This document shows, in pieces, positions 1 to 64,000 of a stretch of DNA of 64,000 nt; positions within the stretch are counted from its first letter, which is position 1; each line of letters begins with the position of its first letter. Source of the DNA: Phycisphaerales bacterium (GTDB lineage Bacteria > Planctomycetota > Phycisphaerae > Phycisphaerales > UBA1924). The stretch covers positions 1 through 64,000 of the forward strand of contig JADLCM010000008.1 of NCBI GenBank assembly GCA_020847175.1, written 5' to 3'. A model generated the notes under the pieces. The model was given only the letters and a program-made list of their open reading frames with translations, did no database searches and was not told the DNA's origin. The position numbers were made by a program, and so were the translations under genes.

Positions 1-115
1 CGGTCATGGATTCTCCAATGGGATGGAGGTCGTGGGGGAAGATGTCGCGGACGAAATTGCCTTGGCCGAGCCACACGAGCGGCGGGCCGGTTGAACGGGG
101 AAGCGTGGTGCTCAC
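1..115 (-). CDS. Truncated unknown ORF, translationally coupled to the DUF1580 gene
   Basis: An open frame starts at a GTG at 115 that overlaps the TGA of the upstream gene (GTGA) and runs off the left edge without a stop, giving about 38 residues (VSTTLPRSTGPPLVWLGQGN at the start). No family is recognisable from so short a stretch. The overlap with the DUF1580 gene is the main reason to believe it, since such overlaps usually mean co-translation within a mobile-element operon. It may instead be a chance open frame. Confidence 0.4.
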   Translation of the reverse strand, partial: MSTTLPRSTGPPLVWLGQGNFVRDIFPHDLHPIGESMT

Positions 116-510
116 AGGCCCGCCTCCCGCAGGCGCTCGCGCACGCAGGCCTGGCGGCCGTCGGCCTGAGCGATCGACTTACCGAGTACCCGCGGCCGGC
201 GCGCTGTGCGCGCGGGGGCAAGGGGCGGCGGCTCCGCGCCAACGCGGCCGTCGGTCTCGTTGAAGTACTTCTCGTCGGCGCTCGCCAGGCGGTGGACGAA
301 CTCGTCAACCCAGGGCGCGGTGGTGAAGATCTTCCCGCCGGCGCGGACGTGCTGGAGCCGGACGCGCTCGCCCCCGCGGGCGATCACGCCGCGCCTGCAC
401 CACCGCCACAGGCAGTTGGTGGACGGTCGTCCCGGTGCCAGCTTCGCCGCGTCGGCGAGGCCGATGTACTCCGCGGCGGCTTCAGGGGGGTGAAGTGTTT
501 GGGCGGCCAT
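112..510 (-). CDS. DUF1580-like HTH protein (excisionase-type)
   Basis: This 132-residue protein has the layout of the small planctomycete DUF1580 family. A helix-turn-helix-like start (YIGLADAAKLAPG near residue 15) is followed by a second helix with LWRWCRRGV. Then comes a wing-like strand where basic residues precede VRAGGKIFTT and VDEFVHRL. Such proteins are usually found beside integrases and are thought to bind DNA like MerR or excisionase proteins. The ATG at 510 is preceded by GGAGG at five-base spacing, which fixes the start. The C-terminal 60 residues are basic and probably disordered. A role in excision or regulation of the neighbouring integrase is inferred from context only. Confidence 0.7.
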   Translation of the reverse strand: MAAQTLHPPEAAAEYIGLADAAKLAPGRPSTNCLWRWCRRGVIARGGERVRLQHVRAGGKIFTTAPWVDEFVHRLASADEKYFNETDGRVGAEPPPLAPARTARRPRVLGKSIAQADGRQACVRERLREAGL

Positions 511-745
511 GCGAACCTCCGAACTGCTGCGACTCGTGCGTCGCGTGCAAGCAGTTTCGGTGCGGTTTTCTGGCCGTAAGTCTTTTGGGGCTGTGGGGGC
601 GCGCTGCTGCGGGCGTCAGCGCACGAGGATCGCCGCTGGCGGGGCCGTCGGGGCGGATCGGGACGCCGCAGATTTTCTTTGGGCAGCGGACTTACGTAAG
701 TGGTAAGTCGCTCGCCGGCGGATTCGGGGCCGCCAGAGCCAGGAC

Positions 746-1495
746 CTACCCGCCCTTGGCCGCGTACTTGATCGGGTTGGCCGCCCCGCGCTTGCGGTAC
801 TCGTCGGGGATTCGCTTGCCGACGTACATCCTTTGGATGTCCTCGGGCGCGTCTCGGCCGTTGAAGCCGTATCGGCCCGGTACGGTCTGTCGACCTGGGA
901 AGTTGGCGGCGGTCGCTTCCAGCCATTCCTCGGCGATGAAGGCCCCCTTGATGACGCCCTGCACTGTGGCGAGGATTACATCCGCCTTCCTTGCCTTTGC
1001 CGGACTGATCTTCCACGCGTAGCGGGTGGCCTCGTAGAGCGAGGACGCCGCGATGGCGCTGCGGTTCACGCTGATCAGTACCGCGTTGTGCCGAAACACC
1101 GCGGGCTCCGCGGCGTACTCGCGGATGATCTCCAACGCGTGCATCGCGCCGAACTCGTTGCCGCCGACGCCGCCCGACTCGTTGGTCAGGCCCGGGTATG
1201 CGTCCATGAGAGCGGACTCGACTTCGAACGCGGTCGCGTCATCCATGCCGTGTCGATGGATCACGTGCGCGACCTCGAACCCGGCGAGGCGGATCTGCCG
1301 GATGCGCTTCATCTTGTTGTCGAGGTCGTCGCCGTCGATGCCCTGCTCGCCGCGGATGTGGGCGAACACGCGGTTCCCCTTGCCCTTACCGACGTAGAAC
1401 GTCTCGCCGTTCCGCGGATCGATGAGACGGTAGACGTAGGTTCTGAGCTTCTCGACGACCTCGGGCGGGAAGGCATCTACGGGCTGATGGTCCAT
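746..1495 (-). CDS. LEM-3-like GIY-YIG domain protein
   Basis: The protein (249 residues from the ATG at 1495) starts its domain with YVYRLIDPRNGETFYVGKGK at about residues 19-38. This is the GIY-YIG variant seen in LEM-3-like nucleases, where YVY and YVG replace GIY and YIG. An Arg (NRVFAH) follows and a conserved Glu lies in AFEVESALMD, as expected for the single-domain nuclease fold. The C-terminal half (ALISVNRSA onward) resembles the small-molecule or DNA-binding part of this family and ends in a basic tail. A longer in-frame start exists, but its extra 32 residues are low-complexity. There is no Shine-Dalgarno sequence; TAGCAT sits seven bases before the ATG. It lies 41 bases after an unknown helical gene inside the integrase-bearing region, so it is likely element cargo. 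Confidence 0.75.
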   Translation of the reverse strand: MDHQPVDAFPPEVVEKLRTYVYRLIDPRNGETFYVGKGKGNRVFAHIRGEQGIDGDDLDNKMKRIRQIRLAGFEVAHVIHRHGMDDATAFEVESALMDAYPGLTNESGGVGGNEFGAMHALEIIREYAAEPAVFRHNAVLISVNRSAIAASSLYEATRYAWKISPAKARKADVILATVQGVIKGAFIAEEWLEATAANFPGRQTVPGRYGFNGRDAPEDIQRMYVGKRIPDEYRKRGAANPIKYAAKGG

Positions 1496-1502
1496 AAGTG
1501 CG

Positions 1503-1508
1503 ATGCTA
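1503..1508 (-). promoter_or_regulatory. Candidate -10 box, leaderless start of GIY-YIG gene
   Basis: TAGCAT reads toward the gene and ends seven bases before its ATG. With no Shine-Dalgarno sequence between them, transcription would begin at or next to the start codon. This is an inference from spacing and hexamer only. Confidence 0.35.
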
Positions 1509-1536
1509 CCGGACGGAGATTCTCGCGGCGATCCGC

Positions 1537-2184
1537 TTACAGCAGGTGGTCCCGGAACTCGTACAGGGCGTTGGCGACGGCGTCGGCCCACAGATACGAG
1601 AGATCGCCCGCCTTCACCAGCTGCTGCTTTGCGTGCTCCGCGCCCGCCTCCGCGAGTCGCGTGAGGGCCGTGTCGAGTTTCAGATGGATGTCGGACCAGA
1701 TGGCGTACTGCATCTCCGACGTGTATTGAGGGTCGTTGTCGCGGTAGGCCTGCACCTCGTCGTTGGCCTTCTTCACATTGTCGTTATGCTTGACAAGCAA
1801 GTGCGCCCAAACCGTGCGGGTGTTCGTGACCCAGAACCGCCGCGGCTCGACCATCGCGGCGATCTCTGAGCCGACGCTAATCTTGAGCTGCCAAATGTTC
1901 GCGTCCCAGACGACCCGCGGCACGTGCATCGGGTCCCTCGCGATCAGCTCGTGCGCTAGGTCGAGGACGCGCGCCGGTTGGACGCGAGAAAGGACCTTGG
2001 GGCCGAGGCCGTGCTCGGAGGCGCTGTAGTTTCCGATCGGCGACGAAATGCCCAGCGCGAGGGCGGCGAAGTCATCCGCCCTCTTGGCCTTGAACGCGCG
2101 TACGAGATCGCGATGGACCGCAACCCGCTCGGCGTAGTGGTCGGCAATCCGCGTGTAGTCCAGCTGGGACATAATGGAGGGCAT
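1537..2184 (-). CDS. Unknown alpha-helical element protein
   Basis: I do not recognise a family. The protein (215 residues) is soluble, rich in charged helices, and has no signal peptide or membrane segment. Visible features are an N-terminal HYAERVAVHRDLVRAFKAKR helix, a central stretch with PRVVWDANIWQLKISVG and RRFWVTNTRTVWAHLLVKHN, and a C-terminal helix pair ending in YEFRDHLL. Two starts are possible, at 2184 and 2172. I chose 2184 because TACAAT lies exactly six bases upstream, fitting a leaderless transcript. It sits between the integrase (86 bases upstream) and the GIY-YIG gene (41 bases downstream) on the same strand, so it is probably cargo of the element and might work with the nuclease. 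Confidence 0.65.
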   Translation of the reverse strand: MPSIMSQLDYTRIADHYAERVAVHRDLVRAFKAKRADDFAALALGISSPIGNYSASEHGLGPKVLSRVQPARVLDLAHELIARDPMHVPRVVWDANIWQLKISVGSEIAAMVEPRRFWVTNTRTVWAHLLVKHNDNVKKANDEVQAYRDNDPQYTSEMQYAIWSDIHLKLDTALTRLAEAGAEHAKQQLVKAGDLSYLWADAVANALYEFRDHLL

Positions 2185-2190
2185 CGGCGC

Positions 2191-2196
2191 ATTGTA
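2191..2196 (-). promoter_or_regulatory. Candidate -10 box (TACAAT), leaderless start
   Basis: TACAAT reads leftward, six bases before the ATG at 2184. It matches five of six positions of the bacterial -10 consensus and equals the putative -10 of the nearby tRNA-Gly. No convincing -35 box is visible. Confidence 0.45.
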
Positions 2197-2270
2197 CGGT
2201 GCGGCTCGGGCAAACCGTAGAATCGTGAGACTTTGAGACTCGATGGTCGCCCGAACCTTGTCGCTGGACG

Positions 2271-3680
2271 TCACCCGATCTTTCGAATGACCTCCGCCGC
2301 CCGGTGCGTGTCCCGCTCCGCGTAAACGGCGTCGGTGATCTGGGCGCTGGAGTGCCCGAGCACGAGCTGGGCGGCCTCGAGGCCGAACTCGCGGCGGATG
2401 TTGGTCCCCGCGTTGTGCCGGAGCTGGTGCGGGTGCCAGCGGTGGGCCTTGCGGAAGGCGTCGAGCTCGGCCCTCTCCTTGGGCGTCATCCGCAGGAGCA
2501 TGGCCCGCTTGGTCTCGACCTCGCCATCGGGCAACACGCGGGGCCGCAGGTGATCGGGCGGCTGGAACGCCAACTCGCAGGCGCGGAGGATGGCGACGTA
2601 GTACGAGGCGCTGGTGTAGTGCTCGCCCGGCTGGCGGGCCGGGCGGTCCTTGCGGTTGCTCCCCACGGTGTTTCCGCACGACGCCGGCGTGCGTCGGCGT
2701 GCCGTGCGCGCGGCCCGGCGCTCCGCTTCGGCCTCGCGCGGGCTGAACAGGTACGCGTCGAGCCGCCGCCCCTCCAAAAAGGGTCGGACGACCTCCTGGG
2801 CCTTTGGGCCGAGGTAGATGACCCGCTCCTTGCCGAAGTGCTCGTTCTTGTGCCGCGCCGGGCGGTAGAGCCAGACCCCGTCCTTGCGACCGGAGTCGAT
2901 GTCGATCGGGCGCAGGATGACGAGCTCGCCGCAGCGCGCCCCGGTGAGCAGTTGGAGGTCGATGAGCGCGTTCACCTGACGGCTCAGGTGCGGGCGGCAG
3001 GCGTCAACGATCTCTATCGCTGCCGGGGCCACTTTCCGGCCTTCGCGTGCCGCGGTCCGCCCGCGCTTGAGCGGCTCAACGGTGGCGAGCGTCTGGTGCA
3101 CCGAGACCGGCAGCATCTCGTGCGACGCCGCCCACTTGAACATGGCGCGGATGCGCCGGCACTGCTGGTTGCAGTAGACGCGCGTCCACGGCGGGCGCAC
3201 CGGCGTCTCCGTCGCGCTGCCGCGGATCATCGCGTCGCGCACCAGCCGCAGTTTCTGGGGGCCGAACTCGGCCGCGGGGGACTGTCCGTACATGACGCGA
3301 AGCAGGCGCAGCGCGACCTTGAGCGTCCCCGCCTCGGTCGGCCGGTAGTACGTCTCGGCCCAGGTGAAGTAGGCCAGGATCAGTTCGTTGATGGTGAGGC
3401 CCGCCTGCTTCTCGGCCGGCGCGGCGTCCCAGTCGGACTCGGGCAGGCGGCGGCCGCCCGCCTCCCACAGCGCGATGACCCGGTGGTAGCGCTCGCGGCT
3501 CTCGGGGGTGCCGTGCTCGCCGAGCCAGTAGTCGCGGCGGCGTCGGGTGACGGCGTCGGTGAGCGTCACGAGCGCCTGGCCGTAGCCGGGCCTCTGGCGG
3601 TAGCCGGGGACCTTCGGGGGTGCGGGGGCGGCGGGTCGGGACGAGCGGGGCGGGGTCGAACGGGCGAGAAGACGGGGCAT
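2271..3680 (-). CDS. Tyrosine recombinase / integrase
   Basis: A 469-residue integrase that would catalyse site-specific integration and excision of the element through a 3'-phosphotyrosine intermediate. The N-terminal half carries a core-binding SAM-like domain (TINELILAYFTWAE, MFKWAASHEMLP). The catalytic half holds the expected residues: Arg in TGARCGEL near residue 247, the HxxR motif in HPHQLRHNAGT near 416, and His in LGHSSAQIT followed by Tyr in AVYAE near 453. An insert of about 60 basic residues lies between the Arg and HxxR motifs, as in other planctomycete integrases. The ATG at 3680 is preceded by AGGAGG six bases upstream; a longer frame to 3767 lacks such a site. It reads away from tRNA-Gly, whose 3' end lies 117 bases upstream, the classic position for an integrase next to its attachment site. 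Confidence 0.92.
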   Translation of the reverse strand: MPRLLARSTPPRSSRPAAPAPPKVPGYRQRPGYGQALVTLTDAVTRRRRDYWLGEHGTPESRERYHRVIALWEAGGRRLPESDWDAAPAEKQAGLTINELILAYFTWAETYYRPTEAGTLKVALRLLRVMYGQSPAAEFGPQKLRLVRDAMIRGSATETPVRPPWTRVYCNQQCRRIRAMFKWAASHEMLPVSVHQTLATVEPLKRGRTAAREGRKVAPAAIEIVDACRPHLSRQVNALIDLQLLTGARCGELVILRPIDIDSGRKDGVWLYRPARHKNEHFGKERVIYLGPKAQEVVRPFLEGRRLDAYLFSPREAEAERRAARTARRRTPASCGNTVGSNRKDRPARQPGEHYTSASYYVAILRACELAFQPPDHLRPRVLPDGEVETKRAMLLRMTPKERAELDAFRKAHRWHPHQLRHNAGTNIRREFGLEAAQLVLGHSSAQITDAVYAERDTHRAAEVIRKIG

Positions 3681-3796
3681 CGGCGCCTCCTGAACGCGCT
3701 GCGCGGTAGTACACCGCGCGGTTTTGCGTACCAGGTTGCACCGGCGACCGTCGCCGGGTATCCGCAACTCGCGGATTCAACGGGACTTGGGGGAAA

Positions 3797-3868
3797 AGCG
3801 GGCGACCGGGATCGAACCGGCGACATTCAGCTTGGGAAGCTGACGTTCTACCGCTGAACTACGCCCGC
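3797..3868 (-). tRNA. tRNA-Gly (anticodon CCC)
   Basis: The reverse strand folds as a full cloverleaf. The acceptor arm is GCGGGCG paired with CGCCCGC, the D-loop has TTCAGCGGTAGAAC, and the anticodon arm is TCAGC-TTCCCAA-GCTGA with anticodon CCC. The T-arm is GCCGG-TTCGATC-CCGGT. The CCA end is not encoded. An apparent promoter lies just upstream. Its 3' end faces the integrase gene, so it is the probable integration site. Confidence 0.95.
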
Positions 3869-3877
3869 GGCACGCCG

Positions 3878-3907
3878 ATTGTACCCCGGCGCCGTGCGGT
3901 GGGTCCA
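3878..3907 (-). promoter_or_regulatory. Promoter of tRNA-Gly
   Basis: Reading leftward, TGGACC (3907-3902) and TACAAT (3883-3878) are separated by 18 bases. TACAAT ends nine bases before the tRNA 5' end, which puts the transcription start within a few bases of the mature RNA. Four of six and five of six consensus positions match. Confidence 0.55.
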
Positions 3908-4019
3908 CCGAAGGGCCCGGCGCACGCGGCGGCACGTTTCGCAAGCGGGCACGGACAGCCCGACGGCGGTTGCTCCGGGACCGCGCCACCAAGGCGTCCC
4001 GCGTGGCGATCCCGCCACC

Positions 4020-4038
4020 GGGAGGACCTGCTCCTCCC
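4020..4038. repeat. Perfect 7-bp inverted repeat between tRNA-Gly and the FG-GAP gene
   Basis: GGGAGGA and TCCTCCC flank a five-base loop (CCTGC). It lies 64 bases beyond the stop of the FG-GAP gene on the minus strand, so it could end that transcript, but no run of T follows on either strand. The rest of 3908-4101 shows nothing further. Confidence 0.35.
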
Positions 4039-4101
4039 TTGGAGACGGAGGCAAGCCGGAGGTGCGGAACACGGTGAGCACTTTCGGTAGGCACACGCCG
4101 G

Positions 4102-6483
4102 TTACCGCTTGGTTTTCTGCGGATAGATCAGCAGCCGATCGTGAACCACGAGCAGTAGATCATCCTTGGCGTCGCCGGTCAGGTCCGCGATCATCGCCTG
4201 AGAGGGTTCAAACTGATTCGCGTCGCCGCTGAAGAAGAGGCGCGACTCGAAGACCTTGAACTCGGTCGCGTACTTGAGCTGTCCGGCCTTCGAGACGGTG
4301 AGGATTGTGCACATCTGCTGACCGGCATCGAGCACCACCACGTCGGAATAGCCATCTGAGTTGAGGTCGCCCGACGCGAGAAAGTGCTCTCGGCGCGATT
4401 CCGCGTCGGAGCGGTACGACGAAAGGGGGTCCACCCTTGCCCGTGGCCCGCTGAGGGGGACCACAGCGAAGCCGGCCTCACCCGGCAACAGCACGCCCAT
4501 GCGGTCGTCGCCCGTGAAGGCCCCAGCGATCACCGGCCCCACAGAGAAGCCGAGCAGTCGCATCGACCGGGTCTGGGCCCAACGTCCGTCCGCGGCGCGG
4601 TCAAAGGTGATGACCCGCCCTCCCGCGCGGTCGGTGGCAATGATCGAAGCACCGCCTTCCGTGTGCGGCAGGAGCGTCAGCCCGACGAGCTGCGTGCCGG
4701 TTTCGGCGAGGTTGATCTGGTCCACAATCACCCACCCGGACGCGGGGTCGTACGCACACGCACGCACGAAGTTCTCATCGGCGAAGAGCAGTTCGTCGCG
4801 TCCGTCGCCGTTGGCATCGAGGATGGCCGTGTTGTCAGGCCCCGCCGACTGCACCAGGCCGAACTGCTTCATTTCGTTCTTGGTCAGCACCTGGGCGGGG
4901 CGGGCCACTTCGCCCACGCGCTCGCCGCGCACCAGCACCATCGGCTGTCCGGGCGTCAACAGCAGGAGGTCGGTGAGCCCATCGCGGTCCGCATCGGCGA
5001 CGAGAATTGACTTGGGCGCCTCGGTGACCCCGATGAGCGGGATCGACACGACGGGTCGGCCGGCGGACCCGGGATAGTGCAGTTCGAGCACCAGGTCTCG
5101 GCGCTGCTTGACGACGATGGCGACGGTGGGGGTGCCGTCGATGAGTTCAAACTGCATTGCTTCGGGCGCAGCGCCGGGGGTCTCGATCGGAATGGGGCGC
5201 GGCACGCCCAGCCGTCCGGTTTCAGCATCAAAGGCCGAAACGCCGACGGACTTTTCCTCCGTCGAAAGCACAAAGACTTCGGGCGGGCCCGAGCCGTCCC
5301 ATTGACCGACCGCGATCGATGCCGGGCGCTTGAAGGTGGGGAAGGCCCGCCCGGAGGAAAGCCCGGCGCCCTCCTGCTGCTTGTGAAACGCGATGGAGTT
5401 GCCTTTCTCGTTCGTCGCCAGCAGATCGAGTCGTCCATCGGCGTCAAGATCGGCGACCGCGATGCTCCGCGACTTGCTCGACCCATCGATGAAGCCGCCG
5501 ACTTCCGCCAATGCCTCGTCACTCGCCGGGCCCGCCTCACCCACGGCGAACTCGTGGAGCACGATGCGCCTCGACGCGGTTTCGAGCACCGCGAGGGCCG
5601 ATGCGGGCTTTCCGGGGCGTTCGACGGCGATTGCGGCTGACAGGGCCGGCATCTCGAATCGGTAGTCCGAGGGCAGGACTCCCAATCGCTTGCCCGGACG
5701 GCTCGGGTCGATGCGCTGGATCCAGACGCGCAAGGGTGTTTCGCCGCTCCTTGCCTGCCCGGTGACGTCACTCAAGCCGTCCCCGTTCACGTCGCAGACA
5801 AAGACGTCTTCGAGCTCGCCCTGGGCCCCGAAGAACTCGGGCGTACCCAGCGATGGCCCATCGAGCAACGAGAACGCAGCCACCCGGCCATCGACCACCG
5901 TAATGAGTTCAAGGTCGTTGTCACCCACGACGTTGGCCAGGCTCAGGCCCGATTTTCCCGGGGCGAGGTCGCTGACCCTGCGCCGGATGGGCGTGCCGAA
6001 CTCACCCGGTTTCTCCTGCACCAACAGCACCAGCTCTCGGGGTTCGGCAGCGGCATACGCGAGGTCGAGGAAGCCGTCACCGTTCAGGTCCGCCGCGCAG
6101 ATCGCGGTGATCCGATGGCGCACGCTGACGTACTGGCGGTCATACCAGGGGTTGGGCGGGAGCTCGTTGACCTCAAAATCCCTCTCAGCCTCTTCGACGG
6201 TTCTCGGCGCGGCCCGAAGGGTGTGAATCTCCACCCGACTCTTCATGTTGTTCACGACCGCGAGGTCCGGACGGCCATCGCGGTTGAAATCTCCGATCGC
6301 CAGAGGCCCGCATCGCTCGTCGATGGCGAGCACGCGCATGTCATCGAAGCCGAAATAGGCCGCGAGCGGGGTTGACGGCTGCGCGTGGGCATGGGTCCAG
6401 ACCGTCGCGCACGCCGCGGCGCCGAGTCGAATCGCCTTGTGCGTCACGCGCTTCACGTTCTGTCCGCGACCCGTGCCTGGCAT
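4102..6483 (-). CDS. Exported FG-GAP/VCBS repeat beta-propeller protein
   Basis: The 793-residue product has a basic leader followed by a hydrophobic segment and an AHAQ-type signal peptidase site (about residues 10-36). Almost all of the rest is FG-GAP/VCBS-type repeats. I count eight calcium-loop signatures, including FNRDGRPDLAV, LNGDGFLDLAY, VNGDGLSDVTG, LDADGRLDLLA, ADRDGLTDLLL, ANGDGRDELLF and LNSDGYSDVVV. These blades fold into an integrin-alpha-like beta-propeller, so it is probably a secreted or periplasmic calcium-bound scaffold; its ligand is unknown. Start choice: the ATG at 6483 follows GGGGAGG at good spacing, whereas a frame open to 6642 adds 53 residues before the signal peptide. 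It is divergent from the HtrA-like gene, with 146 bases between starts. Confidence 0.85.
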   Translation of the reverse strand: MPGTGRGQNVKRVTHKAIRLGAAACATVWTHAHAQPSTPLAAYFGFDDMRVLAIDERCGPLAIGDFNRDGRPDLAVVNNMKSRVEIHTLRAAPRTVEEAERDFEVNELPPNPWYDRQYVSVRHRITAICAADLNGDGFLDLAYAAAEPRELVLLVQEKPGEFGTPIRRRVSDLAPGKSGLSLANVVGDNDLELITVVDGRVAAFSLLDGPSLGTPEFFGAQGELEDVFVCDVNGDGLSDVTGQARSGETPLRVWIQRIDPSRPGKRLGVLPSDYRFEMPALSAAIAVERPGKPASALAVLETASRRIVLHEFAVGEAGPASDEALAEVGGFIDGSSKSRSIAVADLDADGRLDLLATNEKGNSIAFHKQQEGAGLSSGRAFPTFKRPASIAVGQWDGSGPPEVFVLSTEEKSVGVSAFDAETGRLGVPRPIPIETPGAAPEAMQFELIDGTPTVAIVVKQRRDLVLELHYPGSAGRPVVSIPLIGVTEAPKSILVADADRDGLTDLLLLTPGQPMVLVRGERVGEVARPAQVLTKNEMKQFGLVQSAGPDNTAILDANGDGRDELLFADENFVRACAYDPASGWVIVDQINLAETGTQLVGLTLLPHTEGGASIIATDRAGGRVITFDRAADGRWAQTRSMRLLGFSVGPVIAGAFTGDDRMGVLLPGEAGFAVVPLSGPRARVDPLSSYRSDAESRREHFLASGDLNSDGYSDVVVLDAGQQMCTILTVSKAGQLKYATEFKVFESRLFFSGDANQFEPSQAMIADLTGDAKDDLLLVVHDRLLIYPQKTKR

Positions 6484-6629
6484 TCCCGGCCTCCCCGGCC
6501 CGCCCGTCGTTCGGGCAGACGCATGTCCAACGGTGACCCGATCTCCCTCGTTCCGAGTACACTCTATCCGGTGGCCTGTGTGCGGGTTCGCGCTGACGTG
6601 CAAGGCGGCACCGGAATGTGGAGAGGTCC

Positions 6630-7601
6630 ATGGCGCTTCCATTGCTTGCCTCGGTCGTCATGCTCGGTGCAGTGGGTTTCGCCTCCGCTGCGCGGACCGG
6701 GGCGGGCGACACGTTCAGACTCGGCGACGGACGGACGATTACGGCCCCGGTGCTGAAGGAGACCGAAACGACCGTCTGGCTCGATCTTGGCTTCACCGTG
6801 CTGGAACTCCCCCGGTCTCAGGTTGAAGAGCGCATCCGCGATGAGTCAGCGCCGGCGACGGAAGCGGAAACAGACGATTTGTTCCGGGCGGGCTCCGGGC
6901 TGCCTGAGCGGTCTCCACAGGATCAGGCTGACATCTTCGGCGATGCCGTCATCAAGGTCTCGACGCCCTCCGGCCTCGGCTCCGGGTTCATCATCCATCC
7001 CGACGGATACGCGATCACCAACGCCCATGTCGTGCAGGGCGAGACCAAGCTTCGCTGTACGGTGTGGGAGCGCACGGAGCATGACTTCAACCGCCTGCTG
7101 GTTGAAGATGTGCGCCTCGTCGCGGTCAATAACCATGTTGACCTCGCGCTCATCAAGATGACTCATCCCGAGGGCAAGCCCTTCAAGTTTGTCTATCTCA
7201 ACGCCTCCGACGAGATCGCGGCGGGGCAGAGCGTCTTCGCCATCGGCAACCCGCTCGGGCTAGAACGTACGCTGAGCCGGGGTGTCGTCTCGGTGACCAA
7301 CCGCAACTTTGAGGGCTTGACCTTCATCCAGACCGACACGCAGATCAATCCCGGCAACTCGGGGGGCCCGCTTTTCAACGACAAGGGTGAGGTCATCGGC
7401 GTAACCAACATGGGCATCCCGATGGGCGAGGGTCTCAACTTCGCCATCCCGGCTCGCTACCTGCGCGATTTCATCCGCAATCGCGAGGCGTTCGCCTATG
7501 ACCGCGAGAACCCGAACTCCGGGTATTCATACAATCCGCCGCCGGTGCGATCCGAGTTCGCCCCGCCGCCCGAGCTCGATGACGAGACGGGGCGTCCGTA
7601 G
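6630..7601 (+). CDS. Exported HtrA/DegP-type trypsin-like serine protease without PDZ
   Basis: A 323-residue protein with a signal peptide (MALPLLASVVMLGAVGFASA). A short SHS1-like region (DGRTITAPVLKETETTVWLD) is followed by a trypsin-fold protease domain. The catalytic triad is visible: His in TNAHVV near residue 131, Asp in VDLALI near 170 and Ser in GNSGGPL near 241. DegP and DegS homologues normally carry one or two PDZ domains after the protease, but here only a 40-residue Pro-rich tail follows. It should cleave misfolded or specific periplasmic proteins. The ATG at 6630 follows GGAGAGG; an in-frame GTG at 6618 would contain that ribosome binding site, so it was not used. Confidence 0.88.
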   Translation: MALPLLASVVMLGAVGFASAARTGAGDTFRLGDGRTITAPVLKETETTVWLDLGFTVLELPRSQVEERIRDESAPATEAETDDLFRAGSGLPERSPQDQADIFGDAVIKVSTPSGLGSGFIIHPDGYAITNAHVVQGETKLRCTVWERTEHDFNRLLVEDVRLVAVNNHVDLALIKMTHPEGKPFKFVYLNASDEIAAGQSVFAIGNPLGLERTLSRGVVSVTNRNFEGLTFIQTDTQINPGNSGGPLFNDKGEVIGVTNMGIPMGEGLNFAIPARYLRDFIRNREAFAYDRENPNSGYSYNPPPVRSEFAPPPELDDETGRP

Positions 7602-7737
7602 ACGGGCGCTCTGCGAACCGACGAACGGTGGGGGGCGTCAATGCGTGCGCATTCCCGTCCGAGAGAGGGCTCCGTTCGACGTCACCAACGCGTGAGCCTC
7701 TGCGCCGAACCGCAATGCCGCCATCGAGGACCTGTCC

Positions 7738-9705
7738 ATGATGTCCCTTTCGCTCTGTGCTTCCACCCTGGTCGCAGTCGCCGTGTCTTCAAGGTCGGGC
7801 GAACCCGGCATGGAGGCGTTCGCCGAAATCTGCCCGCCCGGGGTCATGCTGCTCGTTGAAATCCCTGACTTCGCGGCCTTCCACGCCTCCCTCGAACGCT
7901 CCGGGTTGATGGGCCTTTGGACCAGCGAGCAGATGCGTGCGTATTTCGAGGCGGACCAGTTCGGGTCCGAAACGTCTTTCGACGATGTGCTCGAGCGCGC
8001 AGGGGTCGAAGTCGATTCACTCGCATGGCCCACCGGCGCTGCCGGCGCCGCGCTCATCCACGACGCGGGGCGCCTCGCCGCGCTTGACGCCGGTCCCGAG
8101 GCGATGGTCGACGTGCTCCTTGATGCCGGCGACCCTCAACCGCTCTTCGCCGCAGATTTCGGCGCCGGCGCGGATGCCGCCCAGGCTGCTTTCGAGTCCC
8201 TGCTCGATTTTGCCGAGACGCACGACCTCGCACGGATCGACGGTGAGCATGACGATGATCGCCTCGTGGTGGTGCGCTCGCTTGTGCACGAGCGCATGGT
8301 CGCGGCCCAGGATGCGCTCCAGGAGGAATACCGCAAGCGAGTGGATGAGGCGGGCGAGGACTGGGAGAAGGTGCGCGAGGTCTGGGAGTGGTACGAGCAG
8401 GCCTCTGCGCATCCCGAGCCGTCAGGCGATGCGGAGGTTGATCTTCTCGCCGCGGCGCTGGCCGATCTTCCGGTGATCGTCTTCGCCCGCGAAGCGAATG
8501 TGCTGCTGCTGGCCGGTGACGCCACGGTGGTCTCGCAGGCCCTGGATCGGCTCGAGGACCCCGCGCGCCCCTCCGCCGCGGACGAGCCGTTCTACGGCGT
8601 GCTGCATCCTCGGCTCGCCCCGGGGGCAGAGGGTTGGTTCTTCTTCAACCTCGAACTTTCAGCGCGATTCGCCGAAGCCGCAAAAACGGCCCGGGAGGTC
8701 TACCGCGAGCGTATGACAGGGTCAGACGACGACGGCTTTGACCCCTTCGTTGCAACTCCCCTCGATGTCATCTCCGACTTCTTCGCGTTCAAGGGAGATG
8801 GCGTGGGGCTTTCACTGGCGATTGACCAGGGTGATGCGCTGGCTCGCATCCGCTTCGCTGCACCGACGGACGCCAAGGCGGGGGCCTTCGCGCTCGTCGA
8901 CCGAACCGGCCTGCCCTTCACGCTCCCTGCCTTCGCCCCCCATGACGCCATCAGCGTCGTGCGCCTCTTGGTCGATTTGCCGGCAATACCCGCCGAGGTC
9001 GAACGCCTCGTCAATGCGATGCCCCAGGAAGCGAGGGGCCAGGTGCGTCCGGCCGTAGATCAGGCCATGCCGTTCCTTCAGCAGGTGTGCGGCTCCATGG
9101 GAGACGAGATTCACGTGATCTCCACCCGCGACGGAGTATCCGGCGACGCCATCGGCCTTCCCGGTCTCGAGCAGCTTTCCGGCTCGCTCATCGCGGTTGC
9201 GCTCAAGGATGATCGCGTCCTCAACAACCTCCTCTCCGCCTTCGGCGGCACCATGGGCTTGCAGGGTCGCAATGTTGAAGGGGGCACGTTGTTCTCCGCA
9301 GCGCAGGCCGACGTTCCGTTCGGGCTGGCGATCGGCTCGGGCCGGGCATTCGTGGGGTCTGTGCCTCAGCTCGAAGATGCCTTGCGCGCCCTCGTGCATC
9401 CCGTTGAGCCGGGTGAAGAACCCAGCCCGTTCGACCGGGCCCGGCTCGACGGGCGCGGCCCACTCGCCGGGTTCGTCCGGCTCAAGCCCATGATCGAAGC
9501 CATCCAACGCCAGGCTGACGCGTTGCGCCGGCAGGAGGCGAATCCCGACGGTGAGGCCGTGCCTGGCGAGGGCGAAGGCACGCTTCCCCCGGAGTTCCCC
9601 TTTGCCGTGCTGCTGGAGCACATCGGCGACGTTGCATTCCAGGCCGACGCGCCGGAGTGGGGCTTCTCCGGTGAAATCGTTGTTCTGCGTCCAAAGGACG
9701 AGTGA
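7738..9705 (+). CDS. Large exported protein of unknown function
   Basis: This 655-residue protein begins with a short hydrophobic leader (MMSLSLCASTLVAVAVSS), suggesting export. I do not recognise a family. The body alternates beta-rich and helical segments, is acidic, and has no transmembrane helix at the C-terminus. It contains repeated GVEVDSLAW-, LVVVRSLV- and AVLLEHIGDVAF-like strands, reminiscent of uncharacterised large exported planctomycete proteins. There are few Cys residues and no catalytic motif I can identify. GAGG eight bases before the ATG supports the start; a second ATG follows directly. It stands alone, 136 bases after the HtrA-like gene on the same strand, and is followed by a 600-base gap. 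Confidence 0.7.
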   Translation: MMSLSLCASTLVAVAVSSRSGEPGMEAFAEICPPGVMLLVEIPDFAAFHASLERSGLMGLWTSEQMRAYFEADQFGSETSFDDVLERAGVEVDSLAWPTGAAGAALIHDAGRLAALDAGPEAMVDVLLDAGDPQPLFAADFGAGADAAQAAFESLLDFAETHDLARIDGEHDDDRLVVVRSLVHERMVAAQDALQEEYRKRVDEAGEDWEKVREVWEWYEQASAHPEPSGDAEVDLLAAALADLPVIVFAREANVLLLAGDATVVSQALDRLEDPARPSAADEPFYGVLHPRLAPGAEGWFFFNLELSARFAEAAKTAREVYRERMTGSDDDGFDPFVATPLDVISDFFAFKGDGVGLSLAIDQGDALARIRFAAPTDAKAGAFALVDRTGLPFTLPAFAPHDAISVVRLLVDLPAIPAEVERLVNAMPQEARGQVRPAVDQAMPFLQQVCGSMGDEIHVISTRDGVSGDAIGLPGLEQLSGSLIAVALKDDRVLNNLLSAFGGTMGLQGRNVEGGTLFSAAQADVPFGLAIGSGRAFVGSVPQLEDALRALVHPVEPGEEPSPFDRARLDGRGPLAGFVRLKPMIEAIQRQADALRRQEANPDGEAVPGEGEGTLPPEFPFAVLLEHIGDVAFQADAPEWGFSGEIVVLRPKDE

Positions 9706-10305
9706 GGGGGCACGCTCCCCTCCGCGAGGCCGAGTTCTTCGGCTTGCTGATTCGTTCTCGCACCAAACGTGATCGATCGTGGTTCTGTTCCCAGTTGCCC
9801 GGTGGTTCGTGACCCCGAGACGGGCGTGCTCAAACCACGAACACTTGTGCGGCGGGCCGGCGCGGGCAGCGTGGGCCCGCGCGGCCTCCCCCGAGGCGAG
9901 GTCACGTTGTACTCGTGGGTACCCTCGACGCCTGGCGCAAAGAGGGAGAGGATCGGCGCACCGTGCACCCTCGGTAACCCTGACCCGCCCGTTGAAGGCT
10001 GATCCGATAACGCTGGCAGTGGCAGGGCGCCACAGACGGCAGGCGCGGAGCGATCCTCGCATCCTACCCATCTTGACCTAACGTACTACTACTCTTAGTC
10101 CGTGCAACTCAAATTTGCAAAAATAATGCAAATGAGTCTTCATCCCTATTGACGGGCGGGGGTTTCTCTGGCAAACTGACTCTGCCGAGTCTGCGGAGAG
10201 AGAGAGACAAGACACCCCTCTTCTTCGCGCGGCAGGTTGCGCCCGCTCCCGCGGTCCGTGTTGGCCGAGGGGTTGGGCGCGGTTTGAGAGAGAAGGAGAG
10301 CGGCC
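9706..10305. other. 600-base intergenic region before the PEP-CTERM gene
   Basis: No convincing gene is visible on either strand. It holds an inverted repeat (GGTTCGTG at 9804-9811 with CACGAAC at 9836-9842). An AT-rich island at about 10079-10150, unlike the surrounding DNA, contains a perfect palindrome at 10113-10133. Possible promoter boxes are TTGACC at 10073 and TTGACG at 10149. Two GA-repeat tracts follow, at 10195-10211 and 10286-10300, the second giving the ribosome binding site of the next gene. The long leader implied could be a regulatory 5' UTR. Confidence 0.5.
10113..10133. promoter_or_regulatory. AT-rich palindrome, candidate operator
   Basis: ATTTGCA and TGCAAAT form a perfect inverted repeat around AAAATAA, with CTC and GAG able to extend it past a two-base bulge. 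It lies in the most AT-rich stretch of the neighbourhood, between two possible -35 boxes and about 190 bases before the PEP-CTERM gene. A homodimeric regulator site is the simplest reading. Confidence 0.45.
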
Positions 10306-10935
10306 ATGAAGTCTGCGTTGTTCGCGGTTGCGGGTCTGGCGTGCGTCGCCGGTGCCCAGGTCTATCCCCAGGTTCGGATGCTCCAGCCCGGCGAGTACAC
10401 GGCGGAGTATTCCGTGATCGACGACGGTTCGACCGTGAATCCCGAGTTCACCGGCATGTCGTACGACGCGCTGGCGTTTGTTGCCCCGGTCACCGAGCAC
10501 AACATCACCGCCGGGCAGACCATCACCGAAGACTACGTTTCCATCCAGACCGACACGGACTACCTCAACATCCATCGCTTCGTGGGCGGCGTCGCCGTGG
10601 CCAACGAGGTCATCGAGTTCCTCTTCTACAACGCCGGCGGCAACTTTGTCGACGGTTACGGCGTGACGCTCCCCTCCGCCGGCCTGACGTTCGTCTGGAC
10701 CATCACGATCAGCAGCGATGTGTTCGTTCCGAAGGACGGCTACCTGGTGATGCGCGCGGGCGCCACCAACACCGGCGTCGCCAACTGGCGCCGCAAGGTC
10801 GCCGCTCCCGCGATCGGAACCACGACCGGCGATGTGTACCGCTGGAACATGGAAGTGAACGACATCCCCGCTCCCGCTTCGCTGGCGCTCATGGGCGTCG
10901 CGGGCCTGATCTCCGGCCGCCGTCGCCGCGCCTGA
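10306..10935 (+). CDS. PEP-CTERM-like sorted surface protein
   Basis: This 209-residue protein has a signal peptide (MKSALFAVAGLACVAGAQ). A beta-rich body, with Asp-, Thr- and aromatic-rich strands, is followed by a classical C-terminal sorting tail. IPAPASLALMGVAGLISG precedes the basic cluster RRRRA. In PEP-CTERM proteins such a tail is recognised by an exosortase, which cleaves after export and anchors the protein in the envelope or extracellular matrix; the PAPAS form is the variant usual in Phycisphaerae. No exosortase gene is in the window. The ATG follows a purine-rich site (AAGGAG), and the gene is flanked by GA-repeat tracts and by an upstream AT-rich palindrome. The body is not recognised, so its specific role is unknown. 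Confidence 0.85.
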   Translation: MKSALFAVAGLACVAGAQVYPQVRMLQPGEYTAEYSVIDDGSTVNPEFTGMSYDALAFVAPVTEHNITAGQTITEDYVSIQTDTDYLNIHRFVGGVAVANEVIEFLFYNAGGNFVDGYGVTLPSAGLTFVWTITISSDVFVPKDGYLVMRAGATNTGVANWRRKVAAPAIGTTTGDVYRWNMEVNDIPAPASLALMGVAGLISGRRRRA

Positions 10936-10957
10936 TCCGGTTACCTGCACGAGACTC

Positions 10958-10999
10958 CGAGAGAGAGTTCGGAGAGAGACGAACCTCGGAGAGAGATAC
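10958..10999 (+). repeat. Three imperfect CGGAGAGAGA repeats
   Basis: Three near-copies of a CGGAGAGAGA unit follow the stop of the PEP-CTERM gene, at about 10958, 10971 and 10988. GTTCG and CGAAC around one copy could form a small hairpin. Similar GA tracts occur in the leader of the same gene at 10195 and 10286. Function is unknown. Confidence 0.5.
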
Positions 11000-11002
11000 G
11001 CG

Positions 11003-11028
11003 GCGGGCCTCCCTGACGGGGGGCCCGC
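11003..11028 (+). terminator. Terminator hairpin of the PEP-CTERM gene
   Basis: GCGGGCC(TCCC) pairs with (GGGG)GGCCCGC around a short loop and is followed by TGTCATT. The stem is strong but the U-tract is poor. Confidence 0.6.
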
Positions 11029-11081
11029 TGTCATTCGAGACAGGCCTACATCGCCCTGCGCCCGTGGGCCCGGCCTTCCGA

Positions 11082-11087
11082 TACGAT
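11082..11087 (+). promoter_or_regulatory. Candidate -10 box (TACGAT), leaderless start of the M28 peptidase
   Basis: TACGAT lies six bases before the ATG at 11094, with no Shine-Dalgarno sequence between. The upstream terminator leaves this short stretch as the likely promoter. Confidence 0.4.
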
Positions 11088-11093
11088 TCCTGT

Positions 11094-12488
11094 ATGCGCA
11101 CGTCCATGATCGCCGTCGCCTTCTTTGCCGCGCCACTTTTCGCCCGAGTGCCCCAGGTGGAACACGTGCGCCCGCCGGCCCCCGGCGTCGCGGAGAGACT
11201 CGCCGAGGTCTCCGCCGACCGTCTGCGCCGGGACATCGACACCTTGGTCGCCTTCGGCACTCGGCACACGTTGAGTGACCCGAACGGGGCCACATCCGGC
11301 ATCGGGGCTGCCCGCCGCTGGATCTTGGACGAGTTCTCCCGCGCCGCGGGCAGTCTGCAGCCCGGGTTTGATCCGCACCAGGTGCCGGTGGGCCGACGGG
11401 TACCCGAACCATTCGAGCTCGTCAACGTGGTAGCCGTCCTTCCGGGCCGGATGCCCGAGGCCGCGAGTCGGCGCTACTACGTGGTGGGGCACTTTGACAG
11501 CCGCGCCAGCGATCCCATGGACACCGAAATCCGCGCCCCCGGGGCCAACGACGACGGCTCGGGCACCGCGGTGGTGCTTGAACTCGCCCGCGTGCTCGCT
11601 GAGCACCCGCTGGACGCGACCGTTGTCTTTCTGGCCACCGCGGGAGAAGAGCAGGGCCTGCTCGGCGCTCGCTTTCATGCGCAGGCTGCCCGGGCCGCCG
11701 GACTGAACATTGCGGGGGTGATCAGCAACGACATCGTCGGCGACCCGACCGGCGCGGGGGGGCGAGTCGATCGCGATCACATCCGGGTGTTTTCCGAAGG
11801 GCTTGAGTCGTCCATGCTCACGGGTGACGAAGGCGATGACCCGGCCAAGGCACTCCGCGCGCGCGTCGAGGCGGCGCGCCAGGTGCGAGCCCTTGGGGCA
11901 GAGGGCGACTCTGACAGCCGCCAACTGGCCCGGTACATCGAAGAAGTCGCGGCGCGCGAACAGACGCGCGTCCGGCCCATGCTCGTCTTTCGACCTGACC
12001 GATTCCTGCGCGGCGGCGACCACTCGGCCTTCAACGAGTTCGGCTTCACCGCCGTGCGCTTCACCCAGGTGCACGAAGACTATGACCGCCAACATCAGGA
12101 CGTGCGCACGGATGGAGGCGTGGAGTTCGGCGACACTCCGTCCCACGTTGACGAGCATTACCTGGCGGAAGTCGCGCGCGTGAACCTCGCGGCGATCATG
12201 CACCTCGCCAACGCGCCCAGCCCTCCCGGGTCGCCGCGCGTGCTCGCGGGGCGGCTGGTGTACGACACCACGCTGCGTTGGAACCCGAGCCCCGAGCCCG
12301 ATGTTGCGGGGTACGAAGTGGTCTGGCGTGACACGACCAGCCCGCGATGGGAGCACGTCAAGGATGTCGGCAACGTGACCGAGGCCACCATCGACCTCTC
12401 CAAAGACCACTCATTCTTCGGCGTCCGAGCCTACGACCACGACGGATTCGTGAGCCCGGTCGTCACCCCGCTGCCCGCCAACGAGTAG
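11094..12488 (+). CDS. Exported M28-family metallopeptidase (aminopeptidase)
   Basis: A 464-residue enzyme with a short signal peptide (MRTSMIAVAFFAAPLFA). Its M28 co-catalytic zinc site is visible. VVGHFDSR gives the first His and Asp, and GANDDGSGTA the bridging Asp. The catalytic and ligand Glu pair is in ATAGEEQGL, SNDIVG supplies an Asp, and the last His lies in FTQVHEDYD. It should remove N-terminal residues from peptides in the periplasm or outside the cell. The last 90 residues (from about residue 375) look like a fibronectin type III-like domain (YDTTLRWNPSPEPDVAGYEV). The frame is open far upstream, but the ATG at 11094 directly precedes the signal peptide and has TACGAT six bases before it. 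Confidence 0.88.
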   Translation: MRTSMIAVAFFAAPLFARVPQVEHVRPPAPGVAERLAEVSADRLRRDIDTLVAFGTRHTLSDPNGATSGIGAARRWILDEFSRAAGSLQPGFDPHQVPVGRRVPEPFELVNVVAVLPGRMPEAASRRYYVVGHFDSRASDPMDTEIRAPGANDDGSGTAVVLELARVLAEHPLDATVVFLATAGEEQGLLGARFHAQAARAAGLNIAGVISNDIVGDPTGAGGRVDRDHIRVFSEGLESSMLTGDEGDDPAKALRARVEAARQVRALGAEGDSDSRQLARYIEEVAAREQTRVRPMLVFRPDRFLRGGDHSAFNEFGFTAVRFTQVHEDYDRQHQDVRTDGGVEFGDTPSHVDEHYLAEVARVNLAAIMHLANAPSPPGSPRVLAGRLVYDTTLRWNPSPEPDVAGYEVVWRDTTSPRWEHVKDVGNVTEATIDLSKDHSFFGVRAYDHDGFVSPVVTPLPANE

Positions 12489-12506
12489 CCGCCTTTGCTG
12501 GCCGCC

Positions 12507-12532
12507 GTGCCCCGAGGCTTCAGCCTCGGCAC
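12507..12532 (+). terminator. Hairpin after the M28 peptidase gene
   Basis: GTGCC and GGCAC enclose GAGGC-TTCA-GCCTC, separated by two unpaired C. The T-tract is weak (GTTCTCT). Stable stem-loops of this kind may also occur as dispersed repeats in planctomycete genomes, so it could be either. Confidence 0.45.
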
Positions 12533-12646
12533 GCGTTCTCTGCCGGTGCTCGTCCGGAGGCGCCGGAGTGTGAACTCTGCGCGCGCCGCGAACCTGATCC
12601 GTGGCCCGCCGCGCCGGACCGGCCCGCGGGCCGCATATCGTTTGGC

Positions 12647-13954
12647 GTGATCCCAAGGCCCAAAGTGCTCGTCGCCATGAGCGGCGGGGTGGATTCATCG
12701 GTTGCCGCCGCGCTTCTGGTGCGCGCGGGGTTCGATGTCATCGGGTGCTTCATGCGCCTGGGTGAAGTGGGCGACGGGCTCGATGACCCGACCGGGTCGC
12801 CGGCAGGAGCCTCCGCGTGCGAGAGCGACCGCGACGCTTGTGCCGGCGCCGGGCCCGCCCCGTCGGCGCTCGCGTCTGCGCGCCGCACGCCGCTGCCGCT
12901 CGCCATCCGGCACCGGGGCTGCTGCTCGGTGAGCGACGCCGCAGACGCCCGGAGCGTCGCGGCCCAGCTCGGAATCCCCTTCTATGTCTGCAACTTCAAG
13001 CGTGATTTCGGGCGCGTGATTGACTACTTCGTGGACGAGTACGCACAGGGGCGAACCCCGAACCCGTGCGTTCGCTGCAATGACTGGCTCAAGTTCGGCC
13101 GATTGCACGACTACGCGCGCGATGTCGGCGCCGCGTACATCGCCAGCGGCCACTACGCCCGCGTGAAAAGCGCCGCGCAGAAAGCCCGCGCTGACGAGTC
13201 AGGCGATGATCTCGCGGGGTGCGTGCCCGCCGGGGAAGGAGCGGCATTGCTGCGGGGTTCGGACCTCGGCAAGGACCAGTCGTACGTGCTCTTCGGGGTG
13301 CCGCGTGCCCATTTGAGCTCGATGCTCTTGCCGGTGGGGCATCTGCCCAAGCCCCGCGTCCGTGATCTCGCCCGCGAGATTGGCCTGCCTGTCTATGACA
13401 AGCCGGACAGCCAGGAGATCTGCTTCGTGCCCGATGACGACTACGCCGGCCTCGTCGAGCGCCGGCGCCCGGAGGTTGCCCGCCCCGGCGCATTCGTTGA
13501 TCCCGCGGGCCACGAACTCGGTCGCCACGCGGGGCAGCACCGATTCACTGTGGGACAGCGGAAAGGTCTCGGCGACCTGGGCGCTCGTTCAGGCGAGTCG
13601 GTCTTTGTCCTTCGCAGGGACGCCGGCACCAACACCGTGGTCGTCGGCCCGCGCGCGATGCTCGGTGCGGGCCGGCTGGTCGCCCACGAGGTCAACTGGC
13701 TGCGCGACCCACCCCGGGGCTGGTTCGACTGCGACGCGAGAATCCGGCACGGCTCGCAGCCCGTTCGCGCCCGGGCCTGCGCGCTGCGCGATGCCCACGT
13801 CGCCGGTCCGAGCGGAAGGCGGGGCCGGGTGGAGCTGACCTTTGTGCAACCGCAGGAGGCGGTCGCGCCGGGGCAGGCCGTGGTGCTGTACGAGGGCGAA
13901 CGTGTTATCGGCGGAGGGTGGATCGCCGAGGCCGCACCTGAGCGACAGTCTTGA
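12647..13954 (+). CDS. mnmA: tRNA-specific 2-thiouridylase MnmA
   Basis: MnmA activates U34 of tRNA-Lys, -Glu and -Gln with ATP and inserts sulphur to give s2U. The PP-loop motif SGGVDSS is at residues 13-19. The two catalytic cysteines stand in NPCVRCN and in QEICFVPDDDY. The C-terminal beta-barrel (HRFTVGQRKGLG, then VELTFVQPQEAVAPGQAVVLYEGE) is complete. An Ala/Pro/Cys-rich insert of about 40 residues separates MRLGEVGDG from the conserved GCCSVSDAADAR. The protein (435 residues) is therefore longer than the usual 360-380. The only fitting start is GTG at 12647, without a Shine-Dalgarno sequence but with TATCGT five bases upstream. It converges with rmuC, with 45 bases between the stops. 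Confidence 0.95.
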   Translation: MIPRPKVLVAMSGGVDSSVAAALLVRAGFDVIGCFMRLGEVGDGLDDPTGSPAGASACESDRDACAGAGPAPSALASARRTPLPLAIRHRGCCSVSDAADARSVAAQLGIPFYVCNFKRDFGRVIDYFVDEYAQGRTPNPCVRCNDWLKFGRLHDYARDVGAAYIASGHYARVKSAAQKARADESGDDLAGCVPAGEGAALLRGSDLGKDQSYVLFGVPRAHLSSMLLPVGHLPKPRVRDLAREIGLPVYDKPDSQEICFVPDDDYAGLVERRRPEVARPGAFVDPAGHELGRHAGQHRFTVGQRKGLGDLGARSGESVFVLRRDAGTNTVVVGPRAMLGAGRLVAHEVNWLRDPPRGWFDCDARIRHGSQPVRARACALRDAHVAGPSGRRGRVELTFVQPQEAVAPGQAVVLYEGERVIGGGWIAEAAPERQS

Positions 13955-13999
13955 CAGACGCACGAGCAGGGGGCACGAATCATCGCCGGGCGCTTGGTC

Positions 14000-15424
14000 T
14001 CAAGGCTGGGCCGGAACGTCGAGCGATCGAGGGCGCGCGTCGACAAACGAAGCCTCGGGGAGCGGCTTTCCGCTCCCGGCGCCTGCCTCGTCGAAGCGCC
14101 GCAGCGAGGGCAGCAGGCGCGTCTCCACGCTCCCCACGGCGTCGTTGTAGCGCTTGAGCGCTGTGCCCAGTGATTCGCCCACCTTGGCGAAATGCCCGAG
14201 AAACACCGCCGCCCGCTCGTGAAGCTCCTTCCCGAGCGCGAAGAGTTCGCGGGCCTGGGCCGCGACGGTGGCCTCGCGCCAGCCGACGTGGACCGCGCGG
14301 AGCAGGCCGATGAGCGTGGATGGGCTGGCGATCACGACGTTCTTGGAGGCCGCGAACTCAAGCAGTTCCGGGTCGCGGGCGAGGGCGGCGTCAAGAAACT
14401 GGTCGCCCGGGATGAACATGACGACGAAGGGCGTTGAGCCCTCGTCGAGGTTCCAGTATTCCTTCCGGCTGAGCTTGTCGATCTGGTCGCGCACGTGCCG
14501 TGCAAAGCGGGCGAGATGAGCCGCGCGCTCCTCATCGGTCGATGCCGAGAGCGCCTCGACGTAGGCAAACGTGTTGGTCTTGGCATCCACGGGCACCACG
14601 CGCTCGTTGGGCAGGCGAACGATGAGGTCGGGGCGCAGGCGTTCTCCCGCATCGTTGGATGTCGTCGCCTGCTCACTGAAATCGCAGTAGGCGCTCATGC
14701 CCGCGAGTTCGGCGACTCGGCGCAGCTGCACCTCGCCGTAGCGCCCCCGGATCTCGGGCCTGCTCAGCGCCTTGACCAGACGAGATGTCTCCTCCGCGAG
14801 CCGCTGACCCTCGCGCGAGGCCGCCTCGAGCCGGGTGCCGATCGCCGCTTTGTCTTCAGCCCACGAGGTCGAGAATGCGCCCAGGCGCTCTTCCGTCTTG
14901 CGCAGCGTGTCGCGAATCGGCGCCACGAGCTGTTCAAACGCGGTTCGGCGCTGGTCCAGCTCGTTCGCGCCTTTCTGGTGTTCAGTGTTCAATCGCTCGG
15001 CGGCCAGGCGCAGAAACGCCGCGTGGTTGTCTTTGAGTGCTTCGCCCGCGAGGGCCTGGAACCTGGCCCGCATCTCCTCGAGCATCTGCCGCGTCGTCTT
15101 TTCCAGCGTCTCCCGCTCCTGGACAAGTGCGCGCTCGCGGGCAAGAAAGACCTGCTGGTCCGCTTCGCGGTCGCGGCCAGCCTGCACACGCTGGGCCGCG
15201 AGTTGTTCGTGCAGAGCGGTCGCCCGCTGCGATTGTGCCGAGGCTTCGCTCCGAGCCTCCCCCAGCGCAGCGTCGCGTGCGGCCTCTCCCGCGAGGGCGC
15301 CTTCCAGGGCCGCTTCCGCGCGAGCGGCACGTTCGCGTGCCGGCAACGCCAAGAGAAACCCCCAGATCGCGCCGCCGCTCGCGACGAGCGCAACGACACC
15401 CAGCACCCAGTGCATTGCATCCAT
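14000..15424 (-). CDS. rmuC: DNA recombination protein RmuC
   Basis: RmuC limits inversions at short inverted repeats and is thought to act as a nuclease. The protein (474 residues) has a single N-terminal membrane helix (WVLGVVALVASGGAIWGFLL). A coiled coil rich in Ala, Arg and Glu spans about residues 30-190. The RmuC domain follows, with YGEVQLRRVAELAGM. A PD-(D/E)XK-like core is formed by RPDLIVRLPNE and VVPVDAKTN. It ends with the conserved FVVMFIPGDQFLDAAL and VVIASPSTLIGLLR segments. The start at 15424 is chosen because the membrane helix follows directly; TACAAT seven bases upstream suggests a leaderless transcript. Frames extending to 15892 are antisense to the next gene's leader and were not used. 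Confidence 0.95.
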   Translation of the reverse strand: MDAMHWVLGVVALVASGGAIWGFLLALPARERAARAEAALEGALAGEAARDAALGEARSEASAQSQRATALHEQLAAQRVQAGRDREADQQVFLARERALVQERETLEKTTRQMLEEMRARFQALAGEALKDNHAAFLRLAAERLNTEHQKGANELDQRRTAFEQLVAPIRDTLRKTEERLGAFSTSWAEDKAAIGTRLEAASREGQRLAEETSRLVKALSRPEIRGRYGEVQLRRVAELAGMSAYCDFSEQATTSNDAGERLRPDLIVRLPNERVVPVDAKTNTFAYVEALSASTDEERAAHLARFARHVRDQIDKLSRKEYWNLDEGSTPFVVMFIPGDQFLDAALARDPELLEFAASKNVVIASPSTLIGLLRAVHVGWREATVAAQARELFALGKELHERAAVFLGHFAKVGESLGTALKRYNDAVGSVETRLLPSLRRFDEAGAGSGKPLPEASFVDARPRSLDVPAQP

Positions 15425-15431
15425 ACGGGTT

Positions 15432-15437
15432 ATTGTA
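15432..15437 (-). promoter_or_regulatory. Candidate -10 box (TACAAT) of rmuC
   Basis: TACAAT reads leftward and ends seven bases before the rmuC ATG. There is no Shine-Dalgarno sequence, so the transcript would begin at or next to the start codon. Confidence 0.45.
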
Positions 15438-15623
15438 GGGTGAAGGAAATTCGCGGCACAGAGTCGGTCGGCGATTATGCTGACCTTTCTGCTCGGGCTG
15501 CACGTCTTTGCGTATAGGACCGATAGCGTGTGCGGGCCCTTCGGGGCGGTCATGGAGGCCGCAACACCGGGGCCCGGTTCCGGTAACAGCCCTTGCGCAG
15601 TCATAGCGATGGAGGAACTGGCG

Positions 15624-18332
15624 ATGAAGCGTGGATGGAACCTTCTTTGGATCGTGGCTTCGGCGGGGCTCGTGTCGCCCGTGCTGGCGCAAGACCTTCC
15701 CGGGTTTGACAAGGTGTCCGATGGGTTTGAGTCCGTGGTCTCCACGGCGGACGGGTCCCGTCCGATGTGGAATGTCTGGAGGCGCGCGAAGGACGGGCAG
15801 CTCTTGGCGGAGCTCCCGCGCGGCATCGAGAACAAGCGATTCCTGATCACCCCGACGGTTGCGGGGGGCGATGCCGAGGCCGGTGTCGACAACCGGCCGA
15901 CCTTCCAGGTCTATTGGCGCCGCATCGAGAATCAGATGGTGCTCGTGCAGCCGAACACCACCGTCCGCACGACGGGCGACGCGGAAAGCCAGCTCTCCAC
16001 GCAGCGCGTCTACACCGACACGGTTCTCCTGAGTGTTCCGATCATCGCCAACGGCCCTTCCGGAGGCGTGGTCATCGATCTCGACGGGCTGCTCCTCGGG
16101 CAGTCCGGTGCGTTCTTCGGCCCGTACACGGCGGGCGCGAATACCCGGCTCTCGGTGCTCAAGTCCGTCAAGGCGTTCCCGTACAACATCGAGGTCGAGT
16201 TCGAGCTTCCCCGCAGCACGGGGCAGCTCATGGCGATCCACTACTCGATCGGTGATCCGCCGAAGACCCCCGGTTTCCGCACCCGCGAGGCCGATCGGCG
16301 CGTCGGGTTCTTCTACACCGACTACACCGACCGGGGCGCCAATGACGGCGAAAGCCAGACCCGGCGCCTCGCGCACCGCTGGGCTCTGGAGAAGCGAGAC
16401 CCCAAGCTCGCCATGAGCCCGCCGAAGCAGCCCGTGATCTACTACATCGAGCACACCACGCCCGTCCGCTACCGGCGCTGGGTGCGTGATGCCATCCTGG
16501 AGTGGAACAAGGCCTTCGAGCAGGTCGGCATTCTCAACGCGATCGAGGTTCGCCAGCAGGACGCGGCGACCGGCGCGTACATGGACATCGACCCGGAGGA
16601 CATGCGCTACTCCTTCATCCGCTGGACCAACTCGCACATGGGCTACGCGATCGGCCCGAGCAACGCGCACCCCGAGACCGGCGAGATTTACAACGCCGAC
16701 ATCGTGATGGACGAAGGCTTCATCAGCGGCTTCGCGCGTCAGTATTCCTACCGCGCCATCACCGCGGCCCATGCCGTGGCGGGGATGGATCCCGAGACTA
16801 TCGCCTGGCTCGACGAGAACCCGAGCTGGGACCCCCGCATGATCTTCGCGACGACCAGCGAGCGCCGCGAGATTGAATCCTGGCGGGCCGCCGAAGCCGC
16901 CGGAATCGCCGACGAGGCCCAGATGCCCGCGATGCTCGCCGAAGCGCGGAAGATGACGACGGACAGCCCGGAGGACTGCAATCACGGCATGTGCCGCGCC
17001 GCGTACGGCCAGGGCCTCAACATCGATCTCATGCGGATCGCCGCCGACGCCAACCTGCTCCCCGCGCCCGAGGGCGGCAGCGTCCTCGATGGTCTTCCCG
17101 AAGAGTTCATCGGGCCCCAGATCAAGTGGGTGCTGATGCACGAAGTGGGGCACACGCTGGGGCTCATGCACAACTTCAAGGGCACCAGCGTCACGCCCTA
17201 CGCCCAGGCCAACAGTGAGGCCGGCAAGGGCACGCCCTGGTCGGTCTCGGTGATGGACTATCCCGGCTTCAACCTCGTCGTCGAAGAGGGGGGCCTGGTG
17301 CAGGGCGACTTCTCGCCGTCGGGCATCGGCACGTACGACATGTGGGCGATCAAGTGGGGGTACACCCCGGACCAGAAGCAGGCGGATGAACTGGCGCGCC
17401 AGGCCGCCGATCCCGCGCACGCCTTCATGAGCGATGAGGGCAACAGCGGGCCCGACCCTCGCGCCCGCACCTGGGACATGGGCGAGAACTCTCTCGACTT
17501 CTGCGACAACCAGATTCGCCTCGCCAACCGCATCCGCTCGAAGATCGTGGATGAGCTGGTGAAGGACGACCAGACGTGGCAGCGTGCAGCCCGCGCGTAC
17601 AACGACTCGCTCTCGCGCCAGATGCAGGCCGTGTCAATCGCCTCGGGCTGGGTCGGCGGCGTCTACCTCAACCGCTCCCACAAGGGCGACGCGAACGCCA
17701 CGGACCCGGTCGCACCCGCGCCGATGGATCGCCAGCGCCGCGCGGTCAAGTTCATCATCGAGAACGGCCTCCGCGCCGATTCCTACGGGCTCACCCCCGC
17801 GCTCCTCTCCAAGTTCGGCAACGAACAGTGGTGGGATGAGGGCGGTTTCGGCCAGCCCGACATGCCGGTGTATGACCAGGTGTTCAACCTGCAGTCCTCC
17901 GCGCTGACCATGCTCCTCAACCCGACCCGTCTGCGCCGGATCATGGACAACGAGTTCCGGGTGGGCGCCGGGCAGGATGCGCTCACCGTGCCCGAACTCT
18001 TCCGCGACGTGCGGGCCGAGGTCTGGAGCGGCCTCGATGCCCCGCGCGGCTCCTTCAACGACCGCTCTCCGCTCATCTCCACGTTCAAGCGCAGCCTGCA
18101 GCGCGAGCACCTGACCCGCGTGATTGATCTCGCCAACGGCCGGGTGAAGCTCCCCGGGGCTACCGGCGCATCGATCCCTTCGCTCGCACGCCAGGAACTG
18201 CGTGATGTGCAGGCCTTGGTCGTTGCCGCCGTCGCCCGGGGCGACATCGACGGGTACAGCAAGGCCCACCTGATCGACTGCGTGGAGCGCATCGACCTGG
18301 CGCTCAAGGCTCAGTTCGTGCGCCAGGATTGA
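15624..18332 (+). CDS. Exported zinc metalloprotease, DUF5117/M10-like
   Basis: A 902-residue secreted protein with a signal peptide (WNLLWIVASAGLVSPVLAQ). It belongs with the large zinc-dependent metalloproteases described by DUF5117 and DUF4953. The zinc signature HEVGHTLGLMHN is at about residues 505-516, the extended HExxHxxGxxH form of metzincins, and is followed by the Met-turn-like SVMDYPGFN. Upstream stands a beta-rich prodomain containing PVIYYIEHTTP. The C-terminal 350 residues are helical and probably regulatory. The substrate is unknown; extracellular protein turnover is likely. GGAGGAA six bases before the ATG at 15624 sets the start. The gene is monocistronic, ending in a strong terminator. 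Confidence 0.88.
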   Translation: MKRGWNLLWIVASAGLVSPVLAQDLPGFDKVSDGFESVVSTADGSRPMWNVWRRAKDGQLLAELPRGIENKRFLITPTVAGGDAEAGVDNRPTFQVYWRRIENQMVLVQPNTTVRTTGDAESQLSTQRVYTDTVLLSVPIIANGPSGGVVIDLDGLLLGQSGAFFGPYTAGANTRLSVLKSVKAFPYNIEVEFELPRSTGQLMAIHYSIGDPPKTPGFRTREADRRVGFFYTDYTDRGANDGESQTRRLAHRWALEKRDPKLAMSPPKQPVIYYIEHTTPVRYRRWVRDAILEWNKAFEQVGILNAIEVRQQDAATGAYMDIDPEDMRYSFIRWTNSHMGYAIGPSNAHPETGEIYNADIVMDEGFISGFARQYSYRAITAAHAVAGMDPETIAWLDENPSWDPRMIFATTSERREIESWRAAEAAGIADEAQMPAMLAEARKMTTDSPEDCNHGMCRAAYGQGLNIDLMRIAADANLLPAPEGGSVLDGLPEEFIGPQIKWVLMHEVGHTLGLMHNFKGTSVTPYAQANSEAGKGTPWSVSVMDYPGFNLVVEEGGLVQGDFSPSGIGTYDMWAIKWGYTPDQKQADELARQAADPAHAFMSDEGNSGPDPRARTWDMGENSLDFCDNQIRLANRIRSKIVDELVKDDQTWQRAARAYNDSLSRQMQAVSIASGWVGGVYLNRSHKGDANATDPVAPAPMDRQRRAVKFIIENGLRADSYGLTPALLSKFGNEQWWDEGGFGQPDMPVYDQVFNLQSSALTMLLNPTRLRRIMDNEFRVGAGQDALTVPELFRDVRAEVWSGLDAPRGSFNDRSPLISTFKRSLQREHLTRVIDLANGRVKLPGATGASIPSLARQELRDVQALVVAAVARGDIDGYSKAHLIDCVERIDLALKAQFVRQD

Positions 18333-18360
18333 CCCGCGCAGAAACCTCGAGGTTTTCCCC

Positions 18361-18394
18361 GTCGGCCCCGGTCATTCCGGGGCCGACTTTCATT
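18361..18394 (+). terminator. Rho-independent terminator of the metalloprotease gene
   Basis: GTCGGCCCCG and CGGGGCCGAC form a perfect 10-bp stem with a seven-base loop (GTCATTC), followed by TTTCATT. Confidence 0.85.
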
Positions 18395-18459
18395 CGCATA
18401 GACTTGCACGCAAGGCCCGACAGCGCCGGGCTGATCTCGCCATGTCAGGAGCGCAAGCC

Positions 18460-19107
18460 ATGAGCATGTCGGCCCCCTTCAACCTTTCGGGGTGGATTCG
18501 CAGGAACAAGCACCTCCTCCAGCCTCCCGTCAGCAACAAGCAGCTGTACATCGACGAGGCGCAGGATGTCATCGTCTTCATCAGCGGCGGACCCAACACC
18601 AGAAACGATTACCACGTCAACCCCACCGAGGAACTCTTCTACCAACTCAAGGGCGACATCGCGGTGCGCGTGCGCCCTCTCGACGGCTCCACGCCGCACG
18701 ATGTGGTGATCAAGGAAGGGGAGATGTTCCTTTTGCCGCGCTGGGTGCCGCACCGTCCTCAGCGGCCGGCGAACACCGTCGGGCTGATCGTCGAGTTCCC
18801 GCGAGGCGTCGATGCCGAGGGCCTTCCGCAGAAAGACGGCCTTCGCTGGTACTGTCCGAAATGCGACGGCCTTGTCCACGAGGCCACCTGGGTGCTGCGG
18901 AAGATCGACGAAGACCTCAAGATCATCATGGAGGATTTCTGGGGAGGCCCGGCCGATCGGCGTACCTGCCGCGGCTGCGGGCACGTGATCGAGCGCGCCG
19001 GCGCGATCGAGCTCGCGCGCGGGAAAGTCAAGGTGGCCGCGCAGAAGCCACCGGTGAAGAAGGCCGCACGCGGTCGGTCGTCGACCGCTCGCGCGAAGCA
19101 TCGTTGA
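18460..19107 (+). CDS. nbaC: 3-hydroxyanthranilate 3,4-dioxygenase
   Basis: The enzyme opens 3-hydroxyanthranilate to 2-amino-3-carboxymuconate semialdehyde, a step of tryptophan breakdown and of quinolinate (NAD) synthesis. The cupin iron site is visible as His52 and Glu58 in YHVNPTEELFYQ, with a further His in PRWVPHRPQRP. Arg residues that bind substrate occur in NTRNDYH. The bacterial rubredoxin-like second metal site is present as WYCPKCDG and CRGCGH. The 215-residue length fits, with an added basic tail of about 30 residues. The ATG at 18460 follows AGGAG at suitable spacing; the ATG at 18442 lies before it and would include that site. No other kynurenine-pathway gene is nearby. Confidence 0.92.
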   Translation: MSMSAPFNLSGWIRRNKHLLQPPVSNKQLYIDEAQDVIVFISGGPNTRNDYHVNPTEELFYQLKGDIAVRVRPLDGSTPHDVVIKEGEMFLLPRWVPHRPQRPANTVGLIVEFPRGVDAEGLPQKDGLRWYCPKCDGLVHEATWVLRKIDEDLKIIMEDFWGGPADRRTCRGCGHVIERAGAIELARGKVKVAAQKPPVKKAARGRSSTARAKHR

Positions 19108-19684
19108 CGGAAGCGTGCGCCGCTTGCAGAGTGCCTGAGTGTGCGTGGGGATGTGCGTCACCGGGGTCGCTGCCGAGCCACGTCCAGTGAACGCGGTTTG
19201 AATCGCCGAATCCGGTCCGGGGGCACCGAGAAGAGATCTCAGGTGGGCCTGCGATCGTAGTTCGCGGACATCCTGCTGTGCCCAGGACCGACGCCTGGAT
19301 GGGCTTGCTCCTTGCGCCGCGGGGGCACCACAGTTGTTCGGTCGGCAAAGTTTGCGCGATCGGCACCCGGACGACGTGCGCATTGGCTCGCACCGCCTCC
19401 TGCGCACGAAACTCGACGCCGCCGAGCAGGTTGACTGCCGCCTCGCCCGCACTGGCGTCGCCCCTGCCGGCAACCAGATTGGTGGGCTTGATCCGCACCG
19501 AGCCCCTCGCTTGCCCGGCGGACCTTCAGACGCTCGGTCCGGGGAGCGCCGATGCCCGTGTCGCACAGTGGATGCTCCGAGTGCGCAACAACAGAAGTAC
19601 CCCCGTGTTTCGGGAAACTCGCGGCGAGGGTAAACCCGGAAGTATTGCGCGCCGATGCTGACTGCGGCAACAGGAGACACGATC
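19108..19684. other. 577-base gap; possible decayed gene on the minus strand
   Basis: No intact gene is supported. A minus-strand frame at 19028-19498 contains GEAAVNLLGGVEFRAQEAVR followed by ANAHVVRV. This resembles the C-terminal helix of flagellar rod/hook proteins (FlgC type), but no matching N-terminus exists in any frame. It may be a gene remnant or chance. No RNA gene or clear terminator is visible. Confidence 0.4.
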
Positions 19685-20677
19685 ATGAACTCGTCGACGT
19701 TTGCCATTGCCGAGGCTGCGCTGTTCCTGGCTTTAGGAGCGCCTGCGGCCGCTCAGGACGCAGGCGGCTTGGGCGAACCGCCCGAAGGCGCATTCGCGTC
19801 GGTCGAAGACGCTGCAAGCGAGGAAGCCGGCCCCAATACGGGCTTCGATCGGCCCGCCACCCGAGAACCATCGGCGACGGCGTCTCCCGCAGAAGATGCA
19901 CCGGTCAACGGGGGCCGGTTTCACTTCTCGTTCGGACTCGACTGGACCAACGCCTACTACTTCCGCGGCATCCGCCAAGAGGATGAAGGCCTGATCCTCC
20001 AGCCTTGGGCGGCGGTGAATATCGATGTCGCCTCAGGGGAAGGCTGGAGCTTTGGGCTCACCGGCAGTACGTGGTCGAGTTTGCACGAGGAGCACACCGG
20101 CGCAGACACCGACGACGATTGGCTGGAGTCGTGGTATGAGGCGGACTCCCTGCTCGGCGCGACACTGACGTTCGGGCACTGGTCATTCGCGGCCCAGTAC
20201 GCCTGGTACGCCAGCCCCAACGGCGCCTTCGAGACGACGGAAGAGGTACTGCTCACCGCCGGGTACGATGACGTGGACTGCCTCGGTGCCTGGGCGCTCC
20301 ACCCAAGCGCCACACTCGCCATTGAGACCGGTTCCGCAGCCGCTGACGGCGGTGATACCGGCGTGTTTTTGCAGCTTGGGGTGACTCCCGGATTCTCGCG
20401 ACCCTTCGGGACGGCGGGCGAGGTTTCGTTCAGCTTCCCGGTGGCCGCTGGTCTGAGTCTCGGTGATTACTACGAGGTGGATGGCGACGACGATACGTTC
20501 GGGTTCCTGGTCTTCGGCGGCCGCGTCGCCATCCCGTTGCCTTTCGCCCCGACGTGGGGTGCATGGACGCTGACCGCCGGAGTGAACGGAATGCTCCTGG
20601 GCGATCACGCATCGGAGTTCAACGACGATGACGAGTTCGAGGTGCTGGCGGTGGTCGGCATTTCGGTGGCGTACTAG
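19685..20677 (+). CDS. TorF-like putative outer-membrane porin
   Basis: A 330-residue protein with a signal peptide (MNSSTFAIAEAALFLALGAPAAAQ) and then an acidic, Pro/Ala-rich linker to about residue 75. The remainder is a run of amphipathic beta strands typical of an outer-membrane barrel. It opens with FSFGLDWTNAYYFRGIRQ, close to the conserved start of the TorF putative porin family. The last strand ends VLAVVGISVAY, with a terminal aromatic residue as expected for barrel assembly. It could allow diffusion of small solutes; no substrate can be inferred. CAGGAGA eight bases before the ATG supports the start. It stands alone between the 577-base gap and the chemotaxis receptor. Confidence 0.72.
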   Translation: MNSSTFAIAEAALFLALGAPAAAQDAGGLGEPPEGAFASVEDAASEEAGPNTGFDRPATREPSATASPAEDAPVNGGRFHFSFGLDWTNAYYFRGIRQEDEGLILQPWAAVNIDVASGEGWSFGLTGSTWSSLHEEHTGADTDDDWLESWYEADSLLGATLTFGHWSFAAQYAWYASPNGAFETTEEVLLTAGYDDVDCLGAWALHPSATLAIETGSAAADGGDTGVFLQLGVTPGFSRPFGTAGEVSFSFPVAAGLSLGDYYEVDGDDDTFGFLVFGGRVAIPLPFAPTWGAWTLTAGVNGMLLGDHASEFNDDDEFEVLAVVGISVAY

Positions 20678-20796
20678 CGGAGTATCCCGTTCGTCGGGCC
20701 GGAACCGGTTGGTGCCTGCCCGTCACACATGCCCGGCATGAAGGCGACTGGGTCGTGCGAGGCGCAGGCTCTCGACTGCGGAAAGGTGCATGAGAC

Positions 20797-22437
20797 ATGA
20801 AGTTCCTGAATAACCTCAAGGTGCGTACGAAGTTCATGATCCTGGGGGCCACGTCAGTGTTCGGGGTCGTTGCCCTGGCGCTGGTTTCGGCCGCCACGCT
20901 GAACGAAGTCAAGGTGACCGGTCCGGTCTACTCGAACATCATTCGAGACAAGGATCTGATCGCCGACATTCTGCCGCCTCCCGCCTACATCGTGGAGGCC
21001 TGCAACAACGTGTACGAGATCGCGAATATGCGGGACGAGGCGAAGGTGCGTCAGGCGATGACGACCGCCGAACGCGTCAAGACCGAGTTCTTCGCGCGCT
21101 GCGACTATTGGGCCGCCAATCTGCCCGAAGGCCCCGCAAAGCAGTTGCTCTTGGGCGACGCACGCTCTGCGGCAGAGCGGTTCTTCGCCGTTCGGGACGG
21201 GCGGTTCCTTCCCGCGATGCTCGCGGGCGAGTACGCGCAGGGTGAGGCGCTGATTGAGAGCGACCTGTTGCCCGCCTTCCTTGATCATCGGGCCGCGATC
21301 ACCAAGGTCGTCGATCTCGCCACCGCAGGTGCCCAAGCCACCGAGAAGACCAGCCTTGGTATTCTGAAATCTCGCACCACGCTCTTCTGGAGCATCTTCG
21401 GCGTGCTGATTGCGGCGGTGACGTTCGCGAGCTTCGCGGTGTGCCGAGGCATTCTCCGGTCGATCAGCGCGTCCCTTGCCGCGATCGAGCAGTTCAGCCG
21501 GTCGGACCTCACCTCCAAGATCGCCGTGGAGCAGAAGGATGAGTTCGGCTCCCTCGCCAAGGCGTTCAACGACTCCATGGCCTCGATGCGCGGCGTGATC
21601 AGCCAGGTTTCGGTCGCAACTCACGAGGTCGCCGGCGCCGCGACGCAGATCGCCGCCAGCGCCGAAGAAATGGCCGCCGGGCTCTCCCGGCAGCAGCAGC
21701 AGGCGGGCCAGGTGGCCGCCGCCATGGAGGAGATGGCCTCCAGCGTTTCCGAGGTCGCGGGCAAGAGCCGCGAAGCCACCGAAGCCGCCCGTTCCAGCGG
21801 GGAGCAGGCCCAGGTCGGCGGGCAGGTCGTTTCCGATACCGTCGACGAGATCCGCGGCATCAGCACCGAGGTGGACCAGTCGAGCCAGGCGGTCACCAGC
21901 CTGGGGCAGAAGAGTGAAAAGATCGGCGAGATCATCAGCGTCATCAACGATATCGCCGATCAGACCAACCTCCTCGCCCTGAACGCCGCGATCGAGGCAG
22001 CCCGGGCCGGCGAGCACGGACGTGGCTTCGCTGTGGTTGCAGATGAAGTCCGAAAGCTCGCTGAACGCACGCAGCGTGCCACTGAGGAGGTCGCCGGATC
22101 GATTCGTGAAATCCAGGGCGAAACCAGCACGGCAGTGACCCGCATCGAGGCCAGCAGCGCCCGCGTCTCACGGGGTGTGGAGCTCGCCAACTCCGCCGGC
22201 TCGGCCCTCACTCGCATCATGGACGCCTCAAGCCAGGTCGTGCGCATGATCGAGGGTATTGCCGCCGCCTCATCACAGCAATCCGCCGCGAGCGCTGAGA
22301 TCGCCCGCTCGATCGAGCAGATTTCTGCCGTCACACGCGAAAGCAACCAGGGCTCCGAGCAGGCAGCCGAGGCAGCCGCGAGCCTCAGCCAGCAGGCGGA
22401 AGCGCTTCAGCGGCTCGTGTCGCAGTTCAAAGTCTGA
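20797..22437 (+). CDS. Methyl-accepting chemotaxis protein
   Basis: A 546-residue transmembrane receptor. TM1 spans about residues 10-30 and TM2 about 192-214 ([22 protein letters not shown]). Between them is a roughly 160-residue helical sensor that I cannot assign to a ligand. A HAMP domain follows ([20 protein letters not shown], to about 265). The cytoplasmic coiled-coil signalling domain follows, with the invariant hairpin tip around residues 377-424 ([20 protein letters not shown], then [17 protein letters not shown]). It ends in a canonical methylation helix, without a CheR-docking pentapeptide. It should couple an external cue to CheA and CheW, which are not in the window. A strong terminator follows. 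Confidence 0.95.
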
Positions 22438-22473
22438 GCGGCGACGTCAAGCCGACGTCATCCTTCCGAGTCG

Positions 22474-22509
22474 TGCGGGGCGGTCCATGCGGGCCGCCCC
22501 GCATTTTTT
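22474..22509 (+). terminator. Rho-independent terminator of the chemotaxis receptor gene
   Basis: TGCGGGGCGG and CCGCCCCGCA pair around an inner TCC-ATGC-GGG, followed by a six-T run. Confidence 0.92.
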
Positions 22510-22594
22510 CGCAGAGCGAGACTTTGCGAATCCGGTGCGGCGGTCTTCCCGCGCCCGCGTTGAGTGGCCCGACGGTGTCATACATCGCGCGGAC

Positions 22595-24628
22595 TCATGC
22601 GTCCACGTTCGCCGCCAGTCTGGCTCGAATCGCCAGCAGCAGCGGAAACTCGAGTCTCGCCCGATTCTCCTCCTTGGCTCTCGGCCCCGGTTCGCTCACC
22701 CGGCGGCTCGCCCATTCCTCCATCGCGTCCACCACGAAGCCCGCTTCGCCGAGCATGTTCACATAGGCGCCGATCGGGCGGTGGTACGTGACGGTGGTCA
22801 CCGGTTCGGCCCCGGACGAAGCCGCCCCGGGGTTCATCACGATCTCCTTACGCGACTCCGAGAGGTACGCATCGACCCGCCGGTACTGGCGCGCGGGCTG
22901 GCCCGAGTCCCATCCCCAACTCGTCCGCCCCGGCGTCCGAAAGGCCGGGTGCAGCAGCACGAGCACCAACGTGCCGCCGGGCTTGAGCACCGATGCGGCG
23001 CTCTTCAGGACTTCAGAGGCCGGGTCGATATTCATGATCGCCATCACGCAGGCCGCCGCGTCGAACGTCCCCAGCGCGCCGGCGTCGAGCGAGCGTGCAT
23101 CACCGACTTCGTATCGCGCCGCGCGGTGGGCCTCCCGCGCCGCATCGACCAGCGCAGGCGAGAGGTCAACACCGACCGTGTCCACGCCCCGTGCGCTGAG
23201 CTCGCGGCAGAGCAGACCCTCGCCGCACGCGATGTCCAGGATCTGCTGCCCCGGTGCCGGCCCGAGCAGCCGGATCACCCCGGGAACGATCAGGTCGTCG
23301 TGGTGATCGCCGGCCCCCGACCGAAGATGCCGGCCGTACCACTCGGCGACGTGGTCCCAAGATTTCGGCGCACCGGGCGCGGGGGCGGCGGAACTCTGCG
23401 CGGGCTGCACCGGCGCCGCGGGTCCACCGGGGCGAGGCCCGTCGTCCTTCGCGGCGGGTTGCCCCTTGCGTGCCATGCGGGCGACCGCGCCGGGCGCGTC
23501 CGGCACCGGGGCTCCTGCCGCGAGCACGAACGAAGGCGGCGCGGGGAGCGCCAGTGCCGGTCCCGGGCCGCCCTTCGGCTCGCCCGGGAGCGTCAGGCGC
23601 GCCAGATGCAGAAGGAGGCGCGGCCGGCCGTCCGCGCGCGTCGGCTCGGCGACCACGCGCCATCCGATGGTCTGCAAATGGATGTGCACCTGCCCGGGAC
23701 GCTCGGTGTGCAGCGTGAGTTCCACGACCGCCCGTGTTCGACCTCGGCTCAGAACCTTCATCGAGGTTCGCGCGGCCTTGCCCCTCGCATCGTCTTCGCC
23801 GACCGCGGGCCCGACTCTGCCCCTCGCGTCGGATCGCATCTCCACCGTGAGGTTGACATGCTCGGGAAGATCCGCGGGCGTCGCGCTTCCTTGCCCGATG
23901 GGCTCAATCACGGCGAGCACCGTGCGCGGGGCGTCGCCCGATCGGAAGTACTCCTTCAGGCTCGACGCGGTGTCGTCATCGAGCCCGAACACCACCAACC
24001 CGGAGGCTTCCGGGTCAAGGGGTGTGACCGGGCGCGGCTTGCCCCCCGCGAGCACGGGCACGAGTTTCGCCACCTGCTCCGCAACCAGGGTCAAAGTCCT
24101 CGGCGCGGTTTTTACACGTTCACCCGGGCGAAGCGACACCGGCATGCCGGGCGGCTTGTCCAAGACCATGACGCCGGGTGAAGCGTGGATCAGCCGCACG
24201 CCGCGCGCCACCCAATCGCCGGGTTCCGGAGACCCCTTCCGATCGCGAGCCGCGGGGGTCGCCGATCCGGATTTCGAGTTTCCGGCCGCACGCGCCGTGG
24301 GCACGCGCTTTGAGGTCGGGGCATCCCCGGCGGCTTGAAATCCGGATCGCCCCGTGCCGCGAGGGCCGACTTGGCGCGCCTCGTTCCGGCGCGATCCCGC
24401 CCGAGCCGGACGGCCGGGCGGAGGCTCGGAGTCCCGCGGCCCCCTTCGACTGACCGGGCCCGCAGGGCGATCCACGCGCGGGCGAGGGCCGCCTGTCGCA
24501 CGGTCATTGGACCGCGGCCCTCGTGGGCCGGCGCCGCCCGATCGAGGGTCATTGTCGAAGGGTCTCTGAAACGAAGGCTTGCGCGGGCCGCCGCGACGCG
24601 GGGAGGGACCGTCAGGTCGTGGAGGCAC
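22595..24628 (-). CDS. Degenerate RluA-like pseudouridine synthase fused to a SAM methyltransferase
   Basis: A 677-residue fusion. Residues 1-140 are Pro/Arg/Gly-rich and disordered. About 145-345 follow the RluA fold: VMVLDKPPGMPVSL, then TPLDPEASGLVVFG, where the usual HRLD is TPLD so the catalytic Asp remains but the Arg is lost. Further on is GQVHIHLQTIGWRVV, where HQIRVHL has lost its Arg. After a Pro/Ala linker, about 430-677 form a class I methyltransferase (ILDIACGEGLLCRELSARG, VGVDLSPALV). Catalytic pseudouridylation is doubtful; RNA binding to guide methylation is my inference. The GTG at 24628, with CGGAG upstream, overlaps the end of the coaB-like gene by 17 bases; longer frames overlap it more. 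Confidence 0.8.
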   Translation of the reverse strand: MPPRPDGPSPRRGGPRKPSFQRPFDNDPRSGGAGPRGPRSNDRATGGPRPRVDRPAGPVSRRGPRDSEPPPGRPARAGSRRNEARQVGPRGTGRSGFQAAGDAPTSKRVPTARAAGNSKSGSATPAARDRKGSPEPGDWVARGVRLIHASPGVMVLDKPPGMPVSLRPGERVKTAPRTLTLVAEQVAKLVPVLAGGKPRPVTPLDPEASGLVVFGLDDDTASSLKEYFRSGDAPRTVLAVIEPIGQGSATPADLPEHVNLTVEMRSDARGRVGPAVGEDDARGKAARTSMKVLSRGRTRAVVELTLHTERPGQVHIHLQTIGWRVVAEPTRADGRPRLLLHLARLTLPGEPKGGPGPALALPAPPSFVLAAGAPVPDAPGAVARMARKGQPAAKDDGPRPGGPAAPVQPAQSSAAPAPGAPKSWDHVAEWYGRHLRSGAGDHHDDLIVPGVIRLLGPAPGQQILDIACGEGLLCRELSARGVDTVGVDLSPALVDAAREAHRAARYEVGDARSLDAGALGTFDAAACVMAIMNIDPASEVLKSAASVLKPGGTLVLVLLHPAFRTPGRTSWGWDSGQPARQYRRVDAYLSESRKEIVMNPGAASSGAEPVTTVTYHRPIGAYVNMLGEAGFVVDAMEEWASRRVSEPGPRAKEENRARLEFPLLLAIRARLAANVDA

Positions 24629-25322
24629 GGCGGAACTCCGAGATGATGTTGAGAAGCCAGGGGGCGAAGGCATCCTTGGCGATGGGTCCCGGGGTTGCGA
24701 ATCCTTCGGGATCACGCCCGGTAATGACCACGGCTTCAATGGTGGGGGCGTCCATGGTCTCCAACGGGTTGGCGACGATCATGTCCACGCGTTTTCGTTC
24801 AAGCTTTCGGCGGGCCGACGCTAGCATCTCGGCCCGGGGCTCGAGTGCGAAGCCTACGATAGTCTGCCCCGCGGGGCGGCGGGCCGCGCATCCTGCCAGC
24901 AGGTCCGGCGTGCTTTCAAGTTCAATCGTCATCCCCCCCTCCGTCCGGCGGTGCTTGCCCGAGAGCATGTCGCCGGAGACCTTTGGGCGGTAGTCCGCGA
25001 CCGCCGCGGCCATGACCAGAACGTCGGCCTCGGGCGCGTGGGCCCGCAGCAAGGCGTCCAGGTCCGCGCAGGTGCGGAACCGGAACACCCGAAGGGACGA
25101 ATCGGAAGGTTGCGTGGGCGTGGGGCCCAGCAGGAGCGTCACGTCCCAACCCAGGCGGCCGGCCACCTCGGCCAGGGAGATGCCGAGACGACCGCTGGAG
25201 CGGTTTCCGATGAATCGAACGGCATCGATGGGCTCGTGAGTGGGGCCGGCCGTAATCAGGATTCGAGGAGGTCGGGCTTCGGTCACGGGGTTCTCACGGG
25301 CTGGCCTGGTCTCGGGCGTCAT
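24612..25322 (-). CDS. coaB: Phosphopantothenate-cysteine ligase (CoaB domain)
   Basis: This is the CoaB half of coenzyme A synthesis, joining cysteine to 4'-phosphopantothenate after nucleotide activation. The nucleotide-binding start ILITAGPTHEPIDAVRFIGN and the following RSSGRLG are textbook. The VMAAAVADYRP motif contributes the active-site Asn/Asp region, and KRKRVDMIVANPLE stands near the C-terminus with the conserved Asn. Most bacteria carry a CoaBC fusion; here the 236-residue protein is CoaB alone, and no CoaC decarboxylase is in the window. Two starts are possible, ATG at 25322 and GTG at 25286, and neither has a clear ribosome binding site. It is translationally coupled to the downstream RluA-methyltransferase fusion. 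Confidence 0.88.
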   Translation of the reverse strand: MTPETRPARENPVTEARPPRILITAGPTHEPIDAVRFIGNRSSGRLGISLAEVAGRLGWDVTLLLGPTPTQPSDSSLRVFRFRTCADLDALLRAHAPEADVLVMAAAVADYRPKVSGDMLSGKHRRTEGGMTIELESTPDLLAGCAARRPAGQTIVGFALEPRAEMLASARRKLERKRVDMIVANPLETMDAPTIEAVVITGRDPEGFATPGPIAKDAFAPWLLNIISEFRRASTT

Positions 25323-25549
25323 CCTGAGCAGGCGAAGGCGGGGGCACGCAGGTCTGGGGCAGCCGGTTTCTCTCGGAGTCCCCGAACACAAAGGATTCAT
25401 AGGCGCGGGAGCAGTGGAGCAGTGCTCCGGGCGAGGTTTCCACAGGGGCGGCTCGAAGACCGTGCCCGGTGTCGGTACCATGCTCCCCCCGGTGCCGGCA
25501 CCTGGGGCGGATTTCGTCGGGGTTTGGCCCCAGGGGTGAACGGAAGGTC

Positions 25550-27271
25550 ATGGCACGATCGCGCAAGAAACTCGGTGACATTCTGGTGGGCTGGGGCATG
25601 ATTTCGCAGGCACAGGCGGATCAGGCCTCCGCCGCCGCCCTGTCGAGCGGCCGTCGCCTGGGTGATGTCCTCGTCGAAATGGGATTCGCCAAAGAAGATC
25701 AGGTTGCCAAGGCTTTGGCAAACCAGTTTGGGATGGAGTTTGTCGACCTCAGCGCCCAGGGAGTGGGGAGCAAGGTTGATATGAAGCTGATCGCCCGCGA
25801 CCTCATCAAGAAGCACACGATCCTGCCGTTCGGAAAGGTCGGAAACAAGCTCCAGCTCGTCATCCATGACCCGATGGACCTCGAGCTCATGGACATGCTT
25901 CGATTCCGGTACGGCATGGAGATTGAGCCGCGACTGGCCGCCAAGGGTCAGATCAAGGCGTTTATTGAGGGAGGCGGCGCATCGGGCGGGGGCGCCCAGC
26001 GCCAGATCGCCCCCGGAGAAAGCCTGGTTTCAGAATCGATCGACCGGACCATCGACCGCTCGGTGGACCGCTCGATGGACAAATCCATCGACGTGTCGCG
26101 CGAAGATGCGCCGGTGGTGCGGCTGGTGGACCGCATCCTGCGGGAAGCCATCGGGATGCGCGCCTCCGACATCCACTTTGAACCCATGGCGGACCGGGTG
26201 CGCCTGCGCTACCGGATCGACGGTGTGTGTCTTGAGCGCGACAACCTCCCCAAGCGAATGCAGAACGCGATCCTCAGCCGCATCAAGCTGATGAGCGTGA
26301 TGAACATCGCCGAGAAGCGCGTGCCGCAGGACGGACGCATCAAACTGCCCTACGAAGAGAAGCAGATCGACTTCCGTGTGTCGGCCTGCCCTGCGTATCA
26401 CGGCGAGAGCGTGGTGCTTCGTATTCTTCGCCCGGAATCGGCCCGAATCGGCCTGGCCAATCTCGGGTTCGAAGGCGATAACCTGGCGGCGTTCAACCGG
26501 ATCATCCGGCGCCCCAACGGCATCTTCCTCGTCACGGGCCCCACAGGCTCGGGCAAGACCACCACCCTTTACTCCGCGCTCGACGTGCTCAACCGCCCGG
26601 ACAAGAAGATCATCACCGCCGAAGACCCGGTGGAATACAACTTCGCCGGCATCAACCAGTGCCAGGTCAAGGAGCAGATCGGGCTCGGGTTCTCGATCAT
26701 CCTGCGGTCGATGCTCCGTCAGGCGCCCAACATCATCCTTGTGGGCGAAATCCGCGACCGTGAAGTGGGCGAGATCGCGATTCAGGCCGCCCTGACGGGG
26801 CACCTGGTGTTCAGCACCCTGCACACCAATGACGCGCCCAGCGCCATCACCCGTCTCATCGACATGGGGATCAAGCCCTTCCTGGTAGCCAGCTCGATCC
26901 AGGCCGTCATGGCTCAGCGGCTTATCCGCGTGATCTGCCCGCAGTGCAAGGCCCCCGACCCGGCCCCGGACCCCAAGCTGATGCACCTGGTCGGGCTCAC
27001 GCCGGAGATGGCCGCCGGCAAACTGATGAAGGGCACCGGGTGCGCCAACTGCGCCAACACGGGCTACCGCGGGCGACGGGCGATCTTCGAGATGATGCAG
27101 ATGAACAGCCAGATCCGCGACCTCGCCTTCAACAAGGCCCCGGTCTCGGAGATCCGCAAGGCCGCCATCGCGTCGGGCATGAAGACCCTCGTGGACGACG
27201 GCCGCAACAAGATTCTCGCGGGAAACACGACCTGTGACGAGGTCGCGAAAATGGCCCAGCAGGAACATTGA
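25550..27271 (+). CDS. GspE/PilB-type assembly ATPase (first copy)
   Basis: Hexameric ATPase that powers pseudopilus or pilus extension from the cytoplasm. Residues 1-140 are a MshEN domain (KLGDILVGWGMISQAQADQA, and the second half with KKHTILPFGKVGNKLQLV), which in relatives binds c-di-GMP. A linker at about 162-185 repeats a SID-R-x-ID pattern (IDRTIDRSVDRSMDKSID), probably a helix. The ATPase core has Walker A GPTGSGKTTTLYS near 329, Asp and His boxes, and Walker B ILVGEIRDREVGE. The tetracysteine zinc site CPQC and CANC is near 463-490. The 573 residues agree with the family. The ATG at 25550 follows GGAAGG. It leads the secretion cluster, 91 bases before pilT. Confidence 0.93.
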   Translation: MARSRKKLGDILVGWGMISQAQADQASAAALSSGRRLGDVLVEMGFAKEDQVAKALANQFGMEFVDLSAQGVGSKVDMKLIARDLIKKHTILPFGKVGNKLQLVIHDPMDLELMDMLRFRYGMEIEPRLAAKGQIKAFIEGGGASGGGAQRQIAPGESLVSESIDRTIDRSVDRSMDKSIDVSREDAPVVRLVDRILREAIGMRASDIHFEPMADRVRLRYRIDGVCLERDNLPKRMQNAILSRIKLMSVMNIAEKRVPQDGRIKLPYEEKQIDFRVSACPAYHGESVVLRILRPESARIGLANLGFEGDNLAAFNRIIRRPNGIFLVTGPTGSGKTTTLYSALDVLNRPDKKIITAEDPVEYNFAGINQCQVKEQIGLGFSIILRSMLRQAPNIILVGEIRDREVGEIAIQAALTGHLVFSTLHTNDAPSAITRLIDMGIKPFLVASSIQAVMAQRLIRVICPQCKAPDPAPDPKLMHLVGLTPEMAAGKLMKGTGCANCANTGYRGRRAIFEMMQMNSQIRDLAFNKAPVSEIRKAAIASGMKTLVDDGRNKILAGNTTCDEVAKMAQQEH

Positions 27272-27278
27272 CGCCGGT

Positions 27279-27302
27279 GCGACCGGATCGAATCCCGGTC
27301 GC
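27279..27302. repeat. Hairpin between the first ATPase gene and pilT
   Basis: GCGACCGG and CCGGTCGC form a perfect 8-bp stem with an eight-base loop, just after the ATPase stop codon. Without a T-tract it is more likely an mRNA processing or stability element than a terminator. Confidence 0.45.
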
Positions 27303-27361
27303 GAAGAGTCACGCCTCACCAAGCGCGGCATCAGGCCGCGAGATGTCCGGGAGTTCGCCAG

Positions 27362-28477
27362 ATGTCCTCAATGCAGATTGACCGGTTGCTCGACACGGTC
27401 GTCAAGACCGGCGCCAGCGACCTTCACCTCACCGTGGGCCGCCCGCCCACCATCCGCCTTCACGGTCGCCTGCGGAACCTCCAGACCAAGATCCTGGATT
27501 CCGACGACATGGTGGGCCTGATGAAGGCGATTACCCCGGAACGCAACCAGCAGGAACTTCAGGAAGAGGGCGGCACCGACTTCGGCTTCGCCTACGGCGA
27601 TGCCGCTCGATTCCGTGTGTCGGTCTTTCGCCAGCGCGCGGACCTCGCGATCGTGCTTCGTCAGATCCCGAACAAACTGCTCACCTTTGAGCAGATCGGT
27701 CTGCCTGAAATGTGTCGCGAGTTGATCCGGCGCCCCCGCGGACTCTTCCTGATTACCGGACCTACGGGCTCGGGGAAGACCACTTCGCTCGCCACAATGA
27801 TCGACTACATCAACACCACGATGGATCACCACATCATCACGATGGAAGACCCCATCGAGTACTACCACAAGCACAAGAAGTCGATTCTGAACCAGCGCGA
27901 GGTCGGAAACGACGTGCCGTCATTCGCCGAAGCCCTTCGCCGAGCCCTTCGTCAGGACCCTGACAACATCCTGGTGGGCGAAATGCGCGACCTCGAGACC
28001 ATCGAGGCGGCCATTCGCGCCGCCGAGACCGGGCACTTGGTCTTCGCAACCCTCCACACCACCGGCGCTGCCAAGACCATCGACCGCGTCGTGGACGCCT
28101 TCCCGGTCAGCCAGCAGAACCAGATCCGGGTCCAGTTGTCCACAGCCCTCATCGCGGTCATCAGCCAGGCCCTGCTCAGCCGAATCGACCAGCCGGGCAT
28201 GGTGGCGGCGTACGAGTTCATGGTCGTGACCCCGGCCATCGCCAACCTGATCCGCGATGCCAAGACCTTCCGCATCGACTCCATGATCCAGACCGGCAAG
28301 AAGTTCGGCATGCAGTTGCTGGACGACCACCTCTGGCAGCTCTATTCCGAAGGCAAGATCTCCGCCGAGGAAATGGTGGATCGAGCGAAGAATCCGGCTG
28401 ACCTGAGGGACAAGGTTCACAAACTGGGCCGCACCGTGGGCCGGGTTGAGTGGGACGAAGACGACGAGACGGCCTGA
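27362..28477 (+). CDS. pilT: Twitching-motility retraction ATPase PilT
   Basis: PilT drives pilus retraction by ATP hydrolysis at the inner membrane. The N-terminal PAS-like domain begins GASDLHLTVGRPPTIRLHGR. Walker A is GPTGSGKTTSLATMID near residue 134. The Asp box is ITMEDPIEYYHKHKKS, Walker B is NILVGEMRDLET, and the His box is TGHLVFATLHTTGAAKTIDR. The AIRAAETGH and VSQALLSR segments are typical of PilT. It lacks the zinc tetracysteine of PilB/GspE, as expected. Length (371 residues) is slightly above the usual 345, due to an acidic C-terminal tail (VEWDEDDETA). Its place between two GspE-type genes suggests a retractable pseudopilus. Confidence 0.93.
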   Translation: MSSMQIDRLLDTVVKTGASDLHLTVGRPPTIRLHGRLRNLQTKILDSDDMVGLMKAITPERNQQELQEEGGTDFGFAYGDAARFRVSVFRQRADLAIVLRQIPNKLLTFEQIGLPEMCRELIRRPRGLFLITGPTGSGKTTSLATMIDYINTTMDHHIITMEDPIEYYHKHKKSILNQREVGNDVPSFAEALRRALRQDPDNILVGEMRDLETIEAAIRAAETGHLVFATLHTTGAAKTIDRVVDAFPVSQQNQIRVQLSTALIAVISQALLSRIDQPGMVAAYEFMVVTPAIANLIRDAKTFRIDSMIQTGKKFGMQLLDDHLWQLYSEGKISAEEMVDRAKNPADLRDKVHKLGRTVGRVEWDEDDETA

Positions 28478-28614
28478 GCCGCACGCTCTATCTTACGGCC
28501 CGTATCGTGGCCGGGAAGAATTCGAGATGTGAAAACGCAATTATCCATGTGTCGCGTCAAAACTTGCGGGCTTTGGCGCGAATGCAGCACGAACCGATCG
28601 GGTAGACTGGACGA

Positions 28615-28635
28615 ATCGACCATCGTCCGGTCGAT
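28615..28635. promoter_or_regulatory. Perfect inverted repeat upstream of the second ATPase gene
   Basis: ATCGACC and GGTCGAT flank a seven-base spacer, 85 bases before the second ATPase gene in a 242-base gap that also has AT-rich patches. It could be an operator of an internal promoter or a leader hairpin. Confidence 0.35.
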
Positions 28636-28719
28636 GTTGGTTGCATTATCGCCCGACCGAGACGGTGGCGGCGACGCCCATGAAACTCGGGGCGGAAAGG
28701 TCGAGATCGGCGGAGGGTT

Positions 28720-30459
28720 ATGGCTGAGACGGCGTTCAATGCGGCGGAGTTCAAGGGTCGGAAGATCGGCCGCGTCCTCACCAAGATGGGCAAGGTGACG
28801 CGTGAGCAGGTCCACGAGGCGCTTGAGGTCCAGAAGACCCGGAAGGTTCCTCTCGGGAAACTCCTGGAGGAACTCGGGTACTGCACCGCCAAGGACATCT
28901 CGGCGGGCCTTGCGGCGCAGGCCGGCATGGAGTTTGTCGACCTGACCGGCTTCGAGCCCCCGGCCGAGGCGATCGAGGTCATCCCTTCGGAGACGGCCCA
29001 GGCGTACCAGATCATCCCGATTGAGTACATCGCCCAGGGCAAGCGCCTGAAGGTCGCACTCAAGGGGGCGGACAACTTTCAGGCGGTGGATGACCTTCGC
29101 CTGCTCATGGGCTTCAACGTCGAGGCCGTGGTGACGGAGCCCGCCTCGATTGACCAACTGCTTGCCAAGCACTACTCGAAGCAGGAGGCGATCGTGGACC
29201 TCGTGGGCGCGATGGCGACCAACGAGAAGTTCAAGGGCCTGGAGAACCGGGGCGACTCGATCGACCTGGACGAACTCAAGGGGGCCGCCGAGGACAACCA
29301 GGTTGTCAAGCTTCTCAACCTGGTCCTGTTGCAGGCGATCAAGGACCGGGCGAGCGACATTCACTTCGAGCCCTTCGAGGCCGAGTTCAAGATGCGCTAC
29401 CGCATTGACGGGGTGCTGTACGAGATGGTGCCGCCCCCGAAGCACCTCGGCCCGGCGATCACCAGCCGCATCAAGGTCATGTCGAACCTTGACATCGCGG
29501 AGCGGCGCATGCCCCAGGACGGTCGCATCGAGCTGACGGTGGGGGGGAGGCCGGTGGACCTGCGCGTCGCGGTGCTGCCGACGATCTACGGCGAGAGCGT
29601 CGTGATGCGCGTGCTGGACCGGAGCAACGTGCAGTTGAAACTGGACCGCATCGGGTTCCGCGAGGATGACCTGGAGAAGTTCCGCAAACTGATCGGCAAA
29701 CCGAACGGCATCGTGGTGGTGACGGGTCCGACAGGCTCGGGCAAGACGACGACGTTGTACGCCGCGCTCGCGGAACTGAACGACATCGAGACCAAGATCC
29801 TGACCGCGGAAGACCCGGTCGAGTATGACATCGACGGGCTGTGCCAGTGCCAGGTCAACGAGAGTCTCGGGCTGACGTTCGCCAAGTGCCTGCGCAGCTT
29901 CCTCCGCCAGGATCCTGACATCATCCTGGTGGGCGAGATCCGCGACGGGGAGACGGCGCAGATCGCGGTGCAGGCATCGCTCACGGGGCACCTCGTGCTC
30001 ACCACGCTGCACACGAACGATGCGCCGAGTTCGGTCGTGCGACTCATCGACCTGGGCATGGAGCCCTTCCTGCTCACGGCGACGATCGAGGGCGTGTGTG
30101 CCCAGCGCCTGGTGCGCACCGTGTGCTCCAAGTGCAAGGAGATGTACCAGCCGTCCGAAGAGGAACTGATGGAGCTCCAGCTCCGCCCGGCGGACGTCCG
30201 CGGCAAGAAGTTCTTCCGGGGCAAGGGGTGCGACAACTGCCACGGCTCGGGGTATCGCGGGCGCATGGCGCTCTTCGAGCTCATGGTGATGGACGACGAG
30301 ATGCGAGAGCTCATCATGAAGGAAGCGAGCACCGCGGTGCTCCGCGACCACGCCCGCAAGCGCGGCATGCGCACGCTGCGCGAGTGCGGTCTGCTGGCCA
30401 TCTTCGAAGGACAGACCACCATCGACGAGGTGGTGCGTGAGACGATCATGGAAGATTGA
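28720..30459 (+). CDS. GspE/PilB-type assembly ATPase (second copy)
   Basis: A second assembly ATPase (579 residues), divergent in sequence from the first but of the same design. The N-terminal MshEN domain runs from KIGRVLTKMGKVTREQVHEA to VDDLRLLMGFNVEAV. The core has Walker A GPTGSGKTTTLYAALAEL near residue 336, the Asp box TAEDPVEYDIDGLCQCQVNE, and Walker B IILVGEIRDGETA. The zinc site is CSKC and CDNC near 468-507. It lacks the SID repeat linker of the first copy. It lies 103 bases before the GspF-like gene. Two copies may serve two machines or two stages, one perhaps pilus-like with PilT and the other T2SS-like with the pseudopilins. GGAGG precedes the ATG. Confidence 0.93.
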   Translation: MAETAFNAAEFKGRKIGRVLTKMGKVTREQVHEALEVQKTRKVPLGKLLEELGYCTAKDISAGLAAQAGMEFVDLTGFEPPAEAIEVIPSETAQAYQIIPIEYIAQGKRLKVALKGADNFQAVDDLRLLMGFNVEAVVTEPASIDQLLAKHYSKQEAIVDLVGAMATNEKFKGLENRGDSIDLDELKGAAEDNQVVKLLNLVLLQAIKDRASDIHFEPFEAEFKMRYRIDGVLYEMVPPPKHLGPAITSRIKVMSNLDIAERRMPQDGRIELTVGGRPVDLRVAVLPTIYGESVVMRVLDRSNVQLKLDRIGFREDDLEKFRKLIGKPNGIVVVTGPTGSGKTTTLYAALAELNDIETKILTAEDPVEYDIDGLCQCQVNESLGLTFAKCLRSFLRQDPDIILVGEIRDGETAQIAVQASLTGHLVLTTLHTNDAPSSVVRLIDLGMEPFLLTATIEGVCAQRLVRTVCSKCKEMYQPSEEELMELQLRPADVRGKKFFRGKGCDNCHGSGYRGRMALFELMVMDDEMRELIMKEASTAVLRDHARKRGMRTLRECGLLAIFEGQTTIDEVVRETIMED

Positions 30460-30562
30460 TGAGGCCGGACATTGCGCCGAGGCCTCGCAGGCTCGGCGCA
30501 GCGCGGAGTCAAGAGCACGTATCGAACGGCCCGCTGGGGCCGGATGATGGGGAGGCGGTTCG

Positions 30563-31858
30563 ATGGGAACGTTTACGTACGAGGCGCTGAACTCCTCGGG
30601 CAAGACGCAGAAAGGCACGGTCGAGGCCAACGACAGCGCCGATGCGATCGCCCGGATCAAGTCCCAGGGGCTGTACCCGACGCAGGTCAAGGCGCAGAAG
30701 GGCAAGAAGCCCGAGGGTGAGAAGGGCGTGCCGAGCGCGACGCCCAAGAAGAAGAAGGGCGGAGGCATCGGCTTCGGGCGCGTCAAGGCCAAGCAGCTCA
30801 CGCTCTTCACGCGCCAGCTCTCCACGCTCCAGGACGCCGGCCTGCCCCTTCTGCGGTCGCTCAAGATTCTTGAAGACCAGACCAAGCCCGGGCCGCTCAA
30901 GGTCTGCCTCCTCAACGTCACGGAAGAGGTCGAGGGCGGCGCATCGCTCTCCGAGGCCATGAGCAAGAGCCCCAAGGCGTTCAACAAGCTCTACACCAAG
31001 ATGGTGAACGCTGGAGAGATCGGCGGCGTGCTGGACGTCATCCTCCAGCGTCTCGCCGAGTTCATGGAGAAGGCCCAGCGGCTGAAGCGCAAGGTCAAGG
31101 GCGCGATGGTGTACCCCATCGTCGTCATCACCATCGCCATCGTCATCCTCACCTTCATCATGGTGGCGATCATCCCCAAGTTCACCAAGATCTTCGAAGA
31201 GTTCGGCGTGAAACTGCCGGCCCTCACCACCGGCCTGGTGCGGGTGAGCAAGTGGACCGGCGGCCCGCTGCTGCCCGACGGCAACCCCGGCCAGCAGATC
31301 CCCGGCGCCGTGTTCATCGGGCTCTCACCGTTCATCTTCATCATCTTCTGGAAGCTCATCCGCAAAGCGGGCCCGGGCAAGGCCGCGACCGACACCGTGC
31401 TGCTCTACATGCCCGTGATGGGCAAACTCATCCGCAAGACCTGCATCGCCCGCTTCACCCGCACCCTGGGCACCCTCATCTCCGCGGGCGTGCCGATCCT
31501 CGAAGCCGTGACCATCACGGGCGAGACGAGCGGCAACTACGTCTTTGAGAAGGCACTCAAAAACGTGCACGACTCAATCCGCGAGGGCGAGAGTTTCGCC
31601 GGGCCGCTGCGTGAGAGCAAGACGTGCAGCCCGATCGTCACCAACATGATCGAGGTGGGCGAAGAGACGGGCGAGATGGACGCGATGCTGCTCAAGATCG
31701 CGGACAATTACGAGGAAGAGGTCGACGTGGCCGTCGATTCGCTCGTCTCGATCCTTGAACCGCTCATGATCGTGGTGCTCGGCGGCATCGTCGGCACCAT
31801 CGTGGTCGCCATGTTCCTGCCGCTTGTGGCGATGATCGAATCGCTGCAGACCTCGTGA
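30563..31858 (+). CDS. GspF/PilC-family inner-membrane platform protein
   Basis: The membrane platform on which the ATPase turns to add pilin subunits. The 431 residues hold a soluble N-terminal region (FTYEALNSSGKTQKGTVEAN) and a Lys/Gly-rich linker. The first GspF helical domain (LTLFTRQLSTLQDAGLPLLR) is followed by a transmembrane pair around 195-215 and 260-285. The second GspF domain (TRTLGTLISAGVPILEAV) follows. The C-terminal membrane helix is LEPLMIVVLGGIVGTIVVAM. It overlaps the next frame at a GTG in its stop codon, but a ribosome binding site favours a later start for that gene. Directly after the second ATPase, it is probably its partner. Confidence 0.92.
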   Translation: MGTFTYEALNSSGKTQKGTVEANDSADAIARIKSQGLYPTQVKAQKGKKPEGEKGVPSATPKKKKGGGIGFGRVKAKQLTLFTRQLSTLQDAGLPLLRSLKILEDQTKPGPLKVCLLNVTEEVEGGASLSEAMSKSPKAFNKLYTKMVNAGEIGGVLDVILQRLAEFMEKAQRLKRKVKGAMVYPIVVITIAIVILTFIMVAIIPKFTKIFEEFGVKLPALTTGLVRVSKWTGGPLLPDGNPGQQIPGAVFIGLSPFIFIIFWKLIRKAGPGKAATDTVLLYMPVMGKLIRKTCIARFTRTLGTLISAGVPILEAVTITGETSGNYVFEKALKNVHDSIREGESFAGPLRESKTCSPIVTNMIEVGEETGEMDAMLLKIADNYEEEVDVAVDSLVSILEPLMIVVLGGIVGTIVVAMFLPLVAMIESLQTS

Positions 31859-31902
31859 GGACGGGCATCTCGGGCGGGCTATCCCGCCCCAGGGAGGGGC
31901 GC

Positions 31903-32820
31903 ATGCGCCGAGGGTTCACCATCATGGAGCTGCTCATCACCATCGCGGTGATCGGGCTGCTGATCGCGATCCTGGTCGTCGGCGTCGGCGGGGCGATGCG
32001 CCTGGCGCGCCGCAATGTCGATGCGCAGACGGCGGCCTCGCTCAAGGTGGCGGTCGAGCAGTTCGAGAACGAACTCGGATTCCTACCGCCCCTGATCGTG
32101 GACGGGCGCCCGCTGGCTCTCGACGATTCGAACGGGCCCTTTGACACCAACCTGCTCGGGCCCATCGTGCGTGACGAGGACTTTCTCGCGCAGCGCAACA
32201 CCGACGTGGACGCGGCCAAGCGGTACAGCAAGTTCAGCCTGCCGTACTACCTGATGGGCGCGTGCCAGGTGAACGACACGGACGGCGACCCGATCGACGG
32301 GGAGCCGGGCCCCTCGTTCCGTACGCCGCGCCGTGACGGGCTCTTTGACCCGCGGGGCCGGGTGCTGGACCCGTACTTCACCCCGCGCGACCCGTCGCGG
32401 CTCGTGCAGGGGTACGTCGATCCGCTGGAGTACGGCGAGCACGGCGTGAGTTTCGGCGGGGCGGACGGGACGCCCCCGGCATCGAAGGTGGCGCTCGTCG
32501 ACCGCAACGGGCGCAGTTTCCGCTATTACCGCTGGGTGAACGGGGAAACGAGCGGGGCCGTCCGGTCGCGCGGACAGGTGCTGAACATCCCGCAGATCTT
32601 CCAAGATCCCGTGACGCGCACCGACCTTGATGCGTCCGCGGCGGACACGAGCAACGAACTGGCGGGCGCCGCGTGGGCGATCGTCGGGGCGGGCAACGAC
32701 GGCTATTTCGGCACCGAAGACCTCGCGGCGTTCCAGCAGAAGCTCGGTTCGGGCGAGACCAACCTCGAAACCGCCCAGCGCCGCGCGTGGCGCGACAACA
32801 TCGTGGAGGTGGGCAAGTGA
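31903..32820 (+). CDS. GspG-like major pseudopilin (305 aa)
   Basis: The first of five prepilin-like genes and the only one in the major pseudopilin position. After RRG the processed N-terminus is FTIMELLITIAVIGLL, with Glu at position 5, and continues as a membrane helix. Methylation and cleavage by a prepilin peptidase are expected. The soluble part is far larger than in typical GspG (about 140 residues), with DTDGDPIDGEPG and GNDGYFGTEDLAAFQQ segments that could bind calcium. The ATG at 31903 follows GGGAGGGG, which decides it over the GTG at 31855. The next gene starts inside its stop codon (GTGA). Confidence 0.85.
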   Translation: MRRGFTIMELLITIAVIGLLIAILVVGVGGAMRLARRNVDAQTAASLKVAVEQFENELGFLPPLIVDGRPLALDDSNGPFDTNLLGPIVRDEDFLAQRNTDVDAAKRYSKFSLPYYLMGACQVNDTDGDPIDGEPGPSFRTPRRDGLFDPRGRVLDPYFTPRDPSRLVQGYVDPLEYGEHGVSFGGADGTPPASKVALVDRNGRSFRYYRWVNGETSGAVRSRGQVLNIPQIFQDPVTRTDLDASAADTSNELAGAAWAIVGAGNDGYFGTEDLAAFQQKLGSGETNLETAQRRAWRDNIVEVGK

Positions 32821-33863
32821 CGCGGCGCACTGTCACATCCGGGATCGGTCCGCGGCGCAGCGCCTACACGCTCGTCGAAGTGCTCGCGGTGGTGGTCATC
32901 ATCGGACTGCTCGTGGCGGCTTCGGTGCCCGCCTTCAACGCGATGGCGAAGAGCTCCAATGCCGCCCTGGCCGACACGCAGCTGCGGCTGGCGGTGAGCG
33001 CCGCCCGGGACGCGGCGATCCAGTCCCTCGACGGGCGCGACGCGGCGGCGGTCTTCTTCTACGACCCCAATGGTCGCATCTCCGTCGAGGTGCACCGCGA
33101 TGTGGGCACCGTCACCGATTCGTTCGGACGATCTCGCTCGATCTTCGCCCGCGACCCGGCCTTTGAGACCGTGCAGTTGCCGCGGCGCCAGCACGTGGTG
33201 GGGCTGGCCCCGCCCGCAAGCATCGTCTCCAGCAGCGACAGCGACCCCTACACCTGGTACTCCGCCGGTCGATACCCGACGGATGAGACCTCGTGGGTCT
33301 TCCCGGAGACCGGGTTCTACGACCCCGAGACAGCGGATGAGGGGCCCTACCGCAGCACATTCATGGTCCGCTTTGAAGCCGTCACCGGCGCGATCTCGAC
33401 CGAGAGCGGCGAGGCGCTCGTGTACGCCCCCTCTCCCGAGATCGACTTCCGCCAGGGCGCGCCGTTCAACGTGGCCTCTCGCCGGCCTGATCGCAACCCC
33501 GACCACCTGCGCCTGGTGCGCACCATGGCGAGCGACGTCACGATGACCGCCGCCGTGCGCGAGCGGCTGATCGGCGACCTCGCGACCGACACGGTGCTCG
33601 CTCGCCCGGTGCGCACGATCGCGCTCTACCACGTGAGCGACATGGTGAAGGCGATTCGGGCCTCCGGCGCGACCGTCCTGCGCGGCGTGGACACCGTCAC
33701 CGGGTGCCTCTACACCGGATGGCGCCGAAACGACACGCCCCGGCCTGATTTCGCGTGGGCCTCGGAACTCGCAAACGCGATCTCTGAAGAAGACGCGGCA
33801 GAGTTGTACTTCGTCGATCGCTACACCGGCTCGCTGTCGCACCTTGCTCGCACCAACGACTGA
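32817..33863 (+). CDS. GspH-like minor pseudopilin
   Basis: A 348-residue prepilin-like protein, starting with GTG inside the stop of the preceding gene, with GGAGGT upstream. The predicted mature N-terminus is YTLVEVLAVVVIIGLLVAAS with Glu at +5. The residue before it is Ala rather than the usual Gly, which prepilin peptidases tolerate less well. The rest is a large globular beta-rich domain of unknown fold. Position suggests the GspH role in the minor pseudopilin tip complex. It is followed by the GspI-like gene after 18 bases. Confidence 0.75.
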   Translation: MTRRTVTSGIGPRRSAYTLVEVLAVVVIIGLLVAASVPAFNAMAKSSNAALADTQLRLAVSAARDAAIQSLDGRDAAAVFFYDPNGRISVEVHRDVGTVTDSFGRSRSIFARDPAFETVQLPRRQHVVGLAPPASIVSSSDSDPYTWYSAGRYPTDETSWVFPETGFYDPETADEGPYRSTFMVRFEAVTGAISTESGEALVYAPSPEIDFRQGAPFNVASRRPDRNPDHLRLVRTMASDVTMTAAVRERLIGDLATDTVLARPVRTIALYHVSDMVKAIRASGATVLRGVDTVTGCLYTGWRRNDTPRPDFAWASELANAISEEDAAELYFVDRYTGSLSHLARTND

Positions 33864-33881
33864 CCGCTGCGGAGGGAACCG

Positions 33882-34970
33882 ATGTACGCTCAAGGTCAAT
33901 GCACAGCGCAGCGCAGGCGCCCGTTCAGCGCCCCCCGGGGCTTCTCGCTCATCGAGGTGCTCATCGCGGTGCTCGTGCTCGCGCTCGGCCTTCTCGGGCT
34001 CGCCGCGGTCTTTCCCGTCGTGCTCTTTCAGCAGCGCGAAGCCAGCGACCAGAGCGTGGGCCTGAGCGTCGCCGGCTCGGTGGAGACCACCCTGCGTCAC
34101 CAGCCGGACCTCCGCGATCAGGGAGATCCGCAGACGCTCGGCGATGAACGCGGGTTCTCGGCGCTGGTCGTCGATCTCACCGGCTTCAGCCCTCGGGGAG
34201 AGTGGGTGATCCCGGAAGGCGGGGGAGGCGGCCTCGCGATCGACCTGGCCACCGGCGATCTCACGGTGGGCCAGGGGAGCGCGGGTGTGCTCATGCCCGC
34301 GCGCGACCGGTTGTTCCCGCGTCCGTACACGCCCGGCTCTGAGCCGCGCTTCGTCTGGGACGTGGCCGCCCGGCGCGTGCGCTCCGGCTCGAATGCCGTG
34401 GGTCAGCCCCAGGCGACGGTCGATGACTCCATCGAACTCGCGATCTTTGTCCGCCGCGTCGACCAGGGGTTGCGGGCCCCCGAGCGGCAGAGGACGCGCC
34501 AGAGCGACTGGGTCAACCTCGGCAAACGGCTTCGTCTCTCGGATGTGCTGATCCGAAACACCAGCGAACTCAAGTCCTCCGAGCTTCGAGTGCCCGTGGG
34601 GATTGATTCGGCCTTTCGGATCACCAACGACGGCAAGGGGGACTACGCCGCGCCCTTCCGCATTCTGCCCCACAAAGGCGCCTCGTACGGAACCGCGTCG
34701 GGCGAACTGCGCCGCAACCGCCTCGCGTTCGATTCGTCGATCTCCGCCGCCGAGTTGAAGCTGGCGACGCAGCTCGGCCAGAAGCTGGTGGACTCGGGCG
34801 GCAACGTGTACGCGGTCACGGGTCTGGACACCACCAGCCTGCCCGGTGTGCCGGTGGTGATCGTGGACCGCCGGGTGCCGGTGCAGATGCGACAGACGGA
34901 CGACCTCGGTGAGTTTGTGCTCACGCCCCATGTGCCCGCGGCCGTCCGCGTGCTGAGGTTCAACCCATGA
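33882..34970 (+). CDS. GspI/PilV-like minor pseudopilin
   Basis: A 362-residue prepilin with the leader MYAQGQCTAQRRRPFSAPRG and then FSLIEVLIAVLVLALGLLGL, Glu at +5. The LGLLGLAAV continuation resembles PilV/GspI. GGAGGGA precedes the ATG at 33882. The globular part is beta-rich with long Arg-rich loops. Its stop overlaps the next ATG (ATGA), indicating coupled translation. In T2SS, GspI seeds tip formation with GspJ and GspK; that role is inferred from order. Confidence 0.82.
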   Translation: MYAQGQCTAQRRRPFSAPRGFSLIEVLIAVLVLALGLLGLAAVFPVVLFQQREASDQSVGLSVAGSVETTLRHQPDLRDQGDPQTLGDERGFSALVVDLTGFSPRGEWVIPEGGGGGLAIDLATGDLTVGQGSAGVLMPARDRLFPRPYTPGSEPRFVWDVAARRVRSGSNAVGQPQATVDDSIELAIFVRRVDQGLRAPERQRTRQSDWVNLGKRLRLSDVLIRNTSELKSSELRVPVGIDSAFRITNDGKGDYAAPFRILPHKGASYGTASGELRRNRLAFDSSISAAELKLATQLGQKLVDSGGNVYAVTGLDTTSLPGVPVVIVDRRVPVQMRQTDDLGEFVLTPHVPAAVRVLRFNP

Positions 34971-36751
34971 CCACGACGCGGGCAGGCACGGCGCCCAAGA
35001 GCCATCGGGGCTTCACGCTCATCGAGCTGCTCGTCGCCGTGGCGGCGGGGCTGCTCATCATGGTGGGCATCGCGCAGATTTTTGCCACGACCGGCACCAC
35101 CGTGGCGACAGGCAAGCGCGTCAGCGCGTTCAACCGCTACGCCTCCATCCTGGAACAGCGCCTCCGCGAAGACTTCGCCGCCATGACGCGCGACGGATAC
35201 CTCGTGATCGTGCATCAGTTCGCCAATGCCGGGCCGACGCCGACGGGCGGCGCCCAGCCCTTCGAACCGATCAAGGTGCCGCTCATCGCCGGCCAGTCCG
35301 CGAGCAAGCAGCAGTACCGGCGCACGGACGAAGTGGTGTTCTTCCACAAGGGGCGCTTCTCGACGGCGCGTGCGCCGCTCGCTGCGGGCTACGTGGCCCA
35401 GGGCAATGAAGCTCGCATTTACATCGGGCACGGGGCGAAGTACAGCGAAGTGACGCTCACCGGCCCCGCCAAGAACGCCGTTCGCTACCCCGAGTTTGAT
35501 CTCGGCGTCGAATCGCTGGGCGTGGACCCCAACGACCGGAGCATCGCGGGAATGCTCGGCGAGCGCCTGAGCACGAACGAGTTTGCCTCGGACTGGTCGC
35601 TGATCCGTCACGTCACACTGCTCAGGCAGCCGCTGACCACGGAGCCTCAGCTGCCGCGGACCGATTTCTTCAACTTCTCCTTCCCCTACTCCGGCACCGA
35701 GGTTGACCAGATGCGCGAGGGTGATCGCCAGATCGCTTTCCAGCCCGCGATGCCCAGCATCTTCCGGCAGGTGAACTACGCCATGCGCCAGCCAGGGGCC
35801 GCGGCCCCCGCCGAGCCGAGCCTGCGGTCGGGCGCGTACGACCGCGGACCGTGGGCGCTGTGCGCGTCGGGCCTGTTCGATATCGCCACCACCGACCTTC
35901 GCGAGGTCCGGGCGTTCGTGACGTCGATGAACGACGGCGCAACCTCCGGCACCCCTGCGCCGGTCTTCCCCGATGACATCCGCACCGGCAGCGACCTCGA
36001 GGCGAATCCGCCGCGGCGCCAGTTCGGTTTGCTCGATCTGGGCACATCACAGGGCCAGGATGCGCTCGCGGGAATGCAGGCTTGGATGCTGCAGGGCCTC
36101 CCGGCTGATTCTCTCGGGCTCGACAACACCCCCGGAGGCATCCGCAACCTCCAGGGGGTGCGGATGCGTGCCGAGGCTTCGCCCCCCGCCCTTCTTGAGA
36201 CGCTCGACCCGAACCGCCCCGGCGGCTTTGCGGCCGGATCACTCGAGGCCGCTGACCGGCTGAACGACCAGTTGATGCTCACGTCGTCCACGCTCCTGCC
36301 CCGGTGCTCCGCCTTCGAGGTCGAGTGGAGTTTCGGCCTCACCGATGCCTCGGGCCAGACGATCTGGTACGGCGGTTCAACCTTGGTGGACACCGGCAGC
36401 GATGGCATCGCCGACGGGGCGCTCATCACGCCCTATGCCTCCGGCAACGCCGCGACCGCCCTGCACGTCAACCCGCAGAATGGGCGCTACCTGCCCCTCG
36501 GCGACACCAACGGGCACAAGGTCGATGACCTGCTGATCCACGGACAGCCCGGGGCGCGACCCGATGCGCCGCTCGTCTCGTACTTCGGCTACAACGACCC
36601 CACCTACGCGCCTCAGAACGCAAACGACCTCGAGCAGCTCGCGTGGGCATGGCCGACGCTCATCCGCGTCACGGTGACGCTCGCCGACGCGGTCGATCCT
36701 TCCATCGAGCAGACGTACCAGTTCGTGTTCGAAACGGGCAAAGACGAGTGA
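34967..36751 (+). CDS. GspJ/PilW-like minor pseudopilin
   Basis: A 594-residue prepilin, far longer than known GspJ (about 200). The leader ends HRG before FTLIELLVAVAAGLLIMVGI, with Glu at +5, as in PilW and GspJ. The ATG overlaps the stop of the preceding gene. The large soluble domain has several DxDG-like loops (VDTGSDGIADG, LGDTNGHKVDDL) that may bind calcium, and no Cys-rich motif. Together with the following giant gene it would form an unusually bulky tip. Confidence 0.82.
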   Translation: MTTTRAGTAPKSHRGFTLIELLVAVAAGLLIMVGIAQIFATTGTTVATGKRVSAFNRYASILEQRLREDFAAMTRDGYLVIVHQFANAGPTPTGGAQPFEPIKVPLIAGQSASKQQYRRTDEVVFFHKGRFSTARAPLAAGYVAQGNEARIYIGHGAKYSEVTLTGPAKNAVRYPEFDLGVESLGVDPNDRSIAGMLGERLSTNEFASDWSLIRHVTLLRQPLTTEPQLPRTDFFNFSFPYSGTEVDQMREGDRQIAFQPAMPSIFRQVNYAMRQPGAAAPAEPSLRSGAYDRGPWALCASGLFDIATTDLREVRAFVTSMNDGATSGTPAPVFPDDIRTGSDLEANPPRRQFGLLDLGTSQGQDALAGMQAWMLQGLPADSLGLDNTPGGIRNLQGVRMRAEASPPALLETLDPNRPGGFAAGSLEAADRLNDQLMLTSSTLLPRCSAFEVEWSFGLTDASGQTIWYGGSTLVDTGSDGIADGALITPYASGNAATALHVNPQNGRYLPLGDTNGHKVDDLLIHGQPGARPDAPLVSYFGYNDPTYAPQNANDLEQLAWAWPTLIRVTVTLADAVDPSIEQTYQFVFETGKDE

Positions 36752-36805
36752 GCCTCGCGCGCCAGGGGAGACGCGCCGGGCACACGCCGGACGGGAGAAT
36801 GGCCC

Positions 36806-39800
36806 ATGATCGGTCTCATTCGCAGATTGACCAGCCGACGCCGGGCGCGGCGTGATGTGCTCGCTGGCCTCCGCATGCCCGGATCAATCGGCGTGCGCGT
36901 GGCGGCGGGCGGCACGCACGCCGTCCGGCACGGGCGCCGCGGCAGTGTGCTGGTGCTGGTGCTCGGCACGCTGGCGCTGATGAGCGTGCTCGCGGTGCTC
37001 TTCGCCGCCGTGGGCCGGAGTGACAAGCGCACGAGCGCGGCCGCGGATCGGCGCAAACTGCATTACGGACCGAGCGAAGCAACCGTGCCCAACCAGGTCC
37101 GCGACTACATCTCCGGCATCGTTGCCGCCGATGCGCTGGCGACGTTCGCCTCGCCGGAAGACCTGAGCGCCACGGGACAAGTCCGATACGGACTCCGGCG
37201 CGAAACAATTGACTTTCCATCCACCGACGCCGCGATGCTCTCAAGCCCGCAGCTCGGGGCCCCGGTTCGGGGCGACCCTGCGGTGCCGCTGGGCCAGGTC
37301 AACGACCGCCGATTCCGCCCTGAAGGAAGCTTCCCGGCCCTGACCACTTTCGAGACAACCGGCACGCTCCCCGCGAGCGATCCGCGCCGCGACCCGGTGA
37401 ACACGCTCACCATTTCGTGGCGCAGCGCCAGCGACCCGTGGCTGGCGACCGACCAGCCCGAGAACCTGACGGTGATTGATGACATTGTCATCCCGCCGCC
37501 GGCCCCGCCGCCCGACATCCCCCCCGGTGCCACCCCCGACTTCTTCAACCGGCGCGATTACCGCCAGATCTCCTGCTTCGCCCCCGACGGCCGGGCGGTC
37601 AACCTCTTCAATCTCCGCAACAACTTCGATATCGACTCCGGCGTCGGCCCGAACACCATCAGCGCCAACCTCACGCTCTTTGACTTCAACCTGCGCCCGC
37701 AGAGCAGCGGCGGGCCCACCGTCAACGCCACCCAGCAGACCTGGGACGGCCGCGATGCCGACCCCAACGTGCCCGCCGACTGGTTCAGCTTCCAGCGCGG
37801 CATGGCGATCGCGACCACCGACCGCAACTTCACCTGGAGCGACGCCGCCTACCCGCCCTACCAGTACGCCGACGCGGACGGCGACGGCATCTTCGATTCG
37901 CGCTGGCAGGAACTTGTCGACGCGACAATCCTCGGCGCATCCCGCAACAAACTCATCTCCGACGGCAGCGTGCGCTATTTCTTCGCGTTCAAGGCGATCG
38001 ACCTCTCGGGCAAGGTCAACGTCAACACCGCGGGCGACTTCGTCGAGGCGCCGATTGGCGGAGCCCCAGTGGGCCTGACCCCGGGCGAGGTTGACCTGCG
38101 CCGCCTGCTGACGGGCGAGGACATCGAGTCTGAACTCGTGGTGGGGGCGAATCCGTTCCACTTCTTCGAGATGCCCCGCGACGGGGCCGGCGCGATTGAC
38201 ACGAACTCGCCCCAGAACTACCGGGGCCTGACGCTCGAAGACCGCATCGCGATCGGGGCGCGGGCCTTCGACTTCCTCGAGGCCTCGAAGTTCGTTGGCG
38301 TCGTGCCGCCGCGCGGCATCAATGAAACGACGCTCGGCAACTATCTGACCAGTGCCCACGACGTGAACGGCGGCACCCCCGGCATCACGAACTACGTCGG
38401 TACGCCCGCCGAGTGGCGGTTCGGCCCGATCGGGCGCCACCAGGAATATCTCCGCAATGCGCAGGCGTCACAGGGCGCGTCGATCTCGCAGGCTGACGGA
38501 AACTACCGTAACGCCTACCTCTTCGGCGAGGGCGACCTGCTCGAACTGCTCACTTTCAATCGCAGCAACGACGCCCGCGTGCAGAGCAAGCTCGAGGCCG
38601 CCATCGACGGTCGCTTCTCGGCGCTCAACTACGTGGGCGTGCTCCGCTCCAATCGCGAGTACGCGGCCGAACTGGGCGACCGCGACAATCACGACGAGTT
38701 CCAGCGTTTGACCGCGCCCGACAGCGACGCGGACTGGGACGACACCGACGCCGACGCGTATTGGCAGCTCGCCGCGGACACCCGCCAGCACCTCACGACT
38801 ATCAGCGGGGCGCGCCCGCTCTTCTCGAGCGTCGTGCCCTCGGCCGGGGCGCTCTCATCCGCCGAACTCCGTCAGAACCTGCGGACCATCTCCTCCAGCC
38901 CCGCGGCGATGTTCCGCGTGTACGCAGACGGCCTCCTTCCGTATTCCGGCATCGAGGGCGCCTGGCAGCCCACCGCGCGCCCGGAACTGGGCACGCTCGC
39001 CTTCGGGTACAGGGGGCACGAGTTTGCGCTCCGCACTGCCGCGCACCTTGCGGTGAACTTCGCGGACAGTCTGGACGCTGACGGCACTCCCAGCGTCTAC
39101 ACGCTGCTGGTCGATGACTCATTCCGCGCCAGTCTCGAAAGCGATAATCCCACTGATCCGTCCGCCCGCACCAACGGCTGGTCGTCGTGGATGGACCCCG
39201 CGCGGCTCGACCTGGGCGAACCCCGCATCGCCAACGCGTCCGGGGGCGACGAGACCCCGATGTCTCGCGCCGCGGTCATGTACGGGATCGAGCGCCAGCC
39301 CTTCCTCACCGAACTCGGCGTCTTCTTCATGTATACCGATGCGCCCATCGCCGCCGGCGGCGACGATGAAGAGGCCCAGGGGGGCGGCGCAGGCCCGGGC
39401 CCGGGTCCCGGCCCTCGGCGCGACCCTGAAGTGACCATCGACTCGCGCATCAGCGAGGCAAACCACGATGCCCTCGCCCAGTTCGTGGGCATTCAGATCA
39501 CCAACCCGTTCGATGAGCCCATCACCCTCGGCGACGCCGCCGGCCCCGCGTATTACCTTGAGTTCAACGGCAAGTTCTACTCGCTCAACGGCATCGGCTT
39601 CGCGCTCGATGCCGGCGGCAAGGTGATCTACGCCGAGCCCGACAACGCCCGGCGGACGCCCCAGCCCGTGACGCTCGGCGCCGGCGCGACGAAGACCTTC
39701 TTCTTCGCCTCGCAGCCCCTGCCCGCGATGCAGGGCCGCTGGGACAAGGTGGACCCCACCGGGGTCGTGCTCCCCAACGCAATCGACGTGGTCGGCGCAT

Positions 39801-41818
39801 TCGTGCGAAACCAGATCGCCGCGGGGCGCGACGTCGCCAATATGATCCTGATCGACGAGATCACGAATCTCGAGGATCTGCGCGTGGACTCGGGCCCCAC
39901 GCCCCGGGCCGAGCAGTTTGCGTTCCGCAACCTGTGGCCCAGCGGGCAGATCGGGGATGAGATTCGCATGTGGCGCGTGCTGCGCCCCACGGGCGATGAC
40001 TTCCCCGCAGACGGCACGCTGGACAACATCGTCGAAAACGATCAGCTGGTGGACCGGATGAAGTATCCGAGCACCGCCGCGCTTGATCGCACCCTGCGCC
40101 TCGCGCCCCTGCTCAACGGCAGCACGGCGCGGGGATACAAGATCCGCAACGCCCTGGCCCGCAAGGAGGCGGACCTCGCGCCGGACAACTTCAATCGCGG
40201 GCTCACGCTTATCACATACGCATCCGTCCGGCGCAAGAGCGATTCCACGCTCGACCCGAACACGACCTTCGCCTTCCCCGGCTGGTGCATCGAAGGCCGC
40301 TGGACGACCGACTGGAACGGGTTCGACAAGGACAAGCTCGATCCGCTCACCTCCCTCGACCGCACGTACTTCCAGGGAGGGCGGAACAACTGCTTCTTCA
40401 CGTTCAGCGAGTTCCTGAGCAAGGTGGTCAACCGCACCGCGGGCCCGCCCAACGCCGTCGAAAGCGTCGTGCGGCTGCATCAGAACCCTGAGCTCAAGGA
40501 CCTTTCGGGTTCGGCAAACCTCGGGCAGAACCAGTCCGGGCTCGGCACCAATCTCACGCGCATCGAACTGCCCGTGCAGATGAACCGCAACGTGCTGCGG
40601 GTCGCCGATGCGCTCGCCGTCATGGGCATCGGCCCTTCGTACTCTCCTGACCCTGCCTCGCCCAACACCGTGAACTATGACCGCTGGATGACGCTCGGCG
40701 AGGCTCTCGCCATCGCCACAGACCAGTCCAGCCCGCCCGCGACCACCCACCCGCTGGCCATGTACGCCCGCGCCGGCGCGCAGCCCAACCCCACCACGGC
40801 CCGCCCCGCGGCCAACATCGCCCTCATCGGCCCGGTCACCCGCGGCCCGCTGGACCGGGGCGGCATCGCCCTCGACTCCTTCGTGCCTCACGTGGACGCG
40901 GCGCCCGCTTCGCCGCGCAATCATGCCAACGCCGCGGAGGGCGACGTGGTGTTCGGCCTCGGCATGACGCCGGCGATGCGAGTGCTCGACCAGTTGACCG
41001 TGCTCGGTGAAGTCCTGGGCGACCTCACCTTCGCGACCCCCGGGGTCGTGAACATCAACACGGCCCCGCGCCCCGTGCTGCGCACGCTGCCCATGCTGAC
41101 GCCCACCGCCTTCCCCTTGCCCGGGCAGACGCAGACGTCCTGGTGGTGGCGCACCGCCGGTCAGCATGATTCACGCACTGATCTTGCCTCAGCGGTGCTC
41201 GCGTTCCGCGACAAGAAACTGGTGACGCCGCGCGCTGGCTCCGGCGGGCCCAACAATCTCGCCCCCGCGAATCTCGACTTCAGCGATGGACGCAGCGCCG
41301 CGCCGGACACCTTCGGCGGGCGTGCGAACGCCAACTACATCTCCGGCCAGCGCGAGGTGCTTGGGTTCTTCTCTCCCGCCGAACTGCTCGCCGTGCGCCA
41401 AGTCAACCCCTTGCTCACCCAGGGCGATGGGATGCCCAACCGCAACGACTTCGACCGGCTGGGCACCTACATCCCGGGTGTGCCCGCCTCGCAGGCCAAG
41501 TCCACCGATCAGGCCGGTGTCGAACCCTTCCGGCGCAGCGCGGGCGGCGACGATGGGCTCGCCAACGACTACGACGAGCAGCTTGAGATCTTGAACGGTG
41601 TGCTGGGGAGCACCACCACCCGCAGCGACTATTTCGCGGTCTGGTTCGTGATGCACGGCTACACACGGGAGGATGTCGAGGGCCTGGCCCCGACTGACCC
41701 CATTCTGCCCACCATCGCGCGCCGGTTCCTGCTCGTGCTCGACCGCTCGGCAGTCACCCGCCCGGGAGACTCACCCCGCGTGGTGCTCTTCAAGGAATTG
41801 CCGGTGAGCGGGATGTAG
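36806..41818 (+). CDS. Giant GspK-like minor pseudopilin (1,670 aa)
   Basis: A 45-residue basic leader ends HGRRG, followed by the hydrophobic SVLVLVLGTLALMSVLAVLF. The mature protein lacks Glu at +5, the hallmark of GspK, which caps the pseudopilus. The soluble part holds two GspK-type helical signatures, GKVNVNTAGDF near residue 405 and GVVNINTAPRPVLRTLPM near 1411. It also has a calcium-like loop DADGDGIFDSRW near 352 and a Gly/Pro linker near 860. Typical GspK has about 320 residues, so the domain is apparently expanded fivefold, perhaps by duplication. It ends the G-H-I-J-K order 54 bases after the GspJ-like gene. Its tip function is inferred. Confidence 0.82.
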   Translation: MIGLIRRLTSRRRARRDVLAGLRMPGSIGVRVAAGGTHAVRHGRRGSVLVLVLGTLALMSVLAVLFAAVGRSDKRTSAAADRRKLHYGPSEATVPNQVRDYISGIVAADALATFASPEDLSATGQVRYGLRRETIDFPSTDAAMLSSPQLGAPVRGDPAVPLGQVNDRRFRPEGSFPALTTFETTGTLPASDPRRDPVNTLTISWRSASDPWLATDQPENLTVIDDIVIPPPAPPPDIPPGATPDFFNRRDYRQISCFAPDGRAVNLFNLRNNFDIDSGVGPNTISANLTLFDFNLRPQSSGGPTVNATQQTWDGRDADPNVPADWFSFQRGMAIATTDRNFTWSDAAYPPYQYADADGDGIFDSRWQELVDATILGASRNKLISDGSVRYFFAFKAIDLSGKVNVNTAGDFVEAPIGGAPVGLTPGEVDLRRLLTGEDIESELVVGANPFHFFEMPRDGAGAIDTNSPQNYRGLTLEDRIAIGARAFDFLEASKFVGVVPPRGINETTLGNYLTSAHDVNGGTPGITNYVGTPAEWRFGPIGRHQEYLRNAQASQGASISQADGNYRNAYLFGEGDLLELLTFNRSNDARVQSKLEAAIDGRFSALNYVGVLRSNREYAAELGDRDNHDEFQRLTAPDSDADWDDTDADAYWQLAADTRQHLTTISGARPLFSSVVPSAGALSSAELRQNLRTISSSPAAMFRVYADGLLPYSGIEGAWQPTARPELGTLAFGYRGHEFALRTAAHLAVNFADSLDADGTPSVYTLLVDDSFRASLESDNPTDPSARTNGWSSWMDPARLDLGEPRIANASGGDETPMSRAAVMYGIERQPFLTELGVFFMYTDAPIAAGGDDEEAQGGGAGPGPGPGPRRDPEVTIDSRISEANHDALAQFVGIQITNPFDEPITLGDAAGPAYYLEFNGKFYSLNGIGFALDAGGKVIYAEPDNARRTPQPVTLGAGATKTFFFASQPLPAMQGRWDKVDPTGVVLPNAIDVVGAFVRNQIAAGRDVANMILIDEITNLEDLRVDSGPTPRAEQFAFRNLWPSGQIGDEIRMWRVLRPTGDDFPADGTLDNIVENDQLVDRMKYPSTAALDRTLRLAPLLNGSTARGYKIRNALARKEADLAPDNFNRGLTLITYASVRRKSDSTLDPNTTFAFPGWCIEGRWTTDWNGFDKDKLDPLTSLDRTYFQGGRNNCFFTFSEFLSKVVNRTAGPPNAVESVVRLHQNPELKDLSGSANLGQNQSGLGTNLTRIELPVQMNRNVLRVADALAVMGIGPSYSPDPASPNTVNYDRWMTLGEALAIATDQSSPPATTHPLAMYARAGAQPNPTTARPAANIALIGPVTRGPLDRGGIALDSFVPHVDAAPASPRNHANAAEGDVVFGLGMTPAMRVLDQLTVLGEVLGDLTFATPGVVNINTAPRPVLRTLPMLTPTAFPLPGQTQTSWWWRTAGQHDSRTDLASAVLAFRDKKLVTPRAGSGGPNNLAPANLDFSDGRSAAPDTFGGRANANYISGQREVLGFFSPAELLAVRQVNPLLTQGDGMPNRNDFDRLGTYIPGVPASQAKSTDQAGVEPFRRSAGGDDGLANDYDEQLEILNGVLGSTTTRSDYFAVWFVMHGYTREDVEGLAPTDPILPTIARRFLLVLDRSAVTRPGDSPRVVLFKELPVSGM

Positions 41819-41899
41819 CGCCTGGGGCCGCCAAGCGCGCAGGCGCGGCGAACCGGAGCGCCGACTGAGCCGACTCGCTCGTGCTTCGGTGCGCCGGCC

Positions 41900-43657
41900 T
41901 CACCGCCCCTTCATGGGCAGATGCACGCCCATCTCCCCGGCGCACCGGCGCGCATCGTCGTAGCCCGCGTCGGCGTGCCGGATGACGCCCATGAGCGGGT
42001 CATTGGTCAGCACCCGCTCCAGCCGCCGTGCCGCGTCGGGTGTGCCGTCAGCGACGATCACCTGCCCCGCATGTTGGCTGTACCCGATGCCGACGCCACC
42101 GCCGTGATGGAAACTCACCCAGCTCGCCCCGCTGGCCGCATTCACCAGCGCATTCAGAATGGCCCAGTCGCTCACGGCGTCGGTGCCGTCCTTCATCGCT
42201 TCGGTTTCGCGGTTCGGGCTGGCGACGCTGCCGCAATCGAGATGATCGCGTCCGATGACAATCGGGGCCCTCACTCGCCCCTCGGCCACCAGCCGGTTGA
42301 AGAGAAGCCCGGCCTTGTCGCGCTGCCCGAGCCCGAGCCAGCAGATCCGGGCCGGCAGCCCCTGGAACCCAAACCGCGGCGTGCAGCGCTCAAAATCTCC
42401 TGCAAGCAGGGCCTCCGGGTTCGCGTGGCAGCCCAGAATCCAGTCGTGCAGGCGCGATTCATACGGCCCGGCCTCGCGCGGGAAGAGCCGCAGAATCTCG
42501 TGGTCGGTCACGAAGATGTCGCGTGGGTCGCCCGAGAGAGCCGCCCAGCGGAACGGGCCGCGGCCGAGGCAGAACTGAGGCCGGATGAACGCCGGGACGA
42601 AGCCGGGAAAGGCGAACGCATCCGCCACACCCTGGTCCCTGGCGCGCTGGCGGATGTTATTGCCGTAATCGAACGTGATGCTTCCCCGGGCCTGGAGCGC
42701 AAGCATGGCGCGGACGTGACGCGCCATCGAAGCGAGGCTGCGCCGCACGTAGCCCTGCGGGTCGGCGACCCGCGCCGCCCGGGCCTGGTCGAGCGTGAAC
42801 TCAACCGGCACGTACCCGGCGAGCGGGTCGTGCGCGCTGGTCTGGTCGGTGAGCGCATCGGGCGTGACGTGCTGCGCGAGCAGCCGTTCGAGCAATTCAA
42901 TCGCGTTCGCGGCGACGCCCACGCTGCGCGCCCGCCCCGCCTTCGCGTGCGCGACGGCGGCGCGAATCGCCGTGTCGAGGTCCGGGGCGATCTCATCGAG
43001 GTATCGGTCCGCGCGCCGTCGCTCCAGGCGCGTTGCATCGACATCGGCGATCAGGCACGCGCCCCCCGCGAGGGTGACGGCCAGCGGCTGGGCACCCCCC
43101 ATGCCGCCGCACCCCGCCGTGACGCACAGCCGCCCCGAGAGCGGCGATTCACCCCCTCCGAAGCGCGACCGTCCGAGCTCGGCGAAGGTCTCATACGTGC
43201 CCTGCAGAATGCCCTGGGTGCCGATGTAGATCCACGACCCGGCGGTCATCTGGCCGAACATCATCAGCCCGCGCCGTTCAAGATCATCGAATTGCTCCTG
43301 CGTCGCCCAGTGCGGCACCAGGTTCGAGTTCGCGATCAGCACGCGCGGCGCATCAGGGTGGGTGCGCACGATGCCCACCGGCTTGCCCGATTGAACAAGC
43401 AGCGTCTCGTCGGGCGCAAGGCCGCGGAGCGAGCGCACGATCGCATCAAACGATGCCCAGTCGCGGGCGGCCTTCCCGCGCCCGCCGTAGACGACCAGAT
43501 CCTCCGGGCGCTCCGCCACCTCCGGATCGAGGTTGTTCATGAGCATGCGGAGCGCCGCCTCGGCCTGCCAGGTTCGGCACGAACGCTCCGGGCCGCGCGG
43601 GGCGCGGACCAGGCGCGACGGGGCTGAAGAAGGCGGGGTCACCTGGGTCTGGTTCAT
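41900..43657 (-). CDS. hutU: Urocanate hydratase HutU
   Basis: HutU adds water to urocanate to give imidazolone propionate in histidine breakdown, using NAD as an electrophile. The 585-residue protein shows the family motifs: [11 protein letters not shown] near the start, [20 protein letters not shown], and the nucleotide-binding [20 protein letters not shown]. The active-site region [13 protein letters not shown] carries the conserved Cys, and [20 protein letters not shown] the conserved His. The N-terminus is about 25 residues longer than typical. Its start follows the preceding gene's TGA at once (ATGACCCATG), so it is co-translated with an unknown gene. No hutH, hutI or hutG is in the window. 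It converges with the pseudopilus cluster. Confidence 0.95.
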
Positions 43658-43660
43658 GGG

Positions 43661-44296
43661 TCATTGTTGGCCGGGCAACGCATCCAGGAGCATCGCGGCG
43701 TGTCGCAGGATGAGGGCGGACCGGGCGTCGGGCACTCCCAGCGAAACGCGGCAGGCGTGTAGTTGAGCCTGGGCGTACAGCAATGCGGGCTCATCGCCCC
43801 GTTCGCACCAGCGCCGGACGAAGATCTGCGCCGCCCACGGAAGGTTGGTCGCATTGTCTGGTTGAATCTCGCGGAGCAGCCACGCGGCAGCCCGATCGCA
43901 CCGGATCGCGATGGCCGCCTCTCCGGTTCGCAGGGCGAGCGCATCCAGCGCGTGCAGCGCGCAAAGCTCCGTCTCGGTCCACACCTCGATGCCCCGGACG
44001 CGGAGGTCGGGCGCGAGCGGCCCGGCGCCGGAGAGATCGACGAGCGAAGCCACCGAAGCATGAGGCAAGCCAGCCGGGGCGACCGCGAGCGCCCAAAGGC
44101 GAAGATCAAGAGGCGCGCCGGAGTGCGCCTCCGGCGGCGGCTGCCGATTTCCGCCCCCGTCCGGTCCATGCCCTTCAAGGTCGGCACGCAGCCACCAGTC
44201 CACTTCGAACGGCGAAGGGCCACCCGGGGCGGGGGCACGCGAAGCCAGGTCGCGGATCGCACGGGCCCATTCGACGGGGGAGCGGGGCGGGGGCAT
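43661..44296 (-). CDS. Unknown protein between kinase and hutU genes
   Basis: A 211-residue, Ala/Leu-rich helical protein. I recognise no domain; there is no signal peptide or membrane segment. Features include a WWLRADLEGHGPDGGGN stretch near residue 35 and HALDALALRTGEAAIAIRCDRAAAWLLREIQPD, which looks like helical repeats. Those are followed by YAQAQLHACRVSLGVPDAR. It starts six bases after the kinase gene's stop and ends three bases before hutU, so it is translated with both. It might be a partner of the kinase or a HutU-associated factor; neither can be told from sequence. Confidence 0.65.
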   Translation of the reverse strand: MPPPRSPVEWARAIRDLASRAPAPGGPSPFEVDWWLRADLEGHGPDGGGNRQPPPEAHSGAPLDLRLWALAVAPAGLPHASVASLVDLSGAGPLAPDLRVRGIEVWTETELCALHALDALALRTGEAAIAIRCDRAAAWLLREIQPDNATNLPWAAQIFVRRWCERGDEPALLYAQAQLHACRVSLGVPDARSALILRHAAMLLDALPGQQ

Positions 44297-44302
44297 GAGC
44301 CA

Positions 44303-47074
44303 TCATTCGCCCGGCGGCGGAGTCACGGACCCGCCGGGTGGTTCTGCGGGCCTGCCTCCGGCCTTGTTCCACCACTCCTCTGAGTCTCGTCCGAGCTCGT
44401 CCATGATCTCGGCGGCGGACTTCGCCGCAGCCCGAGTCACGGCGTGCGCCTCACCGAGCGTGCTGACAAGCGTTCCGTAGCGAGAGGCGATGATGCCGAG
44501 GGCCTCCTCCGGCTGCCCCAGCTTCCACACCGAGCGAGCACGGGAGATCTCAACCGCCGGCAGGAGGTATGGCAGCGAGGGCGGCGTCCGCCGCATCGAG
44601 TCGATCGCCAGGTCTTGCTGCGCCACGGCGTCGGCGAAGCGCCCCTGCGAAAAATACAGGGCGGCGAGGTTCTGACGCGAACTGGCGGTGTTCTGCGAAT
44701 CCGGCCCGATGAGCCCGGACATCTGCTCGATGACCTGCAGCAGCATGGCCTCGGCTTCGTCATACCGTTTGAGCGAGCTGTAGGTGTGCGCGAGGTTGTT
44801 CAGCACCGTGAGCGTGATGACGCTCGGGCCGTCAAAGTATCCCTGGTAGAACTTGAGTTGCCGCAGGAAGTATGGTTCGCTCTCTTCGAATCGCCCGAGG
44901 TCGTCGAGGTCCGACGCGACGTGGCCCGCGGCGAGCACCGTGGAGGGATGGTCGGGCCCGAGCGTGCGTTCGCGGGCCGCGAGCACGCGCAGGTGAATGT
45001 CGAGGGCCCCCTGCGGGTCGTCGGCGGAACGCAGCAGGTTGGCGAAGTTCGCCTGCACCCGCAGCGTGAGCTCATCGTCCGGGTGAAGGGTAGCGCCGCA
45101 GGCGTGTATGGCCTCCTCGAACAACGCCCTGGATTCGACAAGCTCCCGCCGGTTCATCAGGCCCGCCGCGAGGTCATTCATCGCGGCGATCGAAGTGCGA
45201 TGGTTCGGGCCGACGGTCTTCATCAGGCGTTCGAGCGTCCGCCGGCTGATCAACTCGGACTCCGCCGCCCGCGTGCCGTCCGAGAGCGACTCGGCCACGT
45301 CGAGCCACATGCTGAGAGTGTTGAGGTCTTCGGGCCCTCGGGACTGCTCGCAGAGTTCCGCGGCCTCCCGCAGCAGCGGCTCCGCCCGGGCTGGATCGCC
45401 GGACTTGAGGTGCGTGTACCCGATCGTGTGCAGAATCTCGCAGCGTACCGCCGGGTCATCGGTGAGCTGCGTCCGCAGCCGGTGCTCCGCTTCGTCGAGC
45501 ATCCCCCGCAGAATCGTGGTGTCGCGACCGAGAGCCACGTCCGGGGCGACGCTGGCCAGCATGTCGCGAAGGAAGACCGCGACCGCGTCGGCGCGCCGGG
45601 CAGACTCTTCAGCCGTGGTCTGCGATGCCTTCGCCTGCGCCAGCGCATCCCGCAGCGAGCCCTGGGCCTCGAGCAGGCGGTCGTAGGCCACCGCGACTTC
45701 ATCGCGCTGGCGGTCCGCCTCGACAAATCCGTAGGTGAGCCCCCCTGCCCCGCCGAGCATCGCCAGCGTCACGCCCGCGCCGGCGGCGATCAGCGTCTTG
45801 TTGCGCTTGGCGAACTTGCGGATTCGGTAGGAGGCCGAGGGCGGCCCCGCCAGCACCGGCTGGTCGTCAAGATGGCGTTCAATGTCGTCCGCGAGGTCGG
45901 CGGCGCTGGAATATCGCCTCGCCCGGTCCTTGTCCAGCGCCCGCATCACGATCCAGTCCAGTTCACCCCGCAGGTGCCGCGCCAGGGCGGCCGGGTCAAG
46001 ACGCCTCCGCTCCGCGAGTTCGCGTGCCTGCGCCGTTCCACGGGTGCCGTGCCGCGGACCGGCGCCGAGGGTGTGCAATCGCGTCGATGGTCTCGGGGGT
46101 TCGACCTCGCGGATGATCCGCTGCATCTCGGCATACGCCGCGGTGCGCAGCGTGCTGGAGTCAAAGGGCGTGGTGCCCGTGAGCACTTCGTAGAGGATCA
46201 CGCCGAGCGAATAGATGTCCGCGCGGGTGTCGATATCCGCCGAGAGGCCGTCGGCCTGTTCCGGGCTCATGTACTCCGGCGTCCCCAGCATCTGCCGGAA
46301 CTCGGTGAACAGCGTCCGGTCGGTCAGCGGCTGCGCCGTCGCCTTGGCGATGCCGAAATCAATGACCTTGGGTGATGGGCGTCCGTCCTGCATCGAGACC
46401 AGGATGTTCCCGGGCTTGAGGTCCCGGTGGATGACGCCCTTGTGATGCGCGTGCTGCACGGCGCGGCAGACCGAGACGAAGAGCCGCAGCCGCGCCTCGA
46501 CATCCAGCCGTTCCCGGTCGCAATACTCGGTAATCGGCAGCCCCTTGACCAGCTCCATCACGAAGAACGGCCGTCCGCTCTCCGTCGCTCCGGCGTCGAA
46601 CACGCGGGCGATACCCGGGTGGTCCATCAGGGCGAGGGCCTGGCGTTCGGCTTCAAAGCGGGCGACAACCTGGCGCGTGTCCATGCCCAGTTTCACTACT
46701 TTGAGCGCTACGCGCCGCCTGACGGGTTGCTCCTGCTCTGCCATGTAGACCACGCCGAATCCGCCTTCGCCGATTTTCTCAAGGAGGCGATACGGTCCGA
46801 TCCGGCTCGCGGCGTCGGCGTCCGGCGGGCGTGCCGCGCTCGGGGCGAGGCGGGTGTCAGTGGGGGAGAGCTGTTCGTGCAGGGGGCGAAGGTCCTCCGC
46901 AAGCGTCGCGAAAGGGACCGGGGCGTCCTGGGCGGCCACCAGGCGCCTCAGCTCCGCTTCCACTTCAGGCTCGCCCGCGCAATGGTCGCGGATCCACAGG
47001 TCGTGCTCGATCAGGGGCACCCCCCGGATCTGGATGAACAACTCGGCGGCGCGCCGAAAGTGGTCCGCACTCAT
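44303..47074 (-). CDS. Transmembrane Ser/Thr protein kinase with TPR sensor
   Basis: A 923-residue receptor-type kinase. The kinase domain spans about residues 91-385: Gly loop GEGGFGVVY, ATP-binding Lys in RVALKVV, catalytic HRDLKPGNILV, DFG in VIDFGIAK, and SPEQ activation segment. All catalytic residues are present. A short N-terminal helical region precedes it. One membrane helix follows near 425-445 (KTLIAAGAGVTLAMLGGAGGL), and then an external domain of tetratricopeptide repeats (NLAHTYSSLKRYDEAEAML and others). Its ATG overlaps the sigma factor stop (ATGA), the linked arrangement widespread in Planctomycetota. In such pairs the kinase is thought to control the sigma factor; the signal is unknown. 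Confidence 0.9.
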   Translation of the reverse strand: MSADHFRRAAELFIQIRGVPLIEHDLWIRDHCAGEPEVEAELRRLVAAQDAPVPFATLAEDLRPLHEQLSPTDTRLAPSAARPPDADAASRIGPYRLLEKIGEGGFGVVYMAEQEQPVRRRVALKVVKLGMDTRQVVARFEAERQALALMDHPGIARVFDAGATESGRPFFVMELVKGLPITEYCDRERLDVEARLRLFVSVCRAVQHAHHKGVIHRDLKPGNILVSMQDGRPSPKVIDFGIAKATAQPLTDRTLFTEFRQMLGTPEYMSPEQADGLSADIDTRADIYSLGVILYEVLTGTTPFDSSTLRTAAYAEMQRIIREVEPPRPSTRLHTLGAGPRHGTRGTAQARELAERRRLDPAALARHLRGELDWIVMRALDKDRARRYSSAADLADDIERHLDDQPVLAGPPSASYRIRKFAKRNKTLIAAGAGVTLAMLGGAGGLTYGFVEADRQRDEVAVAYDRLLEAQGSLRDALAQAKASQTTAEESARRADAVAVFLRDMLASVAPDVALGRDTTILRGMLDEAEHRLRTQLTDDPAVRCEILHTIGYTHLKSGDPARAEPLLREAAELCEQSRGPEDLNTLSMWLDVAESLSDGTRAAESELISRRTLERLMKTVGPNHRTSIAAMNDLAAGLMNRRELVESRALFEEAIHACGATLHPDDELTLRVQANFANLLRSADDPQGALDIHLRVLAARERTLGPDHPSTVLAAGHVASDLDDLGRFEESEPYFLRQLKFYQGYFDGPSVITLTVLNNLAHTYSSLKRYDEAEAMLLQVIEQMSGLIGPDSQNTASSRQNLAALYFSQGRFADAVAQQDLAIDSMRRTPPSLPYLLPAVEISRARSVWKLGQPEEALGIIASRYGTLVSTLGEAHAVTRAAAKSAAEIMDELGRDSEEWWNKAGGRPAEPPGGSVTPPPGE

Positions 47075-47682
47075 CGGGGGTCTCCGCGCATCTCTGCCGC
47101 GAGCCAGGCCCGGGCCACCGTCCAATCGTCGGCGACCGTGGAACGCGCCAGCCCGAGGGCTTCCGCGATCTGCTCGTTGGTCATGCCCGCAAAGAACTTG
47201 AGCTCGACGACGCGGGCTCGGCGCGGGTCGAGGGCCTCCAGGCGGCGCAGAAGCTCGTCAAGTTCGAGAATCTGCATGTCGCGCCGGTCTGTCCGGGCGT
47301 CGGCATCGAGGAGTTCAACCCGGTCGACGCCCCCGCCGCGCTTGTCGGCGTTCCGGCGCCGGGCATGATCGACCAGCACCCGGCGCATGGCGATGGCGGC
47401 GACGGCCAGAAAATGCGCTCGGCCCGTCCACGCCGTGTCGGCGCTGACCAGCCGCACATACGCCTCGTGCACGAGGGCCGTGGGCTGCAGCGTGTGGGCG
47501 CTGCGCTCACGGGCGAGGTAGGCCGAGGCCAGCGCCCGCAGCTCGTCGTAGACCAGGGGCAGGAGCTGGTCGGCCGCCGCCGCGTCGCCCGCGCTGGCCC
47601 GCGCGAGAATCTGGGTCACGGTGCCCTGCGTCAAGGGTCGCTCCGGCTTGGGGAATGAGAACTGCGTCAAGGGTAACTCCAT
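47071..47682 (-). CDS. ECF-family RNA polymerase sigma factor
   Basis: A 203-residue sigma factor of the planctomycete ECF group. Region 2 runs from ILARASAGDAAAADQLLPLV to the promoter-binding helices (LQPTALVHEAYVRLV, FLAVAAIAMRRVLVDHARR). Region 4 carries VVELKFFAGMTNEQIAEALG, followed by RSTVADDWTVARAWL, the HTH that reads the -35 element. A frame open to a GTG at 47859 adds 59 low-complexity residues and overlaps the permease gene; I chose the ATG at 47682, just before the conserved part. It is translationally coupled to the Ser/Thr kinase, and with the two genes after it forms a four-gene unit. Confidence 0.9.
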   Translation of the reverse strand: MELPLTQFSFPKPERPLTQGTVTQILARASAGDAAAADQLLPLVYDELRALASAYLARERSAHTLQPTALVHEAYVRLVSADTAWTGRAHFLAVAAIAMRRVLVDHARRRNADKRGGGVDRVELLDADARTDRRDMQILELDELLRRLEALDPRRARVVELKFFAGMTNEQIAEALGLARSTVADDWTVARAWLAAEMRGDPR

Positions 47683-47852
47683 CCTGAGGCGCGTGCCGGA
47701 GCCGAAGCCGCGTTCGGCCCCCTGGCCTGAAATGCGCAGAAACCCGTGATCCAGGCCGGGCGCGCCGGTGTTTCTCCACGCATTTCTGGGGGTGAGGTCC
47801 GAAACAGTCCCGGCTCGGCGAGGTTGCCGCCGCCTCGGCGCGTCGGGGGCAT

Positions 47853-48836
47853 TCACCACCGGGCGAGGCTGCCCCGGGCCAGTTCGCGGCGCAGCAGCAC
47901 CACGAAGAGCGGCCCGCCGATCAGCGTCGTGAGAATGCCGATGGGAAGCCGTCCGGAGGGGGTCGGCAACAGGCGCACCAGTGTGTCTGCGAAAACGATG
48001 AGCGCGGCCCCGCCGAGGCTCGCCACCACCGCGAGCGTGCGATGCGACGGCCCGGCCAGCAGTCTGGCGAGGTGGGGACAGACCAGCCCCACGAAGCCGA
48101 TTGGCCCGGCCAGCACCACGCTCGCGGCGGCGAGCAGCCCCGCAAGCAGGAACAGGAAGGCCCGCACCCGCGCTCGTCGGACGCCGACGCTCGCCGCTTC
48201 GTCGTCGGAGAGCGCCAGGGCGTCCATCGCCGGCCCGAGCGCGACCGCGCCCACCAACCCCGTGACCACGATGCCTCCGGCGCCGTAGAACTCAAGGGGG
48301 ATGAGATCATCCGGGAGTGCGCCGACCAGCCAGCGGGCCGCCTGGAGTCCTTGCCCGGGGAGCAGGTGACGGACCAGTTGGGTGCCCGCCCCGGCCAGGA
48401 TGGCCACCATGACGCCGATCAGGATCAGGCTCACGGGCTCGACGGCCCCTCGGCGCTGGCTGAGCAGGTAGACGAGCGCCAGCGCAATGAGCGACCCCGC
48501 GACGGCAGGCCCGGTTCGCCCGAGAATCGGGGCGACCCCCATCCCGGCGAGGTACCCCAGGTAATACGACACCAACACGCCGAATCCGGCGCCCGAAGCA
48601 AGCCCGAGCAGGTCGGGAGAGGCCAGCGGGTTACGCAAGAGCGCCTGAAGCATGACGCCGCTCAGCCCCAGGGCTGCGCCCACGAGCACGCCCACCGCGA
48701 TGCGCTCGGCCCGGATGTCGAGCACAGCCCGCGATTCTGGCCACGCAAAGGAACCGTCCGCCGCAAACAGCCTCAGCGTGCAGGCGAGCGCCAGCGCCAC
48801 GGCGGAGAAGAGAATGGTCCGGGCCGCGCGGGTCAT
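47853..48836 (-). CDS. FecCD-family iron/siderophore or cobalamin ABC permease
   Basis: A 327-residue, highly hydrophobic permease with eight to ten membrane helices. The family signature is GVLVGAALGLSGVMLQALLR, followed by NPLASPDLLGLASGAGFGV, near residue 50. The coupling helix is LSDDEAASVGV. The C-terminal part has GPIGFVGLVCPHLARLLAGP. These permeases import siderophore-iron, haem or vitamin B12 with a BtuD/FecE ATPase and a periplasmic binding protein. Neither partner is within reach in this window, so the gene may use components encoded elsewhere. It reads in the same direction as the sigma factor unit, but 170 bases separate it from the sigma factor start. TATCCT lies nine bases before the ATG. 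Confidence 0.88.
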   Translation of the reverse strand: MTRAARTILFSAVALALACTLRLFAADGSFAWPESRAVLDIRAERIAVGVLVGAALGLSGVMLQALLRNPLASPDLLGLASGAGFGVLVSYYLGYLAGMGVAPILGRTGPAVAGSLIALALVYLLSQRRGAVEPVSLILIGVMVAILAGAGTQLVRHLLPGQGLQAARWLVGALPDDLIPLEFYGAGGIVVTGLVGAVALGPAMDALALSDDEAASVGVRRARVRAFLFLLAGLLAAASVVLAGPIGFVGLVCPHLARLLAGPSHRTLAVVASLGGAALIVFADTLVRLLPTPSGRLPIGILTTLIGGPLFVVLLRRELARGSLARW

Positions 48837-48902
48837 GCGAGATGGAGGATACGGGCGGGCGGCGGACGATGCGCGGCACGGGTCGGCGTCACCCGCACCC
48901 GC

Positions 48903-50336
48903 CTACTTCGTCATCCGGCGCAGCTCGTCGATGAACGCGATGTGCGAGCGCAGGCCCATGCGGTAGCACTCGATCTCAAACTTCTCGTTCGGCGAGTGGA
49001 CGCGGTCGTCCTCGAGGCCGAAGCCCATGAAAATCGTCTCGATTCCGAGCACGCCCTTGAGGAGCCCCGCGACCGGGATCGACCCGCCGCTCTTGATGAG
49101 CGCGGGCCGGACTCCGGTTGCGTTCTCGATTGCGCGTCGCGCCGCCGCGAGGGCCGGCGAATCCGTTGCGACCGTGGCCGGGTGCCCCGTGCCGTGGTCC
49201 TTGAACTCCCAGCGGAAGCCCGGGGGCGTGCGTTCGCGGCACCAGGCCTGAAAGGCATCTCGAATCGCCGCCGGGTTCTGGTCGGCGACGAGGCGGAACG
49301 ACACCTTTGCGCTCGCGTGGCTCGGGATCACCGTCTTCGCCCCCGCGCCGGTGTACCCCCCGCAAATCCCGTTGATCTCTGCTGTCGGGCGCGCCCACTC
49401 TCGCTCCACACTCGAGTATCCCGCTTCGCCCACGTCGGCGCTCGCTGGGAGCCCGATCTCTCTGAGGGATGCTCCGGGGTCGATGCCCAGCGCCTTCCAT
49501 TCGGCACGTTCGCTCGGCGCGATATCGCGCACCTGGTCGTAGAAGCCCGGGATGGTCACCCGCCGATTGGCGTCCCAGAGCCCCGCAAGAATGCGGCAGA
49601 GTTCGTTGTTGGGGTTGAGCGTGCGCCCGCCCCAGAGCCCCGAGTGCAGGTCCTGGTTCGGGCCGATGAGCGTGACCTCGTTGTATGACAAGCCTCGCAC
49701 CCCGTAGGTGATGGCGGGCCGGCCCCGGGCGAGCATGCCGGTGTCTGAGATGACGCACACATCGCACGGCTTCAGGCGCGCCGCGTGATCGTGCACCCAG
49801 CGGTCGAGATTGACCGAGCCGGATTCTTCCTCGCCCTCAAGCAGCACCGTGAACCGCACGCCACCCGCGGTTGCCCCCGTGCCCTCTTTCCAGGCGCGCA
49901 GGGCTTCCAGGAACATCATCACCTGCCCCTTGTCGTCGCAGCTGCCCCTGGCGACGATGCGCTCACCGGGGCCGCCGGGTGTCGCGGGGCGGATCACGGG
50001 CTCAAAGGGCGGGTTCTCCCAGAGGTTGAGCGGGTCGACGGGCTGCACGTCGTAGTGCCCGTAGAACAGGACATGCGGACCGGCATACGGCGCATCGCCT
50101 CTTGACGTCGCCAGCACGATCGGGTGCCCAGGCTTGTCGGGCGTGCCGGTGGGTGAAATCTCCACCGCGAGGCCGCTGGCACGCAGGTGCTCGCCGGCCC
50201 ATTCTGCCGCCTCGCGAACGTGCCCGCGGTAGGCCGGATCAGTGGAAATCGAAGGGATCCGCAGCCATTCCAGGAGGCGACCGATGCCCGCCTGTTCGTG
50301 GGCCTCAGCCCATTTCATCGCGTTCGTGTGGCTCAT
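48903..50336 (-). CDS. M20-family dipeptidase
   Basis: A 477-residue metallopeptidase of family M20 (ArgE/DapE/CPG2-like; closest in pattern to cytosolic nonspecific dipeptidases). The two-zinc site is visible: His and Asp in LFYGHYDVQPV, Asp in GSCDDKGQV, the Glu pair in LEGEEESGS, Asp in VISDTGML and the last His in DRVHSPNEKF. The dimerisation domain lies between about 200 and 330. It should cleave dipeptides or remove C-terminal residues in the cytoplasm, as there is no signal peptide. No Shine-Dalgarno sequence is visible; TACCCT lies five bases before the ATG at 50336. Confidence 0.9.
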   Translation of the reverse strand: MSHTNAMKWAEAHEQAGIGRLLEWLRIPSISTDPAYRGHVREAAEWAGEHLRASGLAVEISPTGTPDKPGHPIVLATSRGDAPYAGPHVLFYGHYDVQPVDPLNLWENPPFEPVIRPATPGGPGERIVARGSCDDKGQVMMFLEALRAWKEGTGATAGGVRFTVLLEGEEESGSVNLDRWVHDHAARLKPCDVCVISDTGMLARGRPAITYGVRGLSYNEVTLIGPNQDLHSGLWGGRTLNPNNELCRILAGLWDANRRVTIPGFYDQVRDIAPSERAEWKALGIDPGASLREIGLPASADVGEAGYSSVEREWARPTAEINGICGGYTGAGAKTVIPSHASAKVSFRLVADQNPAAIRDAFQAWCRERTPPGFRWEFKDHGTGHPATVATDSPALAAARRAIENATGVRPALIKSGGSIPVAGLLKGVLGIETIFMGFGLEDDRVHSPNEKFEIECYRMGLRSHIAFIDELRRMTK

Positions 50337-50424
50337 GCGGCAGGGTAGCCCCCGCTCCGCGCTCGATGGAGAAGCCCGTGCGTGAAGCGCCCCAGGGCAC
50401 GCCCGAACCAGGCTCTCCCGCGAA

Positions 50425-50498
50425 CGCCCCGGGGCGGATTCGAACCGCCGACCTGCGGTTTAGAAGACCGCTGCTCTATCCAACTGAGCTACCGGGAC
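50425..50498 (-). tRNA. tRNA-Arg (anticodon TCT)
   Basis: The reverse strand gives a full cloverleaf. The acceptor is GTCCCGG with CCGGGGC, the D-arm carries AGTTGGATAGAG, and the anticodon arm is GCGGT-CTTCTAA-ACCGC with anticodon TCT. The T-arm contains TTCGAAT. CCA is not encoded. It reads AGA codons. It lies between the Nudix gene and the M20 gene on the same strand, behind its own promoter. Confidence 0.95.
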
Positions 50499-50507
50499 CG
50501 CTCCCGC

Positions 50508-50535
50508 AGTATCCCGCGCCGGGCGGGGGAGTCAA
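50508..50535 (-). promoter_or_regulatory. Promoter of tRNA-Arg overlapping the Nudix stop codon
   Basis: TTGACT (50535-50530) and GATACT (50513-50508) are 16 bases apart, ending nine bases before the tRNA 5' end. The TGA stop of the Nudix gene is part of the TTGACT box. Confidence 0.65.
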
Positions 50536-51074
50536 TGCCGCGGCCCGTCATCCGTCGCCGGGATCGACTGGTCCACCGTCCAGCGCAGATCGCCTCCGCG
50601 GCAGTCAATGTGCACGCTGAAGAACCCCGGGATGCCGCCGGGAGTCCTGGGCTCGTGCCGCTTGACCAGGGGCCAGATGATCCGCCGGTCGGTCTCCGGG
50701 ACGGGGAGCCCCTCCAGTTCGTCCGGCCGGAACCACTCCAGCGTGCCCTCGTTCATGGTGCGGGCCTCGACCTGCACCGGTCCGAGCACGCGGTAGTAGA
50801 ACAGCAGCCAGTGCCCTCGCCCCTCGAATGCGGTTTCGGCGATGAGCCCGAGCAGATGGAGTCGATCCAGCGGAAGCCGGATGCCCGCTTCCTCTTCAAT
50901 CTCGCGCTGGGCGCACAGCGCCGGCGACTCGCCGCTCGCCATGTCGAGCTTGCCCCCGATGGGGGAGCAGAGCCCCTTGTTGGGCGCCTTGATTCGTCGC
51001 AGCAGGAGCAGCCGCCCCTGCGCATCGCGCAGATCGCACAGGCACGCGAGCTTGTACGGCATATCCGGGTTCAT
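50532..51074 (-). CDS. Nudix hydrolase
   Basis: A 180-residue Nudix protein that should hydrolyse a nucleoside diphosphate linked to another moiety. The Nudix box is present, GGKLDMASGESPALCAQREI then EEEAGI. Two extra residues stand between the first Gly and the first Glu compared with the usual GX5E spacing, while RE-x-x-EE is intact. Upstream is LLLLRRIKAPNKGLCSPIGG, and the C-terminal half has FRPDELEGLPVPETDRRIIW. The ATG at 51074 has TACCCT nine bases upstream and no ribosome binding site. The start region is shared with the divergent glycosyltransferase gene. Its stop codon lies in the tRNA-Arg -35 box. Confidence 0.88.
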   Translation of the reverse strand: MNPDMPYKLACLCDLRDAQGRLLLLRRIKAPNKGLCSPIGGKLDMASGESPALCAQREIEEEAGIRLPLDRLHLLGLIAETAFEGRGHWLLFYYRVLGPVQVEARTMNEGTLEWFRPDELEGLPVPETDRRIIWPLVKRHEPRTPGGIPGFFSVHIDCRGGDLRWTVDQSIPATDDGPRH

Positions 51075-51155
51075 GCGCCGGTCAGGGTAGCACGTGCCGG
51101 GGGCGTTCCTATCCTTGGGCCCAGGGCCGACGCGCCCGCAGGGCCGCTCATCTCG

Positions 51156-51881
51156 GTGGTCGCCCCCGCCCACAATGAAGAGGCGAACGTCGCGGAGTTG
51201 GTTCGCCAGGTCGGCGAGGCGATGCACGGACTCGACTTCGAGTTCATCATCGTCGATGACGGCTCTACCGACGCGACTCGGGCACGCGTGCTCCAGCTCA
51301 TGCCGGAGCGTCCGTGGCTTCGATGCGCCGCCATGACACGCACGCCTCCCGGAAAGGGCGGCGGGCAGTCCGCGGCGTTTCATGCCGGGTTTCGCGCCTG
51401 CCGCGGGGCGTGGGTCGCCTCGCTGGACGCGGACCTCCAGAACGACCCGGCGGAGATTCCCAAGATGCTCGCGCTCGCCCGGGATCGGGGCGCGGACATG
51501 GTGCAGGGCGATCGATCGCGCAACCGGCGCGACAATCTCGTGCGCCGCGTCGGCTCACGGGTCGGCCGGCTCTTTCGTCGCTGGCTTCTCAAGGATTCGA
51601 TCCGCGACACCGGCTGCTCGCTGCGCGTCATGCGCCGCGAGATCGCCCTCGCCATCCCCCTTGAGTTCAAGGGCATGCACCGCTTCATCCCCATCAGCGC
51701 GCGCCAGATGGGCTACACCGTCATTGAGATGCCCGTGGTGCATCGCCCCCGCGCCGCGGGTGAAACCAAGTACGGCATGGGCATCACCAAGCGGGCGATC
51801 CCGGGCCTGTTCGACTGCTTCTCCGTGCGCTGGATGGGAAAGCGCCGCAGGCCGGTCGCGCACGATGAGGTGCGACCGTGA
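51156..51881 (+). CDS. Family 2 glycosyltransferase (dolichol-phosphate-sugar synthase type)
   Basis: A GT-A glycosyltransferase that moves a sugar from a nucleotide donor, probably to a polyprenyl phosphate. Visible are VVAPAHNEEANVAELVR at the start, IIVDDGSTDATR, the metal-binding DADLQNDP motif, and acceptor-loop residues in RRWLLKDSIRDTGCSLRVMR with the catalytic Asp region. RPRAAGETKYGM follows. There is no C-terminal membrane helix. The start is uncertain: no ATG, GTG or TTG lies in frame between 51156 and the Nudix gene, and GTG 51156 trims three or four residues of the first strand. It overlaps the next gene (GTGA). Confidence 0.8.
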   Translation: MVAPAHNEEANVAELVRQVGEAMHGLDFEFIIVDDGSTDATRARVLQLMPERPWLRCAAMTRTPPGKGGGQSAAFHAGFRACRGAWVASLDADLQNDPAEIPKMLALARDRGADMVQGDRSRNRRDNLVRRVGSRVGRLFRRWLLKDSIRDTGCSLRVMRREIALAIPLEFKGMHRFIPISARQMGYTVIEMPVVHRPRAAGETKYGMGITKRAIPGLFDCFSVRWMGKRRRPVAHDEVRP

Positions 51882-52588
51882 CCGCCCCGGGCGATCCCTC
51901 CGACCCGGCGGACGGCGCGGCGACTCCGCCCGCGGCGGTCCCCGAGGCTCCGCCCAAGCGCAAGCGCTTCAAGTTTGAACCGCTCCTGGCGATGGCCGGG
52001 CTCATCTTTCTCGGGGTGTGGCTGGTGTACGCCCAGCGTCCCGCGCGGACCGAGGTCGAGCTGCGCCCGGGGGCGCGTGTCGTCAAGGTGCAGGTCGGAC
52101 AGACGCGCGCCCAGGTCGAAGTGCTCCGGACGAAGGGCGCGGACGAAGCGCCGGTCCATTCATTCCGAGTGCTCGGGCGCGGCGGGTTCGCCTCCGAGGT
52201 GCTCGACGAGCCCCGCTTCCGGGCAATCATGGGCGATGATGTCGCCGATCACCTCACGGGGGGCAGCACCGTGCTCTTCCGGGCGTTCAACATCACCAGT
52301 TGGGCGAGCCTGGTGTGGATCGGCGTCGGGCTGCTGGGGCAGTTGATCTTCTCCTGCCGCTTTCTCATCCAGTGGATCGTCAGCGAGCGCCGACGCCAGA
52401 GCGTCATCCCCGAGGCGTTCTGGTGGATTTCTCTCTTCGGGGGCGCCAGCCTGTTCCTGTATTTCATCTGGCGTCAGGACATCGTGGGGGTGCTTGGTCA
52501 GAGCTCGGGCCTGGTGATCTACGGGCGAAACATCCGTCTCATCCACAAGCAGCGCCGGCGAGCGGCGCGCCATGCATCCGGCGTCTGA
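51878..52588 (+). CDS. LAB_N-domain membrane protein with extended N-terminus
   Basis: The C-terminal 110 residues match the lipid-A-disaccharide synthase N-terminal-like (LAB_N) domain: GLLGQLIFSCRFLIQWIVSE, RRQSVIPEAFWWISLFGGAS, and LGQSSGLVIYGRNI. It forms three membrane helices. An extra N-terminal part includes a Pro-rich start, a first membrane helix near residues 38-52 and a soluble segment of about 80 residues (VVKVQVGQTRAQVEVLR). Such small LAB_N proteins are often coupled to glycosyltransferase 2 genes, as here, and may help flip or modify a lipid-linked sugar. The GTG start overlaps the glycosyltransferase stop. Confidence 0.85.
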   Translation: MTAPGDPSDPADGAATPPAAVPEAPPKRKRFKFEPLLAMAGLIFLGVWLVYAQRPARTEVELRPGARVVKVQVGQTRAQVEVLRTKGADEAPVHSFRVLGRGGFASEVLDEPRFRAIMGDDVADHLTGGSTVLFRAFNITSWASLVWIGVGLLGQLIFSCRFLIQWIVSERRRQSVIPEAFWWISLFGGASLFLYFIWRQDIVGVLGQSSGLVIYGRNIRLIHKQRRRAARHASGV

Positions 52589-52628
52589 AGGGCTTGCCAA
52601 TCTGCCCGCGCGATGGGAGACTCCGCAC

Positions 52629-53246
52629 ATGCAGGCCTACCTCGACAGCGTTCCGTTCGTCACCGCTCGCCCCACCGTTCAGGCGGCGCTCGAAGAGGCC
52701 GTACGCCGCGCCAGCGGCGCGGGCCGCATCATCGTCGAGGTGAAGTGCGACGGGCGCGTGCTCTCGGAGGCGGAGTTGGAGTTCCCCTCCGACCACCCTG
52801 GGCGCTACGCCGAGGTGCACTGCCTGTCGGCCAACCCGCGCGCGATGGTGCGCGATGTGCTCCTCGACGCGCGCGAGGCGCTCGAAGGGCTCGGGTCGGC
52901 CCAGGCCGACGCCGCCCGCGCCATCCAGACCGGGGATCTGACCCGGGCCCGGTCGCTGCTTGAGGGCGTGGTCTCGACCTGGCAGGCGGTCGTCGCGGCG
53001 CTCTCTCGGGGCTGCGCGCTGGTGGGCCTCGACCTCGACACGCTCCACGCCAAGGCGGGGGAGCCGTCCGCCGCCGAGTTGGCCCGGGCGCTCGCGCAGC
53101 GCCTGCGTTCGGTCTCTGCCGCGCTCGTGCGGGAGGAGTGGTCCGCGCTCGCCGACGAGGTCGAACTCGACCTCGGTGAGCAGGCCGCCCGCTGGGGAGC
53201 CTTGCTCGGACGCGTGGTGGATGACCTTGGAAAGGGCTCGGCGTGA
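52629..53246 (+). CDS. Unknown helical protein, first of a coupled pair
   Basis: A 205-residue protein (224 if the ATG at 52572 inside the LAB_N gene is used). I recognise no family. Residues 1-75 mix strands and helices, with GRIIVEVKCDGRVLSEAELE. The rest is helical and Ala/Leu-rich (ALEGLGSAQADAARAIQTGD, VSTWQAVVAALSRGCALVG). No signal or membrane segment is seen. GGGAGA lies seven bases before the ATG at 52629. Its stop overlaps the GTG of the next gene (GTGA), suggesting that the two products act together. Confidence 0.6.
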   Translation: MQAYLDSVPFVTARPTVQAALEEAVRRASGAGRIIVEVKCDGRVLSEAELEFPSDHPGRYAEVHCLSANPRAMVRDVLLDAREALEGLGSAQADAARAIQTGDLTRARSLLEGVVSTWQAVVAALSRGCALVGLDLDTLHAKAGEPSAAELARALAQRLRSVSAALVREEWSALADEVELDLGEQAARWGALLGRVVDDLGKGSA

Positions 53247-53998
53247 CGCCCCCGAAGCGCAAGACCTCTCAGGATGCCGGCACGCGAATCGACGAGATGA
53301 TGGAGACCGCGAGTCAGTGGCTCTCCCAGTCCAAGGTCTTTGACGCCGAACGCACCAGTCTGCGGGCGCTCTTGCTTGCGCGGCGACACCGCGACTTTGA
53401 GCGAATGGCCCGCATCTGCCTGCCATTGCAGGAGGCGCGCCGTTTGCGCCGTCAGCAGGCGTGCGACGCCGGCAACGTAGCACTCCTGGAAAATTCCCGG
53501 AACCTCCCGCGCCGGTTCACGCCGGGGTGCTATCTCGTTCAGCCCCCCATGATCGGGGCCGATGCGCGGCTGGTGCGCGATTCGGCCTTGGCGAAAGGTG
53601 TGCCAATATTTGTCCTTGCCCGCGAACCGATGACCCAGGGACGCCGCTGGCCCATTGTGGCTGTTGCAGAGGCGGTCGTGATCCGGACCCAGGTCGATCC
53701 TCCCAAGGGAGTCGCGTGGACAGGCGAGGGAATCCGGCGCGACGAAGTCTCCGGACCAGTGCCGCTCCCGTGGTTTGAGGCGGCGGGGGAGGCTCTCGGC
53801 GACGCGGCCATCGCACGGCTCAAGCCCGGCGATCCGCCCCAGTGGCGCCTAGACGACTTGTTGGAGTTCCTCGACGCCCTGCCCGAGCACGAGCGCCTCC
53901 ACCAAGCCCTGGAGGCCGTGTGCCGCGAGGCGATCGGAACTCCGGAACCGACCGCCGAACGCCGGCGAGGCTTGTCGGACGATCCGTTCTGTTTCTGA
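53243..53998 (+). CDS. Unknown protein, second of a coupled pair
   Basis: A 251-residue protein. The first half is Arg-rich and helical (ERTSLRALLLARRHRDFERM). The middle contains PRRFTPGCYLVQPPMIGADARLVRDSA and KGVPIFVLAREPMTQGRRWPIV, which read as beta-alpha repeats. The end has a Pro/Arg-rich tail (TAERRRGLSDDPFCF). No family is recognised. Its GTG start overlaps the previous stop. The following gene is a pseudokinase, 198 bases on. Confidence 0.6.
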   Translation: MTPPKRKTSQDAGTRIDEMMETASQWLSQSKVFDAERTSLRALLLARRHRDFERMARICLPLQEARRLRRQQACDAGNVALLENSRNLPRRFTPGCYLVQPPMIGADARLVRDSALAKGVPIFVLAREPMTQGRRWPIVAVAEAVVIRTQVDPPKGVAWTGEGIRRDEVSGPVPLPWFEAAGEALGDAAIARLKPGDPPQWRLDDLLEFLDALPEHERLHQALEAVCREAIGTPEPTAERRRGLSDDPFCF

Positions 53999-54195
53999 AT
54001 GAAGAGAGCCTTCAAGTTCTGTGGGGGCCCGCCGGGCCACGCAAGCCCGGATTCCTATCAGAACCAGAACGGCACTTTGCCAGTCCGTCTCACCGGTGAG
54101 CCGATGTGGATATCATCCGCTCCCACGGAGGGCGTCGCGAGGGCCGGCGAGCCTCGTCGCGTGGGTTCCGGCAGGATGCCGACAGGGTCTTGGGC

Positions 54196-55008
54196 ATGAG
54201 CGAGTTTCGCGAGGGCGCGTTTTTTGGGCCGTACCGGCTGGTGCGTCGGCTGCATTCCTCGAAGCACGCCGCTCGGTGGCTCGGGCTCCATGTCCGCCAG
54301 CAGACGAGCCATGTGATCCACGTGTTCCCGATCTGCGCGGATCGGAGCGAATCACGCCGGTTCACGCAGGGGTTTGAACGGCTCGGGGCGCTCAATCACC
54401 CACACATCTTGCGGGCCGAGCAGTTTGCGTTCAGCGCCACCGGGCTTCCGGTGGTGGTGACGCCGTACACCGGCAACCAGGACGGGTTGCTCACTCTCGG
54501 CCGCCTGCTCGACTTCAAGGGAGGCCAACTGGGAGTGTTTGAGGCCGAGCGGGCGGCCCGGCAACTCCTCGAGACTCTCGATTTCGCCCAGGGTCGCGGC
54601 ATCCCGAATGGGCCGCTCGCGCTCGACGACATCCTGGTGGACCGGCACGGCTCGCTCATCATGGAGCACTACGGCCTGCGAATGGCGACGCGGGGCGAGG
54701 GGTGGTCTGCCGATCTCAAGTCCGAGGAAGTTCGCGCCGTGGTCATCATGGCCTACCAGATGATGACGGGCATTGAACTCACGGAGCCCCCGATCCGGCC
54801 CTCGAGCGCAGTTCGACGCATCGACAGGGCGTGGGATGTATGGTTCGACGTGGGCTTGGCGCCCACCCGCGGATTCGACACCCCCGGGGCCGCAATGAAC
54901 GCGATGCCGACGCCCGCAGGCGTGGCGCCCGCCCCGCCAGAGCCGGAACCTCGGATCCGCGTCCGGTTCCCGCGCTTCCGGGGACTCGGTCGCGGCAGCC
55001 GGCGCTGA
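54196..55008 (+). CDS. Protein kinase-like pseudokinase
   Basis: A 270-residue protein with the fold outline of a bacterial Ser/Thr kinase but without its catalytic residues. GPYRLVRRLHSSKHAARWLG stands where the Gly-rich loop should be, without GxGxxG. The beta-3 Lys is missing (SHVIHVFP). The HRDLKPENILV motif is replaced by NGPLALDDILVD near residue 141, and DFG by EHYG near 157-160. Helical landmarks such as ALNHPHILRAEQF and DDILVDRHGSLI persist. The C-terminus is a basic PRFRGLGRGSRR tail. It may be a scaffold or regulator. The ATG at 54196 has no good ribosome binding site; a longer frame begins at 54106. Confidence 0.72.
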   Translation: MSEFREGAFFGPYRLVRRLHSSKHAARWLGLHVRQQTSHVIHVFPICADRSESRRFTQGFERLGALNHPHILRAEQFAFSATGLPVVVTPYTGNQDGLLTLGRLLDFKGGQLGVFEAERAARQLLETLDFAQGRGIPNGPLALDDILVDRHGSLIMEHYGLRMATRGEGWSADLKSEEVRAVVIMAYQMMTGIELTEPPIRPSSAVRRIDRAWDVWFDVGLAPTRGFDTPGAAMNAMPTPAGVAPAPPEPEPRIRVRFPRFRGLGRGSRR

Positions 55009-55095
55009 TTCGCACGCGGCAATACGAAGGACACACCCGTGTCAGGCGCCGGCCGATCGCGGCGGTAGCGCGCTGGCCCATCTCAGGAGAGCAGC

Positions 55096-55608
55096 ATGAC
55101 TCGACGCAGGTTGGCACGCGGGGGTTGGGTCGTGGGCGGCATCACGGCCATCGGGCTCGCGTTGACGGGCGCCTCAGCCCAGAATGCCCCGGTCCGGGCC
55201 CCGCAGCCCCAACTCACCCAGCGTCACTCGACCTCGCCCGTGTACGAGGCCTGGGTGCCCCCGGGCGCCTACACGGCGCTCGTCATCAGTTCCAGCGGCG
55301 AGAACCGCCAATGGCCCGTGGCCCTTCGCACCAAGTCTCAGCGCGTGCCGATCATCGTGCGCCCCGGAGAGAACGTGGTGATCCCCTTCGAGGGGGGATG
55401 GAAGATCGAGGCCGATGAACTCGTGCGATTCGAGAGCGACCGCGTGCCCTTCTTCGACCACTCGCTTCTTGACCCGTTGGACGGGCTTGACACGTTCGTA
55501 CTGACGGCATGGGGCGTGACGAAGGACGGCCCGGTCGCCTTGGTATCCAAACCAGAACCGCCGGAATGGCTGCTGGAACGGGCGAACATCAAGCGCCCCG
55601 GGCCGTGA
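55096..55608 (+). CDS. Exported protein of unknown function
   Basis: A 170-residue protein with a signal peptide (WVVGGITAIGLALTGASAQ). The beta-rich body includes VYEAWVPPGAYTALVIS, then RTKSQRVPIIVRPGENVVIPFEG, and RFESDRVPFFDHSLLDPL. It is compact, Pro-rich and without Cys, and I do not recognise a family. AGGAGA six bases before the ATG gives the start. It converges with the following minus-strand gene, 25 bases apart. Confidence 0.65.
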   Translation: MTRRRLARGGWVVGGITAIGLALTGASAQNAPVRAPQPQLTQRHSTSPVYEAWVPPGAYTALVISSSGENRQWPVALRTKSQRVPIIVRPGENVVIPFEGGWKIEADELVRFESDRVPFFDHSLLDPLDGLDTFVLTAWGVTKDGPVALVSKPEPPEWLLERANIKRPGP

Positions 55609-55633
55609 CACCCTCGGACGCCCGACAATCACC

Positions 55634-56020
55634 TCAGACCCAGACCTGGACGATCATCTGCGGCTCGCGCAGCTTCCCCTGCCACTCGCCGACGGTCGAG
55701 GTGACCAGCTTTACCTCGTACGTCGGGTGCGCGTCGAGCCACTCATTGATCTGCCGGTCCATGTTGGCGACCGCGTCCTCACTCAGTTTGCAATGAAACG
55801 TGCGGCAGTGCACCGCCCCCTGTCCCGTCTGCGCGGGGGTTCGCTTCCACTGTTCATCCGTATGCCCGGCCCCGAGCTTCTGGTCGAAGGCCCGGATCTT
55901 GGGCGCCGCCGGCTCCGGCGCCTCTGCGGGCTTGCCGATCCCCGGTCCGGCGTTGTGCCGGATCATCGGGCTCTGGCCTTCGCCGGTCTCGGGTGAAAAC
56001 CGAGGCTGGGAACTGTGCAT
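55634..56020 (-). CDS. Unknown small soluble protein
   Basis: A 128-residue protein. The N-terminal half is Pro-rich and likely disordered (GPGIGKPAEAPEPAAP). The C-terminal 60 residues form a compact alpha-beta unit with CRTFHCKLSEDAVANMDRQI, NEWLDAHPTYEVKLVTSTVG and EPQMIVQVWV. Two Cys and a His in that unit may be structural. The ATG at 56020 is preferred over an in-frame one at 56128 because a GGGGGA site lies before it. It is separated from the TlpA-like gene upstream by a terminator. Confidence 0.6.
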   Translation of the reverse strand: MHSSQPRFSPETGEGQSPMIRHNAGPGIGKPAEAPEPAAPKIRAFDQKLGAGHTDEQWKRTPAQTGQGAVHCRTFHCKLSEDAVANMDRQINEWLDAHPTYEVKLVTSTVGEWQGKLREPQMIVQVWV

Positions 56021-56103
56021 GGTTGCGTCCCCCACGAGAAATGCCGCTCCGCCGGGGCAGCTTACCACGGAGTCCTCGGGCGCGCCAAGCACGCGCTCGC
56101 GGG

Positions 56104-56142
56104 TCAAAAAGAACCGAGGGCGAGCCAAAGCCCGCCCTCGGG
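56104..56142 (-). terminator. Rho-independent terminator of the TlpA-like gene
   Basis: On the minus strand CCGAGGGCGGGC and GCTCGCCCTCGG pair around TTTG, followed by TTCTTTTTGA, 40 bases beyond the stop codon. Confidence 0.9.
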
Positions 56143-56181
56143 TATCGCGGTTTGAGCGGCGCCATCAGTCGGCGCAGGGGG

Positions 56182-57240
56182 TCAGTTTCCGCCGCGCTTG
56201 GTCATCAGCTCGGGGATCAGTTCTTCGAGCTTGCCGCGCGCGTTCGTGGAGTAGAGGTTCCCTTCGTGATCGACCACGAAGATGCACGGGATCGAGTTCA
56301 CGCCCCACGACACGGAGAACTCGGAATCCCAGTAGTTGCCCTGGTAGTATTGAGGCCACGGAATCTCGTTGTCCTTGACGAACTTCTTGAGCTTGTCGAG
56401 GCCGCCCTTCTCCTCCGCCTGATCCAGGCTGATGCCCACGAACTCCACGCCCTTGTCCTTCCACTCGGCGTAGAGCTCCTTCATGTGCGGCATCTCGCCG
56501 ACGCAAGGGCCGCACCACGTCGCCCAGAAGTCCACGACCACGATCTTGCCCTTGAGGTCGGCGAAGCTCACGGTCTCGCCGCTCGTGGCCTCCTGGAACT
56601 CAAGCTCGAAGGGCTTGTTGAGTTCGTCGATGCGCCTGATCTGGCCCACGACATACTTGTTCGCCCGCGCGTTGGGGAATGCCGCCAGCGAGCGCCGGTA
56701 CAGGCTGAGCTTGGTCTCCTGGTCGATCTCGCGGCTGTAGTCGGCGGTCTGCACGAGCAGCGAAGCGCCGCGCTCGTCAGTCGGGGCCTTGGCCAGGAAG
56801 GCCTCAACCGGGCCCATCTTGTCCGCGACCGGCGTCTCGCGGCCCTGCACGAATCCGAGGGCGTGCCAGTACGCAGCCTCGACACCCAAGGCGTCCTCGC
56901 GGGCCGCGAAGTCCTTGGTCTCTTCGATCATCGCCTGCCCCTGGCCCGACTGCATCATGGTCTGCCAGCGCCGGCCGCCGATCTTGCCGGCTTCTTCGTG
57001 GTCCGGGGCCTCGGTGAGGAACTCCTTGGCAAGCTCCATCACGCGGTCGTTCGCCTCCTGGCGTGCCTTCTGGAACTCGGCGAGATAGGCCTGGTCGCCG
57101 CGCTTCGAGGCGTCGAACTGGGGCATCTGCACCGCGTCCAGCTCAGAGAGGATCTCCGCCGGCGGACGCAGCGCCAGAGAAGGTGCGGCGAAGATCGCCG
57201 AAGCAAGCAGCAACCCGGCAACGCGTGCGCGACGTGTCAT
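56182..57240 (-). CDS. Exported TlpA-like thioredoxin-fold protein
   Basis: A 352-residue protein with a signal peptide (VAGLLLASAIFAAPSLA). A helical N-terminal region of about 190 residues is followed by a thioredoxin-fold domain. The active site is FWATWCGPCVGEMPHMKELY near residue 245, and the cis-Pro loop is NSIPCIFVVDHEG, where a third Cys stands. It probably reduces or reshuffles disulphides in the periplasm, as TlpA and ResA do in cytochrome maturation. The added helical region is not recognised and may bring the domain to its target. GGAGAA precedes the ATG; a clear terminator ends the unit. Confidence 0.88.
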   Translation of the reverse strand: MTRRARVAGLLLASAIFAAPSLALRPPAEILSELDAVQMPQFDASKRGDQAYLAEFQKARQEANDRVMELAKEFLTEAPDHEEAGKIGGRRWQTMMQSGQGQAMIEETKDFAAREDALGVEAAYWHALGFVQGRETPVADKMGPVEAFLAKAPTDERGASLLVQTADYSREIDQETKLSLYRRSLAAFPNARANKYVVGQIRRIDELNKPFELEFQEATSGETVSFADLKGKIVVVDFWATWCGPCVGEMPHMKELYAEWKDKGVEFVGISLDQAEEKGGLDKLKKFVKDNEIPWPQYYQGNYWDSEFSVSWGVNSIPCIFVVDHEGNLYSTNARGKLEELIPELMTKRGGN

Positions 57241-57370
57241 TGCGGTTCTCCATGATCGCGGGTCAGGTTCTCCGACCCGGGAACAAGAGCATACCGCGTT
57301 CGGGCCGCCCCGGAGGCGGATGTTCCCGGACTTCAGGTGTTTTTGCTGGTCGGGGCCGCCGTGTCCCCGG

Positions 57371-58114
57371 CTACGCCATGGTCAACCCGCCATCGACGCA
57401 GATGACCTGCCCCGTCAGGTAGCCGGCATCGTCACTCGAAACGTACGACACCGCGGCCGCGATGTCCTCAGCCTGCCCGAGGCGGCGCACCGGAACCTGC
57501 GCTGCGTATTGGTCACGCAGGTCGGGAGGGAGCTTGGCGGTCATGTCCGTCTCCACGAAACCGGGGGCGACCACGTTCGCCGTGATCCCCTTGCTCCCGA
57601 GTTCCCGCGCGACGGTCTTGGTGAGTCCGATCAGGCCCGCCTTGGCGGAGGCGTAGTTCGCCTGTCCCGCGTTGCCCACCACCCCCGAAGTCGACGCGAT
57701 GTTGACGATGCGCCCGAATCGGCCCTTCATCATCGGGCGCGAGGCCGCGCGAATCGCGACGAATGCCGAGGTGAGGTCAACCCGGATCACTTCATCCCAT
57801 TCCTCGTCGCTCATGCGGAGAATGAGATTGTCCCGGGTGATTCCGGCGTTATTGACAAGGATATCGATTCGACCGAACTCCGCCGCGACGCCCTCGATGC
57901 CCCTGGCCAGGGCCGCGCCATCCCCGACATCGATCGCGAGCACGCTCGCGCTGCCTCCCCCGTCGGCGATCCCGGCCCGGACTTCTTCCAGCGGCCCCGC
58001 CGAACGGGAGACCAGCACGACGTGCCGCCCTTCACGGGCGAGGCGTGCCGAGATCGCACGTCCGATGCCGCGGCTGGCTCCGGTCACAATCGCGACTCGA
58101 CGATCACTTGACAT
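57371..58114 (-). CDS. fabG: 3-oxoacyl-[acyl-carrier-protein] reductase FabG
   Basis: FabG reduces 3-ketoacyl-ACP with NADPH in fatty acid elongation. The 247-residue protein has the Rossmann signature VTGASRGIGRAISARLAREG, NNAGITRDNLILRM with the catalytic Asn, NIASTSGVVGNAGQANYASA with Ser and Tyr, and Lys in ASAKAGL. The TANVVAPGFVETDM loop and the C-terminal GYLTGQVICVDGGLTMA are standard. A longer frame to 58306 is antisense to the lipoprotein gene region; GGAGG five bases before the ATG at 58114 settles the start. It follows fabD and a lipoprotein gene on the same strand. Confidence 0.95.
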   Translation of the reverse strand: MSSDRRVAIVTGASRGIGRAISARLAREGRHVVLVSRSAGPLEEVRAGIADGGGSASVLAIDVGDGAALARGIEGVAAEFGRIDILVNNAGITRDNLILRMSDEEWDEVIRVDLTSAFVAIRAASRPMMKGRFGRIVNIASTSGVVGNAGQANYASAKAGLIGLTKTVARELGSKGITANVVAPGFVETDMTAKLPPDLRDQYAAQVPVRRLGQAEDIAAAVSYVSSDDAGYLTGQVICVDGGLTMA

Positions 58115-58136
58115 GAAGCCTCCGAAATCGCGTGCG

Positions 58137-58850
58137 TCAACCACCGGCAGGTCCGCCGGGCGGGGCCCCGCCTCCGGGCGTGCTGGGAACACTTGGGGGC
58201 ACCTCGCTCGGCACCGGGATATTGGAGGTGTCCGACGTGAGCAGCGCTTCGATTTCGGGGGGCAAGCCGAAGGCGCCGCCCATGTAGTCCGACAACGACT
58301 TGCCATCCCAGTCCGTCACCAGAGGCTTGGTTTCGGGCGTTGAGACTCCGGGGGAGAAGACCCAGCCCTCGCCGAAACGTTTGGCGGTCCACACGAGCAC
58401 AATGGCATCGGTGGCCTTCACCGCGGTGACGAAGGGCGCCGATTCAACATCGCCGGACGACTTGGCCCCTGCGTCGGTGTAGACCACCCGGACGGCCTCG
58501 ATCTCCGTGTTGCCCCAGTCCTGTTCCACCTGGGCGAGTGCGGTCTTCCCGATCGGGTCGAGCAAGGGGCGGAGCGCATCCGCATCCTTTCTCGCCAGGG
58601 CATCGCACAACCTCAACATGCCGATCGCCAGGTCGCGATCCACCGGCGCATGCTCCTGCGCGAAGTTCACCCGCGCGTCTGGGTGCACCTGCCCCATGAT
58701 GGAACTGATGATCACCGGGTCGGGCGCCGGTGGGGGCGGAGGTTCGCGATTGACCGGCGCCGGGGGGGCTTCCTTCTTCTTGCCGCACCCGGAGCCCGAC
58801 AGCACGAGCACGGATGCCAAGCCGAGCGCAACGGCACCGGAAATCTGCAT
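58137..58850 (-). CDS. Putative lipoprotein between fabD and fabG
   Basis: A 237-residue protein with a hydrophobic leader and a lipobox-like LSGSGCGKKKE, where Cys22 would be lipidated (the residue three before it is Gly, so the box is not perfect). A Pro-rich linker follows, then a soluble alpha-beta domain with MLRLCDALARKDADALRPLL, typical of SnoaL/NTF2-like or related cone folds. The C-terminus is Pro/Gly-rich. Its ribosome binding site AGGAG overlaps the fabD stop, so it is expressed with the fatty-acid genes. The role is unknown. Confidence 0.72.
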   Translation of the reverse strand: MQISGAVALGLASVLVLSGSGCGKKKEAPPAPVNREPPPPPAPDPVIISSIMGQVHPDARVNFAQEHAPVDRDLAIGMLRLCDALARKDADALRPLLDPIGKTALAQVEQDWGNTEIEAVRVVYTDAGAKSSGDVESAPFVTAVKATDAIVLVWTAKRFGEGWVFSPGVSTPETKPLVTDWDGKSLSDYMGGAFGLPPEIEALLTSDTSNIPVPSEVPPSVPSTPGGGAPPGGPAGG

Positions 58851-58853
58851 GAG

Positions 58854-59792
58854 TCACTCCTGCGGCACATCAAGGCTCGACACCTTGAAGGCCCGGTCGA
58901 TCCGCTTCAACATCCCCGCCAGCGTACGCCCCGGGGCGAGCTCAAGAAACTCTCCCGTCCATCCGCTGATCATGGCCCGGCAGTTCGCTTCCCATCGCAC
59001 CGGCGAGGTCAATTGCTCGACGAGCCGGGCACGGATCGCCTCCGGCCCGCCTTCATGTGCCTTGCCCGTGACATTGGACATGACCGGACATTTCGGCTCG
59101 CGCACCTCGACCCGGCTGAGGGCCGCCCTAAGCTGCGCCGCAGCGGGCGCCATGATCGGGGAGTGAAACGCCCCGGCGACCGCCAGAGCCTGCGCCCGCA
59201 GACCCCTGGTTCCCGCAACAGCCTCCGCCCGCGCACACGCGGCCTTTGACCCGCTGATCACCACTTGTCCAGGGGCGTTGAAGTTGGCGCACACCAGCAC
59301 ATCTTCGCCCCGCGCGGCCTCACAGACCTCCGAGGCCTGTTCGGGCGTTGCCCCGATGAGCGCGACCATGCCCGACGGCGTTGCTTCGGCCGCCTGCTGC
59401 ATCGCCCTGCCACGCAGGCTCACGAGCCCCAAAGCATCACCGAAGGAGATCGAGCCCGCCAGGTGGAGGGCCGTGTATTCCCCAAGCGAAAGCCCGGAAC
59501 ACCCGCCGAGCTGGGCGTCGCTGGGGGCGAGGGAGCGGGTGTCGAGCATGCCGCGCCAACTCGCGACGGAGCAGGCAAAGATCGCGGGCTGGCTCACGTC
59601 GGTGCGGTTGAGGGTTTCTGCGGGCCCTTCGAAGCAGAGGGTGGAGAGCCGGGCGCCGTGGAACGGCCCGAGGATGTCATCGGCTTCGTCCAGGCACGCC
59701 CGGGCAGCGGGCGAGGCCGCCGCCCACGCACGCCCCATACCGACCGCCTGAGCGCCTTGTCCGGGGCAAAGCAGAATGAACCGCGTGGCCAT
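58854..59792 (-). CDS. fabD: Malonyl-CoA:ACP transacylase FabD
   Basis: FabD moves malonyl from CoA to ACP to start each fatty-acid elongation. The 312-residue protein has LLCPGQGAQAVGMG at the N-terminus. The nucleophile motif is CSGLSLGEYTAL: the Ser is kept, but the usual His before it (GHSLGE) is Leu. Arg is in VSLRGRAMQQAA and the catalytic His in VAGAFHSPIMAPA. The region QVVISGSKAACARAE is normal. The Leu replacement is unusual and could affect oxyanion stability. TACAAT lies six bases before the ATG at 59792 without a Shine-Dalgarno sequence, suggesting a leaderless operon start for fabD-lipoprotein-fabG. Confidence 0.93.
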   Translation of the reverse strand: MATRFILLCPGQGAQAVGMGRAWAAASPAARACLDEADDILGPFHGARLSTLCFEGPAETLNRTDVSQPAIFACSVASWRGMLDTRSLAPSDAQLGGCSGLSLGEYTALHLAGSISFGDALGLVSLRGRAMQQAAEATPSGMVALIGATPEQASEVCEAARGEDVLVCANFNAPGQVVISGSKAACARAEAVAGTRGLRAQALAVAGAFHSPIMAPAAAQLRAALSRVEVREPKCPVMSNVTGKAHEGGPEAIRARLVEQLTSPVRWEANCRAMISGWTGEFLELAPGRTLAGMLKRIDRAFKVSSLDVPQE

Positions 59793-59798
59793 GGAGCC

Positions 59799-59804
59799 AT
59801 TGTA
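59799..59804 (-). promoter_or_regulatory. Candidate -10 box (TACAAT) of fabD
   Basis: TACAAT, six bases before the fabD ATG, matches the arrangement found before the unknown element gene at 2184. Confidence 0.45.
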
Positions 59805-59994
59805 GGGGCGAGCGCTCCGCGCAGGGTCCGCGAACCCTGCAATGCCCAAGAACCCGCCCGCACCCGCGGCGAGCCCGTGCCAGACGTTCCCGACGCGCGG
59901 ATTCCGCGCATGTCAGGGTTGACCGGTTCACCCGCGCGATCCCGGAAGTCGATCTCGGGTGAGAGAGACGCCCCGCCGGGGGAGAGAGAGGACC

Positions 59995-60798
59995 ATGATG
60001 CACCCGACCCGCCTTTTCGGACGTGCGCGCCGGTCGCAGCGACGTCGCGTGCTCACCCTGCTCCGGGGGCCTGAAATGCAGACCCACGTGCAGCCCCTCG
60101 TGGAGGCGCGATCGGGTTCGGTGATCGGGTTTGAATGCCTGGCCCGTCCGAGCGGGCTCGGAGGCTTCTCCTGCGTGATGGAGATGTTCGAGGCGGCCCA
60201 CCGGGCGGGGCTGGGGCCTGCTCTTGACGCGGCGGCCCGGCGGCCGGCTCTGCGGCTCACCAGCGACCTCCCCGCCGGAACACTGCTCTTTCTCAACTGC
60301 TCGCCCGACACGCTCACGAGCCCGGGCGCGATGCGGGCGCTGGTTCGCGAGGTGGAACGCCGGTCGTTCGATCCCGCCCGGGTCGTTCTTGAACTCACCG
60401 AGATCGCGCTCCGCTGTGATGACCTGCAAAGGGCGGCATCGCACGCGCGGGGGGCGGGCATGAAACTCGCGCTCGACGATGTCGGCGCGGGGGAGAACGG
60501 CCTCGGGCGCCTGCTGGCCCTGCGGCCCGACTGGTTGAAACTCGACCGATCGCTCGTGCAGCGCGTGCCGGGCGACCCGGTCGCGCTGGAACTCGTGCGT
60601 GCCCTGGTGCGCTTCGCGGCGATCTCGGGCATGAAGGTCGTCGGCGAGGGCGTGGAATCGACGCGAGAACTCCGCGTGCTGCGCGGGCTCGGGGTGCCGT
60701 ACCTGCAGGGATACCTGCTCGCCAGGCCCGGTCTGCCGGGGTTCCTCTTCACTGAGCAGGCCAGGCACGCGGTGCGGATGGCGGCTCTCGCGGCGTGA
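59995..60798 (+). CDS. EAL-domain (c-di-GMP phosphodiesterase-like) protein
   Basis: A 267-residue stand-alone EAL domain. The signature Glu is in GFECLARPSG, where EAL reads ECL. Other metal and base residues are kept: Asn in LFLNCSPDTL, Glu in VVLELTEIAL, Asp-Asp in LALDDVGAGENGL, Lys in DWLKLDRSLV, Glu in VVGEGVES and Gln in YLQGYLLARP. Hydrolysis of c-di-GMP to pGpG is plausible, although the changed signature and the DDFG to DDVG replacement leave a receptor role possible. No GGDEF or sensor domain is attached. GAGAGGA precedes the ATG at 59995. It converges with the dehydratase gene, three bases apart. Confidence 0.85.
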   Translation: MMHPTRLFGRARRSQRRRVLTLLRGPEMQTHVQPLVEARSGSVIGFECLARPSGLGGFSCVMEMFEAAHRAGLGPALDAAARRPALRLTSDLPAGTLLFLNCSPDTLTSPGAMRALVREVERRSFDPARVVLELTEIALRCDDLQRAASHARGAGMKLALDDVGAGENGLGRLLALRPDWLKLDRSLVQRVPGDPVALELVRALVRFAAISGMKVVGEGVESTRELRVLRGLGVPYLQGYLLARPGLPGFLFTEQARHAVRMAALAA

Positions 60799-60801
60799 GG
60801 C

Positions 60802-61827
60802 TCACCTGCGGGAGAGCAGCGCGGGCAGGTCTTCAAGGTCCACGTTCCCGCCGCTCAGGATCACCCCGACAGTGCGTCCGCGCAGGCGCGCGGGTGACTC
60901 CCGGGCCACACGGAGCACACCGGCAAGGCCGAGCACTCCGGTCGGCTCGACAACCTGCTTGAAGCGATCCATCACCAGGCGCATCGCCTCGATCAGTTCC
61001 CGGTCCGGGACGGTCATCATGTCGCTGGCGTGGCGAAGCACAAGCGGCAGGGTGTATCGCCCGAGGTAGGGCGTGCGGGCCCCGTCGGCGATCGTGCGGG
61101 GGTGCTCGGCGACGGCGAGGCGGCCTGAGCGGAATGACCGGGTCGCATCGTCGCCGTCTTCGGGTTCTACGCCGATGACTTCGCAGGCGGGATTGACGCT
61201 TCGGCAGGCGATCGCAGTGCCGGAAAGAAGCCCGCCCCCGCCGCAGCACGAGAAAACGGTGTCGAGCGGCCCCGCATGGGCGACGAACTCGAGCGCAGCG
61301 GTGCCCTGGCCCGCGATCACATCCGGGTGGTCGTAGGGGGGGATCAGGGTGAGGCCCTCGCGCGAGGCGATGTCGCCGGCGATGGCTTCGCGCGACTCGG
61401 TGCGCGGGTCATACGTGACAAGGCGGCTGCCTTCGGGCGCGCGGGCGAGATGCTCCCGCGTTCCGCGCGTCTTGATGCGGGGCGCATCGGCGGGCATGAC
61501 GATGACCGCGCGGATGGCCAGATCGGCGGCAGCGCGGGCAACCGCCTGGGCGTGGTTGCCGCTGGAATAGGCGATGACGCCGGCGGCGCGCGCGGCCCCG
61601 GAGAGATTGGTCAGCGCGCTGCACGCCCCGCGGAACTTGAACGCCCCCACATGCTGAAGGTTCTCGCACTTGATCAGCACGCGAGCGCCGGCGAGCGCGT
61701 TCAGGTGCGGGTCTTCGAGCACCGGAGTGGCGCGGACAAAGGGCGCGACACGGCCCGCCGCGGCACGGATGTGGTCGAGCGTGACCGCGTCGAGAAGGGA
61801 GTAATCGGGAAGGGTGCCTGGGATCAT
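60802..61827 (-). CDS. Threonine/serine dehydratase-family PLP enzyme
   Basis: A 341-residue fold-type II PLP enzyme. The Schiff-base Lys is in HVGAFKFRGACSAL near residue 64. The PLP phosphate loop is CCGGGGLLSGTA, Asn is in YSSGNHAQAVA, and the C-terminal SGGNVDL closes the cofactor pocket. There is no ACT-like regulatory domain, so it is the short catabolic form. Threonine or serine ammonia-lyase activity is likely; the same fold includes serine racemase, and the two cannot be told apart here. The start at 61827 precedes LPDYSLLDAVTLDHIR. It lies 41 bases after the rimO stop and may share its transcript. Confidence 0.88.
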   Translation of the reverse strand: MIPGTLPDYSLLDAVTLDHIRAAAGRVAPFVRATPVLEDPHLNALAGARVLIKCENLQHVGAFKFRGACSALTNLSGAARAAGVIAYSSGNHAQAVARAAADLAIRAVIVMPADAPRIKTRGTREHLARAPEGSRLVTYDPRTESREAIAGDIASREGLTLIPPYDHPDVIAGQGTAALEFVAHAGPLDTVFSCCGGGGLLSGTAIACRSVNPACEVIGVEPEDGDDATRSFRSGRLAVAEHPRTIADGARTPYLGRYTLPLVLRHASDMMTVPDRELIEAMRLVMDRFKQVVEPTGVLGLAGVLRVARESPARLRGRTVGVILSGGNVDLEDLPALLSRR

Positions 61828-61868
61828 GGGAGTGGGGCGGCGCGATCGCGGCGCGCAATGAGGTGTCG

Positions 61869-63596
61869 TCACATGATCTTCAGCCCGATGCGCCGCTCGA
61901 GGTCGGCCACCGGACGGGCGATGAGGTCGTATCCGTCGCTGTCCACGATGACGCAGGGCACGAGCTCGCCCGGCGCGAGTTTCTCGCGGCTCTGCACGAA
62001 GGTGACCGCGTCGATCTGCGGGGCCTGGAAGGGGCACCGGCCCTGGTAGAGCCTGCCGCCCTTGCCCACGCCCGACGTTTCGAGACCCTGCGAGGCAAGG
62101 GCCCGGTCGATGAGCACGCTGAAACGGCAGCCGGAATCGAGGGGCCTCTCGGCGTCGAACTGCTCCGCGAGAAACGCCGCCTGGTCAAAGGCAATTTCCT
62201 GCTGGAGTCCCATGACTTCGCTCTTGCGCCGGCGTTTCTCCTCCGGAGACACGGCAAGCGCCGGGTCCGCCTCCATGGTTCCGGCGGGGGTGCCCGGCTC
62301 GGGCGAGTATTCAAACACGCCGAGGGCATCGAACTGCATGTCGGAGACGAATCGGAGGAGTTCCTGGTGGTCGGCCTCGGTCTCGCCCGGGAATCCGCTG
62401 ATGAACGTGGTGCGGATCGCGAGGCCCGGCACCCGCTCGCGCAGCGTTTCGACGAGGGCACGCTGCTGGTCGGCGGTCACGTGCCGCCGCATCGCGCTCA
62501 GCATCCTGTCCGAGGCGTGCTGGAGGGGCATGTCGATGTACGGCACCAGCACGCCCTGCGCCGTAAGCGCGGCAAACGCGTCGATCATCTCATCCGAGAA
62601 GTTGCTCGGATACGCGTACATGAGGCGCACCCAGCCGCTGCTCGACACGTCGCGCACCGCCGCGCAGACCTCCTTGAGCATGCGTGGCAAGCCGGCGCGA
62701 TACGGGTCGGAGCCCGCCTGCTGGGCGAGGCCGAGCCCGATGTCGTCGCCGTAACTCGTCGTGTCCTGGCCGATGAGGTTGAGCTCGAACGCGCCGTCCG
62801 CCGCGAGCTCGCGCGCCTCGGCCACGATGCGGTCCAGGGGCTTGCTGCGCATCTTGCCGCGGATCGAGGGGATGGTGCAGAAGGCGCAGCGCTGGTTGCA
62901 GCCCTCGCTGATGCGGAGATAGGCATAATGACGCGGCGTGAGGCGGAGCCGGGCCGAGTCGTCCTCAAAGTAGCCGATGCCCTTTCCGTCCTTGCCCTGC
63001 ACCGTGAGGCCAACCGTGCTCAGGCCGCGCGACTGCGCGGCCTCCAGAGCGTTGCCCGCGATCCAGTACGCCGGCCGGTCAGAGGCTTCCGCAGCGGTGG
63101 CCGGGCGGGCTCCGAGCGGGGGCGCGATGCCCCCACGCACGGCCTCGATGATCTTGTCTCGGTCAAAGACGCCGACCATGGCGTCGATCCCCGGAGCCCA
63201 CTCAAGCATCTTCGCCCGGTGGCGCTGCACCAGGCACCCGGCGACCACCACGCGCTTCACGTGCCCGGCCTGCTTCGCGGCGATCGCGTCCTTGATGACC
63301 GAGAGCGATTCGTCCTTGCTGGCTTCCAGGAAGCCGCACGTGTTGACGACCACGACGTCAGCACCCGAAAAATCATCAATCCCGGGCGCGAGCGCGGCGC
63401 CCGCGGGGGCGGACGACTCGCCCTCGACGTGCCGGGCGTCGTCCCACCGCTCAGGTTCGGGCCCGGCGCTCATCGAGACCGGAACCAGGCCCTCCTGCGC
63501 AAGCAGCCCGAGCATCTTTTCAGAGTCAACCAGGTTCTTCGGGCAGCCGAGGCTGACGAAGGACACGGTGCGGATGGTGTCTTGGCCCCGCGGCAT
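61869..63596 (-). CDS. rimO: Ribosomal protein S12 methylthiotransferase RimO
   Basis: RimO adds a methylthio group to Asp89 of ribosomal protein S12, using two iron-sulphur clusters and SAM. The N-terminal cluster is bound by Cys in SLGCPKNLVD, VVVNTCGFLEA and VVAGCLVQRH. The radical-SAM cluster is at SEGCNQRCAFCTIPSIRG near residue 230. RSKPLDRIVAEA and LPYIDMPLQHASD-like segments follow. The C-terminal TRAM domain is present. At 575 residues it is longer than typical (about 440), because of inserts after the first Cys and before the radical SAM domain. The ATG has no Shine-Dalgarno sequence, but TACCAT lies eight bases upstream. Confidence 0.95.
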   Translation of the reverse strand: MPRGQDTIRTVSFVSLGCPKNLVDSEKMLGLLAQEGLVPVSMSAGPEPERWDDARHVEGESSAPAGAALAPGIDDFSGADVVVVNTCGFLEASKDESLSVIKDAIAAKQAGHVKRVVVAGCLVQRHRAKMLEWAPGIDAMVGVFDRDKIIEAVRGGIAPPLGARPATAAEASDRPAYWIAGNALEAAQSRGLSTVGLTVQGKDGKGIGYFEDDSARLRLTPRHYAYLRISEGCNQRCAFCTIPSIRGKMRSKPLDRIVAEARELAADGAFELNLIGQDTTSYGDDIGLGLAQQAGSDPYRAGLPRMLKEVCAAVRDVSSSGWVRLMYAYPSNFSDEMIDAFAALTAQGVLVPYIDMPLQHASDRMLSAMRRHVTADQQRALVETLRERVPGLAIRTTFISGFPGETEADHQELLRFVSDMQFDALGVFEYSPEPGTPAGTMEADPALAVSPEEKRRRKSEVMGLQQEIAFDQAAFLAEQFDAERPLDSGCRFSVLIDRALASQGLETSGVGKGGRLYQGRCPFQAPQIDAVTFVQSREKLAPGELVPCVIVDSDGYDLIARPVADLERRIGLKIM

Positions 63597-63604
63597 CAGG
63601 GGCG

Positions 63605-63610
63605 ATGGTA
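63605..63610 (-). promoter_or_regulatory. Candidate -10 box (TACCAT) of rimO
   Basis: TACCAT, eight bases before the rimO ATG and just past the stop of the preceding gene, is another TAnnnT hexamer in place of a ribosome binding site. Confidence 0.35.
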
Positions 63611-63614
63611 GGGA

Positions 63615-64000
63615 TCAGGCGGCGTGCAGGCCGCCTTCGGCAAGGGTGCCCGCCGACAGGCCGTCGATGCTGTAGTGGTATTCCAGGGCCTGGCCCAGCA
63701 GGTCGGGCTCACTCAGCACGAAATCGCAGACTTCCGGGATGCGCCACCCGGCGAACCGCAGCGCGCGGGCCAGGTAGAGCTCGGTGGTGCAGAGGGTGAC
63801 GTGGGCCGGCGTGCGTGCCAGCGGGAGCACCCCGAACTGCCATGCCTGGCGGCGTGAGACCAGTTCCAGCAGCTCCCCGGAGGGGTGGTACAGCCGCGGA
63901 TCGACATGCCGGGCCAGCATCGCATACTGGCGTGCCCACGCCTGCTCGACGGCGCTCGGGCTGATGTTGAAGAGGCTCTCGGCGAGGGCGCCGAAGGGCC
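63615..64000 (-). CDS. Truncated MshEN-like (GspE N-terminal-type) protein
   Basis: The last 127 residues of a gene whose start lies beyond the right edge. The sequence reads PFGALAESLFNISPSAVEQA, then VLPLARTPAHVTLCTTEL and YLARALRFAGWRIPEVCDFV, then DLLGQALEYHYSIDGL. This follows the layout of MshEN/GspE N-terminal domains, with their helical N-part, VLPL strand and final helix before YY. No ATPase core follows; the frame ends 30 residues later. It may be a stand-alone c-di-GMP- or partner-binding protein. The stop is 18 bases before rimO. Confidence 0.5.
   Translation of the reverse strand, partial: PFGALAESLFNISPSAVEQAWARQYAMLARHVDPRLYHPSGELLELVSRRQAWQFGVLPLARTPAHVTLCTTELYLARALRFAGWRIPEVCDFVLSEPDLLGQALEYHYSIDGLSAGTLAEGGLHAA

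Follow-up and report, generated by a model that had tools for sequence, protein, structure and literature searches.

Pseudouridine synthases (PUS) of the RluA family, such as RluA, RluC, RluD and TruC (PF00849, TIGR00005), share one fold and homologous motifs. RluD works jointly with RlmH, and these two separate enzymes together make 3-methylpseudouridine in 23S rRNA, RlmH being a SPOUT-fold enzyme. Class I SAM methyltransferases of the 3bkw/3e8s/3g5l type carry no PUS domain and are described only as (putative) SAM-dependent methyltransferases. Inactive members are also known among the synthases: human RPUSD3, of the RluA family, has been retained although it has lost the catalytic Asp and is without noticeable activity in cells (PMC12716993), and human TRUB2, of the TruB family, is likewise reported inactive.

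The gene described here lies in a window of 64,000 nucleotides, which means the whole stretch of Phycisphaerales DNA that was analysed, and it joins a PUS half to a methyltransferase half. The PUS half has the fold and the homologous motifs of the RluA family, and HRLD, Tyr and QIR persist in most fused relatives, but here the synthase is joined to a methyltransferase and belongs to a clade of its own, and the window copy is without the Arg, the Tyr and the second Arg. The methyltransferase half finds its best sequence and structure matches in the 3bkw/3e8s/3g5l type. An intact fusion could combine the PUS and methyltransferase chemistry of RluD and RlmH, but RlmH is a separate SPOUT protein, whereas the methyltransferase of the fusion is class I. 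RPUSD3 is a parallel to the pseudo-PUS, as an RluA-family protein retained though inactive, but it is a vertebrate protein without a methyltransferase fusion, and the window copy still has its Asp. The sequence-only reading knew of no such fusion, and we found no published PUS-methyltransferase fusion in the literature searched, largely outside subscription journals.

The fusion gene and its domains

The gene was placed by the sequence-only reading at 22595-24628 with no strand named; these coordinates hold, on the minus strand, and the plus strand in the same frame is interrupted by stops. The features are as follows (residue numbers are those of the window protein).

22595..24628, minus strand: fusion gene (stop included) for a basic tail, an RluA-type pseudo-PUS and a class I SAM methyltransferase; open frame, Pfam
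24206..24628, minus strand: disordered Arg/Pro/Gly-rich N-terminal tail, residues 1-141; composition
23507..24205, minus strand: RluA-type pseudouridine synthase domain, catalytically degenerate, residues 142-374; PF00849, structure model
24014..24025, minus strand: TPLD in place of HRLD (motif II), residues 202-205, Arg lost and Asp kept; alignments
23918..23920, minus strand: Val237 in place of the conserved active-site Tyr (R-x-Y-x-A-V); alignments
23684..23695, minus strand: GQVH in place of HQIR (motif III), within GQVHIHL, residues 312-318, Arg lost; alignments
23372..23506, minus strand: low-complexity Pro/Ala-rich linker, residues 375-419; low pLDDT, variable length in relatives
22619..23371, minus strand: class I SAM-dependent methyltransferase domain, residues 420-670; Pfam, profile and structure matches
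23216..23236, minus strand: SAM-binding motif I, DIACGEG, residues 465-471; D, C, G and G invariant in 85/85 fused relatives
22937..22951, minus strand: HPAFR, residues 560-564, a signature of the methyltransferase family
24612..25481, minus strand: coaB-like gene (DFP domain; PF04127, 172 bits), upstream neighbour of the fusion gene

The product has 677 amino acids (677 codons without the stop, 22598-24628 on the minus strand), and translation starts from a GTG at 24628 with GGAG 8 nt upstream. The end of the coaB-like gene overlaps this start by 17 nt, and 15 of the 34 compared loci have such a gene directly upstream of the fusion. The coaB-like gene of the window encodes the DFP C-terminal domain only, with no CoaC half seen. 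On the plus strand, 25469-30459 holds three consecutive type IV pilus-like ATPase genes (PilB-like, PilT-like, PilB-like), a trio that adjoins the coaB-fusion pair in many relatives too. Further away, 18442-19107 (plus strand) resembles by eye a 3-hydroxyanthranilate 3,4-dioxygenase gene.

The first half of the protein has the RluA fold; a failure to model as this fold, named beforehand as grounds for refutation, did not occur. PseudoU_synth_2 (PF00849) matched residues 153-319 with 53.1 bits against a curated cut-off of 26.8. The structure model was alignment-based with a pLDDT of 77 overall; where the PUS domain is structured the values were mostly 75-92, and they fell below 50 at model residues 234-298, which supports the linker. 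Foldseek matched the PUS half to RluA 2i82, RluD, RluC and RPUSD4 with E from 1e-12 to 1e-13, and 2i82 itself gave an E of 1.1e-13 and a TM of 0.70-0.73 by target. The rows of the VIA-align alignment were almost only on the methyltransferase half, and it is Foldseek and Pfam that support the PUS fold.

Alignments showed that the motif-II Arg, the active-site Tyr and the motif-III Arg are replaced by Pro, Val and His in the window protein. The two Arg losses, from HRLD and from HQIRVHL, and the retained Asp had been read from the sequence before and agreed with the alignments; the loss of the Tyr, which is present in 61/61 intact fused relatives, and a TER where TGR is conserved were missing from that list. 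The Asp205 of the window protein means little, because the same-genus relative carries Glu there (NWIE).

The tail, which had been called disordered and Arg-rich, contains 26 Arg, 26 Pro and 22 Gly in its 141 residues with a net charge of +18, and a basic N-terminus of varying length is common to all fused relatives.

The second half had been read as a class I methyltransferase with an intact ACGEG loop, and both points stood (residues 467-471; Methyltransf_25/11 at residues 463-556 with 61 bits, cut-offs 27 and 21.2). The A1 profile scored the domain at 391-394 bits, and its model matched the structures 3bkw and 3e8s with Z of 20-25. In all 85 fused members the signature residues of the domain, among them DxACGxG and HPAFR, vary little or not at all; within HPAFR, H, P and R are kept in 85/85, A in 82 and F in 84, and standalone methyltransferases carry the counterpart HPAF or HPCF. 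This signature probably sits near the acceptor site. A phrog hit labelled "tRNA methyltransferase" (44 bits) reflects generic class I similarity.

Distribution and origin of the fusion

The fusion is real and conserved. Of 100 genomes sampled from its family, about 70 gave a strong match, and every fetched family locus with the methyltransferase had both halves in one frame. An assembly artefact or a frameshift was rejected, as the single open frame recurs in dozens of independent genomes. Among the fused members that bear a name, one is a Tepidisphaera and the others are metagenome-assembled genomes of Phycisphaerales; four more fused members belong to two further families in the phylum, f14 and f74. 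Beyond these three families the methyltransferase is standalone, in a further family (f16) and other planctomycetes, and it is also standalone in 10 of 145 genomes of the phylum to which an Uhrbacteria genome belongs.

Separate genes for the two halves in close relatives, with no read support for the fusion, had been named as evidence that would speak against it. They do occur, but only outside the family: in a genome of a sister family of the same order (G208), the TGA of an intact RluA gene overlaps the ATG of the methyltransferase gene (ATGA), and among the fetched loci of the family no such arrangement was seen. The separate genes of the sister family are therefore likely a precursor state and not evidence against the fusion. 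In locus L085 (3565-5861, plus strand) an RluA gene, whose N-terminal extension looks S4-like by eye, has the ATGA overlap with a standalone methyltransferase gene, and RNase HI follows; this pair is a probable pre-fusion state. The PUS and methyltransferase genes of another genome (G282) are far apart. In the methyltransferase tree all fused rows lie on one side of one branch with support of 99/99, which fits a single origin of the fusion.

Decay or reuse of the synthase half

All four residues (Arg, Asp, Tyr, Arg) are kept in 61 of the 85 distinct fused PUS halves, while 24 are degenerate and 8 of those are without the Asp itself. The fused PUS halves and the separate PUS of the sister family form their own clade, apart from E. 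coli RluA, RluC, RluD and TruC and apart from the RluD-like, the RluA-like and the third RluA-type protein of the window genome. As most fused halves are intact and group in this clade, the PUS was very probably functional when the fusion arose, and the window copy would have decayed later; the ancestral enzyme was probably bifunctional. The description of the fusion as such as a degenerate RluA domain with a methyltransferase therefore did not survive the comparison. A better description is that of a bifunctional PUS-methyltransferase in which the synthase has died several times, in the window as well.

Parsimony on the methyltransferase tree gave about 5 PUS losses (bootstrap range 4-9), a soft number since many inner branches are weak, and the well-supported branches force at least 2. 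A single degenerate clade was also considered and rejected: the PUS tree groups its degenerate rows, but on long branches, and the methyltransferase tree, which is free of this bias, splits them into about 5 events.

For the window protein, our preferred reading, to which we give a probability of roughly 50%, is that the fusion was bifunctional at its origin and that the PUS half of the window protein now serves the methyltransferase as an RNA-binding module. The ancestral enzyme would have combined an RluA-family PUS, a class I SAM methyltransferase and a basic tail for bifunctional RNA modification; in the window lineage the synthase has lost the motif-II Arg, the Tyr and the motif-III Arg, which serve base flipping and catalysis, and the pseudo-PUS would bind and position RNA and so bring the methyltransferase to its target, most likely ribosomal RNA or tRNA. 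We infer accordingly an inactive PUS, an active methyltransferase and an RNA substrate for the window protein, with the PUS half as the binding module.

The main rival to this reading is plain decay after loss of the target modification, in which the PUS half has no function and is kept by the shared open frame; we consider it possible but unlikely. Substitution patterns bear on it from both sides. Columns at least 95% identical in intact members were kept in degenerate members at 94% in the methyltransferase half and at 67% in the PUS half, a figure that counts five gap columns and is nearer 62% for residues. At matched methyltransferase identity the PUS identity was about 0.46-0.51, versus 0.27-0.36 with degenerate members (bins with more than two pairs). 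This lower conservation and identity shows that decay loosened the PUS half, a point in favour of the rival. The window protein and its same-genus relative, which has lost the Asp, agree with it further: their PUS halves are 34% identical with a dN/dS of about 0.40 and a dS near saturation, and their methyltransferase halves are 64% identical with a dN/dS of 0.19. A PUS half that evolves this fast may be in mid-decay rather than repurposed.

However, the RluA fold is still recognisable by sequence and model, no fused family gene with a deleted PUS half was seen among the fetched members with the methyltransferase, and all 24 degenerate members retain K21, G69 and H228 (numbered as in the alignment) as well as the motif-III Q. 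Two pairs of Asp-less relatives also argue against plain decay. By a simple counting method (dS 0.6-1.2), the dN/dS of the PUS half was 0.060 in L051/L052 and 0.071 in L157/L158, no higher than that of the methyltransferase half (0.089 and 0.138). Under such strong purifying selection the dead PUS must, judged from these rates, do a non-catalytic job in those two lineages. For the window's own PUS half, retention under selection is no more than likely, because the dN/dS of 0.40 was obtained with dS near saturation. The suggestion that a PUS has been reused as an RNA-binding module thus gained its first part, non-catalytic retention, from the purifying selection in Asp-less relatives, while RNA methylation, its second part, is an inference.

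Substrate of the methyltransferase and meaning of the fusion

An RNA substrate is suggested by the PUS partner, by basic tails that are present on standalone methyltransferases too, by the gene overlap in the sister family and by one rpsP/trmD context. Among the neighbours of standalone copies there was this one clear RNA context, in an Uhrbacteria genome, and one rnhA neighbour. In the Uhrbacteria stretch (L019, 4674-8897, plus strand) a basic-tailed standalone methyltransferase is followed, a few genes downstream, by rpsP, a gene resembling one for a KH-domain protein, and trmD.

RlmH (PF02590) had no match anywhere in the window's own genome, where the domain of the fusion is class I and not SPOUT, and RlmH is absent too from the same-family and same-order genomes listed. 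A role of the methyltransferase as a general RlmH replacement was rejected, since many f16 genomes carry RlmH alongside the standalone methyltransferase.

A small-molecule substrate for the methyltransferase, with the fusion a mere accident of the two genes having been neighbours, is improbable. The nearest solved structures do include small-molecule enzymes such as ToxA, and the neighbours vary, the commonest being coaB, a CoA-biosynthesis gene, but about 70 of 100 genomes have kept the fusion, the same two genes overlap translationally in the sister family, and the standalone copies have basic tails, one of them by rpsP/trmD. Still less probable is a PUS half of the window protein that works with an unusual active site in a still bifunctional enzyme: Asp205 is kept, so weak activity may persist, and some synthase substitutions leave partial activity (RluB Y140F retains about 3%, PMC3919597, and human PUS1 is reported to be partially active despite many substitutions of conserved active-site residues, Sibert 2008, listed by title among the references of that paper), but three residues present in 61/61 intact relatives are jointly lost here and the same-genus relative is also without the Asp, so the lineage tolerates a dead PUS.

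The preferred reading, a pseudo-PUS that guides a methyltransferase, can be carried further to the intact fusions (about 70% of members), though we hold this more tentatively than the reading itself and think it rather doubtful. In these single-chain enzymes the PUS would make pseudouridine and the methyltransferase would methylate that or a neighbouring nucleotide, and in the window lineage methylation only would remain, with the dead PUS used for targeting. If true, this would be a bacterial class I pseudouridine-methyltransferase, and its forms would make up a natural series that begins with bifunctional enzymes and ends with ones guided by a pseudoenzyme.

Two RNA-modifying enzymes fused in one chain point to two modifications made together. 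The finding also points to a methyltransferase family common to planctomycetes and small-genome (candidate-phylum) bacteria. One fusion event with many intact descendants and several lineages with one dead half is a natural experiment, and this fusion series could test directly whether a PUS can become an RNA-binding module and nothing else, as seemingly inactive synthases, human RPUSD3 for example, lead one to ask.
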